Source: Cyanobium sp. FACHB-13342 (GTDB taxonomy: Bacteria > Cyanobacteriota > Cyanobacteriia > PCC-6307 > Cyanobiaceae). From it: a stretch of 64,000 nucleotides of DNA. Of the stretch, positions 1 to 64,000 are shown one piece after another. The notes under the pieces are model-generated. The model ran no database searches, was not told where the DNA came from, and saw nothing but the letters and a program-made list of their open reading frames with translations. How positions within the stretch are numbered: the stretch's first letter is position 1; the number at the start of each line of letters is the position of its first letter. The position numbers and the translations under genes are program-made. The stretch is from NCBI RefSeq assembly GCF_014697415.1, contig NZ_JACJRT010000007.1, positions 124,001 through 188,000 of the forward strand, given 5' to 3'.

Positions 1-45
1 GAGCGCGTCAACGCCCCGGGCAGCGGCGCCAGCATCGCCGCCTAA
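1..45 (+). CDS. murA: C-terminal end of an upstream gene, probably UDP-N-acetylglucosamine 1-carboxyvinyltransferase
   Basis: Only the last 14 codons and the TAA stop are in the window (ending ...GSGASIAA), too little for a motif-based call. MurA is suggested because picocyanobacterial genomes commonly carry murA, a leucine tRNA, argD and folC in this order. That is context from general knowledge, not something visible in these residues. The tRNA-Leu gene begins 12 bases after the stop, so the tRNA promoter must lie inside this coding sequence or the tRNA must be co-transcribed with it. Confidence 0.4.
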   Translation, partial: ERVNAPGSGASIAA

Positions 46-57
46 ACTCTCGACTGC

Positions 58-139
58 GGGAGCGTGCCGGAATTGGTAGACGGACTCGACTCAAAATCGA
101 GCGCCTTCGGGCATGTGGGTTCGAGTCCCACCGCTCCCA
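58..139 (+). tRNA. tRNA-Leu (anticodon CAA)
   Basis: The 82-nt gene has a perfect 7-bp acceptor stem (GGGAGCG with CGCTCCC) and discriminator A. The anticodon arm CTCGA-CTCAAAA-TCGAG places CAA at positions 34-36. It has a long variable arm as expected for a class II tRNA, and a T-arm with GTTCGAGTCC. The 3' CCA is not encoded. An open frame runs through the gene into argD, but it is not the real argD start. Confidence 0.95.
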
Positions 140-180
140 TCTCGCCCATCCCCAGCTCAGGCCTGTCCGCCTCAGCCGTG

Positions 181-1389
181 ATGGACACCTATGCCCGCTT
201 CCCGATCAGCCTCACCCGGGGCCGGGGGGTGTGGGTGTGGGACAGCACGGGCAAGCGCTACCTCGACTGCGTGGCCGGCATCGCCGTCTGCACCCTGGGC
301 CACAGCGACGGGCGGATGCGGCGGGCCCTGGGCCGCCAGCTCGGCAAGCTCCAGCACGTCTCGAACCTTTACCGCATCCCCGAGCAGGAGGAGCTGGCCA
401 CCGCCCTCACGGCCCGGAGCTGCATGGATCGGGTCTTCTTCTGCAACTCCGGCGCCGAAGCCAATGAGGCCGCCATCAAGCTGGCGCGCAAGCACGGCCA
501 CACCGTCCGCGGCATTCCCACCACAGGACCTTCCGGGGAAGACCTGGCCCCCCTGATCCTCACGGCCCAGGCCAGTTTCCACGGCCGCACCCTGGCCGCC
601 GTCACCGCCACGGGCCAGCCCAAATACCACCAGGGCTTTGAGCCGATGGTGCAGGGCTTCCGCTATTTCCCTTACAACGACACCGCCGCCTTCGAAGCCC
701 TGCTGGCCACCTGCGAGGTGCAGGGTCCACGGGTGGCCGCCGTGCTGCTCGAACCGATCCAGGGCGAGGGGGGCGTGCACCCCGGCCACCGCGCCTTCTT
801 CCAACGGGTGCGGGAGCTCTGCGACGCCCACAACATCTTGCTGATCTTTGACGAGGTGCAGATCGGCGTCGGCCGCAGCGGCCAGCTCTGGGGCTACGAG
901 CAGCTGGGTGTCGAGCCCGATGCGATCACCCTGGCCAAGGGGCTGGGCGGCGGCATCCCGATCGGCGCCCTGGCGGTGAAGAGCGCAGTGGATCACTTCC
1001 GACCCGGGGAGCATGCCAGCACCTTTGGCGGCAACCCCTTCGCCTGCAGGGCCGGTCTCACGGTGCTGGCCGAGCTGGAGCGCCGCGACCTGCTCAACCA
1101 TGTGCAACGGATGGGGGGACTGCTGCAGGAGCTGCTGGCCGAACTGGTGAGCCGCCACCCCACCCTGCTGGAGGGGGTGCGGGGCTGGGGGCTGCTCCAG
1201 GGCCTGGTGCTGCGGGCCGAGGCACCGAGCGCTCCGGAGATCGTCAAGGCGGCCATGGAGCAGGGTCTGCTGCTGGTGCCGGCCGGCCCCGAAGTGGTGC
1301 GCTTCGTGCCGCCGCTGGTGATCCAACCCCACCATCTGCGCTTCGCCGTCGATCGCCTCGAGCGGGCCCTGCTCAGCCTTGGGCGTTGA
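181..1389 (+). CDS. argD: Acetylornithine aminotransferase (402 aa)
   Basis: PLP-dependent class III aminotransferase of arginine biosynthesis. It transfers an amino group from glutamate to N-acetylglutamate semialdehyde to give N-acetylornithine, in the cytosol. Visible signatures are NSGAEANEAAIKLARK near residue 90, the substrate-loop motif EPIQGEGGVHP, the PLP-binding DEVQIGVGR, and the Schiff-base lysine in LAKGLGGGIPIGAL. The ATG at 181 is chosen because the upstream in-frame extension translates the tRNA-Leu gene. The length is normal for ArgD. The stop codon lies inside an exact 18-bp tandem duplication that also supplies the start of folC, so the two genes overlap and are probably co-transcribed. 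Related class III aminotransferases (ornithine, GABA) cannot be fully excluded, but context favours ArgD. Confidence 0.92.
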   Translation: MDTYARFPISLTRGRGVWVWDSTGKRYLDCVAGIAVCTLGHSDGRMRRALGRQLGKLQHVSNLYRIPEQEELATALTARSCMDRVFFCNSGAEANEAAIKLARKHGHTVRGIPTTGPSGEDLAPLILTAQASFHGRTLAAVTATGQPKYHQGFEPMVQGFRYFPYNDTAAFEALLATCEVQGPRVAAVLLEPIQGEGGVHPGHRAFFQRVRELCDAHNILLIFDEVQIGVGRSGQLWGYEQLGVEPDAITLAKGLGGGIPIGALAVKSAVDHFRPGEHASTFGGNPFACRAGLTVLAELERRDLLNHVQRMGGLLQELLAELVSRHPTLLEGVRGWGLLQGLVLRAEAPSAPEIVKAAMEQGLLLVPAGPEVVRFVPPLVIQPHHLRFAVDRLERALLSLGR

Positions 1390-1409
1390 GCCAGCCTTGG
1401 GCGTTGAGC
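1374..1409 (+). repeat. Exact 18-bp tandem duplication across the argD stop / folC start
   Basis: Two perfect adjacent copies of an 18-bp unit beginning CAGCCTTGGGCG cover 1374-1391 and 1392-1409. The first copy encodes the last residues of ArgD (SLGR) and its TGA. The second repeats that stop in the same frame six codons later. Each copy also carries an in-frame TTG that could start folC (1379 and 1397). Confidence 0.95.
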
Positions 1410-2620
1410 TCGACACCTTCGCCGACCTGATCGAGCCCTTCAGCCGCCGCGGCGTCGACCTGGGGCTTGATCGCCTCCAGGATGCCCTGGCCGAGCTGGG
1501 CCATCCCGAGCGCCGCTTCACCGCCGTGCAGGTGGCCGGCACCAACGGCAAGGGCTCGATCTGCACCCTGGTGCACCAGGCGCTGCTGGCCAGCGGCCTC
1601 CGCGCCGGCCTCTACACCTCGCCGCACCTGGTGAGCTGGACCGAACGCATCCGCCTGGGCGCCACCACGATCAGCGCTCCGGCCCTGCGTCACCATCTGG
1701 AAACCGCGGCTGCGATCGCCCAACACCACCAGCTCACGCCGTTTGAGCTGGTCACCGCCGCGGCCTTCCTGGCCTTTGCCGAAGCGGATCTGGAGCTGGT
1801 GGTGCTGGAGGTGGGACTGGGGGGCCGGCTCGACGCCACCACCTGCCATCCCCAGCGGCCCGTGATCGGCTTTGCCTCGGTGGGGCTCGACCACGCCGAG
1901 TTTCTCGGGCCGGATCCAGCCCGCATTGCCGCCGAAAAAGCGGGTGTGCTCCAGCGAGGGGCCGTGGCCATCAGCGCCCCCCAGAGTCCGGAGGTGGCGG
2001 CGGTGTTGAACGCCCAGGCCGGGGCGGTGGGAGCCGAGCTGCGCTGGGTGGCGCCCCTGGATCTGGCGCAGTGGCCCCTGGGGCTACCCGGTGCCGTGCA
2101 GGCGAGCAACGGCGCCGTGGCCCTGGGCATGCTGCAGGCCCTGGCCGAACGGGGCTGGCCGATCAGCGCGGCCACCATCCGCCAGGGCTTCGCCGCGGCG
2201 CGCTGGCCAGGCCGGCTGCAACGGCTGAGCTGGCGCGGCCAGCCCCTGCTGGTCGATGGGGCCCACAACCACCCTGCCGCCATCGCCCTGCGGGCCGAAC
2301 TCGATAGCCACCCCGAGCGCCATGGCCTGCTCCCCGGACCGCGCCACTGGGTGCTGGGAATCCTGGCCAACAAGCAGGGGCCGGAGATCCTCCAGGCCCT
2401 GCTGGGCCCCACCGACCACGCCTGGATCGTGCCGGTGCCCGGCCACCCCAGCTGGAGCCTGGAGGCCCTGGCCGCCGCCTGCCCCGCCCTGGCCGCCCAG
2501 CTCCATGCCGCCCCGCACCTGGAGGGGGGCCTGGAGCAGGCGGGCTCGCCGGTGCCGGTTGTGGTGGCGGGCTCCCTCTACCTAATCGGCCACCTGCTGG
2601 GCGATCCACGGGTGGGCTGA
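1379..2620 (+). CDS. folC: Bifunctional dihydrofolate synthase / folylpolyglutamate synthase
   Basis: A Mur-ligase-fold enzyme that adds glutamate to dihydropteroate and then to folates, ATP-dependently. The P-loop VAGTNGKGS is near residue 50, followed by TSPHLVSWTERI, the central-domain segment LELVVLEVGLGGRLDATT, and the Mur-type signature VDGAHNHPAA that opens the C-terminal domain. The 413-aa length is usual. No ATG is available near the start. TTG at 1379 overlaps argD by 11 bases, and a second TTG at 1397 lies just after the argD stop, in the second copy of the tandem repeat. Either could be used, so coupling to argD translation is likely. Function is well supported; the exact start is not. 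Confidence 0.9.
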   Translation: MGVEPALGVELDTFADLIEPFSRRGVDLGLDRLQDALAELGHPERRFTAVQVAGTNGKGSICTLVHQALLASGLRAGLYTSPHLVSWTERIRLGATTISAPALRHHLETAAAIAQHHQLTPFELVTAAAFLAFAEADLELVVLEVGLGGRLDATTCHPQRPVIGFASVGLDHAEFLGPDPARIAAEKAGVLQRGAVAISAPQSPEVAAVLNAQAGAVGAELRWVAPLDLAQWPLGLPGAVQASNGAVALGMLQALAERGWPISAATIRQGFAAARWPGRLQRLSWRGQPLLVDGAHNHPAAIALRAELDSHPERHGLLPGPRHWVLGILANKQGPEILQALLGPTDHAWIVPVPGHPSWSLEALAAACPALAAQLHAAPHLEGGLEQAGSPVPVVVAGSLYLIGHLLGDPRVG

Positions 2621-2651
2621 GCCAGAGTGAGGGGCCGCGGCCCTGCTCCCC

Positions 2652-3173
2652 ATGTCCCCCCTCCTCGGCCGACTGGCCACCGCCCTGCGCCGGCGCAGCC
2701 TGGGCCTGGCCCTCCTGCTGCTGATCGGGCTGCTGGGGCTGGCGCCGCTGCCGGTGGCCGCCGAGTTCTCCGGGGTGGACTACACGCTCACCAACCAGAA
2801 CGAGCAGGATTTCAGTGGCCAAAACCTGGCCAACACCTCCTTCGCCGGCGCCACGGGCCGCCACGCCAACTTCCGCGGGGCCGACCTGCATGGCGCGATC
2901 CTCACCCAGGCCGCTTTCCCGGATGCCGACTTCGCCGGGGCCGACCTCAGCGGTACCCTGATGGACAAGGTGGACTTCTCCGGCGCCGACCTAACCGGGG
3001 CGGTGCTGAGCGGCGCCATAGCCTCCGGCAGCAGCTTCCGCGGCGCCACCGTCACCGATGCCGACTTCAGCGACGCCCTGATCGACCGGGTTGACCAGCG
3101 CTCCCTCTGCCGCGACGCCGAAGGCACCAACCCGGTGACCGGCGTCGACACCCGTCTCAGCCTGGGTTGCTAA
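2652..3173 (+). CDS. Exported pentapeptide-repeat protein, probably thylakoid lumen or periplasm (173 aa)
   Basis: The N-terminus has basic residues, a long hydrophobic core (LALLLLIGLLGLAPL) and a likely signal-peptidase site after VAA-EF. Residues about 50-150 are A(D/N)(L/F)XX pentapeptide repeats (for example ADLHG, ADFAG, ADLSG, ADLTG) that should fold as a right-handed quadrilateral beta-helix. Two C-terminal cysteines (SLC...LGC) may form a disulfide. Such short lumenal pentapeptide proteins are common in cyanobacteria and chloroplasts, and their function is largely unknown. The gene starts 31 bases after folC on the same strand. Its 3' end overlaps the convergent FAD-oxidase gene by 17 bases. 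Confidence 0.85.
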   Translation: MSPLLGRLATALRRRSLGLALLLLIGLLGLAPLPVAAEFSGVDYTLTNQNEQDFSGQNLANTSFAGATGRHANFRGADLHGAILTQAAFPDADFAGADLSGTLMDKVDFSGADLTGAVLSGAIASGSSFRGATVTDADFSDALIDRVDQRSLCRDAEGTNPVTGVDTRLSLGC

Positions 3174-4575
3174 GCCAGCCGCGCAGTTTGCCGGGGTTGA
3201 GCAGACCGGCGGGGTCGTAGGCGGCCTTGGCCGCCACCTGGTCGGCATCGACCACCCCCAGGCCGCCATCTTCAACGCTGACCACATGGGGGTTGAACAG
3301 CACGGCTCCCGCGGCCCGGCAGTCGGCCATCAGACGCTGCAGGGCCTCCTCACCCCGCCAACGCAGCAGCGGCAGGGCCGCCAACCGGGCTGCCCCCTGC
3401 TGCCTGACGGCCTCCAGGTGCCAGAGCAGGTCGTCCCCCCAGTCGGCCCGCAGCCGCTCCAGGCAGGCCGCTTCCGGCTGGGGCAGGAGCATCTGCAGGT
3501 AGGTCCAGCCCGGGTGCTGGGCGCGCCAGTGCAGGGTGGTGTGGTTCCAGCTGAGTTCGCGCAGGGGCAGGCGCCGGCTTTGGCCCTGGGGAGCCTGCCA
3601 GCGCAACGCCCCACCGCGGGCCGCCAGCCAGTCCGGCAGCACCTCCAGGCTGTCGGCAGCGGCGAGCAGCAGCAGCCGATGCTCCCCCGCCCCGGGCTTC
3701 GGACAGCTCGCCGGCCAGGGCAGCTGCTGGGCCACCGGCGCTTCCATCAGGCTGAGGGCATTGAGCAGCAGGGCCGTGGCGGGGAGGGCCTGGGCCGCCG
3801 CCAGGGCCTGGGCCCAGCTGTCGAAGCCCACCACCAGCTCCTGCCAGGCCCCGGCCTCCGTGGTGGGCAGGCGCAGGGCCGTGAGGATGCCGTTGGTGCC
3901 GTAGGCATGGTTGAGAGGGGCACTGGCGGCCGCGTCGAGGCGCAGCACGCGCGGCTCGGGCTCACAGGTGACCACCTCCAGGCCCAGCAGGTTGCCCGCA
4001 TCCCGCAGGAAGCCCCAGCGCAGGGAGCCGATGCCGCCGGAGCCCCCGGCAATAAAACCGCCGATGGTGGCGCTGCGGGCCGTGCTGGGCACCAGCCGCA
4101 GGGCCCGCCCCCGGGGCGCCAGCTGCTGGTCGATCGCCCCCATCAGGGCGCCCGCCTCCACCTCGATCACCCCGGTGGCGTCGTCCAGATGGCGCAGCTG
4201 GTTGAGCCCGGACAGATCCAGCACTAGGCCCCCGTGCAGCGGCACGCACTGGCCGTAGTTGCCCGTGCCGGCGCCCCGCACCGTCAGGGGCACGCCGTGG
4301 CGGGCACAGGCTCCGGCCACCAGCCGCACCTGCTCCACGCTGGAGGCCGCCGCCACCACCTGGGCCCGGCAGCCCTGCAACAGGGCCACCAGCACCGGCG
4401 AGTAGTCGTAGTAGTCGCGCGAGAGGCGCTCCAGCTCAGCAGGCGACTCCGCCCCCAGCAGCGGCAGCGCCGGATCCTCGCGCTGCAACTCCGCCGCCAG
4501 GGCGGCGATCCGGGCCTCGGGGCAGCGGTCGGGTGCGGGATCAGCCACGGGTTGGAGCAAGGGGCTCAACCCCAT
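3157..4575 (-). CDS. FAD-binding oxidase of the GlcD / lactate dehydrogenase type (472 aa)
   Basis: A PP-loop (FAD_binding_4) flavoprotein. The FAD-binding region TVRGAGTGNYGQCVPLHGG is followed by LVLDLSGLNQ and a second nucleotide-contacting stretch, GGFIAGGSGGIGSLRWG. The C-terminal FAD-linked oxidase domain ends with VAAKAAYDPAGLLNPGK, the typical closing motif of glycolate, D-lactate and related 2-hydroxyacid oxidases. The substrate cannot be read from sequence. The ATG at 4575 is used rather than a far-upstream start, because that extension is antisense to the neighbouring amidohydrolase in another frame. The start overlaps the amidohydrolase stop by 10 bases, implying an operon with it and with the DUF4359 gene. 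The 3' end overlaps the convergent pentapeptide gene. Confidence 0.85.
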   Translation of the reverse strand: MGLSPLLQPVADPAPDRCPEARIAALAAELQREDPALPLLGAESPAELERLSRDYYDYSPVLVALLQGCRAQVVAAASSVEQVRLVAGACARHGVPLTVRGAGTGNYGQCVPLHGGLVLDLSGLNQLRHLDDATGVIEVEAGALMGAIDQQLAPRGRALRLVPSTARSATIGGFIAGGSGGIGSLRWGFLRDAGNLLGLEVVTCEPEPRVLRLDAAASAPLNHAYGTNGILTALRLPTTEAGAWQELVVGFDSWAQALAAAQALPATALLLNALSLMEAPVAQQLPWPASCPKPGAGEHRLLLLAAADSLEVLPDWLAARGGALRWQAPQGQSRRLPLRELSWNHTTLHWRAQHPGWTYLQMLLPQPEAACLERLRADWGDDLLWHLEAVRQQGAARLAALPLLRWRGEEALQRLMADCRAAGAVLFNPHVVSVEDGGLGVVDADQVAAKAAYDPAGLLNPGKLRGWLSNPG

Positions 4576-5861
4576 GGAAGCAGCAGGGCCGAGGGCTGCT
4601 CGGCCTCGGGGGGCGGCAGCCACTGGCCGGCGCGCAGCACCCGCCGCTGGGGGGGCCGGGCCAGCAGCTCGCCCCAGGTGCCCGCGCCCAGGAGCACCAG
4701 GTCGGCCGGTCCGCCGACGCGCAGCACCCCATCCCAGGCCAGATCCAGCACGGCTGCTGCCGCCGTGCTGAATGGGGCCAGACCGAGGCGCTGCCAGGGC
4801 ATCAGCTGGCAGAGCGGCGCCGACCAGCGCAGCAGCTCCACCGGATCGAAATCGCCGCCCGGATACCAGGGGTCCTGCACATTGTCGCCGCCGAGGGCCA
4901 GCCGAACCCCCGCCCGCTGCAGGCTGCGAATCGGCGCCAGGGGCCGGCGGCAAGGGGTGCGGCCAGCGGCGCGCGCCAACAGCCAGAAGTTGGTGGTGGG
5001 CAGGGCCACCACCGCAATGTCCGCCGCGGCCAGTCGCTCGGCCAGCCGGTCGCAGGCCCGGGAAGGCAGCAGGGCCATGCTGCTGGCGTGGCTGCAGGTG
5101 ATGGGCACGGCCCGGCGCTGCTCGAGGGCCCCGCGGACCACCAGATCCACGCCGACTCCGGGATGGGCGTCGGATTCATCCACATGCAGATCCACGCCAC
5201 AGCCGAGGCGCTCGGCCAGATCGAGCAGGGCCAGCAGGGCCTCCCGGTCGGCGGCGCGGCGGGACCGGCCCTGGCCATAGGGAGGACCGATCACACCGCC
5301 GAGCAATCCCCCGGCAGCGGCCACCCGCCGGGCCAGGGCCTCCCCTTCCGGACAAAGCCAATGGGCCATCGGCGCCAGGGCCACCAGCTGCAGCTCCACC
5401 CGGCCGCTCCAGCGCTGGCGGGCCTCCAGCAGGGCGTCCCAGCTGGGCTGGGCCCCCGGCCCCACGCTGTCCACATGGCTGCGGATCGCCCGCACGCCGT
5501 TGCGCCAGGCCCGCTCAAGGGCCCGGCCGGCCCGTTCCGCCACCTGGTCGGCGGTGCGTTCGGCATACTCCCGCTGGTTGGCCGCCAGGGCCGCCGCCAT
5601 GGTGCCCTGCCGATTCGGGAAGGCATCGCCGCTGAAGGCCTTGTCGAGGTGGGCGTGGGGCTCCACCAAAGGGGTGAGGGCCAGCGGCAGGGCCTGCCCC
5701 GCGTCGGGAGCTCGCGATGCCAAGGGCTCGATCGCGGCGATGGAGGCCCCGGCCACGCTGATGCGCAGCGGCACCAGGCCATCGGCGTTGGCGCCAAAGC
5801 CACTCCCCAAACGGGGATCCAGCAGTCCCCGGGGCAGGCGCAGGTCCAGAGCAAGGGTCAC
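4566..5861 (-). CDS. Amidohydrolase related to cytosine deaminase (431 aa)
   Basis: A metal-dependent TIM-barrel hydrolase. The metal-binding motif PHAHLDKAF (HxH) is near residue 70, followed by the strand motif IRSHVDS, VDLHVDESD, the histidine-bearing ITCSHASSM, and the catalytic-aspartate strand GGDNVQDPWYPGG. These match the CodA/TrzN-like branch, which deaminates or hydrolyses cyclic amides such as cytosine, creatinine or isocytosine. The true substrate is not predictable here. The start overlaps the upstream DUF4359 gene by 4 bases (ATGA), so the genes form a translationally coupled operon. An FAD oxidase next to an amidohydrolase could suggest degradation of an N-heterocycle or hydantoin-like compound, but this is only inference. 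Confidence 0.82.
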   Translation of the reverse strand: MTLALDLRLPRGLLDPRLGSGFGANADGLVPLRISVAGASIAAIEPLASRAPDAGQALPLALTPLVEPHAHLDKAFSGDAFPNRQGTMAAALAANQREYAERTADQVAERAGRALERAWRNGVRAIRSHVDSVGPGAQPSWDALLEARQRWSGRVELQLVALAPMAHWLCPEGEALARRVAAAGGLLGGVIGPPYGQGRSRRAADREALLALLDLAERLGCGVDLHVDESDAHPGVGVDLVVRGALEQRRAVPITCSHASSMALLPSRACDRLAERLAAADIAVVALPTTNFWLLARAAGRTPCRRPLAPIRSLQRAGVRLALGGDNVQDPWYPGGDFDPVELLRWSAPLCQLMPWQRLGLAPFSTAAAAVLDLAWDGVLRVGGPADLVLLGAGTWGELLARPPQRRVLRAGQWLPPPEAEQPSALLLPWG

Positions 5862-6286
5862 GGTTCGCTCTGGAGGCGGTCGCTGGCGGCACGCACCAGC
5901 ACAAATTGACCCGCCACCGCAATCACCGTGGAACGGAAGCGCGGCACCCGCCAGCGCAACAGGCTCTGGCCGCCGATCTCGCTGGTGTAGACGCTCAGCA
6001 CACCGAAGTTGCTGCGACGGGTGTGGTCGGCCACCACGGTGCCCAGGGCAGCCCGCTGGGCCCGCACCAGCTCCTGGCAGTTGGTGACCGCCATGCGCAT
6101 CAGCACCGGCAAGCCGCCATCCCCGCAGAGCTCCTCACTGATCTCATCCACCAGACGCTCGGCCGCAAAGGCCTGAAAGTCGGCAGGGGCAGGATTGGTG
6201 ATGGCCAGCCCAGCCGCGGCCAGGGCCACCACGGTCAACCCCGATGCCCAGGGAGCGCGGGCGGAAACGTCCGGGTGTCCAGACAA
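5858..6286 (-). CDS. DUF4359-type small exported protein
   Basis: A hydrophobic segment (GLTVVALAAAGLAITNP) is followed by a soluble domain with two cysteines (EELCGDGG and TNCQELV) and the segment FGVLSVYTSEIGG. The pattern resembles the cyanobacterial DUF4359 family as recalled; its function is unknown. The open frame begins with an ATG at 6385, but that start would overlap head-to-head with the plus-strand gene at 6368 and add 33 unremarkable residues. A TTG at 6286 (142 aa) gives the family's usual short N-terminus before the membrane anchor and is preferred with moderate certainty. The 3' end overlaps the amidohydrolase gene (ATGA). Confidence 0.7.
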   Translation of the reverse strand: MSGHPDVSARAPWASGLTVVALAAAGLAITNPAPADFQAFAAERLVDEISEELCGDGGLPVLMRMAVTNCQELVRAQRAALGTVVADHTRRSNFGVLSVYTSEIGGQSLLRWRVPRFRSTVIAVAGQFVLVRAASDRLQSEP

Positions 6287-6367
6287 ACCAATGGGGTGAT
6301 CAGGCACGCCCACGTTGGCACCAAATCCTTGTGCCAGCCGCCAATCACGCTTGAATGCGGCATCAGG

Positions 6368-6586
6368 ATGGCGGAGATGGAACAAAAACTCGTCGTCACG
6401 GCCCTCCTCGCAGCCATCGCGGCCTTTCTGCTCGATCCCAGTTCAGCCGACCTGGTGCGCAGTCAGCTCACAACTTCGCTGGGCCAGCTGGGCCCCGAGC
6501 TGACTGCGGTCCTGCCCCAGCTGCCCACGGTGGCTGGGATCCTCTGCCTGGTGGCGATCCCGATCCTCTGGCTGAAGCCCCACTGA
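6368..6586 (+). CDS. Small hydrophobic protein (72 aa), unknown function
   Basis: The sequence MAEMEQKLVVTALLAAIAAF is followed by a short amphipathic stretch and a second hydrophobic segment (VAGILCLVAIPILWLKPH). This gives two potential membrane spans and a basic C-terminus, a layout typical of small cyanobacterial membrane proteins. A second ATG at 6377 is possible. It diverges from the DUF4359 operon, and 48 bases separate it from tRNA-His. I do not recognise a family. Support comes from the coherent hydrophobicity and the clean fit between neighbours. Confidence 0.55.
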   Translation: MAEMEQKLVVTALLAAIAAFLLDPSSADLVRSQLTTSLGQLGPELTAVLPQLPTVAGILCLVAIPILWLKPH

Positions 6587-6634
6587 CGTCAGGTTCTGGG
6601 ACTCCAGGTGGCTTGGTACATTGACGCTGATCAC

Positions 6635-6708
6635 GGCGGGCGTCGCCAAGTGGTTAAGGCAGCGGCTTGTGGCGCCGCTATTCGGGGGTTCGAGTCCCCT
6701 CGCTCGCC
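6635..6708 (+). tRNA. tRNA-His (anticodon GTG)
   Basis: The acceptor stem GCGGGCG pairs with CGCTCGC (one G-T pair). An extra G at 6635 faces C at 6708, the G-1:C73 pair diagnostic of histidine tRNA. The anticodon arm contains CTTGTGG with GTG at 34-36, and the T-arm has GTTCGAGTCCC. No CCA is encoded. A strong terminator follows 13 bases downstream. Confidence 0.96.
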
Positions 6709-6721
6709 CTTGTTGACCCAG

Positions 6722-6753
6722 CCACCTCGTCCCCGCGTCGAGGTGGTTTTTTT
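6722..6753 (+). terminator. Rho-independent terminator after tRNA-His
   Basis: An 8-bp perfect stem, CCACCTCG with CGAGGTGG, encloses a 9-nt loop and is followed by seven T residues. It sits between tRNA-His and the 3' end of the convergent dgcN-like gene. Confidence 0.9.
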
Positions 6754-6759
6754 CTGACT

Positions 6760-7827
6760 TCAAACGGCCACCAGGGCATCCAGCAGGGGAGCGGCCCCCT
6801 GCCGCACCGGGTCGGCACAGGGCAGGCCGGTCTCCGCGGCCGTGGACACCAGGGCGGCACTGGCTGCCGCGCTGGAGAGCCGGGCGGTGTTGAGTGCCAC
6901 GGCCCGCACCCGCGGCCGCAGGCCATCGGGGCGGGCCAGGGCGGCCAGGGACTCCAGCGCCCCAATCAGCTCCGGCAGGGGGGCGATCGGCACCGGAGCC
7001 GCCCCCGGCCGGGTGCGCACATGGGTCTGGCCGGCCCGATGCACCAACAGCAAATCGGTGGGTTGGCTGCCGCGCAGCAAGGGCAGGGTGGCGGTGGAGC
7101 CCGGATGGCAGAGGGATCCCTGGCCCTCCACCAGCACGAGCGTCTGCGGCCCAGCCCCAGCCGCGGCCGCCAGCACCGCCGCCTCCACCGCGCCGGCGGC
7201 GTAATCCACCCGCACCGCATCGAGGGCCACCCCGCTGCCGGCGATCAGGATCCCCGCCTGGCCCGTGCCCACAAAACGGGCATCCAGGCCCCGACGGCGG
7301 GCCTCGGCCTGCAGCTCGAGGCAGGCGCTCATCTTGCCCACGGCCATGTCGGAGCCCACCGCCAGCAGCCGCCGGCAGGGCAGGGCGGCCGCCCGGGCGG
7401 TGGCCACCTCCAGCCCCTCGGGCTCCCGGCGCAGGTCCCAGATCCACTGGCCGGGCCGAAGCGGAATGGCGGCAAACTCCGGGTCGTCAGCCAGCCGGCC
7501 GTGCAGGCCACTGGCCAGGCTCAGCCCCGCCTGCAGCGCGGCCCGCACATCGGCCCGCATCCCCTGCGGCAACCGGCCGCCGGAGGGGGCCAGCCCCACC
7601 ACGGCCACCGCGGGGCCGTAGGCCAGGGCCGCCGCCATGTCGGCCACCACCGGAACGGCGCGATCGATGCCGGTGGTGGCCTTCAGATCGGCGCCAGCGA
7701 AGGCCGGATCGATCACCGCCACGATCGGCCCGGAGCGGTAGCGCAGCATGGCCAGGCCGGTCTTGCCGGACAGGTCGTCGAGACCGCCGTGCTGCAGCAG
7801 CACGATCGGAGCGGACGCGCTCAACAC
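6760..7827 (-). CDS. dgcN: DUF1611 protein, DgcN-like D-glutamate N-acetyltransferase (355 aa)
   Basis: It has the two-domain DUF1611 layout: an N-terminal Rossmann-like part (VIDPAFAGADLKATTGIDRAV) and a C-terminal P-loop-like NTPase-fold part with VGSDMAVGKMSACLEL near residue 200, then VGTGQAGILIAGSGVALDAVR and LVEGQGSLCHPG. From memory of the literature, members named DgcN acetylate D-glutamate and act with DgcA, an enolase-superfamily enzyme that epimerises N-acetyl-D-glutamate to the L form. The gene immediately upstream here is of that superfamily and overlaps this gene by 7 bases, which supports that reading. Related DUF1611 proteins have other or unknown roles, so the substrate is inferred from context. 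The 3' end lies 6 bases from the tRNA-His terminator. Confidence 0.72.
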   Translation of the reverse strand: MLSASAPIVLLQHGGLDDLSGKTGLAMLRYRSGPIVAVIDPAFAGADLKATTGIDRAVPVVADMAAALAYGPAVAVVGLAPSGGRLPQGMRADVRAALQAGLSLASGLHGRLADDPEFAAIPLRPGQWIWDLRREPEGLEVATARAAALPCRRLLAVGSDMAVGKMSACLELQAEARRRGLDARFVGTGQAGILIAGSGVALDAVRVDYAAGAVEAAVLAAAAGAGPQTLVLVEGQGSLCHPGSTATLPLLRGSQPTDLLLVHRAGQTHVRTRPGAAPVPIAPLPELIGALESLAALARPDGLRPRVRAVALNTARLSSAAASAALVSTAAETGLPCADPVRQGAAPLLDALVAV

Positions 7828-8921
7828 GCTCGATCGCCTCCCAGGCCGGCGTCATGAGCAATCCCCAGGCCGGGGCCAGGGGGCGGCACCAGCCCATCCC
7901 CCGCCAGGTTCAGCCCGGTGAAGGGGTCGTCCACCAGGTTGAGGTGGCTGTCGAGATCGGGCCAGGTCACCAGGGGCAGCAGCTGGGCAGCGGCACCGTT
8001 GAGCAGGGCGCCATCGGAGTAGCACCCCACCATCACCCCCAACCCCAACCGCCGGGCCACCTGGGCCATCAGCCAAGCCTCGGCAAGGCCACCGCTTTTG
8101 AGCAGTTTGATGTTGATGCCATCCACGTAGGGGGCGAGCCGCACCAGATCGGCCAGGTTCCAGCAGCTCTCGTCGGCCACCAACGGCATCGGACAGTCGA
8201 GCTCCAGGGCCTCAAAGCCGGCCGTATCGAGCTGCTCATCCAGCAGCGGCGCCAGGGGCTGCTCCAGCAGCACCACCCCAGCGCGCTCCAGGGGATCCAG
8301 CATGGCCCGGGCCGTGCCCAGATCCCAGCCGCCATTGGCATCCACCTGCAGCTCACAGGCCCCTCCGGTGCTCTGGCGCCGCTGCTCCAGGGCCGCGGCC
8401 ACGGCGGCCAGCAGGGCCAGGTCGTGGGCCACCCCCTCGGGGCTCCCCAACTTGAGCTTGATCCGGGTGGCAGGCAGCTGCAGCCACCAGCGCTCGAGCC
8501 GCGCCAGGACAGCCTCGGGGGGGCCTAAGCCAAGGGTCACGCTGGTGGCGACACAGGCCCCCGGATCCAGCCCCCAGAGCCGGTGCAGCGGCTGGTTCAA
8601 CCGCTTGCCCCACCAGTCGTGCAGGGCCAGATCGAGGCCACAGCGGGCCGGCGGGCTGAGGGCCGCCAGCAGGGGCTCCAGGGCCTGAAGGGGCTGGGGT
8701 GCCAGGGCCTCCAGCTGGGGGGCCACCGCCTCCAGCTCCGCCGCAACGGCATCGGTGGTGTACTGGCGGTGGCCGGTGTCGAAGCCGCCGGTCTCGCCGA
8801 TGCCCGTGAGCCCGTCGTGCTCCAGACTCACCAGCAGGTGCTCCACCGCCGCCGTCGTGCCGCGGCTGATGGCCAGGGGCACGGCCTTGGTGAGCTGAAA
8901 GCGTTGCAGGCGAAGCTGCAT
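7821..8921 (-). CDS. Enolase-superfamily epimerase: dipeptide (L-Ala-D/L-Glu) epimerase or DgcA-type N-acetyl-D-glutamate racemase (366 aa)
   Basis: A mandelate racemase / muconate-lactonising enzyme fold. The capping-domain motif ISRGTT is near residue 19. The catalytic KxK is in TRIKLKLG, and the three metal ligands are in VDANGGW (Asp), LLEQPLAPL (Glu) and VADES (Asp). The second catalytic lysine is in [10 protein letters not shown], and the barrel end is [11 protein letters not shown]. All catalytic residues of a 1,1-proton-transfer epimerase are present. The family includes L-Ala-D/L-Glu epimerase (murein peptide recycling) and the DgcA N-acetyl-D-glutamate racemase. The partner DUF1611 gene directly downstream favours the latter, but both would channel peptidoglycan-derived D-Glu. 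The minus-strand operon starts here, back-to-back with miaB. Confidence 0.78.
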
Positions 8922-8966
8922 CAGGGCTGGGGCGCTGCCCTCACGCTGACACGCGTCCAGCCTTCC

Positions 8967-8984
8967 GTACAGGATGTACAGACT
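8967..8984 (+). repeat. GTACAG array, two 9-bp units
   Basis: GTACAGGAT at 8967 is followed directly by GTACAGACT. It lies in the 135-bp gap between the divergent dgcA-like and miaB genes, where their promoters are expected. The same 9-bp-period GTACAGNNN pattern recurs at 20398 and 45135. Confidence 0.7.
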
Positions 8985-9056
8985 TCCGACACCGGCCGGG
9001 GCCCTTACCGATCACCGCCGGGCCAGGCCAGCCGCAGAAGCCGATGGGTGACCCCG

Positions 9057-10439
9057 ATGGCCGAAACTGATGGCATGACGGCCCCCATCCTCAGCCCACG
9101 CGGCAGCTACTGGATCACCACCTTTGGTTGCCAGATGAACAAGGCGGATTCCGAGCGGATGGCCGGGATCCTGGAATCGATGGGTTACCGGGCCGGCGAC
9201 GACGAACACAGCGCCGATCTGGTGCTCTACAACACCTGCACGATCCGCGACAACGCGGAGCAGAAGGTGTACAGCTACCTGGGGCGCCAGGCCCAGCGCA
9301 AACGCACCAACCCCAACCTCACCCTGGTGGTGGCGGGCTGCGTGGCCCAGCAGGAGGGGGAATCCCTGCTGCGGCGGGTGCCAGAGCTGGATCTGGTGAT
9401 GGGCCCCCAGCACGCCAACCGGCTCGATGTGCTGTTGGCCCAGGTGGAGCAGGGCCAGCAGGTGGTGGCCACCGAAGAGCACCACATCCTCGAAGACATC
9501 ACCACCGCCCGGCGCGACAGCCAGGTGTGCGGTTGGGTGAACGTGATCTACGGCTGCAACGAGCGCTGCACCTACTGCGTGGTGCCGTCGGTGCGGGGCC
9601 AGGAGCAGTCGCGACTGCCCGACGCCATCAAGCTGGAGATGGAGGGCCTGGCCGCCCAGGGGTTCAAGGAGATCACCCTGCTGGGCCAGAACATCGATGC
9701 CTACGGCCGCGACCTGCCCGGCATCACCCCCGAAGGCCGCCGCGCCCACACCCTCACCGACCTGCTCCATCACGTGCACGAGGTGGAGGGAATCGAGCGG
9801 ATCCGCTTCGCCACCAGCCATCCCCGCTACTTCACCGAGCGGCTGATCGACGCCTGCGCCGACCTGCCCAAGGTGTGCGAACACTTCCACATCCCCTTCC
9901 AGAGCGGCGACGACACCGTGCTCAAGGCGATGGCGCGGGGCTACACGGTGGAGCGCTACCGCCGCATTGTTGGGCGCATCCGGGAGCGCATGCCCGATGC
10001 CGCGATCAGCGCCGATGTGATCGTGGCTTTCCCGGGCGAAACCGAGGCGCAATTCCGCCGCACCCTCGCCCTGATTGAGGAGATCGGCTTCGATGCGGTG
10101 AACACCGCCGCCTACTCGCCGCGGCCCAACACCCCGGCCGCCGACTGGCCCGACCAACTCAGCGAAGCGGTGAAGGTGGAGCGCCTGCAGGAGATCAACG
10201 CCCTGGTGGAGCAGCAGGCCCGGCAACGCAGTGCCCGCTACGCCGGCCGGATCGAGGAGATCCTGGTGGAGGGCACCAATCCCAAGGATCCCCAGCAGGT
10301 GATGGGCCGCACCCGCACCAACCGGCTCACCTTTTTCCCCGGCGCACGCGCCGATGGACGCGCCATCGAGCCCGGGGAGCTGGTGACGGTGCAAATCGAA
10401 GGGGTGCGCGCCTTCTCCCTCAGCGGCAAACTGACCTGA
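9057..10439 (+). CDS. miaB: tRNA-2-methylthio-N6-dimethylallyladenosine synthase (460 aa)
   Basis: A methylthiotransferase that modifies A37 of tRNAs reading UNN codons. The N-terminal UPF0004 domain has cluster cysteines in [24 protein letters not shown] and [10 protein letters not shown]. The radical-SAM motif [15 protein letters not shown] (Cx3Cx2C) is near residue 160. A C-terminal TRAM domain ends ...FSLSGKLT. The ATG at 9057 is selected because the conserved domain starts about 15 residues later; a second ATG at 9075 is possible. Upstream in-frame sequence is antisense to the epimerase gene. It is followed 30 bases later by ddl on the same strand. Length and all six cysteines fit an active enzyme. 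Confidence 0.95.
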
Positions 10440-10469
10440 GCTTTGGCCCCCGGGGCCCTTCCGGCCGGC

Positions 10470-11582
10470 ATGACCCGCTCCCCCCTTCCCGTTGGCCTGA
10501 TCTTCGGGGGGGCCTCCGGTGAGCACGCCGTCTCGATCCGCTCGGCAGCCACCGTGGCCGCCGCCGTGCGCCATGCCGACAACGCCGGCCGCTACGACCT
10601 GCGCTGCTTCTACATCGATCCCGAAGGGCGCTGGTGGGGCTCGGACGTGGCCGAAGCCGTGCTGGAGCAGGGCACCCCGGTGCGGCCTGAGCAACTGCCC
10701 CAGCCCCTGCCCGAACCGGGCTTCCGCGGCTTCCCGGCCGGAGCTCTCGAGGTGGCGATCTGGCTGCCGGTGCTGCACGGTCCCAACGGGGAAGACGGCA
10801 CGATCCAGGGGCTGTTCACCCTGATGCAGGTGCCCTTTGTGGGCTCGGGCGTGCTGGGCTCGGCCGTGGGCATGGACAAGCAGGCCATGAAGGCCGCCTT
10901 CGCCGCCGCGGGGTTGCCCCAGGTGCCCTACGCCTGCGCCAGCGCCAGCCAGGTGGCCCAGGATCCGGATGCCCTGCTTGATCGGCTGGAGGCCCAGCTG
11001 GGCTATCCCTGCTTCGTGAAACCGGCCAACCTGGGCTCCTCGGTGGGGATCAGCAAAGCCACCGACCGGGCCAGCCTGCTGGCGGGTCTGCAGACCGCCG
11101 CCGCCCTGGATCCGCGGCTGGTGATCGAACAGGGGGTGACGGCCCGGGAGCTGGAGTGCGCCGTGCGCGGTGGCGGCCACCAACCCCTGCAGGCCTCCGT
11201 ATTGGGGGAAATCTGCTTCGACGCCGACTGGTACGACTACGACACCAAATACAGCGAGGGCAAAAGCCACACGGTGATTCCGGCCGTGGTGCCCGAAGCG
11301 ATTGCCGAGCGGGCCCGGGCCATGGCGATCCAGGCCTGTGAAGCGGTGGCCGCCATGGGGCTCTCCCGGGTGGATTTCTTCTACAGCGAGGCCAGCCCAG
11401 GCCACCCCAACGGCGAGCTCTGGCTCAATGAGATCAACACCCTGCCGGGGTTCACCAGTCAGAGCATGTACCCCATGCTGTGGGCCGCCTCCGGTGTGCC
11501 CCTGCCGATCTTGGTGCGCGAATTGCTGGAAGGGGCCCGAGAATGGCACCAGGCATCACTCCTGGGAGGCCCTTCGGCATGA
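10470..11582 (+). CDS. ddl: D-alanine--D-alanine ligase (370 aa)
   Basis: An ATP-grasp enzyme that makes D-Ala-D-Ala for peptidoglycan. The N-terminal motif [15 protein letters not shown] includes the catalytic Glu and Ser region. The central [15 protein letters not shown] contacts ATP, and the C-terminal [19 protein letters not shown] carries the Mg2+ ligands and product-binding residues. An upstream TTG in frame exists, but the ATG at 10470 matches the family N-terminus. The Tyr-Ser-Lys region ([14 protein letters not shown]) suggests D-Ala rather than D-Lac or D-Ser specificity. The stop overlaps the following small gene by 4 bases (ATGA). It heads a ddl / small membrane protein / ftsQ / ftsZ cluster. 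Confidence 0.95.
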
Positions 11583-11989
11583 GTCACGGGCTGCTGTGGC
11601 TTCCACTGCTTCTGGTATTCGTGCTGCTCACCGCCCTGGGCTGGCTTGAGCGGCGGCGTCAACGCCTCTTCCGCGAATGGGCCGAAGGCTCGGAACTGGC
11701 CAAACTCGACAGTTGCGGAGCGGCCCGGCTGGTGGATGGGGTGCTCACCTGGTGCACCTTCGAGGCCGGCCAGCTCCAGGAGGAGGGCTCCTTCGTGATA
11801 AAGCAGCTCGAGCTCGTGGAGCTGCTGTCCCTGCGTTCCGGCGAAGCGCCGCTCACGGAGGAGAGCCAGGGGGCCTGCCGGTTGCGGCTCGTGGGAGGGG
11901 GCGACCAGAAGGATCTGCCCTTCGCCGATGCGGAGCGGGCCCGGCGCTGGATCGACGAACTGATGTCCCGCTCCCGCTGCGAGCTGTGA
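11579..11989 (+). CDS. Small single-span membrane protein (136 aa), unknown function
   Basis: One N-terminal membrane helix ([19 protein letters not shown]) is followed by a basic segment and a soluble domain of about 100 residues. The latter includes [32 protein letters not shown] and ends in two cysteines near the C-terminus. The start overlaps ddl by 4 bases, and ftsQ starts 8 bases after the stop. Position inside a ddl-ftsQ-ftsZ cluster suggests a link to envelope synthesis or division, but no family is recognised. Confidence 0.75.
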
Positions 11990-11996
11990 GCCTGCC

Positions 11997-12812
11997 GTGG
12001 TGAGTTCACCCCCCGCCCCGCCCGGCTCGGAACGCCGACGTGTGCTGCGGCAACAGCGGCGGCGGGAACGGTTGCGCAATCTCTGGCGCCTGGTGGTGCT
12101 GCTGAGCCTGTCCTGCGGCCTGGGCTATGGCCTGTTGCGCCAGGGCTGGGTGCTGACGGGCCCCGACCAGGTGGAGGTGGTGGGCAGCCAGCAGGTGGGA
12201 CCGGAGCAGGTGGTGCAGGCCGCCCAGATCACCTTTCCCCAGCCGCTGCTGGGCCTCCAGCCCCGGCGGATCGCCGAGGCCATCGCCGGGGCCCTGCCGG
12301 TGGAGCAGGTGCAGGTCAGTCGGCTGATGGCGCCGCCACGGCTCCGGGTGGAACTGATCGACCGCCAGGCGGTGGCCCGGGCCCAGCGGCGCACCCCCCA
12401 GGGCATCGAAACGGGCTACGTCGACCGGCTGGGCCACTGGATGAGCAGCCGCCAGGGTCAGGGCGTAGCCGCCAAAGCCAGCAGCAACCTGACGGTGGTG
12501 GGCTGGCAACCCCACTACCGTCCAGCCCTGGCCCTGGTGCTGGAGCAGCGCGAGCGGCTGGGCACGGACCTGAGCCAGATCCGCTTTGAACCGGGCGGCA
12601 GCCTCTGGCTGCAGAGCACCCGGCTAGGCCAGGTGCGCCTTGGTCCGGCGGATGGCCAACTGGCCCGGCGACTCGAGGTGCTCAGCCACCTGCAGCAGGA
12701 ACTCCCGGCCCGGGTGAAGGGTCGCCGACTCCAGTCGATCGACCTCAGTGATCCCGAACAGCCGGAACTGGGCCTCCCCACCCCGGCAGCTCCCCCCGTC
12801 GCGGCTCGGTGA
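11997..12812 (+). CDS. ftsQ: Cell division protein FtsQ (271 aa)
   Basis: A bitopic inner-membrane division protein: a basic cytoplasmic N-terminus ([17 protein letters not shown]), one membrane helix at about residues 30-47 ([16 protein letters not shown]), then a POTRA domain opening with [18 protein letters not shown], followed by the FtsQ beta domain. In other bacteria FtsQ recruits the FtsB/FtsL and FtsW/FtsI proteins. GTG at 11997 is the first in-frame start after the preceding gene. Sequence conservation in cyanobacterial FtsQ is low. The call rests on topology, POTRA and position between ddl and ftsZ. The C-terminus is Pro/Ala-rich. Confidence 0.85.
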
Positions 12813-12891
12813 GCAATCCGGCAAGGGCCACAGCAGGAATCCCGCAAAGGTGGGACACTGCCGGAATCCAGGGGCTCCAATCGCCGACATA

Positions 12892-14079
12892 ATGCAGCCG
12901 CAGATTCACAGCCCAGCTTCCCCCGATGCCGCTATGACCCAGAGCTCCTCCCAATCCGGCACCCCCCAGTCCAACGGTCTGCAGCCCTCGGGCAGCGCTG
13001 GCTCGGGCGGCATTGTTCCGAGCCAGTCGGCCCGGATCGAAGTGATTGGCGTGGGCGGTGGCGGCAGCAATGCGGTGAACCGGATGATCGCCTCCGACCT
13101 CCAGGGGGTGGGCTATCGGGTGCTCAACACGGATGCCCAGGCCCTGCTGCAGTCGGCCTCCCAGAAACGCATCCAGCTCGGCCAGAAACTCACCCGCGGC
13201 CTCGGCGCCGGGGGCAACCCCGTAATCGGCCAAAAGGCCGCCGAGGAATCCCGGGCCGAACTGCAGGAATCGCTCCAGGGCGCCGACCTGGTGTTCATCG
13301 CGGCGGGCATGGGCGGTGGCACGGGCACCGGTGCCGCCCCGATCCTGGCCGAGGTGGCCAAGGAAGTGGGCGCCCTCACCGTGGGCATCGTCACCAAGCC
13401 CTTCGGCTTCGAAGGCCGCAAGCGGCTGCGCCAAGCCGAGGAGGGGATTGCCCGCCTGGCAGAAAGTGTCGACACCCTGATCGTCATCCCCAACGACCGG
13501 TTGCGGGATGCGATCGCCGGCGCGCCCTTGCAGGAAGCCTTCCGCGCCGCCGACGACGTGCTGCGCATGGGCGTCAAGGGCATCAGTGACATCATCACCA
13601 AGCCGGGTTTGGTCAACGTGGACTTCGCCGACGTGCGCTCGGTGATGGCGGATGCCGGCACGGCCCTTCTGGGGATTGGCGTGGGGTCCGGTCGCTCCCG
13701 GGCGAGCGAAGCGGCCCAGGCGGCGATGAGCAGCCCGCTGCTGGAGTCGGCCCGCATCGACGGGGCCAAGGGCTGCGTGATCAACATCAGCGGCGGCAAG
13801 GACATGACCCTCGAGGACATGACCACCGCGTCAGAAGTGATCTACGAGGTGGTGGATCCCGACGCCAACATCATTGTGGGTGCCGTGGTGGATGAGCGCC
13901 TGGAAGGCGAAATCCACGTGACGGTGATTGCCACCGGCTTCGAGAGCGGTGCCCCCTACCGGAGCGAGCGCACCACGGTGAGCTTCGCCGGCACGACCCT
14001 GTTCAACAGCCCCCAGGAAGAGCGCGGCGCCAAAATCCCCCCGTTCCTGCTCAACCGTCAGAGCCAGTCCGGCGACTGA
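12892..14079 (+). CDS. ftsZ: Cell division protein FtsZ (395 aa)
   Basis: A tubulin-like GTPase that forms the Z ring. After a Ser/Gln/Gly-rich linker, the GTPase core begins [17 protein letters not shown]. It has the tubulin signature [13 protein letters not shown], the T7-loop region [11 protein letters not shown], and a C-terminal subdomain. The tail is short and ends [13 protein letters not shown], a reduced version of the conserved C-terminal interaction peptide. The ATG at 12892 adds a polar extension; a second ATG at 12934 is the alternative start. Such extensions are usual in cyanobacterial FtsZ. It lies 79 bases downstream of ftsQ, a gap that could hold its own promoter. Confidence 0.97.
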
Positions 14080-14106
14080 AGCCTGGCCGGATGGGTTGAA
14101 GGTGGT

Positions 14107-14200
14107 GACCCGGAGTCCACGCCTGCCCTGAGCATCCCGTGTGGCTGCTCCCTTCCGGTCCTGACCAGATTTGGGCGTCGGAGCCGCATGGGTCCGAGTC
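14107..14200 (-). ncRNA. ffs: Small SRP RNA (4.5S-type)
   Basis: The minus strand carries the SRP domain IV signature: GGTCAGGACCGGAAGGGAGC followed by AGCC, with the GGAA tetraloop and the asymmetric A/C-rich loops that bind Ffh. The ends pair as expected for the long hairpin: GACUCGGA with UCCGGGUC (one G-U), then CCAUGC with GCGUGG. The two SRP-specific internal loops lie between these helices and the apical domain. Ends are set by the terminal pairing and may be off by a few bases. The gene is antisense to the ftsZ-panB spacer. Its 5' end is 6 bases from the panB start, so its promoter lies inside panB. Confidence 0.85.
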
Positions 14201-14206
14201 GATTGG

Positions 14207-15085
<879 letters not shown>

Positions 15086-16365
15086 GGGCCAGCCCGGCGG
15101 GATCGCTCAGCCGCCAGCGGGGTCCCTCGATCCGCAGCAGCCCCTCGCGGCACCAGGGCTCCAGCCGCCGGCGCAGCTCCTCCAGGCAGCGCTGCTGCGA
15201 CGCCCCATCCCAGCCCGCCTGCGCCAACAGCCGGGGCAGGTGCACCCCCTCGCGGCGGCGCAGACCCACCAGCAACCGCTCATCGAGGGGCATGCCCGTC
15301 CCCCGGTGCTCCGGCTGGGGATCCGGCGGCAGCTCCTCCAGCCAGCGGACGTAGCCGTCGCGGGTGCGGGGCCGGGCGAGGCGCTCTCCCCAGGGGGCGG
15401 AGGTGGCCCCCATGCCGAAGCCCCACCAGCCGGCGCCGCTCCAGTAAACGCGGTTGTGGCGGGAGGCGTGGCCGGGCAGGGCGTAGTTCGAAATCTCGTA
15501 GTGGCCGTAGCCGGCGGCGCTGAGCTCGGCCCAGGTGAGCTCCATCAGGTCGGCGCCCAGATCGGCATCGGGCAACGCCAGCTGACCGCGCTCGTGGCGG
15601 CGGGCAAACACCGTGCCGGGCTCGAGCGTGAGGTCGTAGACGGAGAGATGGGGTGGCGCCAGGGCGATCGCCTGGCCCAGCTGCTGGCGCCAGGACGCCA
15701 GGGCCTGTTCCGCCTCGGATGACGCCGAGGCCGCCGGCCCAGGCAGCCCCTGGATCAGATCGAGACTCCAGCTGGCCAGCTGGCCCCGCTGCCGGGCCTC
15801 GCCCAGCCAGCCAGCGGCCTCGAGGAGGTCCGCGCCGCGGTGACGGCGCCCCAGACTCGCCAGCACGGCGTCATCAAAGCTCTGGCCCCCCAGGCTCACC
15901 CGGGTCACCCCGGCCCCCAGATAGCCGGCCAGACGGTCCTGATCGAAGCTGGCCGGATCCAATTCCAGGCTGATCTCGGCGCCCGGAGCCAGGCCAAAAC
16001 GCTGGCACAGGGCCTGCAGCAGGGCCGCCACCTGATCCGGCGTCAGCAGGGAAGGGGTGCCGCCCCCGAAATACACCGTGGCCAGGGGTGGGCCGGGCGG
16101 GGAGGCGGCGATCTCCTGCTCCAGCAGGGCGAGGTAGGCCGCGATTGAGGCGGAACCGGGCTCTCCCGGCTCCCCGCCGGCCCGGTCCCCCAGGGGCACC
16201 ACCGGGAAATCGCAGTAGAAGCAGCGCCGATGGCAGAAGGGAATGTGGAGATAGGCGCTGCGGGGCGGTACACACATCGTGAAGTGCGGAAACCCCTTCA
16301 GGCCAACGGCGGCGAAATCAGGCATGCTGCGAGCCTGAACGGATGGGCAGCCACACACGACGGGA

Positions 16366-17559
16366 ATGGTGGACTCCCTCATCCTGATCCTGTTTCTGAT
16401 CTCCGGGGCGGCAGCCGGTTGGCTCGGGGTCGACCTGTTGCCCGAGCCCCTGCTGCTGCAGGTGGACAACCCGGAAGGACTGCGCACGGTGCTGGGGGGC
16501 TTCGGCGCCTTCTTCGGCCTGCTGGCGGGCTTCTTCTTTGGCCAGCTGCGCAAGCGCCTGATGGCCCAGGTGCGCTCCATGCCCACCGACCTGCTGGTGA
16601 GCCGGGCCGTGGGCCTGATCCTGGGCCTGCTGGTGGCCAACCTGCTGCTCGCCCCGATCCTGCTGCTGCCCCTGCCCTGGGAGGTGGTGTTCGTCAAACC
16701 GCTGGCGGCCGTGCTCAGCAATGTGTTTTTCGGGGTGTCGGGCTACAACCTGGCGGAGGTGCACGGCCGCACCCTGCTGCGCCTGTTCAACCCCAGCAGC
16801 ACGGAAGCCCTGTTGGTGGCCGATGGGGTGCTGATGCCGGCCAGCGCCAAGATCCTCGACACCAGCGTGATCATCGATGGCCGCATCCGCGGCCTGCTGG
16901 ACTCGGGGCTGCTGGAGGGCCAGGTGATCGTGGCCCAGAGCGTGATCGATGAGCTCCAGGCCCTGGCCGACTCGGCCAATGCGGAGAAGCGCGGGCGGGG
17001 GCGCCGCGGCCTGAAGCTGCTCAGCGAACTGCGCGAGCAGTACGGCCGCCGGCTGGTGGTGAACAGCACCCGCTACGAGGGCAACGGCGTCGACGACAAG
17101 CTGCTGCTGCTCACCGCCGACACCGGCGGCACCCTGCTCACCGCCGACTACAACCTGGCCAAGGTGGCCGAGGTGAAAGCCCTGCAGGTGCTCAACCTCA
17201 GCGAGCTGGTGATCGCCCTGCGGCCCGAGGTGCAGCCGGGCGACGAACTGCTGCTCAAGATCGCCCGTGACGGCAAGGAGGCCGACCAGGGCGTGGGCTA
17301 CCTCGACGACGGCACGATGGTGGTGGTGGAAGGGGCGCGGGGCCGCATCGGCGAGCGCCTGCCGGTGGTGGTCACCGGAGCGCTGCAGAACCCCACCGGC
17401 CGGATCGTGTTCGCCCGCAGCGAGGGCCCGGCCACGGAGAACGGGGCCGGCGAGGGCGCCGAGGCCGCCAAGCGCAAGAGCCGCAGCGAGCGGAACCGCA
17501 CCAAAGCCAGCCCCACCAATCCGGGCCCAGCGAATCCGCAGGCCGGCGGCCCCCGCTAG
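16366..17559 (+). CDS. PIN-TRAM domain membrane protein, YacL-like (397 aa)
   Basis: Four hydrophobic segments occupy roughly residues 1-110. They are followed by a PIN nuclease domain whose acidic strand is ILDTSVIIDGRI near residue 165, with further acidic positions in SVIDELQ and in NGVDDKLLLLTAD/LLTADYNL. A TRAM domain (GYLDDGTMVVVEGARGRIGE) follows. The C-terminal tail of about 50 residues is charged and rich in Lys, Arg, Ser and Pro. This architecture is conserved in cyanobacteria, plastids and Firmicutes (YacL); a membrane-tethered RNase role is assumed but not established. It diverges from hemW across 88 bases and is followed 31 bases later by clpR, so the three genes to clpP may be co-transcribed. 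Confidence 0.85.
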   Translation: MVDSLILILFLISGAAAGWLGVDLLPEPLLLQVDNPEGLRTVLGGFGAFFGLLAGFFFGQLRKRLMAQVRSMPTDLLVSRAVGLILGLLVANLLLAPILLLPLPWEVVFVKPLAAVLSNVFFGVSGYNLAEVHGRTLLRLFNPSSTEALLVADGVLMPASAKILDTSVIIDGRIRGLLDSGLLEGQVIVAQSVIDELQALADSANAEKRGRGRRGLKLLSELREQYGRRLVVNSTRYEGNGVDDKLLLLTADTGGTLLTADYNLAKVAEVKALQVLNLSELVIALRPEVQPGDELLLKIARDGKEADQGVGYLDDGTMVVVEGARGRIGERLPVVVTGALQNPTGRIVFARSEGPATENGAGEGAEAAKRKSRSERNRTKASPTNPGPANPQAGGPR

Positions 17560-17590
17560 GCTCCGCAAACGTGCTTCCCATCAACCGCGG

Positions 17591-18274
17591 ATGTCGGTGT
17601 CAGCCCCCTACTACGGCGATTCCGCGGTCATGCGCACGCCGCCCCCCGATCTGCCGAGCCTGCTGCTGAAGGAGCGGATCGTCTACTTGGGCCTGCCCCT
17701 GTTCAGCGACGACGACGCCAAGCGCCAGATGGGCATCGACGTGACCGAGCTGATCATTGCCCAGCTGCTCTATCTGGAGTTTGACAACCCGGATAAGCCG
17801 ATTTTCTTCTACATCAATTCCACGGGCACCAGCTGGTACTCCGGCGATGCGGTGGGCTTCGAGACCGAAGCCTTCGCCATCGCCGACACGATCAGCTACG
17901 TGAAGCCGCCCGTGCACACCATCTGCATCGGCCAGGCGATGGGCACCGCGGCCATGATCCTCAGCGCCGGCACCAAGGGCCACCGAGCAGCCCTGCCCCA
18001 CGCCTCGATCGTGCTGCACCAGCCCCGCAGCGGGGCGCGCGGCCAGGCCACCGACATCCAGATCCGGGCCCAGGAGGTGCTGCACAACAAGCGCACCCTG
18101 ATGGAGATGCTGTCGGTCAACACCGGCAAAACCGTGGAACAGCTCTCCCGCGATTCCGACCGGATGACCTACTTCACCGCCGAGGAAGCCAAGGAGTACG
18201 GCCTGATCGATCGGGTGCTCACCAGTCAGAAAGACCTGCCCGCCCCGCCCCCCTCCGCGGCCGGCCTCGGCTGA
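17591..18274 (+). CDS. clpR: ClpR, inactive ClpP-like subunit (227 aa)
   Basis: It has the ClpP fold throughout, but the nucleophile motif that should read like ASMGAF is replaced by [16 protein letters not shown], with no serine at the catalytic position. The His-motif region is [12 protein letters not shown]. Loss of the catalytic Ser defines the cyanobacterial and plastid ClpR group, which co-assembles with an active ClpP into a mixed tetradecamer acting with ClpC. The ATG at 17591 follows the upstream stop by 31 bases. Extra residues at the N-terminus ([14 protein letters not shown]) are typical of ClpR. The active partner clpP is 65 bases downstream. Confidence 0.92.
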
Positions 18275-18339
18275 GCCCCCGCCAGGCCCCCGCCCTACGC
18301 CAGCCATCCCGCGTTCCACCGACCACCCCAACCAAACCC

Positions 18340-19999
<1,660 letters not shown>

Positions 20000-20019
20000 G
20001 CCCCTGGCCCTGGCTGCTG

Positions 20020-21111
20020 GTGCTGGCCGCCTGCGGCCTCGATCGGCTGGTGGGGGACCCCCGTTGGTGCCTCCACCCGGTGGTGGTGATGGGCTGGTGG
20101 ATCACGGGCCTGCGCCGGCTCGCCGAAGCCTGGGCGGGTGATGCCCCCGGGAAGCTGCGGCTGGCCGGCGCCCTGATCACCCTGCTCCTGGTGGGCGGCA
20201 GTGGCCTGGCGGGCTGGGGCCTCGAGCAGCTGGTGCAGGAGCTGGCGCGGCGCGGCGCGGTGGCCGCAGGCTGGGGCCTCGCCGCCTTGACGTTCGCCCT
20301 GGCCAGCGCCCTAGCGGGCCGCAGCCTCGAGCAGGCTGTGCAACAGGTGCTGCGAGCCTTGCCGCCGGCCAAACCTCCAGCCAGCCGTCAAGACTCTGTA
20401 CAACCCGTACAGAATCCTGAGGCACCCCACCCTCTCCAGGATTCCGAGAGCCTGATCGCCGCCCGCCAGGCCCTGGCCTGGATCGTGGGTCGGGACACCA
20501 CCGATCTTGAGGTGCCGGAAATTCTGCGGGCGGCCGCTGAAACCGCCAGCGAAAACGCGGTGGATGGCCTGTTTGCGCCGCTGTTCTGGATGCTGGTGGG
20601 GGCCGGGCTCTGGAGCCTGAACCCCGCCCTGCCCGGCCCCCTGGCCCTGGCGTGGGGCTTCAAGGCCGCCAGCACCCTCGACTCGATGCTGGGCTACCGC
20701 CAGGGGCGCCTGCGCTGGCTCGGCACCGCCGGTGCCCGCCTCGACGACCTGCTGGTGTGGCTGCCCTGCCGCCTGGTGGCCCTCAGCCTGCCGCTGGCCG
20801 CCGGGAAAGGGTGGCGCTGCCTCCCACTCCTCAGCGCAGCCCTGCGGGATGGGGCCGCCGATCCCTCCCCCAATGCGGGGGTGTCCCAGGCCGCCTATGC
20901 CCATGCCTGCAGCGTCCAGCTGGGGGGCAGCAACCGCTACGGCACCCAGGTGCGCGACAAACCGCTGCTCGCAGCAGGCTGTCCCCCTGCCGATCGGCCA
21001 GCCGTGCAGCAGATGCTCCAGCTCAACCGCAGGCTGGAATGGCTCTGGCTCGCCGCCACCGCCCTGCCGGCGGCCATGTTGGGCTCCTTCATCACGAAAA
21101 CTCTCAGCTGA
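20020..21111 (+). CDS. cobD: Adenosylcobinamide-phosphate synthase CobD/CbiB (363 aa)
   Basis: Integral membrane enzyme that joins adenosylcobyric acid to aminopropanol phosphate in cobamide synthesis. The N-terminal DRLVGDPRWCLHPVVVMG and the segment IVGRDTTDLEVPEILRAAAETASENAVDG are hallmark CobD/CbiB motifs. Others are GFKAASTLDSMLGYR and PNAGVSQAAYAHACSVQLGG. Several hydrophobic helices are present. Start GTG at 20020 puts the conserved DRLVGDP at residue 8. Oddity: between residues 119 and 145 there is a non-conserved insertion carrying a GTACAG array (SVQPVQNPE), probably expanded repeat DNA tolerated in a loop. Confidence 0.92.
   Translation: MLAACGLDRLVGDPRWCLHPVVVMGWWITGLRRLAEAWAGDAPGKLRLAGALITLLLVGGSGLAGWGLEQLVQELARRGAVAAGWGLAALTFALASALAGRSLEQAVQQVLRALPPAKPPASRQDSVQPVQNPEAPHPLQDSESLIAARQALAWIVGRDTTDLEVPEILRAAAETASENAVDGLFAPLFWMLVGAGLWSLNPALPGPLALAWGFKAASTLDSMLGYRQGRLRWLGTAGARLDDLLVWLPCRLVALSLPLAAGKGWRCLPLLSAALRDGAADPSPNAGVSQAAYAHACSVQLGGSNRYGTQVRDKPLLAAGCPPADRPAVQQMLQLNRRLEWLWLAATALPAAMLGSFITKTLS
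20398..20415 (+). repeat. GTACAG array inside cobD
   Basis: GTACAACCC is followed by GTACAGAAT, two 9-bp units in frame, encoding VQPVQN in a loop of CobD. The period and core are the same as at 8967 and 45135. Confidence 0.6.
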
Positions 21112-21161
21112 TTGCCCCGCCGGGGTGGCCTGCCGAAGCTGCGGGCACGCCCCCTGCACCC

Positions 21162-21404
21162 ATGCCGATTCGCGAGCTGCTCGAAGAAGCCTTGCTGGAG
21201 CCGGAGATCGGCTTGACGCCTTGCTTCCGCTGGCATGCCACGCCGGTGGGCATCGCGGCGTTGTGGCAGGCCGGCTCGGCCCCCAGCTCACCGCCCTTTG
21301 AGGATGCCCTCAAGGAAGGGCTGCAGGTGGGGCTCGACCTGAGCCGCGAAGAACGGGAATTCCACCAGCTCAACTCGGGGCTGGTGCTGCTGTTTCACAG
21401 CTGA
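21162..21404 (+). CDS. Small conserved-type protein (80 aa), unknown function
   Basis: An 80-residue acidic soluble protein, MPIRELLEEALLEPEIGLTP... A single CFRWHATP segment precedes a helical C-terminus (LDLSREEREFHQLNSGLVLLFHS). It has no membrane span or signal. ATG at 21162 lies 50 bases after cobD and the 3' end overlaps the convergent YciI-like gene by 10 bases. I do not recognise a family. Its codon usage matches the host, which supports a real gene. Confidence 0.6.
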   Translation: MPIRELLEEALLEPEIGLTPCFRWHATPVGIAALWQAGSAPSSPPFEDALKEGLQVGLDLSREEREFHQLNSGLVLLFHS

Positions 21405-21706
21405 TCCGCAGCCGCGGTGCGCGGGAAGACCACGGCCCATTCGTGCAGGGTCCAGGTCACGCATCCCTGGAGGATCAGCGGATCGGTGCGAACCAGGGCT
21501 TCGGCTTCAGCCCAATCGCCCGCGCGGAACAGCAACATGCCGCCGGCCCCATCACCACTGCGGCCCACCCGATCAGCCCAATAGCCGCTGCGGGGTTCAT
21601 GGCCGCACCGCTCCAACTCCGCCAGCCAGGCGAGATGGGCTGGGATCACCGCATCAAACTGCGGCTTGGCCACCACACCAGCTTCCAGCTTCACAAACCA
21701 GGGCAC
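21395..21706 (-). CDS. YciI-family protein (103 aa)
   Basis: A ferredoxin-like alpha+beta domain of the YCII type. It starts VPWFVKLEAGVVAKPQFDAVIPAHLAWL, then GRSGDGAGGMLLFRAGDWAEAEALV and ILQGCVTWTLHEWAVVF. The conserved His (PAHLAWL) and the glycine-rich turn fit the family, whose enzymatic role is mostly unknown. GTG at 21706 gives the typical PWFVK N-terminus; an ATG eight codons upstream is an alternative. It converges with the 80-aa gene. Confidence 0.78.
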   Translation of the reverse strand: MPWFVKLEAGVVAKPQFDAVIPAHLAWLAELERCGHEPRSGYWADRVGRSGDGAGGMLLFRAGDWAEAEALVRTDPLILQGCVTWTLHEWAVVFPRTAAADQL

Positions 21707-21779
21707 GCACCCTCTCCAGCCCATTGGCATCGCTCACCCGCTGAAGGTACCGTCCAGGCCAGCACCAGCTCCACGCGCG

Positions 21780-22181
21780 ATGAACCGACCACCGAACCCT
21801 GGTTGCCTCGCTGCCGTGTTCACCCTGGCGGCCCTGGAGCTGCTGCTTCACGGCCCAGCGGCCCAGGCCCAATACTCCCCAAACTGCTGGCGCAACGGCA
21901 AAAAGGACTTCTGCGCCATCACCCAGGTGGCTGGCGCCACCCCACCCCACCAGGAGTTGGCCCGGATCGTGTTTGCCGACCACACCGTGGTGGAGGTGCT
22001 GCGCAATGAAACCCGCTGCAAGCAGAACGGACCGGTGCGAACCTGCGACGCCAAGATCTTCACGCCACCGGGCCAAGCCAAGGCCCTGCCCGCCTACTAC
22101 CGGGGCACCGCCTACGAAGGCGGCTATCGGCACGAGTACGTGAGCGACAGCCTGCACATCACGTACGTGTTTCTCGATTGA
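21780..22181 (+). CDS. Small secreted protein (133 aa), unknown function
   Basis: An N-terminal signal peptide (LAAVFTLAALELLLHGPAAQAQ) has a likely cleavage site after AQA. The mature part of about 105 residues contains four cysteines (PNCWRNG, KDFCAI, TRCKQNG, RTCDAK), suggesting two disulfides, and ends HITYVFLD. ATG at 21780 is the only start giving a clean signal peptide. The stop codon lies in the first unit of a 15-bp tandem repeat. No family is recognised; secreted or periplasmic location is inferred from the signal peptide. Confidence 0.65.
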   Translation: MNRPPNPGCLAAVFTLAALELLLHGPAAQAQYSPNCWRNGKKDFCAITQVAGATPPHQELARIVFADHTVVEVLRNETRCKQNGPVRTCDAKIFTPPGQAKALPAYYRGTAYEGGYRHEYVSDSLHITYVFLD

Positions 22182-22215
22182 GACGTTCTCGATTGAGATG
22201 TTCTCGCTTGAGACG
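22171..22215 (+). repeat. 15-bp tandem repeat across a stop codon, three units
   Basis: Units TTCTCGATTGAGACG (22171), TTCTCGATTGAGATG (22186) and TTCTCGCTTGAGACG (22201) are followed by a partial fourth, TTCTGAATGG. The first unit encodes the C-terminus and TGA stop of the upstream gene. Each later unit repeats an in-frame TGA. Confidence 0.93.
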
Positions 22216-22346
22216 TTCTGAATGGAGCTGCTACCAAGCCGGGGCTAACCATGGGCTGCGGTACTCAGCATGGCGCCCATCCTCAGGGCGCAAGCCCAAG
22301 GCCATCAAAAATAAGCTATCATCATGAAGAAATTGGGAGTCCTCGA

Positions 22347-22643
22347 GTGATTCATATTTTTAGCTTTCTTTTTGCAGCTCTATCCTTCGTGCAAGTTCCG
22401 CAGTGGGACAACGACTGGACCAAGTGTTCGGTGGCCGTTCCCGATACGGCCTGCCATTGGTACATCGTGAATCCCGACAACACCTTCGGCAAGGGATTCA
22501 GCTGGATCACCGCTCCAAAATTTGACGTCGACGCCCTCCGGGACATCGGCATTCAACATGAAATCACCGTGGCCCAGGGCTACCAAACCACCGTGGAGCT
22601 GATGAATGCAAGTACCGATGTCAAGTACGGCGACAACTACTGA
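22347..22643 (+). CDS. Small hypothetical exported protein (98 aa)
   Basis: GTG at 22347 follows a GGGAG ribosome-binding sequence by a suitable distance. The N-terminus (IHIFSFLFAALSFVQVPQW) is hydrophobic and may be a signal peptide or anchor. The rest is a compact polar domain with two cysteines (TKCSVA, TACHWY) and the segment VDALRDIGIQHEITVAQGYQ. Base composition is lower in GC than the surrounding core genes. The gene sits in a patch of small secreted proteins. No family is recognised. Confidence 0.5.
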   Translation: MIHIFSFLFAALSFVQVPQWDNDWTKCSVAVPDTACHWYIVNPDNTFGKGFSWITAPKFDVDALRDIGIQHEITVAQGYQTTVELMNASTDVKYGDNY

Positions 22644-22760
22644 TTAAACCAGCACACGGTTGATCAAAGCAGTGTTTTCAAAAGCAGCCAATCCAATACG
22701 TCATTGAATAGCGCTTCTTGGACTATAGAAATGGGTGGATTTAACGGGCGACTACCAGGA

Positions 22761-22964
22761 TCATTTGAAGGCAAACCACTCGACTCGAATATCCTGCGCC
22801 TGGTCTCCATCCTCAACCAATTCGATACCCTTAACCGTTCCATCGCTGGTGTACCAAGGATCTTGGCAGAGGGAAGAAAATGCGCTTCTTGCTTCCTCCA
22901 ATGACTGGAACTGCCCGACTTTGACCGTTCCCCAAGCGTCGTGGGTTTTGAGAGTAAATGGCAT
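22761..22964 (-). CDS. Small hypothetical protein (67 aa)
   Basis: A short soluble protein, MPFTLKTHDAWGTVKVGQFQ..., with an SLEEARSAFSSLCQDPWYTSDGTV stretch that reads like a small single-domain alpha/beta protein. ATG at 22964 has AAGG just upstream. The open frame extends further upstream, but that part is low-complexity Cys/Trp-rich and antisense-like, so it is rejected. Support is modest: sensible amino-acid composition and a ribosome-binding site. Confidence 0.5.
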   Translation of the reverse strand: MPFTLKTHDAWGTVKVGQFQSLEEARSAFSSLCQDPWYTSDGTVKGIELVEDGDQAQDIRVEWFAFK

Positions 22965-23031
22965 CGCCTTGTGTGGTGCGGAAAGACAGTAAAACTTTGG
23001 TATCGACAGCCCTAGGGTTGGGTTGCAGGGC

Positions 23032-23205
23032 TTACTTGCTGACGGCTTTCCAGACCCACCAGCCAACCACAGCCAGCAGCACCCAGGGCAACAGGGCCCT
23101 GAAAACCACCAGCACCAAGAGCACAACCAAAGCCGACACAGCGGAGCGACGCGTGAGCGCCTTTGCCTCATCGGTCATGTAACGCCAGCGAGGGATCAGG
23201 GACAT
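23032..23205 (-). CDS. Small membrane protein (57 aa)
   Basis: The sequence begins MSLIPRWRYMTDEAKALTRRS. It then has one or two membrane segments (AVSALVVLLVLVVFRALLPWVLLAVVGWWVWK) with a basic end. ATG at 23205 is chosen because the upstream extension is Pro/Ser-rich and not protein-like. The topology suggests an inner-membrane small protein. No family is recognised. Confidence 0.55.
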   Translation of the reverse strand: MSLIPRWRYMTDEAKALTRRSAVSALVVLLVLVVFRALLPWVLLAVVGWWVWKAVSK

Positions 23206-23311
23206 AGGGTCAGGGTGAGGGCTCGGGGGATGGCGTTCACGCGCCCAAGCGGAGCACGCGATCCTTGGCCCGGTCAAGACCTCTCCCGAAACCCCTGAGT
23301 CCAACGACACG

Positions 23312-23578
23312 ATGAAGGCGATCGTGGTGCTGGCCCTACCCCTTGCACTGATTGTGCTGCTTGGATCCTGCGGGAAACAGAAGCGTGGCGCAGAAGAGAG
23401 TGCCTGCCTCAAGGGCGGGGCCTTGTGCGCCGCAGCCGATGCACCCCCAGGACTGCGAAAGGTGCTCAAGGGTCACAGGATGACCAAAACAACGTGGATG
23501 GAAAAAACCAACAAGGAATCAGGAGTGCCAGATATCGGCATCAAAGCAGAGTGGGAACCGATCCATGAACGCCGATAA
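23312..23578 (+). CDS. Small putative lipoprotein (88 aa)
   Basis: The N-terminus MKAIVVLALPLALIVLLGSC is a short signal sequence ending in a lipobox-like LLGSC, so lipid attachment at Cys20 is plausible. The mature part is polar and charged, with two further cysteines (SACLKGG, ALCAAAD) and a Lys/Thr-rich end. It is the last of the small-gene patch before tRNA-Ser. The 165 bases between it and the tRNA contain nothing I can support. Confidence 0.5.
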   Translation: MKAIVVLALPLALIVLLGSCGKQKRGAEESACLKGGALCAAADAPPGLRKVLKGHRMTKTTWMEKTNKESGVPDIGIKAEWEPIHERR

Positions 23579-23743
23579 CAACGAAGCCAACGACGCAGCT
23601 GACCGCGGTACACCCTTCATAGACCCAGAGTCGAGCTGGACCTCAATTCGCAGCAGCGGACGCCCTGAGGCGACTCGCATCGCCAAAGTCCAACCCAAGC
23701 AAAGGAGCGGGACTCGGACGGTCTTCGCAGGACCTTCTCAAAA

Positions 23744-23828
23744 CGGAGAGGGTGGGATTCGAACCCACGGAAGGTTGCCCTTCAAACGATTTCGAGTCGT
23801 TCGCTTTCGACCACTCAGCCACCTCTCC
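23744..23828 (-). tRNA. tRNA-Ser (anticodon CGA)
   Basis: An 85-nt class II tRNA. Acceptor stem GGAGAGG pairs with CCTCTCC and the discriminator is G, as for serine. The anticodon arm AACGA-CTCGAAA-TCGTT puts CGA at 34-36. A long variable arm and the T-loop GTTCGAATCC are present. A plus-strand open frame through this gene yields the well-known spurious GEGGIRTHGRLPFKRF peptide. Confidence 0.95.
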
Positions 23829-23863
23829 ATGGGCCGCAGGCCCGATGGCACTTTAAGGATCGA

Positions 23864-25879
23864 TCAGCCCCGCACCGCCTGCAGGGATCCACTGGGGCCG
23901 CTGGCCGCCCAGGACGACGGCCACCCCGGTGGGCTGGCACCGCTCAGCCACACCCGTTCGGCGCCCAGGCCGCGCAGCTGGGTGCGCTCCCGCCCCGATG
24001 GCTGGAACCCCAGCCACACCCCATCCAACCGCTGCCTAGCTCGAGGCTGCGGAGCTCGAGGCTCCTGCCCTCCTGCTTGCCGCTGCCAGGCCCAGAGCGC
24101 CTGGCGATCGGGCAGCAGCAGCCAACGCCACGGGCCCAGCTGCAGCTGCATGGCCCGGCTCTCGATCGCCACGGGGGCAGCACTAAGACCGCGGCTGGCC
24201 AGGCGCTGGCCGGGGTGAAGGGGCAGGCTGCCATCCGCACTGGCCAGCACCAACCCAGCCTGGGCCTGCCAGCAGGCCGGCTGCTCCGGCGCCACGGGAT
24301 CAAGCAGCAGGGCCCAGTCGAAGCGCTGCACCCCCAGCCCCCGGGCCAGCTGGCCCGCCTGGCTGCAGCTGAAGCCATCGGCAGCGCCGCTCACCAGGGC
24401 CGCCCGACCCCGATGCCGGGCCACCAGCAGATCCAGCCGTCCCTGGTGCACCAGCAGCAGCTGGTCGGCGCCCAGCAGGCTGAGATGGAGGGCCGCCGCC
24501 AGGGCCAGCAGCCCCAGGCCCAGCACCCTCCAGCGGCGGGCCAGAGCCGGCACCGCCAGGCCGCCCACAGCCAGGCTGAGCAACAGCACCAGCCAGGGCG
24601 CCGGCCGCCCCAATTGCCACTGGGCCATGGGCAGGGCCGCAAAGGCCTTCACCACCAACACCAGCCCACCGCAGAGCCAGTCGACGGGCACCGTGGCCAG
24701 GGGCAGCAGCGGCGGTAGCAGCACCGCCATCACGGCCAGGGCCATCGCCCCCAGGGTGAGGGGCGTGAGCAGGGGCGCCACCACCAGGTTGGCGGGCACG
24801 GCATAGAGCGGCACCACGCCGAAGTGCAGCAGCTGCAGCGGCAGGGTGTAGAGCGAAGCCGCCAGGGGCACCGCGGTGGCCGCCGCCAGCCAGCCGGGCA
24901 GCCAACGGCGCAAACCCAGCTCCAGCGGCCGCGCTGAGATCACCAGGGCGGCGGTGGCCACCACGCTGAGCTGGAAGCCCACATCCAAGAGCCAGTCGGG
25001 CCGCACCAGCAGCAGGGCCAGCCCACTGGCCAGCAGGATCCCCAAGGGCCGGCTGCGGTGGCCGCTCTCCACCACCCCCAGCGCCAGCGCCCCCATCAAC
25101 ACGGCTCGCAGCACGGAAGGCTGGGGGCCGGCCAGCAGCACAAACAGGGCCATCGCCGCTGCGGCCAGCCCCAACCGACCCCATCGCGGCAAGGGCTTGC
25201 CAAGGGGCAGCACCACCCCCAGCAGCACCGACAGGTGAAAGCCCGAGGCCGCCAAGGCGTGGGAGAGGCCCGAGGCCCGGAAGGCCTCGCGCAGCTCCGC
25301 CGGCACCGGCACCACCGCACTGCCGAGCACCAGGGCGGCGAGCACCCCGCCGCGATCGGGGCCGGCCTGCCGCAACAGGGCCTGGGCCATGCGCCGACGC
25401 AGATCCGCCACCGGCGTGGCCGGCCGTTGCAGCACCTCAAACTCCTGGACCTGCAGTTGGGTGAAGGCCCCCTGGCGGGCCAGTCGCGCGGCGGGGGCCG
25501 CCAGCAGCGGATGGGGCGACGCCTGGGGCCGGCGCAGGCGACCCCACACCCGCAACCGCCAGCCCTCCTGGAGCGGCGGACAAACCGGGAAGCGCAGTTC
25601 GGTGCGCCCCACGGGCAGCTCCATCAGGGCGCGACAGGAATGCCCGCTGCCCGCGCTGGCCACCGGATCCGCCAGCAGCCGCCCCCGCAGTTCCACCTCC
25701 AGGGGGAGCGAACTGGCCGCCTGCAACCGCAAGACTGGATCGCCGGCGGCGGGCACTGCCGGGGTGAAGGCCACCAGCACCACCCGCAACAGCAGCAGGG
25801 CCAGCACCCCAGCCCAGAGCCAGGCCATCCGGCCACGCCGAGCCACACCCCCCTCTTCGGCCAAGCGCCCACTCCGCAC
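23864..25879 (-). CDS. comEC: ComEC/Rec2 competence protein, DNA-uptake channel (671 aa)
   Basis: Polytopic membrane protein that carries single-stranded DNA across the inner membrane during transformation. An N-terminal hydrophobic segment is followed by a DUF4131-like soluble part (residues about 45-150). The ComEC core begins GVLAALVLGSAVVPVPAELREAFRASGLSHALAASGFH (motif SGLSH.LA.SG), and many membrane helices extend to about residue 480. The C-terminal region is a degenerate beta-lactamase-like domain with no clear metal site. Near the C-terminus an imperfect 15-bp tandem duplication (24038-24066) adds residues. A type IV pilin region lies 14-28 kb away, so natural competence is possible. 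Convergent with tRNA-Ser on the same strand but separated by 35 bases. Confidence 0.9.
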   Translation of the reverse strand: MRSGRLAEEGGVARRGRMAWLWAGVLALLLLRVVLVAFTPAVPAAGDPVLRLQAASSLPLEVELRGRLLADPVASAGSGHSCRALMELPVGRTELRFPVCPPLQEGWRLRVWGRLRRPQASPHPLLAAPAARLARQGAFTQLQVQEFEVLQRPATPVADLRRRMAQALLRQAGPDRGGVLAALVLGSAVVPVPAELREAFRASGLSHALAASGFHLSVLLGVVLPLGKPLPRWGRLGLAAAAMALFVLLAGPQPSVLRAVLMGALALGVVESGHRSRPLGILLASGLALLLVRPDWLLDVGFQLSVVATAALVISARPLELGLRRWLPGWLAAATAVPLAASLYTLPLQLLHFGVVPLYAVPANLVVAPLLTPLTLGAMALAVMAVLLPPLLPLATVPVDWLCGGLVLVVKAFAALPMAQWQLGRPAPWLVLLLSLAVGGLAVPALARRWRVLGLGLLALAAALHLSLLGADQLLLVHQGRLDLLVARHRGRAALVSGAADGFSCSQAGQLARGLGVQRFDWALLLDPVAPEQPACWQAQAGLVLASADGSLPLHPGQRLASRGLSAAPVAIESRAMQLQLGPWRWLLLPDRQALWAWQRQAGGQEPRAPQPRARQRLDGVWLGFQPSGRERTQLRGLGAERVWLSGASPPGWPSSWAASGPSGSLQAVRG

Positions 25880-25905
25880 TGGGACCCCTCAGGGTTCCCA
25901 CAGCC

Positions 25906-26100
25906 CTAGAAACGGGGGATCTTCAGCAGCAGATCGCACAGTTCCCGGCTGGGCATCTGCTGACCCAGCAGGGGTGCCACCAAGCGGGCCACGGGCCGCA
26001 GACGGCAGGGCCAGACGGCCCGCTCACTGAGCCGCCCCAACTGAAAACTGCCGCCGGCCAACACGACCACCAGCAGACTCCTTTGCAGCAGCCGCTTCAC
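25906..26100 (-). CDS. Small basic protein (64 aa), unknown function
   Basis: Starts at a GTG at 26100 that overlaps the glyQ stop (GTGA). A hydrophobic N-terminus ([21 protein letters not shown]) is followed by a basic segment with two cysteines ([21 protein letters not shown]). Length, translational coupling to glyQ and the membrane anchor argue for a genuine small gene. I do not recognise a family. Confidence 0.6.
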
Positions 26101-26975
26101 AGCGCGGCCGGGGCCAGCAGCGGAAAGCCCAGGGCCTCGCGCTCGGCCAGCCAGGCCTCCGCCACCTGACGGGCCAGGTTGCGGATGCGTCCGATCGTGG
26201 CGGTGCGCTCGGTGACGGAGATCACGCCGCGGGCCTCCAGCAGGTTGAAGGTGTGGCTGCACTTGAGCACGAAATCGAGGGCCGGGGCGGGCAGCTGCTT
26301 GGCCACCAGATCGGCGGCCTCGGCCTCATAGATGGCAAAGAGCTGCTTGAGCCGCTCCGGATTGGACGCCTCGAAGTTGTAGGTGCACTGGCCCTTTTCA
26401 AACGGCAGCCAGATGTCGCCATAGGAGCGATGGCCATCCCAGGAGAGGTCCCAGATGCTCTCCACATCCTGCAGATACATCGCCAGCCGCTCGAGGCCGT
26501 AGGTGATCTCGATCGAAACCGGCCGGCAGTCGATGCCGCCGCACTGCTGGAAGTAGGTGAACTGGGTGACTTCCATGCCATCGAGCCACACCTCCCAGCC
26601 CACGCCCCAGGCCCCAAGGGTGGGGGATTCCCAGTTGTCCTCCACGAAACGGATGTCGTGCTCCCGAGCTCGGATGCCCAGGGCTTCGAGGGAGGCGAGG
26701 TAGGTCTCCTGGATGCCGTCGGGGCTGGGCTTGATCAGCACCTGGTATTGGAAATAGTGCTGGGCCCGGTTGGGGTTGTCGCCGTAGCGGCCGTCGGTGG
26801 GGCGGCGGCAGGGCTCGGGATAGGCCACCGCCCAGGGCTCCGGCCCGATCGCCCGCAGCACCGTGTGGGGACTCATCGTGCCGGCGCCCTTCTCGGTGTC
26901 GTAGGGCTGCAGGATCAGGCAGCCCTGGTCAGCCCAGAAGCGGTTCAGGGTCGCAATGATGTCCTGGAAATGCAC
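26097..26975 (-). CDS. glyQ: Glycyl-tRNA synthetase alpha subunit (292 aa)
   Basis: Catalytic alpha chain of the alpha2beta2 bacterial glycyl-tRNA synthetase. It begins [19 protein letters not shown] and contains [58 protein letters not shown] and the [13 protein letters not shown] motif. Length is normal. The beta subunit (glyS) is not adjacent, which is usual in cyanobacteria. A GTG-started small gene is translationally coupled downstream. Confidence 0.97.
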
Positions 26976-27027
26976 GGGAGATGGGCGCCTGTCGTGCCGC
27001 CATTGTCAATGGCGACGGGGCCCTGGA

Positions 27028-27792
27028 TCAGGAGGCGTTGAGCATCCGGCCGAGGGACTCGGTGACCGCAGCGCTAGGCACGGTGAGGCTTTCGAACTGT
27101 TCAGCAGGGATGGCCTTGCTCCACAGCCAGCCCTGGCCCTGGTTGACGCCGATGCGGCGCAGGAAGGTGGCCTCCGACTCCGTTTCCACGCCCTCGGCGC
27201 ACACGTCCACGTTGATGGCGTGACAACCGGACACGAGCCACTTAAGGAAACGCTGGCGGAAGGAATCGGCATCGATACCGGACACGATCGAGCGATCCAC
27301 CTTCACCTTGCTGAAGTTGAGGTTCAGCATGTGGGAGAGGGGCGCATCGCCGGTGCCGAAGTCGTCAACCGCAATGGTGTGCAGGGAGGTGAGCTCGTTG
27401 ATGAACGACGACTCGTGCTGACCCGCAACCCCCTTCTCCGTGACTTCGACCACCAGGCGACGACCCACCTTGCGGCGCATGCTGTCGAGGTCGCCGACCG
27501 CCTTGGAAATGGGCCTGAAAAACATCTTGCCCGAGCCGATGTACCGGCAGGAGAGATTCACCGACAGCCAGACGTTGGCCTGCATCCGATCGAGGGCCCG
27601 CAGGGCGAACACGAAGGAGTCCTGGGTGACGGAGATGTTGAGCGCCGGATCCTCTTCCAGGGCCTGGAGCTCCTCGATGCTGGGGGGCGAGTCGTTGGGG
27701 CGCCACAGCACCTCACCACCGCAGACGCGGCCGGAGGCCAGATCGATGATGGGCTGGATGTGAAAGTTTTCCAAAACCCTGCGGGGCGTCAA
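27028..27792 (-). CDS. EAL-domain c-di-GMP phosphodiesterase (254 aa)
   Basis: A stand-alone EAL domain. The signature is GGEVLWRP (variant of EALxR), then the metal and general-base positions VNLSCRY (Asn), VVEVTEKG (Glu), VDDFGTGDAPLS (Asp-Asp), KVKVDRSIV (Lys), and DVCAEGVETESEA (Glu) followed by QGQGWLWSK. All catalytic residues expected for hydrolysis of c-di-GMP to pGpG are present, so it is probably active. No sensor domain is attached. It lies 52 bases upstream of glyQ on the same strand. Expected output is motility, pili or surface attachment, together with the GGDEF-EAL gene at 42.6 kb. Confidence 0.9.
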   Translation of the reverse strand: MTPRRVLENFHIQPIIDLASGRVCGGEVLWRPNDSPPSIEELQALEEDPALNISVTQDSFVFALRALDRMQANVWLSVNLSCRYIGSGKMFFRPISKAVGDLDSMRRKVGRRLVVEVTEKGVAGQHESSFINELTSLHTIAVDDFGTGDAPLSHMLNLNFSKVKVDRSIVSGIDADSFRQRFLKWLVSGCHAINVDVCAEGVETESEATFLRRIGVNQGQGWLWSKAIPAEQFESLTVPSAAVTESLGRMLNAS

Positions 27793-27901
27793 CCCCTACG
27801 CGGTGGAGATATGGAAAGCGTAATCACAATCGCAGCGAACACCAGCAGCCAGGATCCAAGCTGTCCACTCGCTTCAGACGGCTGAGTTCAGGCGGCTGGC
27901 T

Positions 27902-28606
27902 TCAGGCCACCAGCTCCAGCAGTCCCATCAGCCCGCCGGCCAGGGGGCGATGGTGCGCCGCACGGAAGCCGGCCTCCAGGGCCAGGGCTTGCTGCTGAGG
28001 GCCGGTGGGAAAACGCTGCAAGCTCTCCTCCAGGTAGGCGTAATGCTCCGGGATGCCGAAGCGTTCCGCGGTGGGCACCACCAGACGGCGCAGGTAGAAG
28101 CGCTGAAAGGCGGCCACGCCGCCGCTGGGTCGGTTGAAATCGAGCACCGCCGCCCGGCCGCCATCGCGCAGTACCCGCCGCAACTCCACCAGGCCCGCCC
28201 CTGGGTCGGCCAGGTTGCGCAGGCCGTAGGCGATGGCGGCACCATCCCAACGGCCAGGCGCCAAGCCGGTGGCCAGGGCATCGCCCTGCTGCCAGCGCAC
28301 GGGCAACCAGGGCTGCAACGCCGCACGCCGGGCCGCCACAGCCAGGGGCGCTGCCGCCGCATCGAGACCCAGCACCGATCCCCCGGGTCGCACCCGGGAT
28401 GCCAGCACCAGGGCCAGATCACCGGTGCCGCAGCAGAGATCCAGCAGCTGCTGCCCGGGCCGGGGTTGCAACCAGGCGACGGCCTGGCGCTTCCAAAGCC
28501 GATGGAGGCCGAAGCTGAGCCAATCGTTGAGCTGGTCGTAGCGCGGGGCGATCTGCTCAAACAGCTCCTGAACCGCCGCCGGATCGCCGGGCCTAAAGCT
28601 GCCCAT
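27902..28606 (-). CDS. menG: Demethylphylloquinone / demethylmenaquinone methyltransferase (234 aa)
   Basis: SAM-dependent UbiE/COQ5 family enzyme. AVQELFEQIAPRYDQLNDWLSFGLHRLWKR is the family N-terminus, motif I is LLDLCCGTGDLALVLA, and RWDGAAIAYGLRNLADP and LRDGGRAAVLDFNRP follow. In cyanobacteria it performs the last methylation of phylloquinone, the A1 cofactor of photosystem I. The ATG at 28606 (MGSFRPGD) is preferred over 28621 because the upstream five residues are not conserved. It overlaps the upstream membrane-protein gene by 14 bases. Confidence 0.92.
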   Translation of the reverse strand: MGSFRPGDPAAVQELFEQIAPRYDQLNDWLSFGLHRLWKRQAVAWLQPRPGQQLLDLCCGTGDLALVLASRVRPGGSVLGLDAAAAPLAVAARRAALQPWLPVRWQQGDALATGLAPGRWDGAAIAYGLRNLADPGAGLVELRRVLRDGGRAAVLDFNRPSGGVAAFQRFYLRRLVVPTAERFGIPEHYAYLEESLQRFPTGPQQQALALEAGFRAAHHRPLAGGLMGLLELVA

Positions 28607-28901
28607 CCCAGGGCAACACAATGGAATCCAGGCTCACACCGGAATCGGCAGGCAAGGGCGGTAGCAGGCCGCGGGCTTCGAGGCGGCCGGGGCTGGTGAA
28701 GGTGAGCACCATCACCGTGGCCAACCCCACGGCGGCGGAGCACACCATGCAGCCGGCGAGCATCAGCGAAAACTCACGCCGGTCGTTGGCGGCCTGCATC
28801 AACTGCAGGGCCCAGGCCACCAAGGCCACCACGCCCGCCACCATGCCCAGGGCGATCGCAGTGGAAGCGGGGGGAGGGAGGGCAGGCAGGGCGGTGAACA
28901 C
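28593..28901 (-). CDS. Small membrane protein (102 aa), unknown function
   Basis: Two membrane helices (AIALGMVAGVVALVAWALQLM and LMLAGCMVCSAAVGLATVMVL) are separated by the polar loop QAANDRREFS. The C-terminal tail is polar. The gene overlaps the menG start by 14 bases, so it is co-transcribed with menG and lies just downstream of hisF. No family is recognised. Confidence 0.7.
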   Translation of the reverse strand: MFTALPALPPPASTAIALGMVAGVVALVAWALQLMQAANDRREFSLMLAGCMVCSAAVGLATVMVLTFTSPGRLEARGLLPPLPADSGVSLDSIVLPWDGQL

Positions 28902-28961
28902 CGGACGGAAACAGGGCAGGAAGCAGGCCTCGACGGGGCTCTTATCGAGATGTTACAAGCG

Positions 28962-29759
28962 TTAACAAGCCGACGTGGGCGACAGGGCGAGCGGCCGGAT
29001 CGGTAGACCACGGCTCAACAACTCGGTTTTGATCGCCTCCACGGTGAGCACCCCGTCATGGAGCAACGAGGCCAACAGGGCGGCGGAGGCGTGGCCGCCC
29101 TCGGGGCCGGGATCGAGGGCCTCGGCGAGGTGGTCGATGCAGCCGGCACCACCCGAAGCGATCACCGGCACCTCCACCGCATCGGCCACCGCCCGGGTGA
29201 GGTCGAGGGCGTAGCCGGCCTGGGTGCCATCGCCATCCATGGAGGTGAGCAGGATCTCGCCCGCCCCCCGGGCCACCACCTGCCGGGCCCAGGCCACCGC
29301 ATCGAGGCCCGTGTTCTCGCGACCACCCTTGACATACACATCCCATCCCCCACCAGCGCGGGCCCGGGCATCGATCGCCACGACGATGCACTGGCAGCCG
29401 AAGCGCTCGGCCCCGCGGTCCACCAACTCCGGATCGCGCACGGCCGAGGAGTTGAGGCTCACCTTGTCGGCGCCGGCCCGCAGCAGCGCGGTGATGCCCT
29501 CAACGCTGCTGATGCCACCCCCCACGGTGAAGGGGATGGTGACGGCCTCTGCGGTGCGCCGCACCAAGTCCACCAGGGTGCCGCGGCCCTGGTGGCTGGC
29601 GGCGATGTCGAGGAACACGAGTTCATCGGCACCGGCGGCGCTGTAGCGGCAGGCCAGCTCCACCGGGTCGCCGGCATCCCGCAACCCCACGAAGTTCACG
29701 CCCTTCACCACCCGGCCATCGGCCACGTCGAGACAGGGAATGATCCGCTTGGCAACCAT
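28962..29759 (-). CDS. hisF: Imidazole glycerol phosphate synthase subunit HisF (265 aa)
   Basis: Cyclase half of the HisH-HisF enzyme of histidine synthesis. The TIM barrel begins [22 protein letters not shown] with the catalytic Asp in CLDV. The phosphate-binding motif FTVGGGISS is near residue 80, [10 protein letters not shown] follows, the second catalytic Asp is in [12 protein letters not shown], and the second phosphate motif is [14 protein letters not shown] short Leu/Pro-rich tail is added at the C-terminus. It diverges from petP across 57 bases. Confidence 0.97.
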
Positions 29760-29816
29760 GACCGGAAGCTCCGTTGGGCACTGTTAATGTTGCGCCACTT
29801 TCCAGTCGCGCCGGCC

Positions 29817-30032
29817 ATGTCCCAGGCTGCCACCATCAACATCGGCTCGAAGGTGCGGGTCACCCGGGTGCGCGACCGCATCTCCACGGAGATGGTGGAT
29901 TCGCTCAAGGCCGATTCCACGGGCACGGTGACCGGCTTCCGCACCGTGGACGGCAAGGGCATCGGCGTGGTGGTGGAGCTGAGCGGTGGCCAGACCGCCT
30001 GGTTCTTCGACGACGAAATCACCCTCGCCTGA
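29817..30032 (+). CDS. petP: PetP-like cytochrome b6f small subunit (DUF2862, 71 aa)
   Basis: A small soluble beta-rich protein with an SH3-like pattern: INIGSKVRVTRVRDRISTEMVDSLK, TGTVTGFRTVDGKGIGVVVELS, TAWFFDDEITLA. It matches the cyanobacterial DUF2862 family that includes PetP (ssr2998-like), a peripheral subunit of cytochrome b6f involved in electron-transport regulation. ATG at 29817 gives the usual length; longer in-frame extensions upstream are antisense to hisF. A TTAATG sequence 30 bases upstream may be a -10 element. It is followed 11 bases later by chlG, consistent with a photosynthesis mini-operon. Confidence 0.85.
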   Translation: MSQAATINIGSKVRVTRVRDRISTEMVDSLKADSTGTVTGFRTVDGKGIGVVVELSGGQTAWFFDDEITLA

Positions 30033-30043
30033 GGCCTAAGCCG

Positions 30044-31024
30044 TTGAGCAACAGCCCCAATCCCGAAGCGGCCAGCGGCGCCGGAGCCCGCCAGCTGCTG
30101 GGCATGAAGGGTGCCAGCGGCACCAGCTCGATCTGGAAGATCCGGCTGCAGCTGATGAAGCCGGTCACTTGGATCCCCCTGATCTGGGGGGTGCTGTGCG
30201 GCGCCGCGGCGTCGGGAAACTTCCACTGGACCCTGCCGGAGGTGGGCGCTTCGATCGCCTGCATGCTGATGAGCGGCCCCCTGCTGGCCGGCTACACCCA
30301 GACGATCAACGACTACTACGACCGCGACATCGACGCGATCAACGAGCCCTACCGGCCCATTCCCTCCGGGGCCATTCCCCTCGGCCAGGTAAAGGCCCAG
30401 ATCTGGATCCTGCTGCTGGCTGGCCTCGGCGTGGCCTACGGCCTGGATCTCTGGGCAGGCCACAGCACGCCGGTGGTGTTTCTGCTGGCCCTGGGCGGCT
30501 CCTTTGTGAGCTTCATCTATTCGGCCCCTCCCCTGAAGCTGAAGCAGAACGGCTGGCTGGGCAATTACGCCCTGGGTGCCAGCTACATCGCCCTGCCCTG
30601 GTGGGCCGGCCAGGCGCTGTTTGGCCAGCTCACCTGGACCACCGCGATCCTCACCCTGGCCTATTCCCTGGCGGGGCTCGGCATCGCCGTGGTGAACGAC
30701 TTCAAGAGCGTGGAGGGCGATCGGGCCCTGGGCCTGCAGAGCCTGCCGGTGGTGTTCGGCATCGAGAAGGCCAGCTGGATCAGCGCCGGCATGATCGATG
30801 TGTTTCAACTGGCCATGGTGGCCGTGCTGATCGCGATCGGCCAGCACTTCGCCGCGGTGCTGCTGGTGCTGCTGATCATTCCCCAGATCACCTTCCAGGA
30901 CATCTGGCTGCTGCGCGATCCGGTGGCCTTCGACGTGAAATACCAGGCCAGCGCCCAGCCGTTCCTGGTGCTGGGGATGCTGGTGACGGCCCTGGCGATC
31001 GGCCACAGCGTGCTGGTTGCCTGA
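30044..31024 (+). CDS. chlG: Chlorophyll synthase (326 aa)
   Basis: UbiA-family prenyltransferase that esterifies chlorophyllide with phytyl or geranylgeranyl diphosphate in the thylakoid membrane. The diphosphate-binding motif is INDYYDRDIDAINEPYRPIP near residue 95. The second Asp-rich region VVNDFKSVEGDRALGLQSLP is near residue 220. Eight to nine hydrophobic helices are present. Start TTG at 30044 is used because no ATG precedes the conserved KGASGTSSIWKIRLQLMKP. It follows petP by 11 bases, and its stop overlaps the next gene by 8 bases. Confidence 0.95.
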   Translation: MSNSPNPEAASGAGARQLLGMKGASGTSSIWKIRLQLMKPVTWIPLIWGVLCGAAASGNFHWTLPEVGASIACMLMSGPLLAGYTQTINDYYDRDIDAINEPYRPIPSGAIPLGQVKAQIWILLLAGLGVAYGLDLWAGHSTPVVFLLALGGSFVSFIYSAPPLKLKQNGWLGNYALGASYIALPWWAGQALFGQLTWTTAILTLAYSLAGLGIAVVNDFKSVEGDRALGLQSLPVVFGIEKASWISAGMIDVFQLAMVAVLIAIGQHFAAVLLVLLIIPQITFQDIWLLRDPVAFDVKYQASAQPFLVLGMLVTALAIGHSVLVA

Positions 31025-33155
31025 GGTGGGCCGCCCCGGCACCAAGGCCGCTCCCAAGGCCCCAAGCCAACTGCGGCGCACCAATCTGGTGGGGGTGGGG
31101 GTGCTGGCGGCCCTGCTCGGGGGCGGCGTGGCCTGCGGTCAGGCGGCCCTGGTGGCGGGCTTTGACAGCCTGCTGCCGGACGCCCGCGGCATCAACCACT
31201 TCAACCGCCCCGGCACCCTGACGATCCTCTCGGCCGATGGCCAGGTGGTGCACAAGATCGGGCCGGTGACCCGCGAAAAGCTCACCCCCGAAACCCTGCC
31301 GGCCCTGGTGGAGGAGGCCTTCATCGCCGCCGAAGACCGGCGTTTTTACCAGCACGATGGCATCGACCCGGTGGGCATTGGCCGGGCCCTGGTGCGCAAC
31401 ATCACCCAGCGGTCGGTGGAGGAAGGGGCCAGCACGATCACCCAGCAGCTGGCCCGCACGGTGTTCCTCAGCCAGGACCGCACCCTGGTGCGCAAGGTGA
31501 AGGAGGCGGCCCTGGCCGGCAAGCTCGAGCGCCAGCTGAGCAAGCGCCAGATCCTCACCGAATACCTCAATGTGGTGTATCTGGGCTCGAGTGCCTATGG
31601 CGTGGCCGATGCGGCCTGGGTGTACTTCTCGAAATCCCCCGACCAGCTCAACCTCGCCGAAGCGGCCCTGATCGCCGGGCTGCCTCCGGCCCCCTCGGTG
31701 TATTCACCGCTGGTGAACCCCGACCTGGCCCTGGAGCGCCGGGCCGTGGTGCTGCGCCGCATGCAGGAGGCGGGCTTCATCAGTGAGGCGGAGCAGCTGC
31801 AGGCCCAGGCTTCTCCCCTGCAGTTGAAGCCTGCGGAGCCCAAATACTGGGATAGCCAGGCCCCCTGGTTCAGCAGCTGGGTGCAGCAGGAACTACCGAG
31901 CGTGCTCACCAAGGAGCAGCTGGAGGTAGGCGGCCTGACGGTGCGCAGCAGCGTGAATCTGGCCTGGCAGGGCCAGGCCCAGAAGGCGATCGACACCTAT
32001 GCCACCGGCGGCATGGAAGGGGCCCTGGTGGCGATGGAACCGGGCACCGGCCTGGTGCGGGCGATGGTGGGCGGCACCGACTTCAAGACCAGCCAGTTCA
32101 ACCGGGCAGCCCAGGCCCTGCGCTCCCCCGGCTCCACCTTCAAGCTGTTCGTGTATTTGACGGCGCTGAAGGAGGGGATGCTGCCGGAGCGGGTGTTCCG
32201 CGATTCGGCCCGCTGCTTCGCCGGCTACTGCCCGAAAAACTTCGGCAACCGCTACATGGGCGCGGTGTCGATGGTGGTGGCCCTGCAGAACTCGCTCAAC
32301 ACCGTGGCGGTGGCACTGCTGCAGGAGCTGGGCTTCGAGAAGGTGATCGACACGGCCAAGAGCCTGGGCATCACGCGGGAGATGGGGCGGTTCTACCCGA
32401 TGGCCCTGGGGGCCTATGAGCAGACCGTGGTGGACATGACCGCGGCCTATGCGGCCATTAACAACGGCGGCATCTATGTGAAGCCCACACCGTTCGAGGA
32501 GATCCTTGGCCCCGATGGTGAGCTGCTCTGGAGCCGTCGGGTGGATGGCGATGCTGGCCGGCGCGCCGTGAGCAGCGACATCGCCGCCATGATGCTGTGG
32601 ATGCTGCAGCGGGCGGTGCAGTCGGGCACCGGCGGTGGGGCGGCCCTGCCCGATCGGCCCGTGGCGGGCAAAACCGGCACGTCTGAGGGGGGCCGGGATC
32701 TGTGGTTCATCGGCTCCATCCCCCAGCTCACCACCGGGGTGTGGCTGGGCTACGACAGCAGCCGCGAAACCAAGAACACCAGTGTGGTGGCCACCTACGC
32801 CTGGCGGGCCTTCATGGCGCCGATCAGCAAGGACCTGCCGGTGCGCCAGTTCCCGCCGAGGCCCCTGCTGCAGGACAGCTACAAGCCGGGCCGCAAGAGC
32901 CCATTCCGCCGCAACGACGGCCCGCCCCCCAACACCCCCCCGCGGGACGCCGCGCCCCAGCCTTGGGATCTCGATCCCACCCCCAGCGTTGAGGAGCGCC
33001 CCGCCGACGGCAGCGGCGCCCCCGCCGCTCCGGCCCCCAGCCCCGCCGCTCCCCAGGCCGCTGCGCCCAGCGAACCGGCGCCGGCCCCCGGCCCGGCTAC
33101 GCCCCCCCCGCTGGACGCGCCGCCGCCGCCGGTGGTGGCGCCACCACTGCCTTAA
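31017..33155 (+). CDS. Class A penicillin-binding protein (712 aa)
   Basis: Bifunctional peptidoglycan glycosyltransferase / transpeptidase. A short cytoplasmic N-terminus and a membrane anchor (VGVGVLAALLGGGVACGQAA) are followed by a GT51 domain with AAEDRRFYQHDGID and GASTITQQLARTVFL. The transpeptidase domain has SPGSTFKLFVY (SxxK), QNSLNTVAV (SxN) and AGKTGTSEGG (KTG). The last 90 residues are a Pro/Ala-rich low-complexity tail. Start TTG at 31017 overlaps chlG; GTG at 31026 is an alternative. Cyanobacteria have several class A PBPs, so I do not assign a specific gene name. Confidence 0.93.
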   Translation: MPEVGRPGTKAAPKAPSQLRRTNLVGVGVLAALLGGGVACGQAALVAGFDSLLPDARGINHFNRPGTLTILSADGQVVHKIGPVTREKLTPETLPALVEEAFIAAEDRRFYQHDGIDPVGIGRALVRNITQRSVEEGASTITQQLARTVFLSQDRTLVRKVKEAALAGKLERQLSKRQILTEYLNVVYLGSSAYGVADAAWVYFSKSPDQLNLAEAALIAGLPPAPSVYSPLVNPDLALERRAVVLRRMQEAGFISEAEQLQAQASPLQLKPAEPKYWDSQAPWFSSWVQQELPSVLTKEQLEVGGLTVRSSVNLAWQGQAQKAIDTYATGGMEGALVAMEPGTGLVRAMVGGTDFKTSQFNRAAQALRSPGSTFKLFVYLTALKEGMLPERVFRDSARCFAGYCPKNFGNRYMGAVSMVVALQNSLNTVAVALLQELGFEKVIDTAKSLGITREMGRFYPMALGAYEQTVVDMTAAYAAINNGGIYVKPTPFEEILGPDGELLWSRRVDGDAGRRAVSSDIAAMMLWMLQRAVQSGTGGGAALPDRPVAGKTGTSEGGRDLWFIGSIPQLTTGVWLGYDSSRETKNTSVVATYAWRAFMAPISKDLPVRQFPPRPLLQDSYKPGRKSPFRRNDGPPPNTPPRDAAPQPWDLDPTPSVEERPADGSGAPAAPAPSPAAPQAAAPSEPAPAPGPATPPPLDAPPPPVVAPPLP

Positions 33156-33165
33156 AGCAGCAGCC

Positions 33166-34530
33166 CTAGCCGGGAGCTCCCGCCGGCGCCTGCAACCGGG
33201 CCGCGAAGAAGCCATCCCCCCCGGCAGGCCCCGGCCAGCGCTGCCACTGCTGGTGCCGCACCCAGCCGGGATGGTCGGCGAGGAAGGCCTCGATCAGCTC
33301 GCCATTTTCTGCCGGATGCACGGTGCAGGTGGCATACACCAGCTGGCCGGCCGGCTTGAGCAGGGGCAGCAGGGCCTCCAGCAACTGGCGTTGCAGCGCC
33401 ACCAGCTCACCGATCGCCTCAGGGGACAGCCGCCAGCGGGCATCGGCGTGCCGGGCCAGGGTGCCGAGGCCCGAGCAGGGTGCATCCAACAGGATGCGGT
33501 CGAACCAGCCGCGCCACTCCGGCTTCTGGGCCAGCAGTTCCGCCGCATCGGCGGCCAGGGTGTGGATGCTGTGCAGGCCGAGGCGGGCGGCGTTAACGCC
33601 CACCCGCCGCAACCGGCCCTCGGAACGATCCACGGCCCACACCTCGCCCTGGTCGCCCATCAGTTCGGCTAGGTGGGTGCTCTTGCCGCCGGGGGCGGCG
33701 CAGGCATCGAGGATCCGCTCGCCGGGCTGGGGATCAAGCAGCACGCCCACCGCCTGGGCAGCACGGTCTTGCACGCACCAGTGGCCCTCGGCATAGCCCG
33801 GCAGGGCGCGCAACTCACCGCTGCGGCCCAGGAGCGTGAGCCCGCCGGGCAGCTCCGGCAGGGGGGCCGCCTCGATGCCGGCGATGGTGAAGGCCTCCAA
33901 AGCACCAGCAGGCGTGGTGCGCAGGGGATTGACGCGCAGGTCGAGGGCGGGGGGCTGGTTGCAGGCCCGGCCGAAGGCTTCCGGATCAGGCCAGGTCAGC
34001 ACCAGCTCCGCCAACCAGGGGGGCAGGGAATGGCGCAGACCCAAGGCGGCGGCGGGATCGTCGGCGAGGGGGCCCAATCCGTCCCAGGGCTCAGGCCCGG
34101 CCCCCGCGCGCCGGCGCCCGCAGGCCCGCAGCAGGCCATTGGCCACCGGCGCAAGCCGGCCCAGCCCCCCCCGCTTGGCCAGCTCAACGGTGGTGCTCAC
34201 CGCCGCCGAGGCGGGCACCCGGCTGCTGAACAGCAGCTGGTAGAGCCCCAGGTGCAGCAGCCAGCGCAATTTGGGCGGCTGTCGGGCGGCGGGCACCTTG
34301 CCGAGGGCATCGAGCCAGGCATCCAGCAGGCGCCGCTGGCGGATGGCGCCGTAGGCCAGCTCGGTGGCCAGGGCGCGGTCGGCACCGTCGAGGGGATGGC
34401 GCTGCAGCTCCCGCTCCAGGGCCACGTCGGCATAGGCACCGCCGCCCACCGCCAGCAACACCTGCCAGGCCAGCTGGCGCGGCGCCAAACCAATGGCGCT
34501 CGACTCAGGGGTGGCGGCTGGCTGGGGCAT
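33166..34530 (-). CDS. rsmB: 16S rRNA (cytosine-967-C5)-methyltransferase RsmB/Sun (454 aa)
   Basis: An N-terminal NusB-like RNA-binding domain (residues about 15-150, with AIRQRRLLDAWLDAL and YQLLFSSRVPASAAVSTTVELAK) is joined to a C-terminal SAM-dependent methyltransferase. The cofactor motif is ILDACAAPGGKSTHLAELM. The motif DAPCSGLGTLARHADARW and the catalytic cysteine motif YATCTVHPAENGEL follow. Two conserved cysteines (PCS, ATCT) are the RNA m5C catalytic pair. ATG at 34530. It converges with the PBP gene, 10 bases apart, and ends 10 bases after the alkyltransferase-like gene on the same strand. Confidence 0.95.
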   Translation of the reverse strand: MPQPAATPESSAIGLAPRQLAWQVLLAVGGGAYADVALERELQRHPLDGADRALATELAYGAIRQRRLLDAWLDALGKVPAARQPPKLRWLLHLGLYQLLFSSRVPASAAVSTTVELAKRGGLGRLAPVANGLLRACGRRRAGAGPEPWDGLGPLADDPAAALGLRHSLPPWLAELVLTWPDPEAFGRACNQPPALDLRVNPLRTTPAGALEAFTIAGIEAAPLPELPGGLTLLGRSGELRALPGYAEGHWCVQDRAAQAVGVLLDPQPGERILDACAAPGGKSTHLAELMGDQGEVWAVDRSEGRLRRVGVNAARLGLHSIHTLAADAAELLAQKPEWRGWFDRILLDAPCSGLGTLARHADARWRLSPEAIGELVALQRQLLEALLPLLKPAGQLVYATCTVHPAENGELIEAFLADHPGWVRHQQWQRWPGPAGGDGFFAARLQAPAGAPG

Positions 34531-34540
34531 GGCTCCACAC

Positions 34541-34822
34541 CTAGCGCGGCTGCCAGCGGTGGCGGGCCAGGGGCAAGCGGCCGGCAGCGTCCACCGGGAT
34601 GCCCTCGGCCAGCAACAGCTCCCGTTGGATCCAGTCGCTGCCTTCGCGGCTGGGCGTGAAGCTGATCTGGCCGCGGGCATTCACCACCCGGTGCCAGGGA
34701 ATCGGCGAGGGCAGGGGCAGGCGGCGCAGGGCCCAACCCACCTGGCGCGCCGCACCCCAAACACCAATCAGCTCGGCGATCTGGCCGTAGGTGGCGAGCT
34801 GGCCCGGGGGGATCTGGGCCAC
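34541..34822 (-). CDS. MGMT-like / alkyltransferase-like protein (about 93 aa or longer), start uncertain
   Basis: The C-terminal DNA-binding domain of O6-alkylguanine-DNA alkyltransferases: IPPGQLATYGQIAELIGVWGAARQVGWALRR. The active-site motif reads PIPWHRVVN, with Trp in place of the acceptor Cys, as in ATL proteins that bind but do not repair alkylguanine and pass lesions to nucleotide excision repair. The open frame continues upstream as SFDQRVWDA, which homologues usually include, but no ATG, GTG or TTG exists in frame before that segment. GTG at 34822 is therefore the first usable start and would truncate the domain. An ATG exists in the +1 frame near 34865, so a frameshift or a non-standard start is possible. 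Divergent from trmH. Confidence 0.72.
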   Translation of the reverse strand: MAQIPPGQLATYGQIAELIGVWGAARQVGWALRRLPLPSPIPWHRVVNARGQISFTPSREGSDWIQRELLLAEGIPVDAAGRLPLARHRWQPR

Positions 34823-34861
34823 GGCATCCCATACCCTCTGATCAAAGGAGTGCTGCCGCCC

Positions 34862-35557
34862 ATGCCCCTGCTGCCCCGCCGCTTCGAGCGGCTCAAGGCC
34901 GTGCTCGATCGCCGCATGGGCGATCTCACCGTGGTGCTGGAGCACGTCGACAAACCCCACAACCTCTCGGCGATCCTGCGCAGCTGCGACGCCGTGGGGG
35001 TGCTGGAGGCCCATGTGGTGAGCCTGGCAGGCCGAACGCCCACCTTCAACTGCACGGCGAAGGGCAGCGAGAAGTGGGTGCCCCTGCACCGCCACAGCGA
35101 CGGCGACAGCGTGGCGCTGCTCACCCAGCTGAAGGCCCAGGGCTTCCGGCTCTATGGCACCGACCTCTCGGTGGAGGCGGTGGACTACCGCCAGTGCGAC
35201 TTCACCGGCCCCAGTGCGCTGGTGCTGGGGGCCGAGAAGTGGGGGCTGAGCGCGGCGGCGGCGGCGCTGGTGGACCAGCCGATCGTGATCCCGATGCAGG
35301 GCATGGTGCAGTCGCTGAACGTGAGCGTGGCCTGCGCCACCTTGCTGTTTGAAGCGCTGCGCCAGCGGCAGGCGGCCGGGGTGCTGCCGAGCCACGGCGA
35401 GGGGGTGCCAGCCGGGCGCTACGGGCCGTTGCTGTTTGAGTGGGCCTACCCGGAGGTGGCGGCCTGGTGCCGCAAGGAGGGGCGCCCCTACCCGGCCCTG
35501 GATGCGGAAGGCGCCATCAGCGAAACCCTGCCCCGCACGGTCAAGCTGCGCTACTGA
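34862..35557 (+). CDS. trmH: tRNA (guanosine-18-2'-O)-methyltransferase TrmH (231 aa)
   Basis: SPOUT-class methyltransferase with a C-terminal trefoil knot. Motif 1 is DKPHNLSAILRSCDAVG, motif 2 is ALVLGAEKWGLS, and motif 3 is IPMQGMVQSLNVSVACATLLFEA. Domain order and the C-terminal extension match TrmH rather than RlmB. ATG at 34862 has a strong ribosome-binding site (AAAGGAG) at 34844-34850. That site lies within the antisense N-terminus of the alkyltransferase-like gene. The 3' end overlaps a small convergent membrane-protein gene by 7 bases. Confidence 0.92.
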   Translation: MPLLPRRFERLKAVLDRRMGDLTVVLEHVDKPHNLSAILRSCDAVGVLEAHVVSLAGRTPTFNCTAKGSEKWVPLHRHSDGDSVALLTQLKAQGFRLYGTDLSVEAVDYRQCDFTGPSALVLGAEKWGLSAAAAALVDQPIVIPMQGMVQSLNVSVACATLLFEALRQRQAAGVLPSHGEGVPAGRYGPLLFEWAYPEVAAWCRKEGRPYPALDAEGAISETLPRTVKLRY

Positions 35558-35763
35558 AACCGGCGGGCACTGGGCAGCCACAGGGCCAGGCCGAGGGCAG
35601 CCAGCTCGAGGGGAATCTGGCGGCCGCCCAGCAACACCACGGCCAGGGCCACCGCAGCGATCAGCTTCTGGAACAGACTCCAGACGTCGTCGGCATTGGC
35701 GCTGCCGCTGCACCACAGGGCGGCCGCGACGGCCAGCAGGAGCAGATCCAACCACCAAGGCAT
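35551..35763 (-). CDS. Small membrane protein (70 aa)
   Basis: Two or three short hydrophobic segments: WLDLLLLAVAAALWCSGSA, KLIAAVALAVVLLGG and LELAALGLALWL. A polar stretch (NADDVWSLFQK) lies between the first two. The gene converges with trmH and is followed upstream by the ABC permease gene on the same strand 37 bases away. No family is recognised. It is likely real because the reading frame is coherent and fits neatly between genes. Confidence 0.6.
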   Translation of the reverse strand: MPWWLDLLLLAVAAALWCSGSANADDVWSLFQKLIAAVALAVVLLGGRQIPLELAALGLALWLPSARRFQ

Positions 35764-35800
35764 GGGTTCGACCTACGGCTGGATCAATTCTGGCGCGGCC

Positions 35801-36694
35801 TCAGGATCCTGTGCGCTGACCGGCGCCCCCACTGAGCCAGCTCTCAAGCCCTTCCCCCAGGAACGACAGGCCGAGCACCAGCACAAACAGGGCCAGCCCG
35901 GGATAGAGGGCCGTCCACCAGATGCCGGTGGGCACGGCGGTGAGGGCCTGCTGCAGGTCGCCGCCCCACTCCGGGATGGTTTCGGGCAGGCCCAGGCCCA
36001 GGAAACCCAGACCCCCCAGCACCAGCACCGCATCGGCGGCGTTGAGGGTGAGCAGCACCGGCACCGAGGTGATCACGTTGCGCAGCAGGTAGCGGCGCAG
36101 GATCCAGATCGGGCCAGCACCCAGCGAGCGGGCCGCCTCCACAAACAACTCCGCCTTCACCTGGGCCGTTTGGTTGCGCACCACCCGGAAGTACTGGGGG
36201 ATGTACACCACACACAGGGCGGCGGCGGCGTTGGGCAGGCCGCGGCCCAGCAGGAAGGCCAGCACCACCGAGAGCAGCAGCACGGGCAGGGTGTAGAGGG
36301 TATCCATGAGCAGCACCAGCACCCGATCCACCCAGCCGCCCAGGTAGCCGCTCACCATGCCCAGGGGCACCCCGATCACCAGGGCAATCACCAGGGCCAG
36401 CAGCACCACCTGCAGGGCCACGCCGCTGCCGGCGAGGGTGCGCACGCACACATCACGGCCCAGGCGATCGGTGCCGCACCAGTGCTCAAGAGACGGGGCG
36501 GCGTAGATCGGGTTTTGGAGGCCGGCATTGGGATCGGCCAACCAACCGGCGTGCACCAGCAGGGGTGTGAGCAGGGCCACCAGGGCGTAGGTCACCACGA
36601 TCACCAGACCCCAGCGGGCCATGCGACCCGAGAGGCTGGTGGCACGGCGAAGGGCGAAGCCTGCAAACACAGGGCCGGCGACAGCAATGGGCAC
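35801..36694 (-). CDS. ABC transporter permease, DppC/OppC type (297 aa)
   Basis: Inner-membrane permease of the peptide/nickel importer class. It has a DppC-like N-terminal domain (LVIVVTYALVALLTPLL), the conserved HWCGTDRLGRDVCVRTLAGSG, and the EAA-type loop VKAELFVEAARSLGAGPIWILRRYLLRNV. The end region LGLGLPETIPEWGGDLQQAL is typical of DppC. About six membrane helices are present. No DppB, ATPase or binding-protein gene is adjacent, so the partners must lie elsewhere, which is common in picocyanobacteria. An upstream ATG at 36725 is in another frame and not used. Confidence 0.9.
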   Translation of the reverse strand: MPIAVAGPVFAGFALRRATSLSGRMARWGLVIVVTYALVALLTPLLVHAGWLADPNAGLQNPIYAAPSLEHWCGTDRLGRDVCVRTLAGSGVALQVVLLALVIALVIGVPLGMVSGYLGGWVDRVLVLLMDTLYTLPVLLLSVVLAFLLGRGLPNAAAALCVVYIPQYFRVVRNQTAQVKAELFVEAARSLGAGPIWILRRYLLRNVITSVPVLLTLNAADAVLVLGGLGFLGLGLPETIPEWGGDLQQALTAVPTGIWWTALYPGLALFVLVLGLSFLGEGLESWLSGGAGQRTGS

Positions 36695-36750
36695 CAGTTG
36701 AGCAGAGACGGGGCTCCAGCGCCATGGCGAGCAGAGCTAACTTTGATGCT

Positions 36751-36765
36751 TGATGTCAAACATCA
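36751..36765 (+). promoter_or_regulatory. Palindromic operator candidate for the vapBC operon
   Basis: A perfect inverted repeat TGATGT-CAA-ACATCA lies immediately before the ATG of the antitoxin gene. Toxin-antitoxin operons of this type are autoregulated by the ribbon-helix-helix antitoxin binding palindromes at the start site, so this is a plausible operator. If translation starts at the alternative ATG at 36746, the repeat would be inside the coding region instead. Confidence 0.55.
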
Positions 36766-36766
36766 G

Positions 36767-37015
36767 ATGCGCACCACCCTGCGGCTGGATGACGACGTGC
36801 TCTCGGCAGCGCGCGTTCTGGCTCGGGAACGGCGCCAGCCCATCGGCAGCGTGATCAGCCAATTGCTGCGCCGCGCCCTAACCAGCCCAAACCCAGCGGA
36901 TCCAGCCAGCCCCTCTCAGCCCCACCGCAATGGCTTTCCGTTGCTGCCCCTGCAGCCCACTGGAGGCCCCGTGGATCTCGAGCTGGTGAACAGCCTGCGG
37001 GAGGACGGGAATTGA
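36767..37015 (+). CDS. vapB: VapB-like ribbon-helix-helix antitoxin (82 aa)
   Basis: The N-terminal segment MRTTLRLDDDVLSAARVLAR is a ribbon-helix-helix DNA-binding domain. The C-terminal part (FPLLPLQPTGGPVDLELVNSLRE) has the linear pattern used to wrap and inhibit a PIN toxin. ATG at 36767 is preferred because an operator-like palindrome lies just upstream; ATG at 36746 is the alternative. The stop overlaps the toxin start (TTGA), giving the classic coupled antitoxin-toxin order. Confidence 0.85.
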   Translation: MRTTLRLDDDVLSAARVLARERRQPIGSVISQLLRRALTSPNPADPASPSQPHRNGFPLLPLQPTGGPVDLELVNSLREDGN

Positions 37016-37467
37016 TCCCGGTCGCCCTTCTCGACGCCAACGTGCTGATTGCCTTAATCGACCCCAGGCATGTGCATCACGAGAGCTGCCACCGTTGGTT
37101 TTCCAGCCGGGGAAAGGCACCTTGGGCCAGTTGCGCGGTGACCCAGAACGCGGTGCTGCACATCGTGGGACATCCGCGCTATCCCAATTGCCCGGGATCC
37201 CCGGCGGTGGTGAGCCAGATCCTGCTGGAGCTGGTCTCCCATCCCCAGCATCAGTTCTGGGCAGAAGCCCCGAGCCTCCTGAGCCTTGACCATGTCAACC
37301 CCAGGGCCCTAGTGGAATCGGGCCAAATCACCGACACCTATCTCTTGGCTCTGGCGGTGCACCAGGGAGGGGTACTGGCCAGCCTCGACAAACGCCTCAG
37401 CACCCTTGCCGTGACAGGCGGCCAGGGCGCCCTTGAGCTGATTCCCACCGACGCCACCGCCCCCTAA
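37012..37467 (+). CDS. vapC: VapC-like PIN-domain toxin (151 aa)
   Basis: PIN ribonuclease with the N-terminal acidic strand VALLDANVLIALID, the central acidic motif, and the C-terminal Asp motifs ITDTYLLALAV and LASLDKRL. All four acidic positions expected for the Mg2+ site appear present. Start TTG at 37012 overlaps the antitoxin stop by 4 bases. VapC toxins cleave tRNA or rRNA; the target here is unknown. It is followed within 10 bases by the response-regulator gene on the same strand. Confidence 0.87.
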   Translation: MIPVALLDANVLIALIDPRHVHHESCHRWFSSRGKAPWASCAVTQNAVLHIVGHPRYPNCPGSPAVVSQILLELVSHPQHQFWAEAPSLLSLDHVNPRALVESGQITDTYLLALAVHQGGVLASLDKRLSTLAVTGGQGALELIPTDATAP

Positions 37468-37476
37468 CCTCCGCGC

Positions 37477-38175
37477 ATGTCTATCCACCGGCTGCTGATC
37501 GTCGACGACGACCCGGAACTGCGCCACTTCCTGCGCACCGAGCTGGAGATCGAGGGCTATGGCTGCAGCGAAGCGGCCACGGGCCAGCAGGCCCTGGCCC
37601 AGATCCGCGCTGAACGCTGGGACCTGCTGCTGCTCGACTGGACCCTGCCGGATTTCAGCGGTGTGGAGATCTGCCGCCGGCTGCGGGGCAGCGGCGACCA
37701 CACGCCGGTGCTGATGCTCACCGCCCGCGACGACGTGCGCGAGCGGGTGGAGGCCCTCGATGCGGGCGCCGACGACTACCTCACCAAGCCCTTTTCGATC
37801 GAAGAACTGCTGGCCCGGGTGCGGGCCCGGCTGCGGCGGCGCAGCAATGGCACGGATGCGCAGGAGAGCCTGCGACTGGCGGATCTGGAACTCACGCTGG
37901 CCAGCCGGGAGGTAAGTCGCAGCGGCGAGCCGGTGCTGCTCTCCGGCCGGGAATTTGAGCTGCTGCTGCTGCTCCTGCGCGAGCCCAACCGGGTGCACAG
38001 CCGCGAAGCCATCCTCAGCGCCGTGTGGGGCGACCAGTGGGTGGGCGACGACAACGTGCTGGATGTGTACATCCGGGCGCTGCGGCGCAAGCTGGAGCGC
38101 GAGGGCCAGCCCACCTTGATCCAGACGGTGCGCGGCGTGGGCTTCATGTTGAAGGAGGGACCCCCAAAGACCTGA
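37477..38175 (+). CDS. OmpR/PhoB-family response regulator (232 aa)
   Basis: The receiver domain begins HRLLIVDDDPELRHFL (acidic pair), with the phosphoacceptor Asp in LLLLDWTLPD, Thr in VLMLTARDD and Lys in DDYLTKPFS. The C-terminal winged helix has LLSGREFELLLLLLREPNRVHSREAIL and the recognition helix VLDVYIRALRRKLE. It lies 10 bases after vapC. Its 3' end overlaps by 32 bases the convergent histidine kinase gene, an unusual arrangement for a cognate pair. Nearby pilin genes suggest a role in surface or light signalling, but this is inference. Confidence 0.93.
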   Translation: MSIHRLLIVDDDPELRHFLRTELEIEGYGCSEAATGQQALAQIRAERWDLLLLDWTLPDFSGVEICRRLRGSGDHTPVLMLTARDDVRERVEALDAGADDYLTKPFSIEELLARVRARLRRRSNGTDAQESLRLADLELTLASREVSRSGEPVLLSGREFELLLLLLREPNRVHSREAILSAVWGDQWVGDDNVLDVYIRALRRKLEREGQPTLIQTVRGVGFMLKEGPPKT

Positions 38176-39469
38176 CCACCGGGAGATACAGCTGGAAATC
38201 AGCGCCGCCGCCGGGGGCATCGGCCGCCATCACGGAGCCACCCATCCCCTCCATCAGCAGGCGCACCACGGCCAAGCCGATGCCGCTGCCCCGGCTGTTG
38301 GCGTTGATGGCGGCGCTGCCGCGGGCGAAGCGCTCAAAGATCGTCTCCCGTTCACTGGGAGCCACCCCCGGGCCCTGATCCCGCACATGCAGCACCAGGG
38401 CATCGCCGAGCTGATCAGCCGCCAGGCTCACCGGCAGGGGCGTGGGGCTGTAGTGGAGGGCGTTCTCAATCAGGGCCGCCAGACACTGCTGCAGCCGTTC
38501 CGGATCACCCAGGCCCACCGGCAGCTCTGATGCTGGGGGCTCCAACTGCAAGCGCCAGCCGCTGCTCGGGGCCAACCGCTCATAGGCCTGCACCAGGACC
38601 TCGTCGGCCAAGATCGGCCGCCGGCGCAGCACCAACCGGCCGGAATCCTGGCGAGCCAGATCCAGCAGATCGCTCACCAGGTTGCCCATGCGCTGGGACT
38701 CCTGCTCAATCAGCCGCAGGGAGGGGGCCACCACCTCCAGGTTGGGCTGCCGCAACAGCCGCTGGGCATGGCCCGAGATGAGGGTGATCGGTGTGCGCAA
38801 CTCATGGGCCACCCCATCCACAAAGGAGCGCTGCCTCTCCCAGGAGGTGGACAGGCGATCCTGCAGATCGTTGAAGGCCGCGGCGATCGGCTGGAGCTCT
38901 TCCGGTTGGTCGGCCACGGGAATCTGGTCGCCGGGCACCGGCGGGGCCTGGGTGGAATCGAGCAGAGCCGTGAACTCCTGCAGGGGCTGCACTAGGCCCC
39001 GCTGCAGCACCAACCGCAGCAAGCCACTGGTAAAGAGGCTCGACACCCCCGCCGCCACCGCCAGCAGCCAGAACGCCAAACGCTCCTGCTGCAGCGAGGC
39101 GGAAACGTTCTGCTCCACCATCAGGGTGAAGGTGGAGCCATCCTCAAGCTGGAGGGGCTGGGTGCTGGTGAGCCAGCCCTCGCCATCGCCCTGCTGCAAC
39201 TCGGGAGGGTTGGCCCTAGAGGAAGCCCCGCGCAGCACCCGCAGCCGCAGGCTGGGCAACAGGGCCTGACGCAGCAATGGCTCCAGCTGATCGCCGCTGG
39301 TGGCCCGACTCTGCAGCTCGCCCACCAACTCCCCCACGAGCTGCTCATGGGCCAGGCGCCGCTGCAGGCCGGCCACACCCTGGTTGAGCAGGAGCAGCAA
39401 GCTGTAGCCCGCCAGTACCGCCAACAACGAGGTGGACTGCAGCCAGAGCCGCAAGGGCGAGATGCGCAT
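38144..39469 (-). CDS. Sensor histidine kinase (441 aa)
   Basis: Membrane-bound kinase: an N-terminal helix (LWLQSTSLLAVLAGYSLLLLL), a periplasmic sensing segment of about 100 residues, a second helix near residue 130 (FWLLAVAAGVSSLFTSGLL), and a HAMP-like linker. The HisKA phosphoacceptor motif is DGVAHELRTPITLI near residue 220. The HATPase domain has the N box LIENALHYSP, G1 DQGPGV, F box FERFAR and G2 GSGIGLAVV. All catalytic boxes are intact. It is convergent with, and overlaps, the response-regulator gene, and its start is divergent from pilA by 145 bases. Confidence 0.92.
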   Translation of the reverse strand: MRISPLRLWLQSTSLLAVLAGYSLLLLLNQGVAGLQRRLAHEQLVGELVGELQSRATSGDQLEPLLRQALLPSLRLRVLRGASSRANPPELQQGDGEGWLTSTQPLQLEDGSTFTLMVEQNVSASLQQERLAFWLLAVAAGVSSLFTSGLLRLVLQRGLVQPLQEFTALLDSTQAPPVPGDQIPVADQPEELQPIAAAFNDLQDRLSTSWERQRSFVDGVAHELRTPITLISGHAQRLLRQPNLEVVAPSLRLIEQESQRMGNLVSDLLDLARQDSGRLVLRRRPILADEVLVQAYERLAPSSGWRLQLEPPASELPVGLGDPERLQQCLAALIENALHYSPTPLPVSLAADQLGDALVLHVRDQGPGVAPSERETIFERFARGSAAINANSRGSGIGLAVVRLLMEGMGGSVMAADAPGGGADFQLYLPVVRSLGVPPST

Positions 39470-39614
39470 CGAGGGCGGCCTGCACCAGAGAGAGCGATGC
39501 CGGCATTTTCAGCCAATTTTCAGAAAACGCTCAGGTTGCCACCCTGTTCCATCGCAGCCCGATCCCTCAAACTTAGGGAAGTTCATTTATCCGGGCTGTC
39601 CAGGCCCTCACTCC

Positions 39615-40088
39615 ATGGCCTCAAGCCTGAGCTCCAACCACCTGCTGATTTCCACCCTGGCCAAGCGCCAACGCTCCAAGAACCCCCTGCAGGCCGGCTT
39701 CACGTTGATTGAGCTGCTGGTCGTTATTATCATCATCGGCATTTTGGCCGCCATTGCCCTGCCGGCATACCTAAATCAAGCCGACAAGGCCAAGGCCAAC
39801 TCTGCAAAGTCCTTGGTTTCTGCGGCAGCAAAAGAGTGCCAAGCCTACCTCGTAGATCCCGTCGGGCCTTGGAATCAAACCACCGGTGGCGGTGGCAATT
39901 CTATTATACTTACACCTGATTCCGAAAGCGACCAAGCAAGTGACTGCGATCCAGCCGCAAACCCCGTTGGCGAATGGGAAGCCGAAGTTGACGGCAAAGG
40001 CTGGACATACAGGACTAGCATTTCTTCCGATGGCACTGTGACTAAATCATGCACCGCTGACTTTGGTTGCACAACTGGAACTTGGTAA
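39615..40088 (+). CDS. pilA: Type IV major pilin, PilA-like (157 aa)
   Basis: A 27-residue leader ends KNPLQAG, followed by the class III signature FTLIELLVVIIIIGILAAIALPAYLNQA, with Glu at +5 of the mature protein. PilD would cleave after the Gly. The globular part has a Cys pair near the C-terminus (KSCTADFGCTTGTW), matching the disulfide-bonded D-region of PilA. ATG at 39615 is chosen for the leader length. The globular part is less GC-rich than neighbours. A strong terminator follows. Likely functions are motility, adhesion or DNA uptake with ComEC. Confidence 0.92.
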   Translation: MASSLSSNHLLISTLAKRQRSKNPLQAGFTLIELLVVIIIIGILAAIALPAYLNQADKAKANSAKSLVSAAAKECQAYLVDPVGPWNQTTGGGGNSIILTPDSESDQASDCDPAANPVGEWEAEVDGKGWTYRTSISSDGTVTKSCTADFGCTTGTW

Positions 40089-40120
40089 TCAATACGATTA
40101 CTTAATCCAATAAAGACTCA

Positions 40121-40148
40121 AACCCGGCCTTCAAGGCCGGGTTTTTCT
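40121..40148 (+). terminator. Rho-independent terminator after pilA
   Basis: A 9-bp stem AACCCGGCC with GGCCGGGTT and loop TTCAA (extendable by A-T pairs) is followed by TTTTTC. It is 32 bases downstream of the pilA stop. Confidence 0.92.
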
Positions 40149-40303
40149 TTGCATATACCCAAGTCGATTCAACTCGAATAAATTCAGAGCCCTCAGTCGC
40201 CTTCCCCCTCTTCGAAGGTGAACCAGCGACCTGGAAATGAATGGCAAACATTGCATGGAGCGGCAATGCAATCCTGCAGCAAAATCGAATCCACCCGAAG
40301 TCA

Positions 40304-40440
40304 TTATCGACAACCACCACCTCCCAGCCGTTCGTGGTGGTGTCCAATCAGATTGAGCAGCACGCCGTCGGGGATGCCGCTCTTGCCAATGTGGTGCAGC
40401 CCCAAAACGACCAATTTGTTCCAGGGCGAGAACACCGAGA
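40304..40440 (-). pseudogene. Possible HD-GYP phosphodiesterase remnant
   Basis: The 400-base stretch between pilA and the next pilin operon holds no intact gene. On the minus strand one frame reads LVVLGLHHIGKSGIPDGVLL followed soon by GHHHERLGGGG and a stop. This resembles the HD-GYP core (LHDIGKIGIPDAVLL ... HHERxDGxGYP), but with Asp changed to His in the HDxGK motif and about 50 intervening residues missing. It therefore looks like an internally deleted, decayed fragment of a c-di-GMP phosphodiesterase. The match is short and seen by eye only. The rest of 40149-40494 shows nothing else I can support. Confidence 0.4.
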
Positions 40441-40494
40441 CTGAACAACTCGATCAACGCTTCGAGGGCAGCAACCCACCACAGCTCTCAATGG

Positions 40495-41082
40495 TCATTC
40501 AGCTAAGGCAAGCGCCACCGGCAACTGGGTGTGCAAACTGCCCCCATCGCCCCACACCTGCTGCAGCTCCAGCTGCAGCAGCCCAGTAGGCCCATCGGGC
40601 TGGGCCCGAAATCCCTCGCTTGGCGCCAGCGCATCGATCACCACACGGTTTTGGGCCGCGCCGCGACCCAACTCGCCATGGAGGCCGTAGGCCGGGCCGC
40701 AGCGCATCAGCACCCGGCCACGCCAGATCGGCTCGGCGGGCTTGCCCAGCGAGTAGGTGATCGGCACGGCGTCTGGATTGCCCGCAGCGGGGGCCAAATG
40801 CAGCACCACCGTGCGGCCGGCAAGGTTGCAGGCGGGGCGCACCACCAGCGGATCGGCCAGCCCGCCTGCTTGGAGCAGATCACCCCGCACCAACTCCAGG
40901 GTGCGCTGGGCCACAGCGCGCTCCCGCAACAGCCGGCCAAAGCGCTGGCTGTTGGCACCTTCCGCCACCAGCGCATGCAGCAGCACCCCACTCAGGCCGC
41001 AGCCGATCGCCAGGGCCAGCAGCAGCTCCACCAGGGAAAAGCCCCTACTCCCCTGAGCCGCTCGCAAAGGAAGGCAAATCAC
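40495..41082 (-). CDS. Minor pilin, PilW-like (195 aa), GC-rich operon gene 4
   Basis: A 14-residue leader ends AAQGSRG, followed by FSLVELLLALAIGCGLSGVLL, a prepilin N-terminus with Glu at +5. The globular part of about 170 residues includes RTLELVRGDLLQAGGL, a PilW-like helix, and two widely spaced cysteines (PACNLAG, MRCGPAYG). The start overlaps the preceding gene by 4 bases (ATGA). It is the last gene of a four-gene minus-strand operon (42539 to 40495) of minor pilins, which in other systems prime assembly of the PilA fibre. Confidence 0.85.
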   Translation of the reverse strand: MICLPLRAAQGSRGFSLVELLLALAIGCGLSGVLLHALVAEGANSQRFGRLLRERAVAQRTLELVRGDLLQAGGLADPLVVRPACNLAGRTVVLHLAPAAGNPDAVPITYSLGKPAEPIWRGRVLMRCGPAYGLHGELGRGAAQNRVVIDALAPSEGFRAQPDGPTGLLQLELQQVWGDGGSLHTQLPVALALAE

Positions 41083-41609
41083 AACGTCTCCTCCGCCCGG
41101 CAGGCGCTGCTCCTGGGGTCGTCGCCCAGCGGGCCGGTGTAACGGCCCAGCCGCACCACCCCCAGCGGCAGCGACATCACCAGGCAGCGGCGCAACTCCG
41201 TACCCGCAGCACTCACCACCACGGTGCCGCCGTCGAGCACCAGCCCGTTGCTGCTGAAACGCAGGGCAGCAGGCAGGTTGTGCTGCAGCGCCACCCCAGC
41301 GGCCTCTCCCGCACCATCCCCATCGGCCAGCACCCCGCCGCAGCCCGGCAAGCTGCCGCCGCTGGGCTCACGCCAACCCGCGGGGCCCAACTCCAGCGCA
41401 CAGGGTTGCCCCAGGCTCTGGGCCTGCTGGCGCGCCTGCTCCAGGCCCCAGCCCAGCCGCCGCGTGGCCGTCTCCACCCGCATGCGGGCCAGGCTGCGCT
41501 GACCACCATCGAGGGCGAGCGCAGCCAACAGGCCGAGCACCGCCACCGCCACCAGCAGCTCGGGCAGGCTGAAGCCCGCCCCGGCCTGGCGTGGCTCAGA
41601 GCGCCCCAT
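41079..41609 (-). CDS. Minor pilin, GspH/FimT-like (176 aa), GC-rich operon gene 3
   Basis: A short leader, MGRSEPRQAGAG, precedes FSLPELLVAVAVLGLLAALAL with the class III E5. The body has RMRVETATRRLGWGLEQARQQAQSLGQPCALELG, the helix and strand typical of GspH/FimT. The next motif is GTELRRCLVMSLPLGVVRLGRY. It overlaps the upstream gene by 14 bases and the downstream gene by 4. The role is a minor pseudopilin of the type IV pilus. Confidence 0.87.
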   Translation of the reverse strand: MGRSEPRQAGAGFSLPELLVAVAVLGLLAALALDGGQRSLARMRVETATRRLGWGLEQARQQAQSLGQPCALELGPAGWREPSGGSLPGCGGVLADGDGAGEAAGVALQHNLPAALRFSSNGLVLDGGTVVVSAAGTELRRCLVMSLPLGVVRLGRYTGPLGDDPRSSACRAEETL

Positions 41610-42036
41610 GGTCTGGCTCCGCTGAGGTGGTGTCCGGTGCGATCGATTCCGCCGGCTGGGACTCCCCGCACAGCCCATAGGCCGCCGGGCTGAACCAGCG
41701 CTGCCGCTGCGCGCCCTCGCCACCGGCCACCTGCAGCCGCACCAGGGCCCCGGGCTCGGCCCGCACCTGCAGCTCCACCCCCGGCAGAGCGGGCTGGGCC
41801 TGCAAGTGGGCCGCCAGCCAGGTGCTGGCCGCTGTGCAATCGGCTGCGATCGGCGCACCGGCCAAGGCCACCAGCTGGCTCTGGCTGCTGAGCAGGGCGG
41901 CATCGAGCTGGGCCAGCTGCTGCTGACGCCCCTCCGCCTGGCGCGTCCAACTGGTGCTACCGGCCCAGAGCTGCAGCGAGCAACTCGACGAGCTCACCAG
42001 CATCGCCGAGGCCACCAGCGCTTCCACCAGGTTCAT
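41596..42036 (-). CDS. Leaderless minor pilin, PilV-like (146 aa), GC-rich operon gene 2
   Basis: It starts directly MNLVEALVASAMLVSSSSCSL, so the initiating Met occupies mature position 1 and Glu position 5 of a pilin helix, with no leader peptide to cleave. The ATG overlaps the stop of the upstream gene (ATGA), which fixes the start. Upstream in-frame residues end in GGGA, so a longer, leader-bearing version could exist only if translation began inside the upstream gene. The globular part has an RQQQLAQLDAALLSSQSQLVAL helix and a Cys pair. The hydrophobic core is shorter than usual. Function is inferred from operon position. Confidence 0.75.
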   Translation of the reverse strand: MNLVEALVASAMLVSSSSCSLQLWAGSTSWTRQAEGRQQQLAQLDAALLSSQSQLVALAGAPIAADCTAASTWLAAHLQAQPALPGVELQVRAEPGALVRLQVAGGEGAQRQRWFSPAAYGLCGESQPAESIAPDTTSAEPDHGAL

Positions 42037-42539
42037 GGCGCCACCCCCTGGGCCGCGCGGCCGCGCAGCCCCAGCTCCCGCAGCGCCAGCAGCCGCACCC
42101 CACCGGCGGCAGGGGCCACCGGCCGAGCCAACTCCAACGCGAAGGCGGCCCGCAACGGGCGCGGCTGCTCGGCCGTGGGCACCAGCTCGAGCGTGGCCAC
42201 GGCCTGGCTGCGCTGCAGCCCGTCCAGCCCCGCGGGCTCCGGCCAGCGGGGGCCCTCCCAGGCCACGAGGCGATAGGCCACCGACCCCACCTGGCCCGTC
42301 TGCCCCTCCAGCTCCCCGCCGGCGAGCTGGCCCGCCGCACCAGCCACCCAGTGCTGGGCCGCCGACATCAGGGCATCTTCCGCCTGGCGCAGGCGCTGGC
42401 CTCCCTGCACCTGACCGCGCGCCTGCAGGGCGGCGGCCTGCAGCGACAGGCTGCTCAGCACCAACACCAGCGACGTACTGGCCGCCAACGGCAACAGAAA
42501 GCCGCCATCGGCGGCGGGGCGATGGACGCGACGGGGCAT
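42033..42539 (-). CDS. PilX-like pilus protein (168 aa), GC-rich operon gene 1
   Basis: The N-terminus RPAADGG-FLLPLAASTSLVLVLSSLSLQ resembles a prepilin with Gly before Phe but lacks the usual Glu at +5, as in PilX/GspK-like proteins that cap the pseudopilus. The rest is Ala/Leu/Gln-rich (GQRLRQAEDALMSAAQHWVAGAAGQ) with few cysteines. It is the first gene of the operon and overlaps the next by 4 bases. Upstream, 88 bases separate it from the divergent GGDEF-EAL gene, so the promoters of both lie there. Confidence 0.72.
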   Translation of the reverse strand: MPRRVHRPAADGGFLLPLAASTSLVLVLSSLSLQAAALQARGQVQGGQRLRQAEDALMSAAQHWVAGAAGQLAGGELEGQTGQVGSVAYRLVAWEGPRWPEPAGLDGLQRSQAVATLELVPTAEQPRPLRAAFALELARPVAPAAGGVRLLALRELGLRGRAAQGVAP

Positions 42540-42627
42540 ACCCCCTCCTGCAACGGAACCCGCTCAGCATTCCCACAGGGGCCAAATCCTGAGAACGCCG
42601 CTAATTTGTGGCCACGCGCGAGCTGCG

Positions 42628-44385
42628 ATGCGCCCGCCAATGCGCCCCCTGTTGCCCGCCGTGCCCAAACCGCTCCAATCCTGGTGGAAGCAGGAGCGTC
42701 AGGATGCCCCTCGCTCCGCGCGGCAGCGCCGGATGCTGCTGCTGCTGGTGGTGCTCACCGGCCTGCTGATCGCCCTGCTGGCCCGGCACCTCGGCAAGGA
42801 GCTCCTGCTGCTCGCCCTCCTGCTGGCCGGGCTGCTGGTGAGCCGCATCATCCTGATGCTCGACCGGCGCCGTCAGCTGCTGGTGCAGGCCCGCCAGGAA
42901 CGACGAACCGCCGGCCGGATCCGCCAGACCAGCCGCGACCTCGACGCCATGCTGCAGCAGCTGGGCATGCAGCCCGACAGCTTTGAGCGGGGGGAGATCA
43001 AATTCAAGATGAGCCAGCTCACCAGCCGCATGGAGTGGCTGCTGCAATCGGCCCGCTCGCTGGCCCTGCTGGATGCCCTCACCCAACTGCCCAACCGGCG
43101 CCATTTCATCGAGCAGGTGCAGATTGAGCTGGCCCGCGCCAAGCGGGGCCGCAAGCGCTTCGCCGTGCTGTTCATCGACGTCGACAAGTTCAAGGCGATC
43201 AACGACACCTACGGCCATGCCACGGGCGACCGGGCCCTGATGGCCGTGTCGCAACGGCTCAAAACCACGATTCGCGCCGGGGATTTCCTCTCCCGGCTGG
43301 GCGGCGATGAGTTTGCGGTGTTGATGGATCTCTCGGCGATCCAGAACCCCTCCGAACAAACCCTCAAGGCCCATGCCCACCTGTTCGCCTGCCGGATCAT
43401 GGCGATGTTTGAGGAGCTGGCCGACCTGGGCAGCGTCAGCATCGACATCTCCATCAGCATCGGCGTGAGCGTGGTGGATCCCGACAGCAGCGATCCGGAG
43501 GCGATCCTGCGCCAGTCGGATGTGGCCATGGACCTGGCCAAGCACCAGCAACATGCCCGGGTCGCGGTGTTCGACGTGGCCACCACCAAGGGCAGCTATG
43601 ACGACTACCAGCTCTACGCCGACCTCAGGGACGCCGTGCGCTCCGGTGGCCTGAGCATGGCGTTCCAACCGGTGGTGGATGGGGAGCAGGGGCTGCGCGG
43701 CGTGGAGGCCCTGGCCCGCTGGCACCACCCCAGCCGGGGCTTCATTGCCCCGGATGTGTTCATCACCATGGCCGAGCGCTATCGGATGATGCGCGAACTC
43801 GGCGATTACCTCTTCCAGGCCAGCCTCGACGGCTTTCTGGAGTTGCGCCAGGCACTATCCAACCCGGCGCTGCGCCTCTCCACCAACATCAGCCCCTCCC
43901 AGCTGGGCGACCCCCAGCTGCAGGTCCGGCTGCTGGGCATGCTCGAGCGCTCGGGCGTGGATCCGGCCCTGGTGACACTAGAAATCACCGAGGTGTCGAT
44001 CCTGGAGCGCACCACCACCAGCGAAGCCAACCTGCAGGCCCTGCGCCAGGCCGGCATCGAGCTCTCCCTCGATGATTTCGGCACGGGCTACTCCTCCCTC
44101 AACCTGATCAACACCCTGCAGCCCAACGAGATCAAGATCGATCGCTCCTTCGTGCTGGCGCTGCACGACGACCCCTACGCCCGCCAGATCGTGGAGGTGA
44201 TCGCCGGCATGTCCACCCAGATGGCCCTGCACCTGGTGGCCGAGGGGGTGGAAGACGAGGCCACCTTCCGGGTACTGCGGGAGCTGGGCATCCAGTATTT
44301 CCAGGGCTATTGGTTCAGCAAGCCCCTACCCGTCGCCGACCTGGCCGCCCGCTACGGGGCAGCGCCGAAGCCAACCAGCCCCTAG
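42628..44385 (+). CDS. Membrane GGDEF-EAL protein (585 aa)
   Basis: Two N-terminal membrane helices (LLLLVVLTGLLIALLA and LLLLALLLAGLLVSRIILML) are followed by a helical linker. The GGDEF domain (residues about 145-315) has the intact signature LGGDEFAVL and an RxxD inhibitory site five residues before it (RAGDFLSRL). The EAL domain (about 335-575) has GVEALARW, NISPSQ (Asn), LEITEVS (Glu), LDDFGTGYSSL, EIKIDRSF and VAEGVEDEA. All catalytic residues for both cyclase and phosphodiesterase activity are present. It is divergent from the minor-pilin operon, so it may control pili through c-di-GMP. Confidence 0.93.
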   Translation: MRPPMRPLLPAVPKPLQSWWKQERQDAPRSARQRRMLLLLVVLTGLLIALLARHLGKELLLLALLLAGLLVSRIILMLDRRRQLLVQARQERRTAGRIRQTSRDLDAMLQQLGMQPDSFERGEIKFKMSQLTSRMEWLLQSARSLALLDALTQLPNRRHFIEQVQIELARAKRGRKRFAVLFIDVDKFKAINDTYGHATGDRALMAVSQRLKTTIRAGDFLSRLGGDEFAVLMDLSAIQNPSEQTLKAHAHLFACRIMAMFEELADLGSVSIDISISIGVSVVDPDSSDPEAILRQSDVAMDLAKHQQHARVAVFDVATTKGSYDDYQLYADLRDAVRSGGLSMAFQPVVDGEQGLRGVEALARWHHPSRGFIAPDVFITMAERYRMMRELGDYLFQASLDGFLELRQALSNPALRLSTNISPSQLGDPQLQVRLLGMLERSGVDPALVTLEITEVSILERTTTSEANLQALRQAGIELSLDDFGTGYSSLNLINTLQPNEIKIDRSFVLALHDDPYARQIVEVIAGMSTQMALHLVAEGVEDEATFRVLRELGIQYFQGYWFSKPLPVADLAARYGAAPKPTSP

Positions 44386-44414
44386 GCTGAACCTGACCAG
44401 TTGACCTGTTGACC

Positions 44415-44663
44415 ATGCGCTCCGTTGGCCTGGCGGAAGCGAAAGCCCAGCTTTCCGCGCTCCTGGACGCGGTGGAAATGGGTGATGAGGTGGTCATCAC
44501 CCGGCGCGGGCAACCGGTGGCACGGCTGGTGCGCGAAGCGCTGCCCCTCGCAGCGGAGCCAGCATCGTCCTGGGTCGAGCGGCTCAGACGCTTCCATCAC
44601 AACCAGGCCCCCTCAACCTCGAGCGCGGTGGCACTGGTGCGCGAACTGCGGGACGAGGAATGA
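44415..44663 (+). CDS. Phd/YefM-like antitoxin (82 aa)
   Basis: MRSVGLAEAKAQLSALLDAVEMGDEVVITRRGQPVARLV is the standard Phd/YefM DNA-binding domain. It is followed by a C-terminal region with SWVERLRRFHHNQ and a charged tail (LVRELRDEE) that should bind the toxin. ATG at 44415 is two codons after an alternative TTG. The stop overlaps the following PIN toxin gene by 4 bases. It lies 29 bases after the GGDEF-EAL gene on the same strand, so read-through transcription is likely. Confidence 0.88.
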   Translation: MRSVGLAEAKAQLSALLDAVEMGDEVVITRRGQPVARLVREALPLAAEPASSWVERLRRFHHNQAPSTSSAVALVRELRDEE

Positions 44664-45112
44664 GCGTGCCAGCGGTGGCCCATGCCTATGTGGACAGCTG
44701 CATCCTTCTCTCCCTGTTTCTTGGAGACAGCGGCTATCCAGCCGCTGAACAGTGGCTGCTCAACCAAGGCAAGACGCCACTGTGGATCAGCCACTGGATG
44801 CTGCTCGAATTTGCCGGCGTGGTAGCCCTGTGCGTACGACGCGGTGACCTCACGGCAGAGCGTGCCGCAACGATTCACTCAGAATTTGAGTGTTTCCGGC
44901 AGGAACGGCTGCAATTGCTGGAACCACGGGGCATCGACTTCCTGCAAGCTCGGCAGTGGCTGCAGCAGGGCCAAAGCCAGGCAAGGCTGCGAAGCGGCGA
45001 CGCGTTGCACCTGGCTATCGCCAAGCGTGAAGGTTTGACCCTGACGACAGCCGACAAGGCGCTGATCGACGCTGCAGAGGTCCTGGGCCTGCCCCACAAA
45101 TGGGTGGCCTGA
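44660..45112 (+). CDS. PIN-domain toxin, VapC-like (150 aa)
   Basis: The first acidic strand is HAYVDSCILLSLFLGD. The central Glu is in WMLLEFAGVVALCVRRG, and the C-terminal acidic motifs are LRSGDALHLAIAKREG and LTTADKALIDAAEVLG. The set is complete for a Mg2+-dependent RNase. It pairs with the overlapping Phd-like antitoxin, a combination seen in many PIN-based toxin-antitoxin modules. It is followed by a GTACAG repeat array. Confidence 0.88.
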   Translation: MSVPAVAHAYVDSCILLSLFLGDSGYPAAEQWLLNQGKTPLWISHWMLLEFAGVVALCVRRGDLTAERAATIHSEFECFRQERLQLLEPRGIDFLQARQWLQQGQSQARLRSGDALHLAIAKREGLTLTTADKALIDAAEVLGLPHKWVA

Positions 45113-45134
45113 TTCCTGGCCTCTCCTGTAATCC

Positions 45135-45170
45135 GTACAGCCTGTACAGCCTGTACAGCCTGTACAGCGT
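45135..45170 (+). repeat. GTACAG array, four 9-bp units
   Basis: GTACAGCCT is repeated exactly at 45135, 45144 and 45153, followed by GTACAGCGT at 45162. A degenerate unit (GTAATCC) precedes it. It lies in the 109-base gap between the convergent PIN toxin and lepA genes. The period and core match the arrays at 8967 and 20398. Confidence 0.93.
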
Positions 45171-45221
45171 TCAAGAGAGCACCTGTTTCCCCCTTCAATC
45201 ACGAGAAGAAACGAGGACGCC

Positions 45222-47030
<1,809 letters not shown>

Positions 47031-47182
47031 CGCGCCGGCGGAGGCTGCATGGGGGCTGGGGCCAGCCTAGGAGACGGGGCCCGCCCGAGCAGGGCCAATC
47101 CCCCTGCCGACCCACCGCCTTGGCTCGGTTCCCCACTGGGCCATAGAGTTGCTGGCAAGAGTTGTTCAAACCAGCTATATCC

Positions 47183-47788
47183 ATGGCGCCTGGATACCTC
47201 CCAACCCAAGGCAGCAACGAGCAGGAGCGCCGCCGGGTGGGCCGGGAGGAAGGGCTCAACCTGTTATTTGCCGCCGCCCAGGATGTGGCGCGGGAGGAGG
47301 GCAAGCTGGCCGACGGCATCTACGCGTCGCTCGAGCAGTCGCGAATCAGCCCCACCAGCTTCACCCTGATCAGCGCTGAGGGGCAAACCATCGCCCGGGT
47401 GTCCCTGGCCAAGGCCCGGGAAGTGATCGCCCTGCGGCGGGAGATTGCCCGGGAGGTGACCCGCAAGGCCAAGCTGGAGATCACGCCCTACGCCAACGAC
47501 CAATCCAACAAGCGCAATTTCCGCAACCTGCCGGAGGAAACCCGGGCCCTGGCCTGGGCAATCACCACGGGGCGCCGCTTCCCGGCCAAGGGCTACAGCC
47601 GCCGGGATATTCAAATCGCCGTGCTGCTGCTGTTTCCGCTGATCGTGCCAGGAGCATGGCTGCTGATTCGCATTGCCCAGAAGCGCAAGCGCTACGACAA
47701 AGACCTCAAAGACTTGGTGCTGCGCTGGAAGAGCAACGGGCGGCAAGACCCGGCTCCCAACCTGTTTGCCCACTTCCACCTCGACTGA
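47183..47788 (+). CDS. Membrane-anchored hypothetical protein (201 aa)
   Basis: The N-terminal two-thirds is soluble, charged and helical, including [42 protein letters not shown] and [27 protein letters not shown] membrane span follows near residue 160 ([23 protein letters not shown]), then a basic tail. ATG at 47183 is used, though one seven codons earlier is possible. It lies between lepA and nfu. I do not recognise a family, but the coherent composition supports a real gene. Confidence 0.65.
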
Positions 47789-47828
47789 ACCGCCCCGGGT
47801 AGACTGGCTTCAAAGCAAGTTGGCCCCG

Positions 47829-48104
47829 ATGAGCAGCGACACCACCGCCCCTGAAGCCATTGGCCATGACCCCCGGGCGCTGACGCTCGAAAACGTGGAG
47901 CGCACCCTCGATGAACTCCGGCCCTACCTGATGGCTGATGGAGGCAACGTGGAAGTGGTAGAAATCGATGGACCGATCGTGAAGGTGCGCCTCCAGGGAG
48001 CCTGCGGCAGCTGCCCCAGCAGCACCATGACCCTCAAGATGGGCATTGAACGGAAGTTGCGTGAGGCAATTCCCGAGGTGAGCGAGGTGGTGCAAGTTCT
48101 TTAG
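47829..48104 (+). CDS. nfu: NifU C-terminal-domain iron-sulfur scaffold (91 aa)
   Basis: Small Nfu scaffold that assembles and transfers Fe-S clusters, in cyanobacteria notably to photosystem I. The NifU-C domain is [28 protein letters not shown], followed by the cluster motif [18 protein letters not shown] with CxxC. The sequence has the typical length of the cyanobacterial NfuA/CnfU type. ATG at 47829. The stop is 10 bases from the convergent AT-rich pilin operon, and base composition drops sharply right after this gene. Confidence 0.95.
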
Positions 48105-48114
48105 ATATTGAGCG

Positions 48115-48801
48115 CTACGGAGGCGGAGGCGGATCCTGAACGTAAAAAGACTTTGCCCTAGCAACAGCACAACCAATCGCGAATTTTGATGCAGAGGTCG
48201 ATGATTGCTTGATTTGATAAACAAACTGCCTAAGCCCATCTGTTATTTCATTATTGCAAGATGCATTTGCCGCAAATACTGGCTCTAACAAAGTGTCCCT
48301 AGAAAGCATCGCATCCACATAAACAGGCCCAGCGGGAGGGAATCCGTGGTCTAGAGTTCCATTAACATTTGTCCTGGGTCCACAACGCCTCAGATTATCT
48401 CCATCTTGATAATAATGTATGTAGGAAGTATTTAATGGGTTAAGAACGTCACCTTCGGGCCAGGGAACATATAGGGTAATGATAGATTTAATCCCGCTTG
48501 CAATACCACACTCTGGCATATTTTGCGCAACTTTTATTTCTCTTGCCTCACTCGATTCAACCTGCAAGAGATAGCCAAGCCTGCCAGCCTCTTCACGCAA
48601 CCTCTGCTGAACTTCAGAACGCACAGAAGTCTGAAGATGCTGCACCATCAGCGAAGTTATTGCAGGAATTACTAACCCACCAATCAACAATACAACAAGA
48701 AGCTCAGGCAAAGAGAAACCATAACTATAGTTCAGCTGGACGCGCCTCGACTCAAACTTGCGAAACAAAAGGCTGGCGAACACAATACAAGAAAGCTGCA
48801 T
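48115..48801 (-). CDS. Minor pilin, PilW-like (228 aa), AT-rich operon gene 4
   Basis: The N-terminal leader is about 28 residues (MQLSCIVFASLLFRKFESRRVQ...). It is followed by NYSYG-FSLPELLVVLLIGGLVIPAITSL, a prepilin motif with E5. The body is 180 residues with two cysteines (MPECGIAS, LRRCGPRTN), a late Cys (ASCNNE), and a Pro-rich end (VQDPPPPP). The first half (VRSEVQQRLREEAGRLGYLLQVES) fits PilW. ATG at 48801 starts 1 base after the upstream stop, so the operon is tightly coupled. Base composition is AT-rich. Confidence 0.83.
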   Translation of the reverse strand: MQLSCIVFASLLFRKFESRRVQLNYSYGFSLPELLVVLLIGGLVIPAITSLMVQHLQTSVRSEVQQRLREEAGRLGYLLQVESSEAREIKVAQNMPECGIASGIKSIITLYVPWPEGDVLNPLNTSYIHYYQDGDNLRRCGPRTNVNGTLDHGFPPAGPVYVDAMLSRDTLLEPVFAANASCNNEITDGLRQFVYQIKQSSTSASKFAIGCAVARAKSFYVQDPPPPP

Positions 48802-48802
48802 C

Positions 48803-49405
48803 CTAATACCTCGAGAAGTCATTGCAGTCAACTGAAATAGAAGGGGCCGAATTATTTTTCCCAATTCTTACCACTCCGAGGATTTCATCTATTCTAATGC
48901 ATCTAAGCGGCCCGCCCTCGGGGAATATTTTTATTAGCACCGGCGATTCTTGATCAGAAGAAAACACAGTACCTCGGGGAGTGAAAACAATATCGGGTTC
49001 ATTTGAATTAGAACTTGCATTTAACACAGAAAATTGAAAGTCAAATTCGCTTACAGAAGCCGCTTCTAGCCTTAGATCAGAATCGGGAAGACATGGCGAC
49101 GAAGCAATTGCATCGCGAGAACTTATTACCGTTTTTTCAGAGAAAATAACAGGACAGCCGCCCGATTCAGCATCAGGATCTACGCGTTTCATCGCTATGT
49201 TGCGCAAATTCTCAAGCCATCCAGTAATCTCAATAGCCGCAGAGTTAGCCCTCTCTCGCCTCAGAATAGAGAAGCTAATGCCAAGAATAATTGAAGAGAG
49301 TACTCCAATAATGGCTACCACTACCAAAAGCTCAGCCAGACTGAAAGCTCTAATATTAGACGCAATAAGGCGGACGGGAAGACCAACTCGCTTAGAATGC
49401 TTCAT
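48803..49405 (-). CDS. Minor pilin, GspH/FimT-like (200 aa), AT-rich operon gene 3
   Basis: The leader MKHSKRVGLPVRLIASNIRA precedes FSLAELLVVVAIIGVLSSIIL, with Ala rather than Gly at -1 and E5 present. The body has the GspH-like helix RRERANSAAIEITGWLENLRNIAMKR and the strand GPLRCIRIDEILGVVRIG near the C-terminus, where the equivalent Cys (RRCLVMSLPLGVVRLG) occurs in the GC-rich paralogue. ATG at 49405 overlaps the upstream stop by 4 bases. This residue-level resemblance to the GC-rich gene 3 supports paralogy of the two operons. Confidence 0.83.
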   Translation of the reverse strand: MKHSKRVGLPVRLIASNIRAFSLAELLVVVAIIGVLSSIILGISFSILRRERANSAAIEITGWLENLRNIAMKRVDPDAESGGCPVIFSEKTVISSRDAIASSPCLPDSDLRLEAASVSEFDFQFSVLNASSNSNEPDIVFTPRGTVFSSDQESPVLIKIFPEGGPLRCIRIDEILGVVRIGKNNSAPSISVDCNDFSRY

Positions 49406-49968
49406 GGACACCACGCTGCAACAACAGGATATATATTATATGCCCTATTAATGCCATCAGCAGTATAAGTCACCAGAATTAGGTGATCACCAGAAGCGGC
49501 ACTTGCTTTAGCGACAGTTCGACTGACATTTGTCGATAAAGGAACTTTTCTGAGCTCGTTAACCAATGAAGCCGTGAGATCAGGAGCAGATGTTACGCCA
49601 CCACCACCTTTACAGGAATCGACAAAACTTTGCCGATTTGCAGGATTTTGTGGAAAGTAGTAGTCAGAAAAACCAAAGTTTGCAGCACATGAGTTGGGCT
49701 TTGGCCACGCACAAACACCCGAGCAGCAAGTATATTCTTCAGATATTTTTCGGAGCCTTGATATATCTGAATCGATTGCAGATTGATTTTTAGCCAAATT
49801 ACCAGTTCGCAATGTGGAGCGAACCGTAATCCCAAATAATGAGGCAACTGCAGAGATAAGCAAGGCGAGCAACAGAACCGCAACCAACAACTCAATAAGA
49901 GTAAATCCGATCGGAGTTTTCAGGTTTTTTTTAGATTTTCTTGTGATAATGTATTTCATTTGATTCAT
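49402..49968 (-). CDS. Minor pilin, PilV-like (188 aa), AT-rich operon gene 2
   Basis: The basic leader MNQMKYIITRKSKKNLKTPIG precedes FTLIELLVAVLLLALLISAVASL, a textbook prepilin N-terminus. The globular domain is cysteine-rich (YTCCSGVCAW, NSCAANFG, DSCKGGG) and ends in WCP. ATG at 49968 lies 14 bases after the upstream stop; an earlier ATG at 50004 would overlap that gene. It is the most canonical prepilin in the island and, unlike its GC-rich counterpart, keeps its leader peptide. AT-rich codon usage. Confidence 0.82.
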   Translation of the reverse strand: MNQMKYIITRKSKKNLKTPIGFTLIELLVAVLLLALLISAVASLFGITVRSTLRTGNLAKNQSAIDSDISRLRKISEEYTCCSGVCAWPKPNSCAANFGFSDYYFPQNPANRQSFVDSCKGGGGVTSAPDLTASLVNELRKVPLSTNVSRTVAKASAASGDHLILVTYTADGINRAYNIYPVVAAWCP

Positions 49969-49981
49969 GCAATAGGCATCC

Positions 49982-51655
49982 CTAGAAGCCAGAAGCTTGT
50001 GCATAACTTCTAGCCACATAGTCAATCAATGCTCCCACTTTCGGGGGGCAGCCGTCAGGCGATGCTTCACAAAACCCTGGATTTGTCTTAGGAACTTGCA
50101 AAGTAACGCTGCCATTCATATATAACGAGCTAACCCATATCCTCCCCGTGAAGGAAGAATTACCTATAAAGTCAACCGATCCGTACGGGGCAATGATGTC
50201 CATAGCCAAGCCATTATTACCCTGAAGCTCAAATGTACCTAAACCCGAACTAAACGCAAAGGCAGTTACTCTTTGGGAGTCGAATATGGTTGCGCTTGTA
50301 TTGCAAGGACTTACACCTGGAGCACACTTAACATGACGCAAGAACGCTGTTCCCGTAGTCAAATCTATGTATTTAGTGGCTTCGGTTTTCGGCAACTTTG
50401 AAGCAGCTTTGGCTGCGTTATCATCAAAATAAAACTCAAATTGGCCATTCGATGAATCAATTAGAAGGCCGTTATTGCCAATCTTTGAGATTTGACTTAG
50501 GCGACAAGCGTATACTCCGGGAGACGAGGGAAGACAATTTGTCAATTCAACACAATCTGTACCATCTGATTTGCATTGAACAGGTTTGCCGTCTACTATG
50601 GTTATACGATTGCGGGTAGATGCGTCAACAACAGGCCAAGATTCGGCTCCGCCAACAGGAAATGGTGGTATTGTAAGAGGAAACTCAACTGGAACCAGAC
50701 TGGTGCCAGTGTTGTTTGGATTACCGGCAACCCCACCTATTCTCATTCCATCACCACACGTGGGATTTGGTGTTGGATTAGTTACTTCCCCCCCAAGATT
50801 CAGCGTTCCTCCGTCCCAGCATATTGCTTGGCTAACTTGCTTAGGAGGTACGCTATCATTTAAAATTGTCAGCGTATTTTTGCTACTATCAACAATCCCA
50901 TTGCTCATTCCAACTATGAGTCCATTTCCTGCGGATTCATCGGAAAAGCACTTTAGGCTATCATTTCCATAATTAGTAGCACCAATTAGATTTTGCCCAA
51001 AGGACCTGCGACAGCACTTGGGAACCACCTCAAATTCACGAGTGATGCGGGCTCGCGAAACTTCTTGACCGTTTCGCATTACTCTTCCAATCACAGAAAT
51101 CCTAATTAAACTCTTTTGACTACCCGCCTCGAGCCCAGGAGTGATTGAAGCAAGCAAGGAACGATCTGTATTCCTATATTCAACAGCTGTTCCAGCGAAA
51201 TCAAGCTGAAATTGCCTAGCTGTGTTTCCAGAAACTACGTTATGCCATATGGAGGGATTTTTATAATTAATTAACTTGTCAGAGATTTGAGTTCCCGCGC
51301 CTGAAACAACTCCACTAGAGTTTAATTTGGTGCAAGCGTTGATAAGATTAGGATTGCTTTTTAACCAAGCAACGCTATTTCCTGCAACCAAGGCCTTTCT
51401 GTTTGTTTCTCTGTTAAGCTCTTCGATTATCTGAATAACCCCCGATTCTGCAGCATCTCTTGCCTCGCGATTTCTAGCCTGTGAAACTGCACCGAAATAA
51501 CCAGAAGATACCCTGGATGCTAATGCCACAGCACCAATTATAACAACCAAAAAAGCAAGTATTGCTAAAATAATCGAACCGGCTTCATGGCGCTTGTATT
51601 TCAAAGCGCGCAAAGCATAAGCAAAGATAATTGGATTTGGTTTTTTGGGGCTCAT
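49982..51655 (-). CDS. Large PilX-like pilus assembly protein (557 aa), AT-rich operon gene 1
   Basis: A cytoplasmic basic N-terminus (MSPKKPNPIIFAYALRALKYKRHEAG) is followed by one long membrane helix (SIILAILAFLVVIIGAVALASR) and SGYFGAVSQARNREARDAAESGVIQIIEELNRE. This last segment is the PilX/GspK-like motif in which a sharply defined AAESG precedes the helical neck. The remaining 450 residues are a large extracellular domain rich in Gly, Asn, Ser and Thr with about a dozen cysteines (for example PKCCRRS, PTCGDGM, TDCVELTNCLP, FCEASPDGCPP). The C-terminus is ALIDYVARSYAQASGF. It is much larger than the GC-rich operon's PilX-like protein (168 aa) and may present an adhesive tip domain. The start is divergent from serS. 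Confidence 0.78.
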   Translation of the reverse strand: MSPKKPNPIIFAYALRALKYKRHEAGSIILAILAFLVVIIGAVALASRVSSGYFGAVSQARNREARDAAESGVIQIIEELNRETNRKALVAGNSVAWLKSNPNLINACTKLNSSGVVSGAGTQISDKLINYKNPSIWHNVVSGNTARQFQLDFAGTAVEYRNTDRSLLASITPGLEAGSQKSLIRISVIGRVMRNGQEVSRARITREFEVVPKCCRRSFGQNLIGATNYGNDSLKCFSDESAGNGLIVGMSNGIVDSSKNTLTILNDSVPPKQVSQAICWDGGTLNLGGEVTNPTPNPTCGDGMRIGGVAGNPNNTGTSLVPVEFPLTIPPFPVGGAESWPVVDASTRNRITIVDGKPVQCKSDGTDCVELTNCLPSSPGVYACRLSQISKIGNNGLLIDSSNGQFEFYFDDNAAKAASKLPKTEATKYIDLTTGTAFLRHVKCAPGVSPCNTSATIFDSQRVTAFAFSSGLGTFELQGNNGLAMDIIAPYGSVDFIGNSSFTGRIWVSSLYMNGSVTLQVPKTNPGFCEASPDGCPPKVGALIDYVARSYAQASGF

Positions 51656-51812
51656 CGCCTGACTGCTTGAGCTTAGGTGTATTTGTAGATCTTAGGCTAC
51701 TCCGACGCTTAGCGCAAGATTATTCCTCTCTCAGTCCTACGCTCACTGGCGCAACCTTCTCCTTCAGCCTGCACTTGCTTGTTATGTTAAGCGATTATAC
51801 AGTTTGAAGCTG

Positions 51813-53090
51813 ATGCTTAACCAGCGCCTCCTGCGCGACAGCCCTGAGCTGATCACCACCCAGCTGGCCCGGCGCGGCATGGCGCTCGATCTTGGCCCCC
51901 TCCAGCAGATCGCCCGCCAGGAGCGCGATCTCGAGGAACAGCGCAGCACGCTGCAAGCCGAAGGCAACCGCATCGGCAAGGCGGTGGGGCAGCAGATCCA
52001 GGGGGGAGCGGCACCGAACAGCCCCGAGGTGCAGGCCCTGCGGGACCAGGGCAACGCCATCAAGCAGCAGGTGGCGGGCCTGGAGGAGCAGGAGAAGGCC
52101 CTCGAACTCCAGCTGCGCGAGGCCCTCAGCGCCCTGCCCAACCTGCCTTCCCCCGAGGCGCCGGATGGTCGCTCCGAGGCCGAGAACGTGGAGATCAAGC
52201 GCTGGGGCAGCCCCCGCCTGGAAGACGGCCTCGAGGAGCACTGGCAGATCGGCGAGCGGCTGGGGCTGTTTGAAACCGAGCGCTCCGTGCGCATCGCCCA
52301 GAGCCGCTTCATCACCCTGATGGGCGCCGGCGCCCGCCTCGAGCGGGCCCTGATCAGCTTCATGCTCGATCTGCACGCCGGCAAGGGCTACCGGGAGGTG
52401 CTGCCGCCGATCCTGGTGAACTCCGCCAGCCTCACCGGCTCCGGCCAGCTGCCCAAGTTCGCCGAGGAGAGCTTCCGCTGCGCCGACGACGACCTCTGGC
52501 TCACCCCCACCGCCGAGGTGCCCCTCACCTCCCTGCACCGCGATGAGGTGCTCGCCGCCGAGCAGCTGCCGCTCAAATACGCCGCCTACACCCCCTGCTT
52601 CCGCCGCGAGGCCGGCTCCTACGGCCGCGACACCCGCGGCCTTATCCGCCTGCACCAGTTCAACAAGGTGGAGCTCTACTGGTTCTGCCATCCCGACGAG
52701 TCGGCCGCCGCCCACCAGCAGATCACCGCTGACGCGGAAGCCGTGCTCGAGGCCCTCGAGCTGCCCTACCGCAAGATCGAGCTCTGCACCGGGGATCTGG
52801 GCTTCTCCGCTGCCCGCACCTACGACCTCGAGGTGTGGCTGGCCGGCGCCGGCGCCTACCGCGAGATCTCCAGCTGCTCGGTGTGCAACGACTTCCAGGC
52901 CCGCCGCGCCGCCATCCGCTTCAAGCAGGGCAAGGGCACCCAGCTGGTGCACACCCTCAACGGCTCCGGCCTGGCCGTGGGCCGCACCATGGCCGCCCTG
53001 CTCGAAACCGGCCAGCAAGCCGACGGCTCCGTCAAGCTCCCCGCCGCCCTGGTGCCCTACTTCGGCGGCGACACGATCAGCGGGGGGTGA
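51813..53090 (+). CDS. serS: Seryl-tRNA synthetase (425 aa)
   Basis: Class II synthetase with an N-terminal long coiled-coil tRNA-binding arm (residues about 25-100, [26 protein letters not shown]...). The catalytic core contains motif 1 ([24 protein letters not shown]), motif 2 ([25 protein letters not shown]) and motif 3 ([16 protein letters not shown]). ATG at 51813 gives the usual [14 protein letters not shown] start; an upstream TTG exists. It is divergent from the AT-rich pilin operon. Confidence 0.97.
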
Positions 53091-53100
53091 TGGCGGAGTC

Positions 53101-53370
53101 ATGCAGCTCAGCCGGCACGCGATCGACAAGCTCGAGACCTACGGAATTTGCGGTGATCGCCTGATCAGCTGGCAGGAAGCTTTCGAGCAAGGGCAGCGAC
53201 ATCTGGACCTGAGCACAGCTGCCACGGTGGTGGTCACCGTCTGGGAAAACCGCCCATGGATCGCCATCCTCAGCCAAGATGAAGAAAGGGTGATCACCAC
53301 CTACCCCACAGACCACCGAACCGTGACCAACCGCCTGGGAGCAGGACGATGGATCAACCCCAACACCTGA
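53101..53370 (+). CDS. Small DUF4258-like protein (89 aa), possible toxin
   Basis: The sequence MQLSRHAIDKLETYGICGDRLISWQEAF... is followed by a beta-rich part, TVVVTVWENRPWIAILSQ and VITTYPTDHRT. The HAxDKLxxxGI start and the final strand-turn (VITTYPTD) resemble DUF4258 and BrnT-like small RNase-toxin folds. The similarity is weak and seen by eye only. The stop is inside the start of the next small gene (22-base overlap), a layout typical of toxin-antitoxin pairs. It follows serS by 10 bases. Confidence 0.6.
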   Translation: MQLSRHAIDKLETYGICGDRLISWQEAFEQGQRHLDLSTAATVVVTVWENRPWIAILSQDEERVITTYPTDHRTVTNRLGAGRWINPNT

Positions 53371-53594
53371 GCACCCAACTCGAAGGAATGGAGCGCCTCG
53401 TGGATGCCGACAGCGGCGCCATCCTGTTTCGCCACCCCAGCCTGCGGGGAATACCCGATCTAGTGCTGGAAGGGGATGGCTACACCCTGGAGTTCATGGG
53501 CCCCACCCTGCTCTGCGTCGACATCCGCAACCCCGGCGGTCTTGCCAAGCTGCTGGCCGAGCCCTTCAAGACCCAACTGCCGGTGGCTGTGTAG
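53349..53594 (+). CDS. Small acidic protein (81 aa), partner of the preceding gene
   Basis: A soluble acidic protein, MDQPQHLSTQLEGMERLVDADSG..., with the segments AILFRHPSLRGIPDLVLEGDG and TLLCVDIRNPGGLAKLLAEPF. It overlaps the upstream gene by 22 bases, so the two are translationally coupled. An antitoxin role for a DUF4258-like toxin is possible, but no antitoxin fold can be recognised, so function is open. Confidence 0.5.
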   Translation: MDQPQHLSTQLEGMERLVDADSGAILFRHPSLRGIPDLVLEGDGYTLEFMGPTLLCVDIRNPGGLAKLLAEPFKTQLPVAV

Positions 53595-53776
53595 CCCATT
53601 GCAGGAGGCGGATGGAGCCATAACCCTCGCCGAGATCCCAACAGCTCCCGCAGGTCGCCATCCACGATCCGAGGGCTGCAGACAGGCACTCAGGCTCGCT
53701 GATGCAGGACATGCGGGGCTTCAAATCCGGTTTTTGCGGGCAACGTGATGTGGCTTTTGCGGGCCAGCTCGGTGGG

Positions 53777-54378
53777 TCACGTCCGTCCGAGCGCCAGGCG
53801 CAGGGGTTCATCGTCGACCCGGGGGATCGGGGCGCCGGGTTTCACCATGCCTAGGTGCACCTGCACCCGCTTGACGGCGGCCAGGTTGTCGGCCAGCACC
53901 CCGCCCGGCTCCAGCAAGGGCCCCTGCTCCCGCAGGCTCGGATAGAACAGGCCCTTCTCCGCTTCGCGGAAACGCAACACGCTCAACTTCTCGCGAAACG
54001 CCATCAGCCGGTCGGCTTCGTCGGGATGGCGATCGGCGTAGTCGTGGGCGTCCTGCCAGGTGCGCAGCAGCCGCACCAGGTCGTTGCGGTGGCGCAGCGC
54101 TAACAACGGATCCACCACCAGCACATCGAAGATCTCGCCAGGCTCCCCGCCATCTCGCCCATCGGCATCGGCACCACCTGCACATCCTTCAGCCCCATGC
54201 CCGCCTCCTCCAGCGCCCGGCTCAGCACGTAGGGGCCCAGGGTGGAGGGGGTCACCGCCACCTTGCGGCCGCGCAGATCTTCCACCGAGACCACCCCCCG
54301 CCGGGCCGCCACCATGTCGCCTCCCCGGGATTCATCCAGCACCAGCACCACCACCGGGCAGCGCTTGGGCTGCTGGCC
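53777..54378 (-). pseudogene. Frameshifted, truncated ABC substrate-binding protein (NrtA/SsuA/TauA-like)
   Basis: One frame (54378-54100) reads VVVLVLDESRGGDMVAARRG, DLRGRKVAVTPSTLGPYVLSRAL and MPMGEMAGSLARS, then goes out of frame. The continuation VDPLLALRHRNDLVRLLRTWQDAHDYADRHPDEADRL is in the overlapping frame ending at 53777. Joined by a frameshift near 54110, they give the last two-thirds of a nitrate/sulfonate/taurine-type periplasmic binding protein. The N-terminal third and signal peptide are missing; the sequence stops at the end of the neighbouring gene. It is a decayed gene, or a fragment left by deletion. Confidence 0.75.
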
Positions 54379-55206
54379 TCAGTTCGGGAACAGGAACTGC
54401 ACTTGGGCGCGGATCGTCACGTCACCGAAGTTGTCGGGCTTCACCACATTCGCGAAGGCCTGCAGGGACGCATTGATCGGCTGACTCCCGACCCGGAACA
54501 CTCGTCCCACACCACCCCCCACCGGCAGGATCCACTGGTTGCCACTGGCCGCCCGCCAGTTGGCGGTGACGATCGGCGAGGTCACCAGATACCAACCATT
54601 GGCCAGGTTGTAGTTGATGAACGGCTGGAGCAGAAAGGCGCTCACCGCACCGCGGTCGCTGTCGCCCGCAAACGACCACACGTTGTTCAGCAGCGCGCCC
54701 GCCACCCAGGGGCCCTTGCTGTACACCGCCACCGCCGCCGGCCCCGCCGACCACTTGCCGCTGCCCAGGCTGTCGGAACTGGCGGTGGGCAACACCAAGG
54801 TGGGGCCGAAGCCGAGGGTCCAGGGCCCCTTGCCCTTGGGCACGAAGAAAAAGCTGGGGTTGAGATCGCCGATGCCGTTCTGGGTGCCGGCAGCCGTGGG
54901 CTGGCTCAGCACCGGCAGGATCGTGCGAGTCACCAGGGTGAGGTCTTTGCTGAGCGCAAACGGCACCACCGGCTGAATGTTCAACACATTGAGGGTGTTG
55001 TCTTGATTGGGGCCCATCCCCGGGGTGAGGTTGTTCTGGAAGGGAACGCTGATCAGGTTGGCAATCGGATTCTGGGCTTCAGCCGCGAGCGCTTCTGTCT
55101 TGGCCTCGGATTGGGCTTCGGCCTCAGGCGTGGTCGGTTCAGCTGCGGCGGGCAACAGGCCAGGCAGCAACGCAGCAAGGGCCAGGGCGGCGAGGGGGCG
55201 GGCCAT
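54379..55206 (-). CDS. Outer-membrane-type beta-barrel protein (275 aa)
   Basis: A signal peptide (MARPLAALALAALLPGLLPAAAEP) is followed by an acidic linker (TTPEAEAQSEAKTEALAAEAQN). Then come alternating strands rich in aromatic residues and turns: NPIANLISVPFQNNLTPGMGP, VPFALSKDLTLVTRTILPVLSQP and FGPTLVLPTASSDSLGSGKWS. The protein ends VQFLFPN, with a terminal aromatic residue as in many outer-membrane barrels. The family resembles the uncharacterised transporter group often labelled neuromedin-U-like or MetA-pathway-of-phenol-degradation. ATG at 55206 is chosen for the signal peptide. The role is unknown. Confidence 0.78.
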   Translation of the reverse strand: MARPLAALALAALLPGLLPAAAEPTTPEAEAQSEAKTEALAAEAQNPIANLISVPFQNNLTPGMGPNQDNTLNVLNIQPVVPFALSKDLTLVTRTILPVLSQPTAAGTQNGIGDLNPSFFFVPKGKGPWTLGFGPTLVLPTASSDSLGSGKWSAGPAAVAVYSKGPWVAGALLNNVWSFAGDSDRGAVSAFLLQPFINYNLANGWYLVTSPIVTANWRAASGNQWILPVGGGVGRVFRVGSQPINASLQAFANVVKPDNFGDVTIRAQVQFLFPN

Positions 55207-55396
55207 GCAGCAGCGCAACGATCGGATGGGGGACTTTACCGGCCAAAACGGCGAGCCATCGCGCCGAGACGGCTTGCGGCGCAATGCTTTTCAAAAAACG
55301 CCGCCCCAGGAGCTCCAGGCAGCTGGACCAGCAAGGCTGACTTAACGGCAGGCGCCCCGAACCCACCACAATGGATCCATTCACCGCAGGGCCTGG

Positions 55397-56485
55397 ATGG
55401 GCGTTCTCACAGCACTGGCGATCCTGGCGGGGCTGATCGTGGTGCACGAGGCGGGGCATTTCTTTGCCGCTACCTGGCAGGGCATCCGCGTCAGCAGCTT
55501 CTCGATCGGCTTCGGGCCGGTGCTGCTGGAGCGCCAGCGCCGCGGCGTGCAATTCGCCCTCCGCGCCATTCCCCTCGGCGGCTTCGTCGCCTTCCCCGAT
55601 GACGACGACGACAGCCCCATCCCCAAAAACGACCCCAACCTGCTCTCCAACCGGCCCCTGCCCCAGCGCGCCTTGGTGATTGCCGCTGGCGTACTCGCCA
55701 ACCTGCTGCTGGCCTACGCCGTGCTGCTCGGCCAGGGCCTGGTGCTCGGCATCCCCGCCGGCTTCAGCGCCACCCCCGGCGTGCTGGTGAGCGGCGTGCA
55801 GCCCGGCCAGGCCGCTGCCGCCGCCGGCCTCCAGCCCGGCGACCGCATCGTGAGCCTCGATGGCACCCCCCTCGGCGGTGGCCAGAGCGCCGTGGCGGCC
55901 TTGGTGGAGCGCATCAAGGCCGCCCCCGACCAGACCCTGCGCCTCGACGCCGAGCGCAACGGCCAAACCGTGCCCCTGCAGCTCACCCCCGCCGACCTCG
56001 GCGGCATCGGCCGCATCGGCGCCCAGCTCCAACCCAATGGCACCGAGGCCTTCCGCCCCGCCCGCGGCCCGCTGGAGCCCTTCCGCCAGGCCAACCACGA
56101 CTTCCAGCTGCTGCTGGGCCGCACCGTGGAGGGCTTCGTGACCCTCGCCACCCACTTCGGTGAAACCGCCGGCCAGGTGAGCGGTCCGGTGAAGATCGTG
56201 GAAATGGGCGCCTCGCTGGCCAAGCAGGGCGGCAGCAGCCTGTTCATCTTCACCGCCCTGATCTCGATCAACCTGGCGGTGCTCAATGCCCTGCCCCTGC
56301 CCCTGCTCGATGGCGGCCAGTTCGTGTTGCTGCTGCTCGAGGGCCTGCGGGGCAAGCCCCTGCCCGAGCGCTTCCAGATGGCATTCATGCAGTCGGGCTT
56401 TGTGTTTCTGGTGGGCCTCAGCGTGGTGCTGATCGTGAAGGACACCTCCCAGCTGCCGGCGGTGCAGCAGCTGCTGGCGCGCTGA
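55397..56485 (+). CDS. rseP: RseP-type site-2 protease (362 aa)
   Basis: Intramembrane zinc metalloprotease. The first helix carries the active-site motif VVHEAGHFFAA (HExxH) near residue 20. A PDZ domain follows (GVLVSGVQPGQAAAAAGLQPGDRIVSLDGTPL), and the C-terminal helix has the metal motif LNALPLPLLDGGQF (NxxPxPxLDG). It cleaves membrane-spanning anti-sigma factors or signal-peptide remnants. ATG at 55397. Its stop overlaps nth by 1 base (TGATG). The 190-base gap upstream contains nothing further that I can support. Confidence 0.95.
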   Translation: MGVLTALAILAGLIVVHEAGHFFAATWQGIRVSSFSIGFGPVLLERQRRGVQFALRAIPLGGFVAFPDDDDDSPIPKNDPNLLSNRPLPQRALVIAAGVLANLLLAYAVLLGQGLVLGIPAGFSATPGVLVSGVQPGQAAAAAGLQPGDRIVSLDGTPLGGGQSAVAALVERIKAAPDQTLRLDAERNGQTVPLQLTPADLGGIGRIGAQLQPNGTEAFRPARGPLEPFRQANHDFQLLLGRTVEGFVTLATHFGETAGQVSGPVKIVEMGASLAKQGGSSLFIFTALISINLAVLNALPLPLLDGGQFVLLLLEGLRGKPLPERFQMAFMQSGFVFLVGLSVVLIVKDTSQLPAVQQLLAR

Positions 56486-57138
56486 TGCCCCGCCTGGCCA
56501 GTGCCCGCAAACGTGCTCCCGAGTTGCTCGAGCGCCTCGGCGCCCTCTACCCCCACGCCACCTGCTCCCTCGACTGGCGCACCCCCTACGAGCTGCTGGT
56601 GGCCACCATGCTCTCGGCCCAGTGCACCGATGCCCGGGTCAACCTGGTGACCCCGGCCCTGTTTGAGCGCTTCCCCGATGCGGCCGCCGCCGCCGCGGTG
56701 GAGCCCGCCGAGGTGGAGCCCTATGTGCAGTCCACCGGCTTCTTCCGCAACAAGGCCAAGGCGATCGTGGGGGCCTCCCGCCTGCTGATGGAGCGCCACG
56801 GCGGCGAGGTGCCCCGCACCATGGAGGAGCTGCTGGTTCTGCCGGGCGTGGCCCGCAAAACCGCCTCGGTGGTGCTGGCCTGGTGCTTCGGCATCAACGC
56901 CGGCGTCACGGTGGATACCCACGTGAGTCGGCTGGCCCAGCGCCTCAAGCTCAGCCGCCACAGCGAGCCGCGGCGGATCGAGCCCGACCTGATGAAACTG
57001 GTGCCCCAGGCCCACTGGCAGGACCTCTCCATCCGGCTGATCTTCCACGGCCGCGCCGTGTGCACCGCCCGCAGCCCCCGCTGCGGCAGCTGCCCGATCG
57101 CCGACCTCTGCCCAATGGGGGGCAAGCCCGCAGGGTAA
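56485..57138 (+). CDS. nth: Endonuclease III (217 aa)
   Basis: Base-excision-repair glycosylase/lyase for oxidised pyrimidines. The helix-hairpin-helix is [18 protein letters not shown] with the catalytic Lys. The catalytic Asp is in [12 protein letters not shown], and the C-terminal [4Fe-4S] cluster loop is [17 protein letters not shown] (spacing 6-2-5). Length is normal. The start overlaps rseP by one base and the stop TAA lies within a TAAGCT sequence that may serve as a -10 element for rpsN. Confidence 0.97.
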
Positions 57139-57173
57139 GCTCAAATCACGTATCCGATCGCAGCCCAGGCCGC

Positions 57174-57476
57174 ATGGCGAAGAAGTCGATGATTGCGCGC
57201 GATGTGAAGCGCAAGAAGATGGTGCAGCGCTTCGCCGCCAAGCGGGCTGCCCTGATGGCCGCCTTCAACGCTGCTGCCGATCCCATGGAGCGCCTGGAGA
57301 TCCACCGCAAGATCCAGGATCTGCCCCGCAATAGCGCCCCCACCCGCGTGCGCAACCGCTGCTGGGCCACCGGCAAGCCCCGGGGCGTCTACCGCGATTT
57401 CGGCCTCTGCCGCAACCAACTGCGCGAGCGCGCCCATAAGGGTGAGCTGCCCGGCGTGGTCAAGTCGTCCTGGTGA
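57174..57476 (+). CDS. rpsN: Ribosomal protein S14 (100 aa)
   Basis: Begins [20 protein letters not shown] and has the C-terminal RNA-binding signature [41 protein letters not shown]. It is the long S14 form with no zinc-binding CxxC. ATG at 57174 is clear, 35 bases after nth. The gene is outside the ribosomal protein operons, as is usual in cyanobacteria, and is followed by a terminator. Confidence 0.98.
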
Positions 57477-57499
57477 TGGCTGGCTCACCCCATTGATTC

Positions 57500-57523
57500 A
57501 GGCGCCTGCGGGCGCCTTTTTTT
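57500..57523 (+). terminator. Rho-independent terminator after rpsN
   Basis: The 7-bp stem AGGCGCC with GGCGCCT and loop TGCG is followed by seven T residues. It lies 23 bases after the rpsN stop and separates rpsN from pnp. Confidence 0.92.
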
Positions 57524-57531
57524 GTGGGCCT

Positions 57532-57595
57532 GCCTGCGGCCAAACGCGAGAAAAAGCGAAGGAAATCCCCTGTGGCCGCAGGCCAAATGCGAGAA
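57532..57595 (+). promoter_or_regulatory. Candidate regulatory stem and repeats in the pnp leader
   Basis: Two overlapping repeats occupy the spacer before pnp. An 11-bp perfect inverted repeat, GCCTGCGGCCA (57532-57542) with TGGCCGCAGGC (57573-57583), could form a stem with a 30-nt loop. A near-identical direct repeat, GGCCAAACGCGAGAA (57538) and GGCCAAATGCGAGAA (57581), differs at one base. In other bacteria pnp is autoregulated through a 5' leader stem cut by RNase III. The location here fits such a leader, but no transcription start is known. An AGGA ribosome-binding sequence follows at 57614. Confidence 0.55.
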
Positions 57596-57627
57596 TGGTC
57601 CTTGACAACAACAGGACATAAGCTCAC

Positions 57628-59754
57628 GTGCAAGGACAAACTCAGTCGATCTCCTTCGATGGTCGGGAGATCCGGCTGACCACCGGTCGGTTCGCCCCCC
57701 AGGCCGGGGGCTCGGTGATGGTCGAGTGTGGTGATACCTCGGTTCTGGTCACCGCCACCCGCTCCGGCGGTCGCGAAGGCATCGATTTCCTCCCCCTGAT
57801 CTGCGACTACGAAGAGCGGCTCTACGCCGCCGGTCGCATCCCCGGCAGCTTCTTCCGCCGCGAGGCGCGCCCCCCCGAGCGGGCGATCCTCACCTGCCGC
57901 CTGATCGATCGTCCGATGCGGCCCCTCTTCCCCAGCTGGATGCGCGATGACATCCAGGTGGTGGCCACCTGCCTATCGCTCGATGAGCGGGTGCCACCCG
58001 ACGTGCTCGCCGTCACCGGCGCCTCGATGGCCACCCTGCTCGCCAAGATCCCCTTCCACGGCCCCATGGCCGCGGTGCGGGTGGGCCTGCTGGGCGACGA
58101 CTTCGTGCTCAACCCCAGCTTCCGCGAGATCGAGCGCAGCGAGCTGGATCTGGTGGTGGCCGGCACGCCCGAGGGCGTGATCATGGTGGAAGCCGGCGCC
58201 AACCAGCTGCCCGAGCAGGACGTGATCGAGGCCATCGACTTCGGCTACGAAGCGGTGTGCGAGCTGATCAAGGCCCAGCAGAACCTGCTCAAGGAACTCG
58301 GCATCGAGCAGGTGATCCCCGAGGCCCAGGTGGTGGACGCCACCCTGCCCAGCTTCCTGGAGAAGGAATGTGCCAAGGGCATCGGTGAGGTGCTCAAGCA
58401 GTTCTCCCAGACCAAGCCCGAGCGCGACGAAAAACTCGACGCGATCAAGGCCGAGGTGAGCGAGAAGATCGCCGCCCTGGCCGAAGACGACCCGATCCGC
58501 GCCGCCGCTAGCGGCAAGGCCCTGGCCAACAGCTACAAGAGCCTCACCAAGCAGCTGATGCGCGCCCAGATCGTCAAGGACGGTAAGCGCGTCGATGGCC
58601 GCAACCTCGACGAGGTGCGTCCGATCAGTGCCGCCGCCGGCGTGCTGCCCAAGCGCGTGCACGGCTCGGCCCTGTTCCAGCGTGGCCTCACCCAGGTGCT
58701 CTCCTGCGCCACCCTCGGCACCCCGAGCGACGCCCAGGAGATGGACGACCTCAACCCGTCCACCGAGAAGCACTACCTGCACCACTACAACTTCCCCCCC
58801 TACTCCACCGGCGAAACCAAGCCGATGCGCTCCCCCGGCCGCCGCGAGATCGGCCACGGCGCCCTGGCCGAGCGGGCGATCGTGCCGGTGCTACCCAGCA
58901 AGGAATCCTTCCCCTACGTGCTGCGCGTGGTGTCGGAGTGCCTCAGCTCCAACGGCTCCACCTCCATGGGCTCGGTGTGCGGCAGCACCCTGGCCCTGAT
59001 GGATGCCGGTGTGCCCCTCAAGGCCCCCGTGAGCGGCGCCGCCATGGGCCTGATCAAGGAGGGCGACCAGGTTCGCATCCTCACCGACATCCAGGGCATC
59101 GAGGACTTCCTCGGCGACATGGACTTCAAGGTGGCCGGCACCGAGAAGGGAATCACCGCCCTGCAGATGGACATGAAGATCACCGGCCTCGACGTGAAAA
59201 CCGTGGCCGATGCGATCAACCAGGCCCGTCCGGCCCGCCTGCACATCCTCGAGAAGATGCTTGAGGCGATCGACAAGCCCCGCGACACCATGTCGCCCCA
59301 CGCCCCGCGCCTGCTCAGCTTCCGGATTGATCCGGAGCTGATCGGCACCGTGATCGGCCCCGGCGGCCGCACGATCAAGGGCATCACCGAGCGCACCAAC
59401 ACAAAGATCGACATCGAGGACGGCGGCATCGTCACGATCGCCAGCCACGACGGTGCCGCGGCCGAAGAGGCCCAGCGCATCATCGAAGGCCTCACCCGTC
59501 GCATCAGCGAAGGCGAGGTGTTCACCGGTGGCGTCACCCGGGTGATCCCGATCGGTGCCTTCGTGGAAATCCTGCCCGGCAAGGAGGGGATGATCCACAT
59601 CTCCCAGCTCTCCGAAGCCCGGGTGGAAAAGGTGGAAGACGTCGTCAACGTGGGCGATCAGGTGACCGTGCGCGTGCGCGAAATCGACAACCGCGGCCGC
59701 ATCAACCTCACCCTGCGCGGCGTGCCCCAGGCGGACGCCCCTGCACCGGCCTGA
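57628..59754 (+). CDS. pnp: Polyribonucleotide nucleotidyltransferase (708 aa)
   Basis: Phosphorolytic 3'-5' exoribonuclease. Two RNase PH-like core domains flank an all-helical linker: domain 1 from residue 1 ([20 protein letters not shown]) and domain 2 with [18 protein letters not shown] and [27 protein letters not shown] domain follows ([25 protein letters not shown]), then an S1 domain ([29 protein letters not shown]). GTG at 57628 is the first in-frame start after a ribosome-binding AGGA. Length and domain order are complete. It is followed by a strong terminator. Confidence 0.97.
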
Positions 59755-59783
59755 AGCGAGGCAGGCTCACCTCTGCCAACCTG

Positions 59784-59812
59784 AAGCCGGTCACCCTGTG
59801 GCCGGCTTTTTT
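59784..59812 (+). terminator. Rho-independent terminator after pnp, abutting the next gene's start
   Basis: AAGCCGGTCAC with GTGGCCGGCTT forms an 11-bp stem (one T-G pair) around a CCT loop, followed by TTTTTT to 59812 (base composition of the tail as read). The ATG of the next gene is at 59814, so the stem occupies its ribosome-binding region. Confidence 0.9.
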
Positions 59813-59813
59813 C

Positions 59814-61292
59814 ATGCAAATCTCCTCTCCCCTGGCCACCCCGTTCCGACTCGACACCCGCTCCCTGGCCCTGTTTCGGATCCTGATCGCCGTGGTGGTG
59901 ATCATCGACCTGGGCACAAGGCTTTCGCTTGTGCAGGTGTTTCTCGGCAGCGGCGGCCTCCCCAACCCCGAAGATCCCACCCTGTTCCCCGCCTGGTTGT
60001 GGTCGGTGCATCGGCTTCACGGGGGGAGCACAACCGCCATCACCCTTCTACTTGTGCAGATGGGAGTGGCCGCAGCGGTGCTGGTGGGCTGGCGCAGCAG
60101 GCCAAGCTTCATTGCGCTCACCTTGCTCACCCTTTCGCTGCACAACGCCAACCCTTACATCCTCGATGGCGGCGATCGCAGCCTGATGGTGATGATGATC
60201 TGGGCCTGTTTTCTGCCCCTAGGCCAACACTGGTCGCTGGATGCCCGTCAGGGGCTGGTGCCAGCAGCCCCGCCGCCCAACGGGGTGTACTCCCTGGCCA
60301 GCATCACCTTCACCCTGCAGATCTGCCTGATCTATTGGGTGACGGTGAGCCACAAAAGTGTCGACCACTGGGTCATCCAGCGGGATGCCGTTTGGTATGC
60401 CCTCAACCTGGATCATTTCGCGACCCGCTTCGGCGCCTGGGCGGCCCGCTTTCAGCCATTCACCACCCTCAGCTCCATCACGGCCTATGCCATTCAGCTG
60501 CTGGCACCAATCGCCCTGCTCTGGCCCACCCGGATCTGGCAGGTGCGGCTGGGCGGCCTCATGGTGCTGGCCACCATGCACCTGGGCTTCATCCCCTTTC
60601 TGGAACTCGGACTGTTTCCCTGGATCAGCCTCGCCGGTCTGGTGGCCCTGATCCCTGGAGAGTTTTGGCCGCTGGTCGCCTGCCTCCAACCAGGCAGGCC
60701 AACCACCCAGGCCCAGAGCCCACAACCCGACGTCCCCTCACCTAAACCACCGCGGTACCGGTTACTCGAGCGGATCCACAACCCCCTGTTGATCCTTCTG
60801 ATCACCCTGGCCTTGATCACAACAGTGAGCGACCGCAGCCGCCCAGCAGGCCTGGCCCCCGAACTTGAACCCATCAAGGCCCTTGGCATTCACCAGCACT
60901 GGAAAATGTTTGCGCCCCTTCCCCAGCCCGTTGATTACTGGTTTGAAGTTGTGGAGACAGGCTCCTCTTCGCCAGGTTCACTCGGCCACCAAAGGCGCTT
61001 CGTGGTGCCTGGGCTTGAGCCCTTCACGGGCCCTGGAAATCCCCGTCGCCTAGGGCATCGGGTTCACACCCAACGCTGGCGCAAATTCATCGACAACCTC
61101 TACTCCCATCGCCACCGAGAAAACTTGGCACGGAGCTATATCCGCCAGCTCTGTCTTCAAACCGAGCCAGGAGAGGTTCCTGGTCGACAACATGAATGGG
61201 ATCTCGTGCGCATGGAAGAGCCAACCGGGGTTATGGGCGATCTAGCCAGCTACCCAGTTCGCCTTCCCATTGCCCGTTTCCGATGCCGGTGA
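59814..61292 (+). CDS. HTTM-domain membrane protein (492 aa)
   Basis: The N-terminal RLDTRSLALFRILIAVVVIIDLGTRL is the typical start of the HTTM (vitamin-K-dependent gamma-carboxylase-like) fold. About six to eight helices follow, including the segments HNANPYILDGGDRSLMVMMIWACFLPLG and IHQHWKMFAPLPQPVDYWFEV, both recurrent in bacterial HTTM proteins. The C-terminal 130 residues are soluble. Bacterial members have no proven carboxylase activity. The ATG at 59814 begins 2 bases after the pnp terminator, so expression needs a promoter inside or downstream of it, or read-through. The 3' end is 3 bases from the convergent O-antigen-ligase-like gene. Confidence 0.8.
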   Translation: MQISSPLATPFRLDTRSLALFRILIAVVVIIDLGTRLSLVQVFLGSGGLPNPEDPTLFPAWLWSVHRLHGGSTTAITLLLVQMGVAAAVLVGWRSRPSFIALTLLTLSLHNANPYILDGGDRSLMVMMIWACFLPLGQHWSLDARQGLVPAAPPPNGVYSLASITFTLQICLIYWVTVSHKSVDHWVIQRDAVWYALNLDHFATRFGAWAARFQPFTTLSSITAYAIQLLAPIALLWPTRIWQVRLGGLMVLATMHLGFIPFLELGLFPWISLAGLVALIPGEFWPLVACLQPGRPTTQAQSPQPDVPSPKPPRYRLLERIHNPLLILLITLALITTVSDRSRPAGLAPELEPIKALGIHQHWKMFAPLPQPVDYWFEVVETGSSSPGSLGHQRRFVVPGLEPFTGPGNPRRLGHRVHTQRWRKFIDNLYSHRHRENLARSYIRQLCLQTEPGEVPGRQHEWDLVRMEEPTGVMGDLASYPVRLPIARFRCR

Positions 61293-61295
61293 TCG

Positions 61296-62795
61296 TTAGA
61301 AAAAGAGCAAGCAGGCCGTACTGGGCAAGGACACCAAATCCGAAGGTCCCCAGCGAACGCCCCCAGGCAGCACCACCGACAGAACAATCAACAACACCCC
61401 AATCAGCGCAAGCAATCGACACTGCCCAAAGCGGGGGGTAAAGCGCTGCACTAGGCGCGGAGCTGGCAACGCAACAGCCGCAGCGGGCAACAGGCTGGGA
61501 ATCAGCACCAGCAGTAAGGCCAAGGACAGAGGTCTCAACCAAATATCGTCGACGAGTTGGTAAAAAAACAAGGACACCAGGAAAGGGAGGGCCATCGGCG
61601 AGGCCTGTCGCCATTGGGTCTTTGCCCAGGGCACAAAACCTGTGGTGAGCAACAGAGCACAGCCCGTGCCAGCGAACCCGCACCAGTACAGCAAAGCCAC
61701 CCAGATGTTATGGGGCCCGCAGAGGCTGGATCCCCAGGGAATCGCCTGGATTCCCTGGCCCCACACAGGAGAGAGCCAGGTCTTGCGAAGGTAAAGAACC
61801 CAAGTGGCCAGACGCACGCCGGAGGTCTGGATTCCAGAGGTCTGCGGCGAAGTGGTGAATTCCTGCGCGTTACGGCTGGCGAAATCCTGCAGGAAGCTTC
61901 CCGCATCGAGCAGCAGCGAGAAACCCACCGCCATGGCCATCGCCACCAGCCCCATGCGCAGAGCAGTTACCCAGAGCACACGCTGAGGGGCGGGGCTGCG
62001 ACGCCACTGCCACCACAGGGCCGCCAGGCCAAGGCCCATTGCCAGGAAAGCCCCATCACCACGACTGAGCACAAATTGGGCACAGCAGAGCACCGGTACC
62101 GCCCAACAGATCCCCCACCAGAACCTGCGTCGATACCGGATCAGGCCCTGCTGCAATTGCTGGAGCAATGGGATGAATGTCCAGAGCAGTAGCACGCTGA
62201 TCTGATTGGCCCAGCGGGAATTGAGATAGAGATAGGGAACCTCAAGCAACTCGCGGCCCCCCGGAGCCAGTCGACGCAGCCAGACGTAGGGCTGCAGTTC
62301 AAAGGCCCGCATCACCAGCCAGAGGCCCACATCAATCCCAACGAGGGCTACAGCCAAGAGGGCCAGGAGTCGAAAACCCTCATCCGTGCGCTGTCGCCAA
62401 GCCTCCACGAGCAATGGCATCAGCCCGAACTGCAACAACACCAATCCCAGAAAACCTAGGGAAATCCAGGGAATGGGGCCCAACAAACTGGCCACCACCG
62501 TGACCAGCGAAAACCCCAGCAGCCCCAGTCCATACCAACCTGAGGCGACTGGCCGACCCAACCAGGAGGCTGCCTGAGGCCGATAACACCAGGCCAGCAT
62601 CCCAAGGGCCAGCCCAACCTCCACAAGCCGATGGATCTGAAACTTGCCAATTGGATTGCCGACGCCGATCGAGGCAACGGCCCCAATCAACAGCAAAGCC
62701 AGATACCAGCGCAATGGACTCTCAAACAAACCTGGAAGTCGTTGGAGAGAAGAGCGATTTAGCCATGGGCGGTGCAGCGATGCAGGTGCCGTCAC
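61296..62795 (-). CDS. O-antigen ligase-like polytopic membrane protein (499 aa)
   Basis: Ten or more hydrophobic helices are present. Around residues 330-370 there is a longer polar loop (ASRNAQEFTTSPQTSGIQTSGVRLATWVLYLRKTWLSPVWGQG) followed by CGPHNIWVALLYWCG. In Wzy/WaaL ligases and polymerases this large loop holds the catalytic His, and PHNIWV matches the common PHNxyL motif. It may therefore ligate or polymerise a surface glycan, but it could also be a related exopolysaccharide protein. The C-terminus is hydrophobic. It converges with the HTTM gene and starts 79 bases from cysQ on the same strand. Confidence 0.75.
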   Translation of the reverse strand: MTAPASLHRPWLNRSSLQRLPGLFESPLRWYLALLLIGAVASIGVGNPIGKFQIHRLVEVGLALGMLAWCYRPQAASWLGRPVASGWYGLGLLGFSLVTVVASLLGPIPWISLGFLGLVLLQFGLMPLLVEAWRQRTDEGFRLLALLAVALVGIDVGLWLVMRAFELQPYVWLRRLAPGGRELLEVPYLYLNSRWANQISVLLLWTFIPLLQQLQQGLIRYRRRFWWGICWAVPVLCCAQFVLSRGDGAFLAMGLGLAALWWQWRRSPAPQRVLWVTALRMGLVAMAMAVGFSLLLDAGSFLQDFASRNAQEFTTSPQTSGIQTSGVRLATWVLYLRKTWLSPVWGQGIQAIPWGSSLCGPHNIWVALLYWCGFAGTGCALLLTTGFVPWAKTQWRQASPMALPFLVSLFFYQLVDDIWLRPLSLALLLVLIPSLLPAAAVALPAPRLVQRFTPRFGQCRLLALIGVLLIVLSVVLPGGVRWGPSDLVSLPSTACLLFF

Positions 62796-62873
62796 GCTGC
62801 GCAGTCAAGGAGTCTTGAAGGTAGCCAGAACAACCGACATCACCACCCCACTCACACAAAAATGCCCGCGCCG

Positions 62874-63809
62874 TTACACTCCAAAACCCGGATCAATCGT
62901 GGCCAGCGCTGCCGCTGCCTTGGTGCACAGCTCGGCATGGGACAGGCCATGGCTGGCGATTAGGCAGCCGGCCTGGCGGATGTCGCCGGTGTTGTAGCTG
63001 AGCGGTCGCCCATCGGCATGGCTGAAGGCGCCGCCGGCGGCCCGCAGCACCGCCTCGGGGGCAGCCATGTCCCAATCCTTGGGAGCGCTCTTGCCGGAGA
63101 GGGAGATGTAGAAATCGGTGTCGCCGCGCAGGATCGTGGCCACCTTGCCGCCCACGCTGCCGATCGCCTTGGTGTCGCCCAGGGCCAGGGCCGCGAGAAG
63201 CTGCTCCAGCCGCTGATCGCGGTGGTTGCGGCTGGCCACCAGCACCAGCTCGCCGAACGCCCGCCGGCCGCTGAAGCGCACCGGACTGCGGGCCCCGGCG
63301 CGGTTTTCGCACCAGGCCTCGCCGCTGGCCCCGTTAAGGGAGGGCATCACCCCCAGCCACAGCTCCTCCAGCTCCGGCAGCAGCACCACCCCCAGCACCG
63401 GTGTGCCGCCGTGCACGAGCGCCAGATGCACGGCGTACTCGCCGGTGCCCTGCAGGAAGTCTTTGGTGCCATCGAGGGGGTCAAGGATCCACAGCCACTC
63501 GGCGTCCAGGGGCTGGCCATCGATGAGCTGCTCCTTGGCGGTCTCCTCGCTCAGCACGGTCCAATCGGCAGCGGGGAACGCCGCGGCCAGCCCCTCCAGC
63601 AACCAGCGGTTCACCGCCAGATCGGCCGCGCTCACGGGGCCCTCGCCGCCCTCATCCACACGCAGTGCCCGGGGAAAGCCGTAGGGGGGCTGCTCGCCGC
63701 GGCCGTAGGCCAGCAGGATGTCGGCCGCCCCCCAGCTGAGCCGGCGCAGCTCCGCCAGCAGCCCCTCCAGCGCAATGCCCGAGGGCAGGGGGAGGGCAGC
63801 CGGCATCAT
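62874..63809 (-). CDS. cysQ: 3'(2'),5'-bisphosphate nucleotidase / inositol monophosphatase-family protein (311 aa)
   Basis: Removes the 3' phosphate from PAP produced by sulfate activation. The Mg2+ motif [26 protein letters not shown] (DPLDGT) is near residue 110, and the C-terminal [20 protein letters not shown] closes the metal site. The upstream helix with a conserved Glu is [10 protein letters not shown]. The same signatures occur in inositol monophosphatases, but domain spacing and the wording of DWDMAAPEA fit CysQ. ATG at 63809. The gene diverges from rsmI. Confidence 0.9.
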
Positions 63810-63865
63810 GGTGGGGCAGGGATCAGCATTGTGCAGGAGCCCGCACCCAAGCCCACGCCCCCGCC

Positions 63866-64000
63866 GTGCAAGCCCCCGAACCCGCCCCCGGCGTGCTCTA
63901 TCTGGTGGGCACCCCCATCGGCAACCTGGCCGACCTCTCGCCCCGCGCCCGCCAGGTGCTCGCCGGCGTCAGCCGCATCGCCTGCGAAGACACGCGCCGC
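63866..64000 (+). CDS. rsmI: 16S rRNA (cytidine-1402-2'-O)-methyltransferase RsmI, N-terminal part (runs off the window)
   Basis: The 45 visible codons read [65 protein letters not shown] and ACEDTRR are the first two conserved motifs of RsmI (tetrapyrrole-methylase fold, SAM-binding). GTG at 63866 is the likely start. The gene continues past 64000. Confidence 0.93.

Follow-up and report, generated by a model that had tools for sequence, protein, structure and literature searches.

A conserved epimerase–DUF1611 gene pair of Cyanobium sp. FACHB-13342 and its likeness to the D-glutamate salvage pair DgcN–DgcA

Organization of the locus

The window (the whole stretch of DNA analysed, 64 kb) belongs to the genome of Cyanobium sp. 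FACHB-13342, assembled in 18 contigs (2.37 Mb, 99% complete). On its minus strand an enolase-superfamily epimerase ORF (8921–7821) lies upstream of a DUF1611 ORF (7827–6760). An earlier reading made from the letters of the window (the sequence-only reading) had described a DUF1611 gene overlapping an enolase-superfamily epimerase gene, with argD and ddl in the same window. Both ORFs were found, they have 7 bp in common and their Pfam domains agree; argD and ddl are located at 64–1389 and 10443–11582. Overlap or near-abutment of the two genes is frequent among the relatives of this pair. The genes of the locus are listed below.

64..1389, plus strand: argD, acetylornithine aminotransferase (context; TIGR00707, 471 bits against a cut-off of 410)
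6760..7827, minus strand: DUF1611 protein (DgcN-like putative D-glutamate N-acetyltransferase), second gene of the pair, 355 aa, GTG start
7821..7827, minus strand: overlap of the epimerase and DUF1611 genes, 7 bp
7821..8921, minus strand: enolase-superfamily epimerase (DgcA-like or dipeptide-epimerase-like), first gene of the pair, 366 aa, ATG start
10443..11582, plus strand: ddl, D-alanine–D-alanine ligase (context; on the miaB-ddl-ftsZ side, divergent from the pair)

The neighbour divergent from the pair is miaB. A family scan confirmed MiaB and FtsZ near the pair, and the ORF that we had labelled FtsQ gave nothing at 1e-10 in the NCBIfam scan. The window also carries a chlorophyll synthase gene, which, like the close Anabaena homologue 2obn of the DUF1611 protein, fits a cyanobacterial origin. 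A scan for consensus promoters and terminators found none. The NtcA-type site GTAN8TAC occurs in 0 of 40 loci (35 from this phylum and five from plasmids of other organisms) in the approximately 300 bp upstream of the rule-placed start, about 2.3 occurrences being expected by shuffling, and NtcA control of the pair was ruled out on this count.

The DUF1611 protein

The second gene codes for a protein with the N and C domains of DUF1611 and the DgcN fold over its full length; it matches PF07755 (2.7e-63) and PF17396 (7.1e-26). The top-ranked NCBIfam model is that of DgcN (NF041892), with 218.6 bits against an equivalog cut-off of 480, which is therefore missed. The AlphaFold model (pLDDT 79.5) superimposes along its full length on 7xrj, 'N-acetyltransferase DgcN-25328' (Z 34.3, rmsd 3.7, 328 residues), and also on 2obn of Anabaena (Z 41.6, rmsd 3.0, 344 residues) and 2g0t of Thermotoga (Z 33.3). 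Far lower, at Z of about 13, follow P-loop proteins, among them CTP synthetase, SRP GTPases and dethiobiotin synthetase, and these cover the C-terminal half only. The window protein keeps every one of the 30 positions that four epimerase-linked DUF1611 groups have in common, D208 included. Two sites can be placed on the DNA.

7333..7356, minus strand: DUF1611 P-loop residues 158–165 (G-x-D-x3-G-K), conserved in all groups compared
7204..7206, minus strand: DUF1611 codon 208, Asp, conserved across epimerase-adjacent sequences

In a tree of 60 rows, the epimerase-partnered DUF1611 proteins form three deep groups: the DgcN proteins of Pseudomonadota, the proteins of cyanobacteria and a sister lineage, and those of Halobacteria.

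The epimerase

The first gene codes for a protein matching PF13378 (7.8e-27) and PF02746 (1.7e-10). Its top-ranked NCBIfam model is that of DgcA (NF042940, N-acetyl-D-Glu racemase), with 158.2 bits against an equivalog cut-off of 400; the model of L-Ala-D/L-Glu epimerases (NF011708) gives 108.2 bits against 343, so that both cut-offs are missed. As neither protein of the pair reaches the equivalog cut-off of its Dgc model, we do not file them as DgcN or DgcA.

The sequence-only reading credited the epimerase with all catalytic residues, and the alignment agrees. The residues of the muconate-lactonising subgroup are in place (K155-x-K157, D194, E220, D250, K272, D322-x-D324 and R20), including the KxK motif, three acidic metal ligands and second-side Lys of the enolase superfamily, which a DgcA enzyme should have. 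KxK is the putative acid/base motif; R20 presumably serves the glutamate side chain.

8862..8864, minus strand: epimerase R20 codon (SRG), common to the DgcA rows and E. coli AEE
8451..8459, minus strand: epimerase K155-x-K157 motif, putative acid/base role, by alignment
7950..7958, minus strand: epimerase D322-x-D324 motif, by alignment

Comparison of the active site with DgcA and AEE enzymes, proposed in the sequence-only reading as a check, found these residues present and common to both kinds, with no discrimination between them. The D-x-D and S-R-G sites are kept in DgcA, in dipeptide epimerases and in the window epimerase alike, and thus cannot separate the two substrates. The pocket of the window epimerase differs from that of DgcA, judging from the motif GCYSD..L.N.AA, which stands against GCMVG.SLAMAPA in the DgcA rows; the cyanobacterial epimerases have a private pocket motif. 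Both window proteins are 31–38% identical to the Rhodobacterales DgcA and DgcN rows aligned.

The AlphaFold model of the epimerase (pLDDT 78.3, low over about 30 C-terminal residues) matches the enolase superfamily broadly. The top match is an Agrobacterium dipeptide-epimerase homologue (Z 38.3), followed by enzymes of chloromuconate and muconate metabolism (37–38, at most 38.0), dipeptide epimerases (about 35–37) and N-acylamino-acid racemases (about 34–35); the values for 1jpd of E. coli, 1jpm of B. subtilis and 3iji of B. thetaiotaomicron are 34.9, 35.4 and 36.4. The modelled fold by itself selects no substrate.

A 49-row tree of epimerases, whose bootstrap had not fully settled, places the cyanobacterial enzymes in one clade of their own (100/100). 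This clade joins the group of DgcA and E. coli YcjG, an L-Ala-D/L-Glu epimerase, at 92/86 (not starred); DgcA is inseparable from YcjG, which pairs with the Pantoea DgcA at 95/79. The DUF1611-linked halobacterial enzymes lie on the other main branch, with enzymes of Thermotoga and Bacillus type (94/91; inside 98/96). The partners of DUF1611 proteins thus come from at least two branches of epimerases, either by separate recruitment or through loss of DUF1611 elsewhere.

Distribution in the phylum

Among 194 genomes of the phylum, 52 have the epimerase (E < 1e-60) and exactly these 52 have the DUF1611 protein (E < 1e-80), so that neither gene occurs alone at these limits; the corresponding Fisher value of 1.6e-48 ignores shared ancestry. 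At looser limits (1e-30 for the epimerase and 1e-50 for DUF1611), 55 genomes have both genes and one, G107, has the epimerase only. This G107 enzyme (1.9e-37) groups with that of B. thetaiotaomicron in the tree (91/81). Still weaker epimerase matches with no accompanying DUF1611 match are found in four further genomes, G060 (4.7e-15), G101 (5.1e-13), G058 (5.2e-11) and G195 (7.2e-11).

Of the 52 genomes, 44 have the two genes side by side (less than 500 bp) and in one orientation, the epimerase leading; three others have them 1–2 kb apart in the same order. The pair is separated in the remaining five: at 2.36 Mb in one, and on different contigs of draft assemblies in four, for which the distance is accordingly not proven. 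That such genomes keep the two genes in spite of their separation speaks most strongly for a joint function. Three more genomes, which belong to the phylum but lie outside the class, have a more divergent pair in which DUF1611 precedes the epimerase.

Fifteen pair loci from the genus and family of the window were compared. In 14 of them the pair is flanked by an amidohydrolase, an FAD oxidase and DUF4359, and in all 15 miaB and ddl lie on the opposite side. Among the more distant loci compared, miaB-ddl-ftsZ stands beside the pair only in L057 (genome G046). None of the 160 neighbour families built from 119 ORFs (picked crudely) of 24 distant cyanobacterial loci has more than four members, and the families with at least two include none for wall recycling.

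A second DUF1611 module

The host carries a further DUF1611 gene (contig G000:C17; L032, 6465–7634), which overlaps a gene for a fold-III PLP racemase (L032, 5386–6468). This racemase belongs to PF01168, and its best NCBIfam model is that of ornithine racemase (295 bits of 480). At 1e-30 the PLP racemase is found in four of the 194 genomes, the same four that carry this type of DUF1611 protein (type B, E < 1e-90), and the two genes are adjacent in each of them. Plasmids of Roseobacter and Vibrio also carry the module; on one of the Vibrio plasmids the DUF1611 gene occurs and the racemase does not. In the DUF1611 tree the PLP-partnered proteins and the racemase-less Vibrio protein make up one group (91/85, not starred), the neighbours of which are epimerase-partnered.

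At position 208 (in an alignment with 30 conserved positions), the four epimerase-linked groups have Asp, whereas the 15 PLP-linked rows all have Gln. The count was extended to 172 DUF1611 sequences, each different 120-residue core being counted once and 'adjacent' meaning within 2.5 kb. Asp is present in all 134 epimerase-adjacent proteins and Gln in all 21 PLP-racemase-adjacent ones, while those with neither kind of racemase nearby comprise 16 Asp and one Gln; ten of the proteins, all Asp, were read by eye. These counts are not independent, the PLP-partnered proteins forming one group of the tree. The epimerase-partnered protein of L045, beside the PLP group on a long branch, has Asp at 208. 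At position 155, Leu is replaced by Ala in all 15 PLP-linked proteins, and Ala is found in the L045 protein too. The division of Asp and Gln indicates that DUF1611 has switched its racemase partner and that residue 208, a candidate acceptor-site residue which may touch the acceptor, changed alongside.

PLP racemases require a free amine, whereas racemases of the enolase type require an acylated one; the two modules should therefore run their steps in different orders. A tentative reading, for which we see a possible but minority chance, is that DUF1611 proteins serve as exchangeable N-acyltransferase modules for D-amino acids, paired with any racemase at hand. Partners from at least two enolase-type epimerase branches would then acetylate first and epimerise second. 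A single switch to PLP racemases would have brought in the order of racemisation followed by acetylation, as the PLP enzyme requires the free amine, and the replacement of Asp by Gln at 208 would reflect a change of acceptor or of direction. The type-B module of this genome and of the marine plasmids would on such a scheme make N-acylated D-amino acids, not salvage them, a route not described in the literature searched.

Metabolic setting

The host genome contains an ArgJ gene, one glutamate racemase (TIGR00067, 208.3 bits, cut-off 146.7) and a single PF01546 (M20) match, an amidohydrolase of the TIGR01891 subfamily. Since argD is in the window and ArgJ in the genome, entry of the product into arginine synthesis is possible. 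The M20 amidohydrolase could instead deacetylate the product, and direct racemisation of free D-glutamate by the glutamate racemase is conceivable in principle. The sequence-only reading had also raised a possible supply of cyanophycin precursors. This part was rejected for the host organism, where cphA was not found: the 99%-complete genome has no match to cyanophycin synthetase (TIGR02068) at 1e-100. In the phylum, cphA is present in 78 of the 194 genomes, and in 45 of the 52 with the pair (absent from seven); lineage and genome size confound these counts, and we draw no association from them.

Discussion

To our knowledge, the D-glutamate salvage route has so far been known from marine Proteobacteria and halophilic archaea. 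The pair described here is real and conserved, and we consider that it probably, by a modest margin of confidence, works like DgcN–DgcA as a two-step salvage of D-glutamate. The DUF1611 protein would acetylate D-glutamate to N-acetyl-D-glutamate, and the epimerase would invert the alpha carbon to give N-acetyl-L-glutamate. The latter is an intermediate of the arginine pathway present in the host (ArgJ, ArgD); it may also lose its acetyl group to give L-glutamate, the M20 amidohydrolase being one candidate for this step. What the two proteins act on, where the acetyl group comes from, which way the route runs, that its D-glutamate stems from peptidoglycan and what becomes of the product are all inferred. 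Against this reading stand the wide margin below both equivalog cut-offs, the separate clade and differing pocket of the epimerase, its broad fold match, the lack of recurrent wall-recycling neighbours in the distant loci, the glutamate racemase of the host and the missing NtcA-type sites. The D-glutamate salvage advanced in the sequence-only reading hence stands as regards a DgcN/DgcA-like pair (fold, co-occurrence and residues) and fails as regards cyanophycin in this organism. The catalytic residues of the epimerase, common to DgcA and to plain L-Ala-D/L-Glu epimerases, fit either substrate.

In the main rival reading the epimerase is a genuine L-Ala-D/L-Glu dipeptide epimerase that recycles wall peptides, with the DUF1611 protein acting on a dipeptide or on another wall-derived compound. 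Among solved sequences the epimerase is nearest to 3iji, the dipeptide epimerase of B. thetaiotaomicron (2.9e-38), and the host genome has one match only to the window enzyme at 1e-10. In the halobacterium Halorussus, the related DUF1611 gene lies beside an NlpC/P60 endopeptidase with SH3 domains and a dipeptide epimerase, which is a wall-peptide setting, and two sphingomonad plasmids combine a dipeptide epimerase, a peptide transporter, a TonB receptor and DUF1611. The single epimerase match and the Halorussus setting count for D-glutamate salvage as well, as do the ArgJ, glutamate racemase and M20 genes of the host. The D-x-D motif and R20, both retained in the window epimerase, were considered as proof of a dipeptide epimerase and discarded: the DgcA sequences examined have both, so that they do not favour the dipeptide. 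Against this rival, none of the 194 genomes has a strong epimerase match lacking DUF1611, which is unexpected for a lone epimerase like that of E. coli. We regard it as rather unlikely.

The same acetylate-then-epimerise chemistry might act on a D-amino acid other than glutamate. The private pocket motif of the cyanobacterial epimerases and the 31–38% identity to the Rhodobacterales proteins are compatible with such a substrate; R20, common to the DgcA rows, and D208, common to all epimerase-linked groups examined, speak for glutamate, and we hold a different amino acid to be improbable. That the pair mainly feeds N-acetyl-L-glutamate into arginine synthesis beyond feedback control, with salvage secondary, appears very improbable despite the arginine intermediate expected as product and the presence of ArgJ and ArgD: a pair in only 52 of 194 genomes is no general entry enzyme of the pathway, ArgJ is near it in one locus only (L056, about 2.3 kb upstream on the opposite strand), and the 40 loci scanned have no NtcA-type site upstream.

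If D-glutamate salvage is the correct reading, a divergent form of the route exists in 52 of the 194 genomes sampled from the cyanobacterial phylum, and phototrophs would have a link between wall turnover and their arginine intermediate pool. The same reading would also give a testable role to 2obn, a solved structure with no stated function, and residue 208 would predict the kind of racemase working with a given DUF1611 protein. No description of the cyanobacterial pair or of the PLP-racemase module was recognised in the literature searched, which mostly excluded subscription papers. The module of type-B DUF1611 and PLP racemase in this genome is newly noticed here. One article states that AEE genes exist in cyanobacteria (PMC3605383), so that the epimerase as such has been noticed already.

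Comparison with known systems

In the pathway of Pseudoalteromonas CF6-2 and Rhodobacterales, as in the window, two adjacent genes code for the same two families. CF6-2, the strain of the original DgcN/DgcA work, has the order dgcR, dgcN, dgcA. As annotated, its dgcN and dgcA overlap by 7 bp, exactly as the genes of the window do, and its proteins pass their own NCBIfam models (DgcN 493.4 and DgcA 412 bits). An epimerase ORF is downstream in 78 of the best 80 DgcN loci (one cut by the locus end); in the other two, both ending just after dgcN, none was found. The DUF1611 fold (Z 34.3 to DgcN-25328) and the conserved residues also relate the window protein to DgcN. Unlike in CF6-2, the order in the window is reversed, the epimerase preceding DUF1611, the divergent neighbour is miaB in place of dgcR, and the host is a phototroph. 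The window scores are far below both equivalog cut-offs, and the epimerase clade is separate from DgcA. The DgcN/DgcA arrangement of the sequence-only reading is consequently upheld in adjacency, fold, co-occurrence and conserved residues, but not in gene order or family cut-offs. According to PMC11747546, the two enzymes of such a route could convert D-glutamate to N-acetyl-L-glutamate (EC 2.3.1.312 and 5.1.1.25), and a DgcN–DgcA route in Shewanella is described in PMC10845958.

With the L-Ala-D/L-Glu epimerases (1jpd, 1jpm and 3iji), the window enzyme shares the fold, the catalytic residues and the D-x-D motif; it differs from them in that the cyanobacterial enzymes have a DUF1611 companion in 52 of 52 genomes and the GCYSD motif. 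The DUF1611 protein is much like 2obn (Ava_3511 of Anabaena variabilis; E 9.4e-105 over residues 7–353, Z 41.6), a structural-genomics entry for which no function is given and which has Asp at the D208 position. The modules of type-B DUF1611 and ornithine/alanine-type PLP racemase resemble the window pair in that a DUF1611 gene adjoins a racemase gene, and the host genome has both arrangements; they differ from it in their non-homologous racemase and in Gln in place of Asp208.

Genomic surroundings of the pair

The DUF1611 gene and the enolase-superfamily epimerase gene form a pair with two further genes beside it:

window 3157–5861, minus strand: cytosine-deaminase-like amidohydrolase, then FAD-linked oxidase

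Both lie beside the pair in 14 of the 15 genus and family loci compared. The amidohydrolase gave no match in a Pfam scan at 0.001; against NCBIfam PRK07583 it reaches 248.6 of 403 bits. Elsewhere in this genome, an ORF that we read as a putative N-acetylmuramoyl-L-alanine amidase lies upstream of the glutamate racemase gene, and its end runs into that gene:

L189 1312–3365: glutamate racemase gene and upstream ORF

The second DUF1611 module and the racemase partner

The same genome carries a second DUF1611 gene, with a PLP-dependent racemase as partner (the type-B module), and a Band-7/SPFH gene beside it:

L032 5386–7634 (contig C17): second DUF1611 gene and overlapping PLP-dependent ornithine/alanine-type racemase gene
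L032 4551–5360: Band-7/SPFH (HflC-like) gene, directly after the type-B module

This order is found in seven genomes of the genus, including the present one (loci L032, L068/L022, L070/L026, L024, L025, L027 and L030), and no Band-7/SPFH gene was found next to the module in genomes G014, G015, G020 and G033. The module type is also present on marine plasmids. hflK/hflC adjoin the type-B DUF1611 gene on a Vibrio plasmid and lie about 2 kb from it on a Ruegeria plasmid. The Band-7/SPFH (hflK/hflC) genes of the plasmid loci are:

L162 5632–7679
L160 8588–10122

One DUF1611 protein, from genome G048, is a tree neighbour of the PLP-partnered group, yet its partner is an enolase-type epimerase, and its residue 208 (window DUF1611 numbering) is Asp. 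It is possibly an intermediate in a switch of racemase partner:

L045 5197–7343: DUF1611 and enolase-type epimerase pair

DUF1611 genes on phages and other plasmids

DUF1611 matches occur in 34 phage records. Two loci from large phages of Dickeya and Erwinia were examined, and no racemase was recognized beside DUF1611 in either; both proteins have Asp at position 208, and in L159 the gene adjoins an Asn-synthase-like gene:

L159 3767–5684: phage DUF1611 locus
L167 3267–4343: phage DUF1611 locus

Among 100 plasmid-collection records with DUF1611/dgcN matches, 20 are from Klebsiella; plasmids of Vibrio, Sinorhizobium and Pantoea also occur, and 28 of the 100 are typed as conjugative.

Two halobacterial plasmids, of Haladaptatus halobius and Halorussus halophilus respectively, carry DUF1611 with dipeptide epimerases:

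L155 2474–5835: two dipeptide epimerase genes, one on each side of DUF1611
L163 3417–6613: three consecutive genes, for an NlpC/P60 endopeptidase carrying SH3 domains, a DUF1611 protein and a dipeptide epimerase

The two L155 epimerases are far apart in the epimerase tree. Near the L163 row lie a helix-turn-helix gene, a prolyl oligopeptidase gene and dacB, and this gene set looks like an archaeal use of wall peptides.
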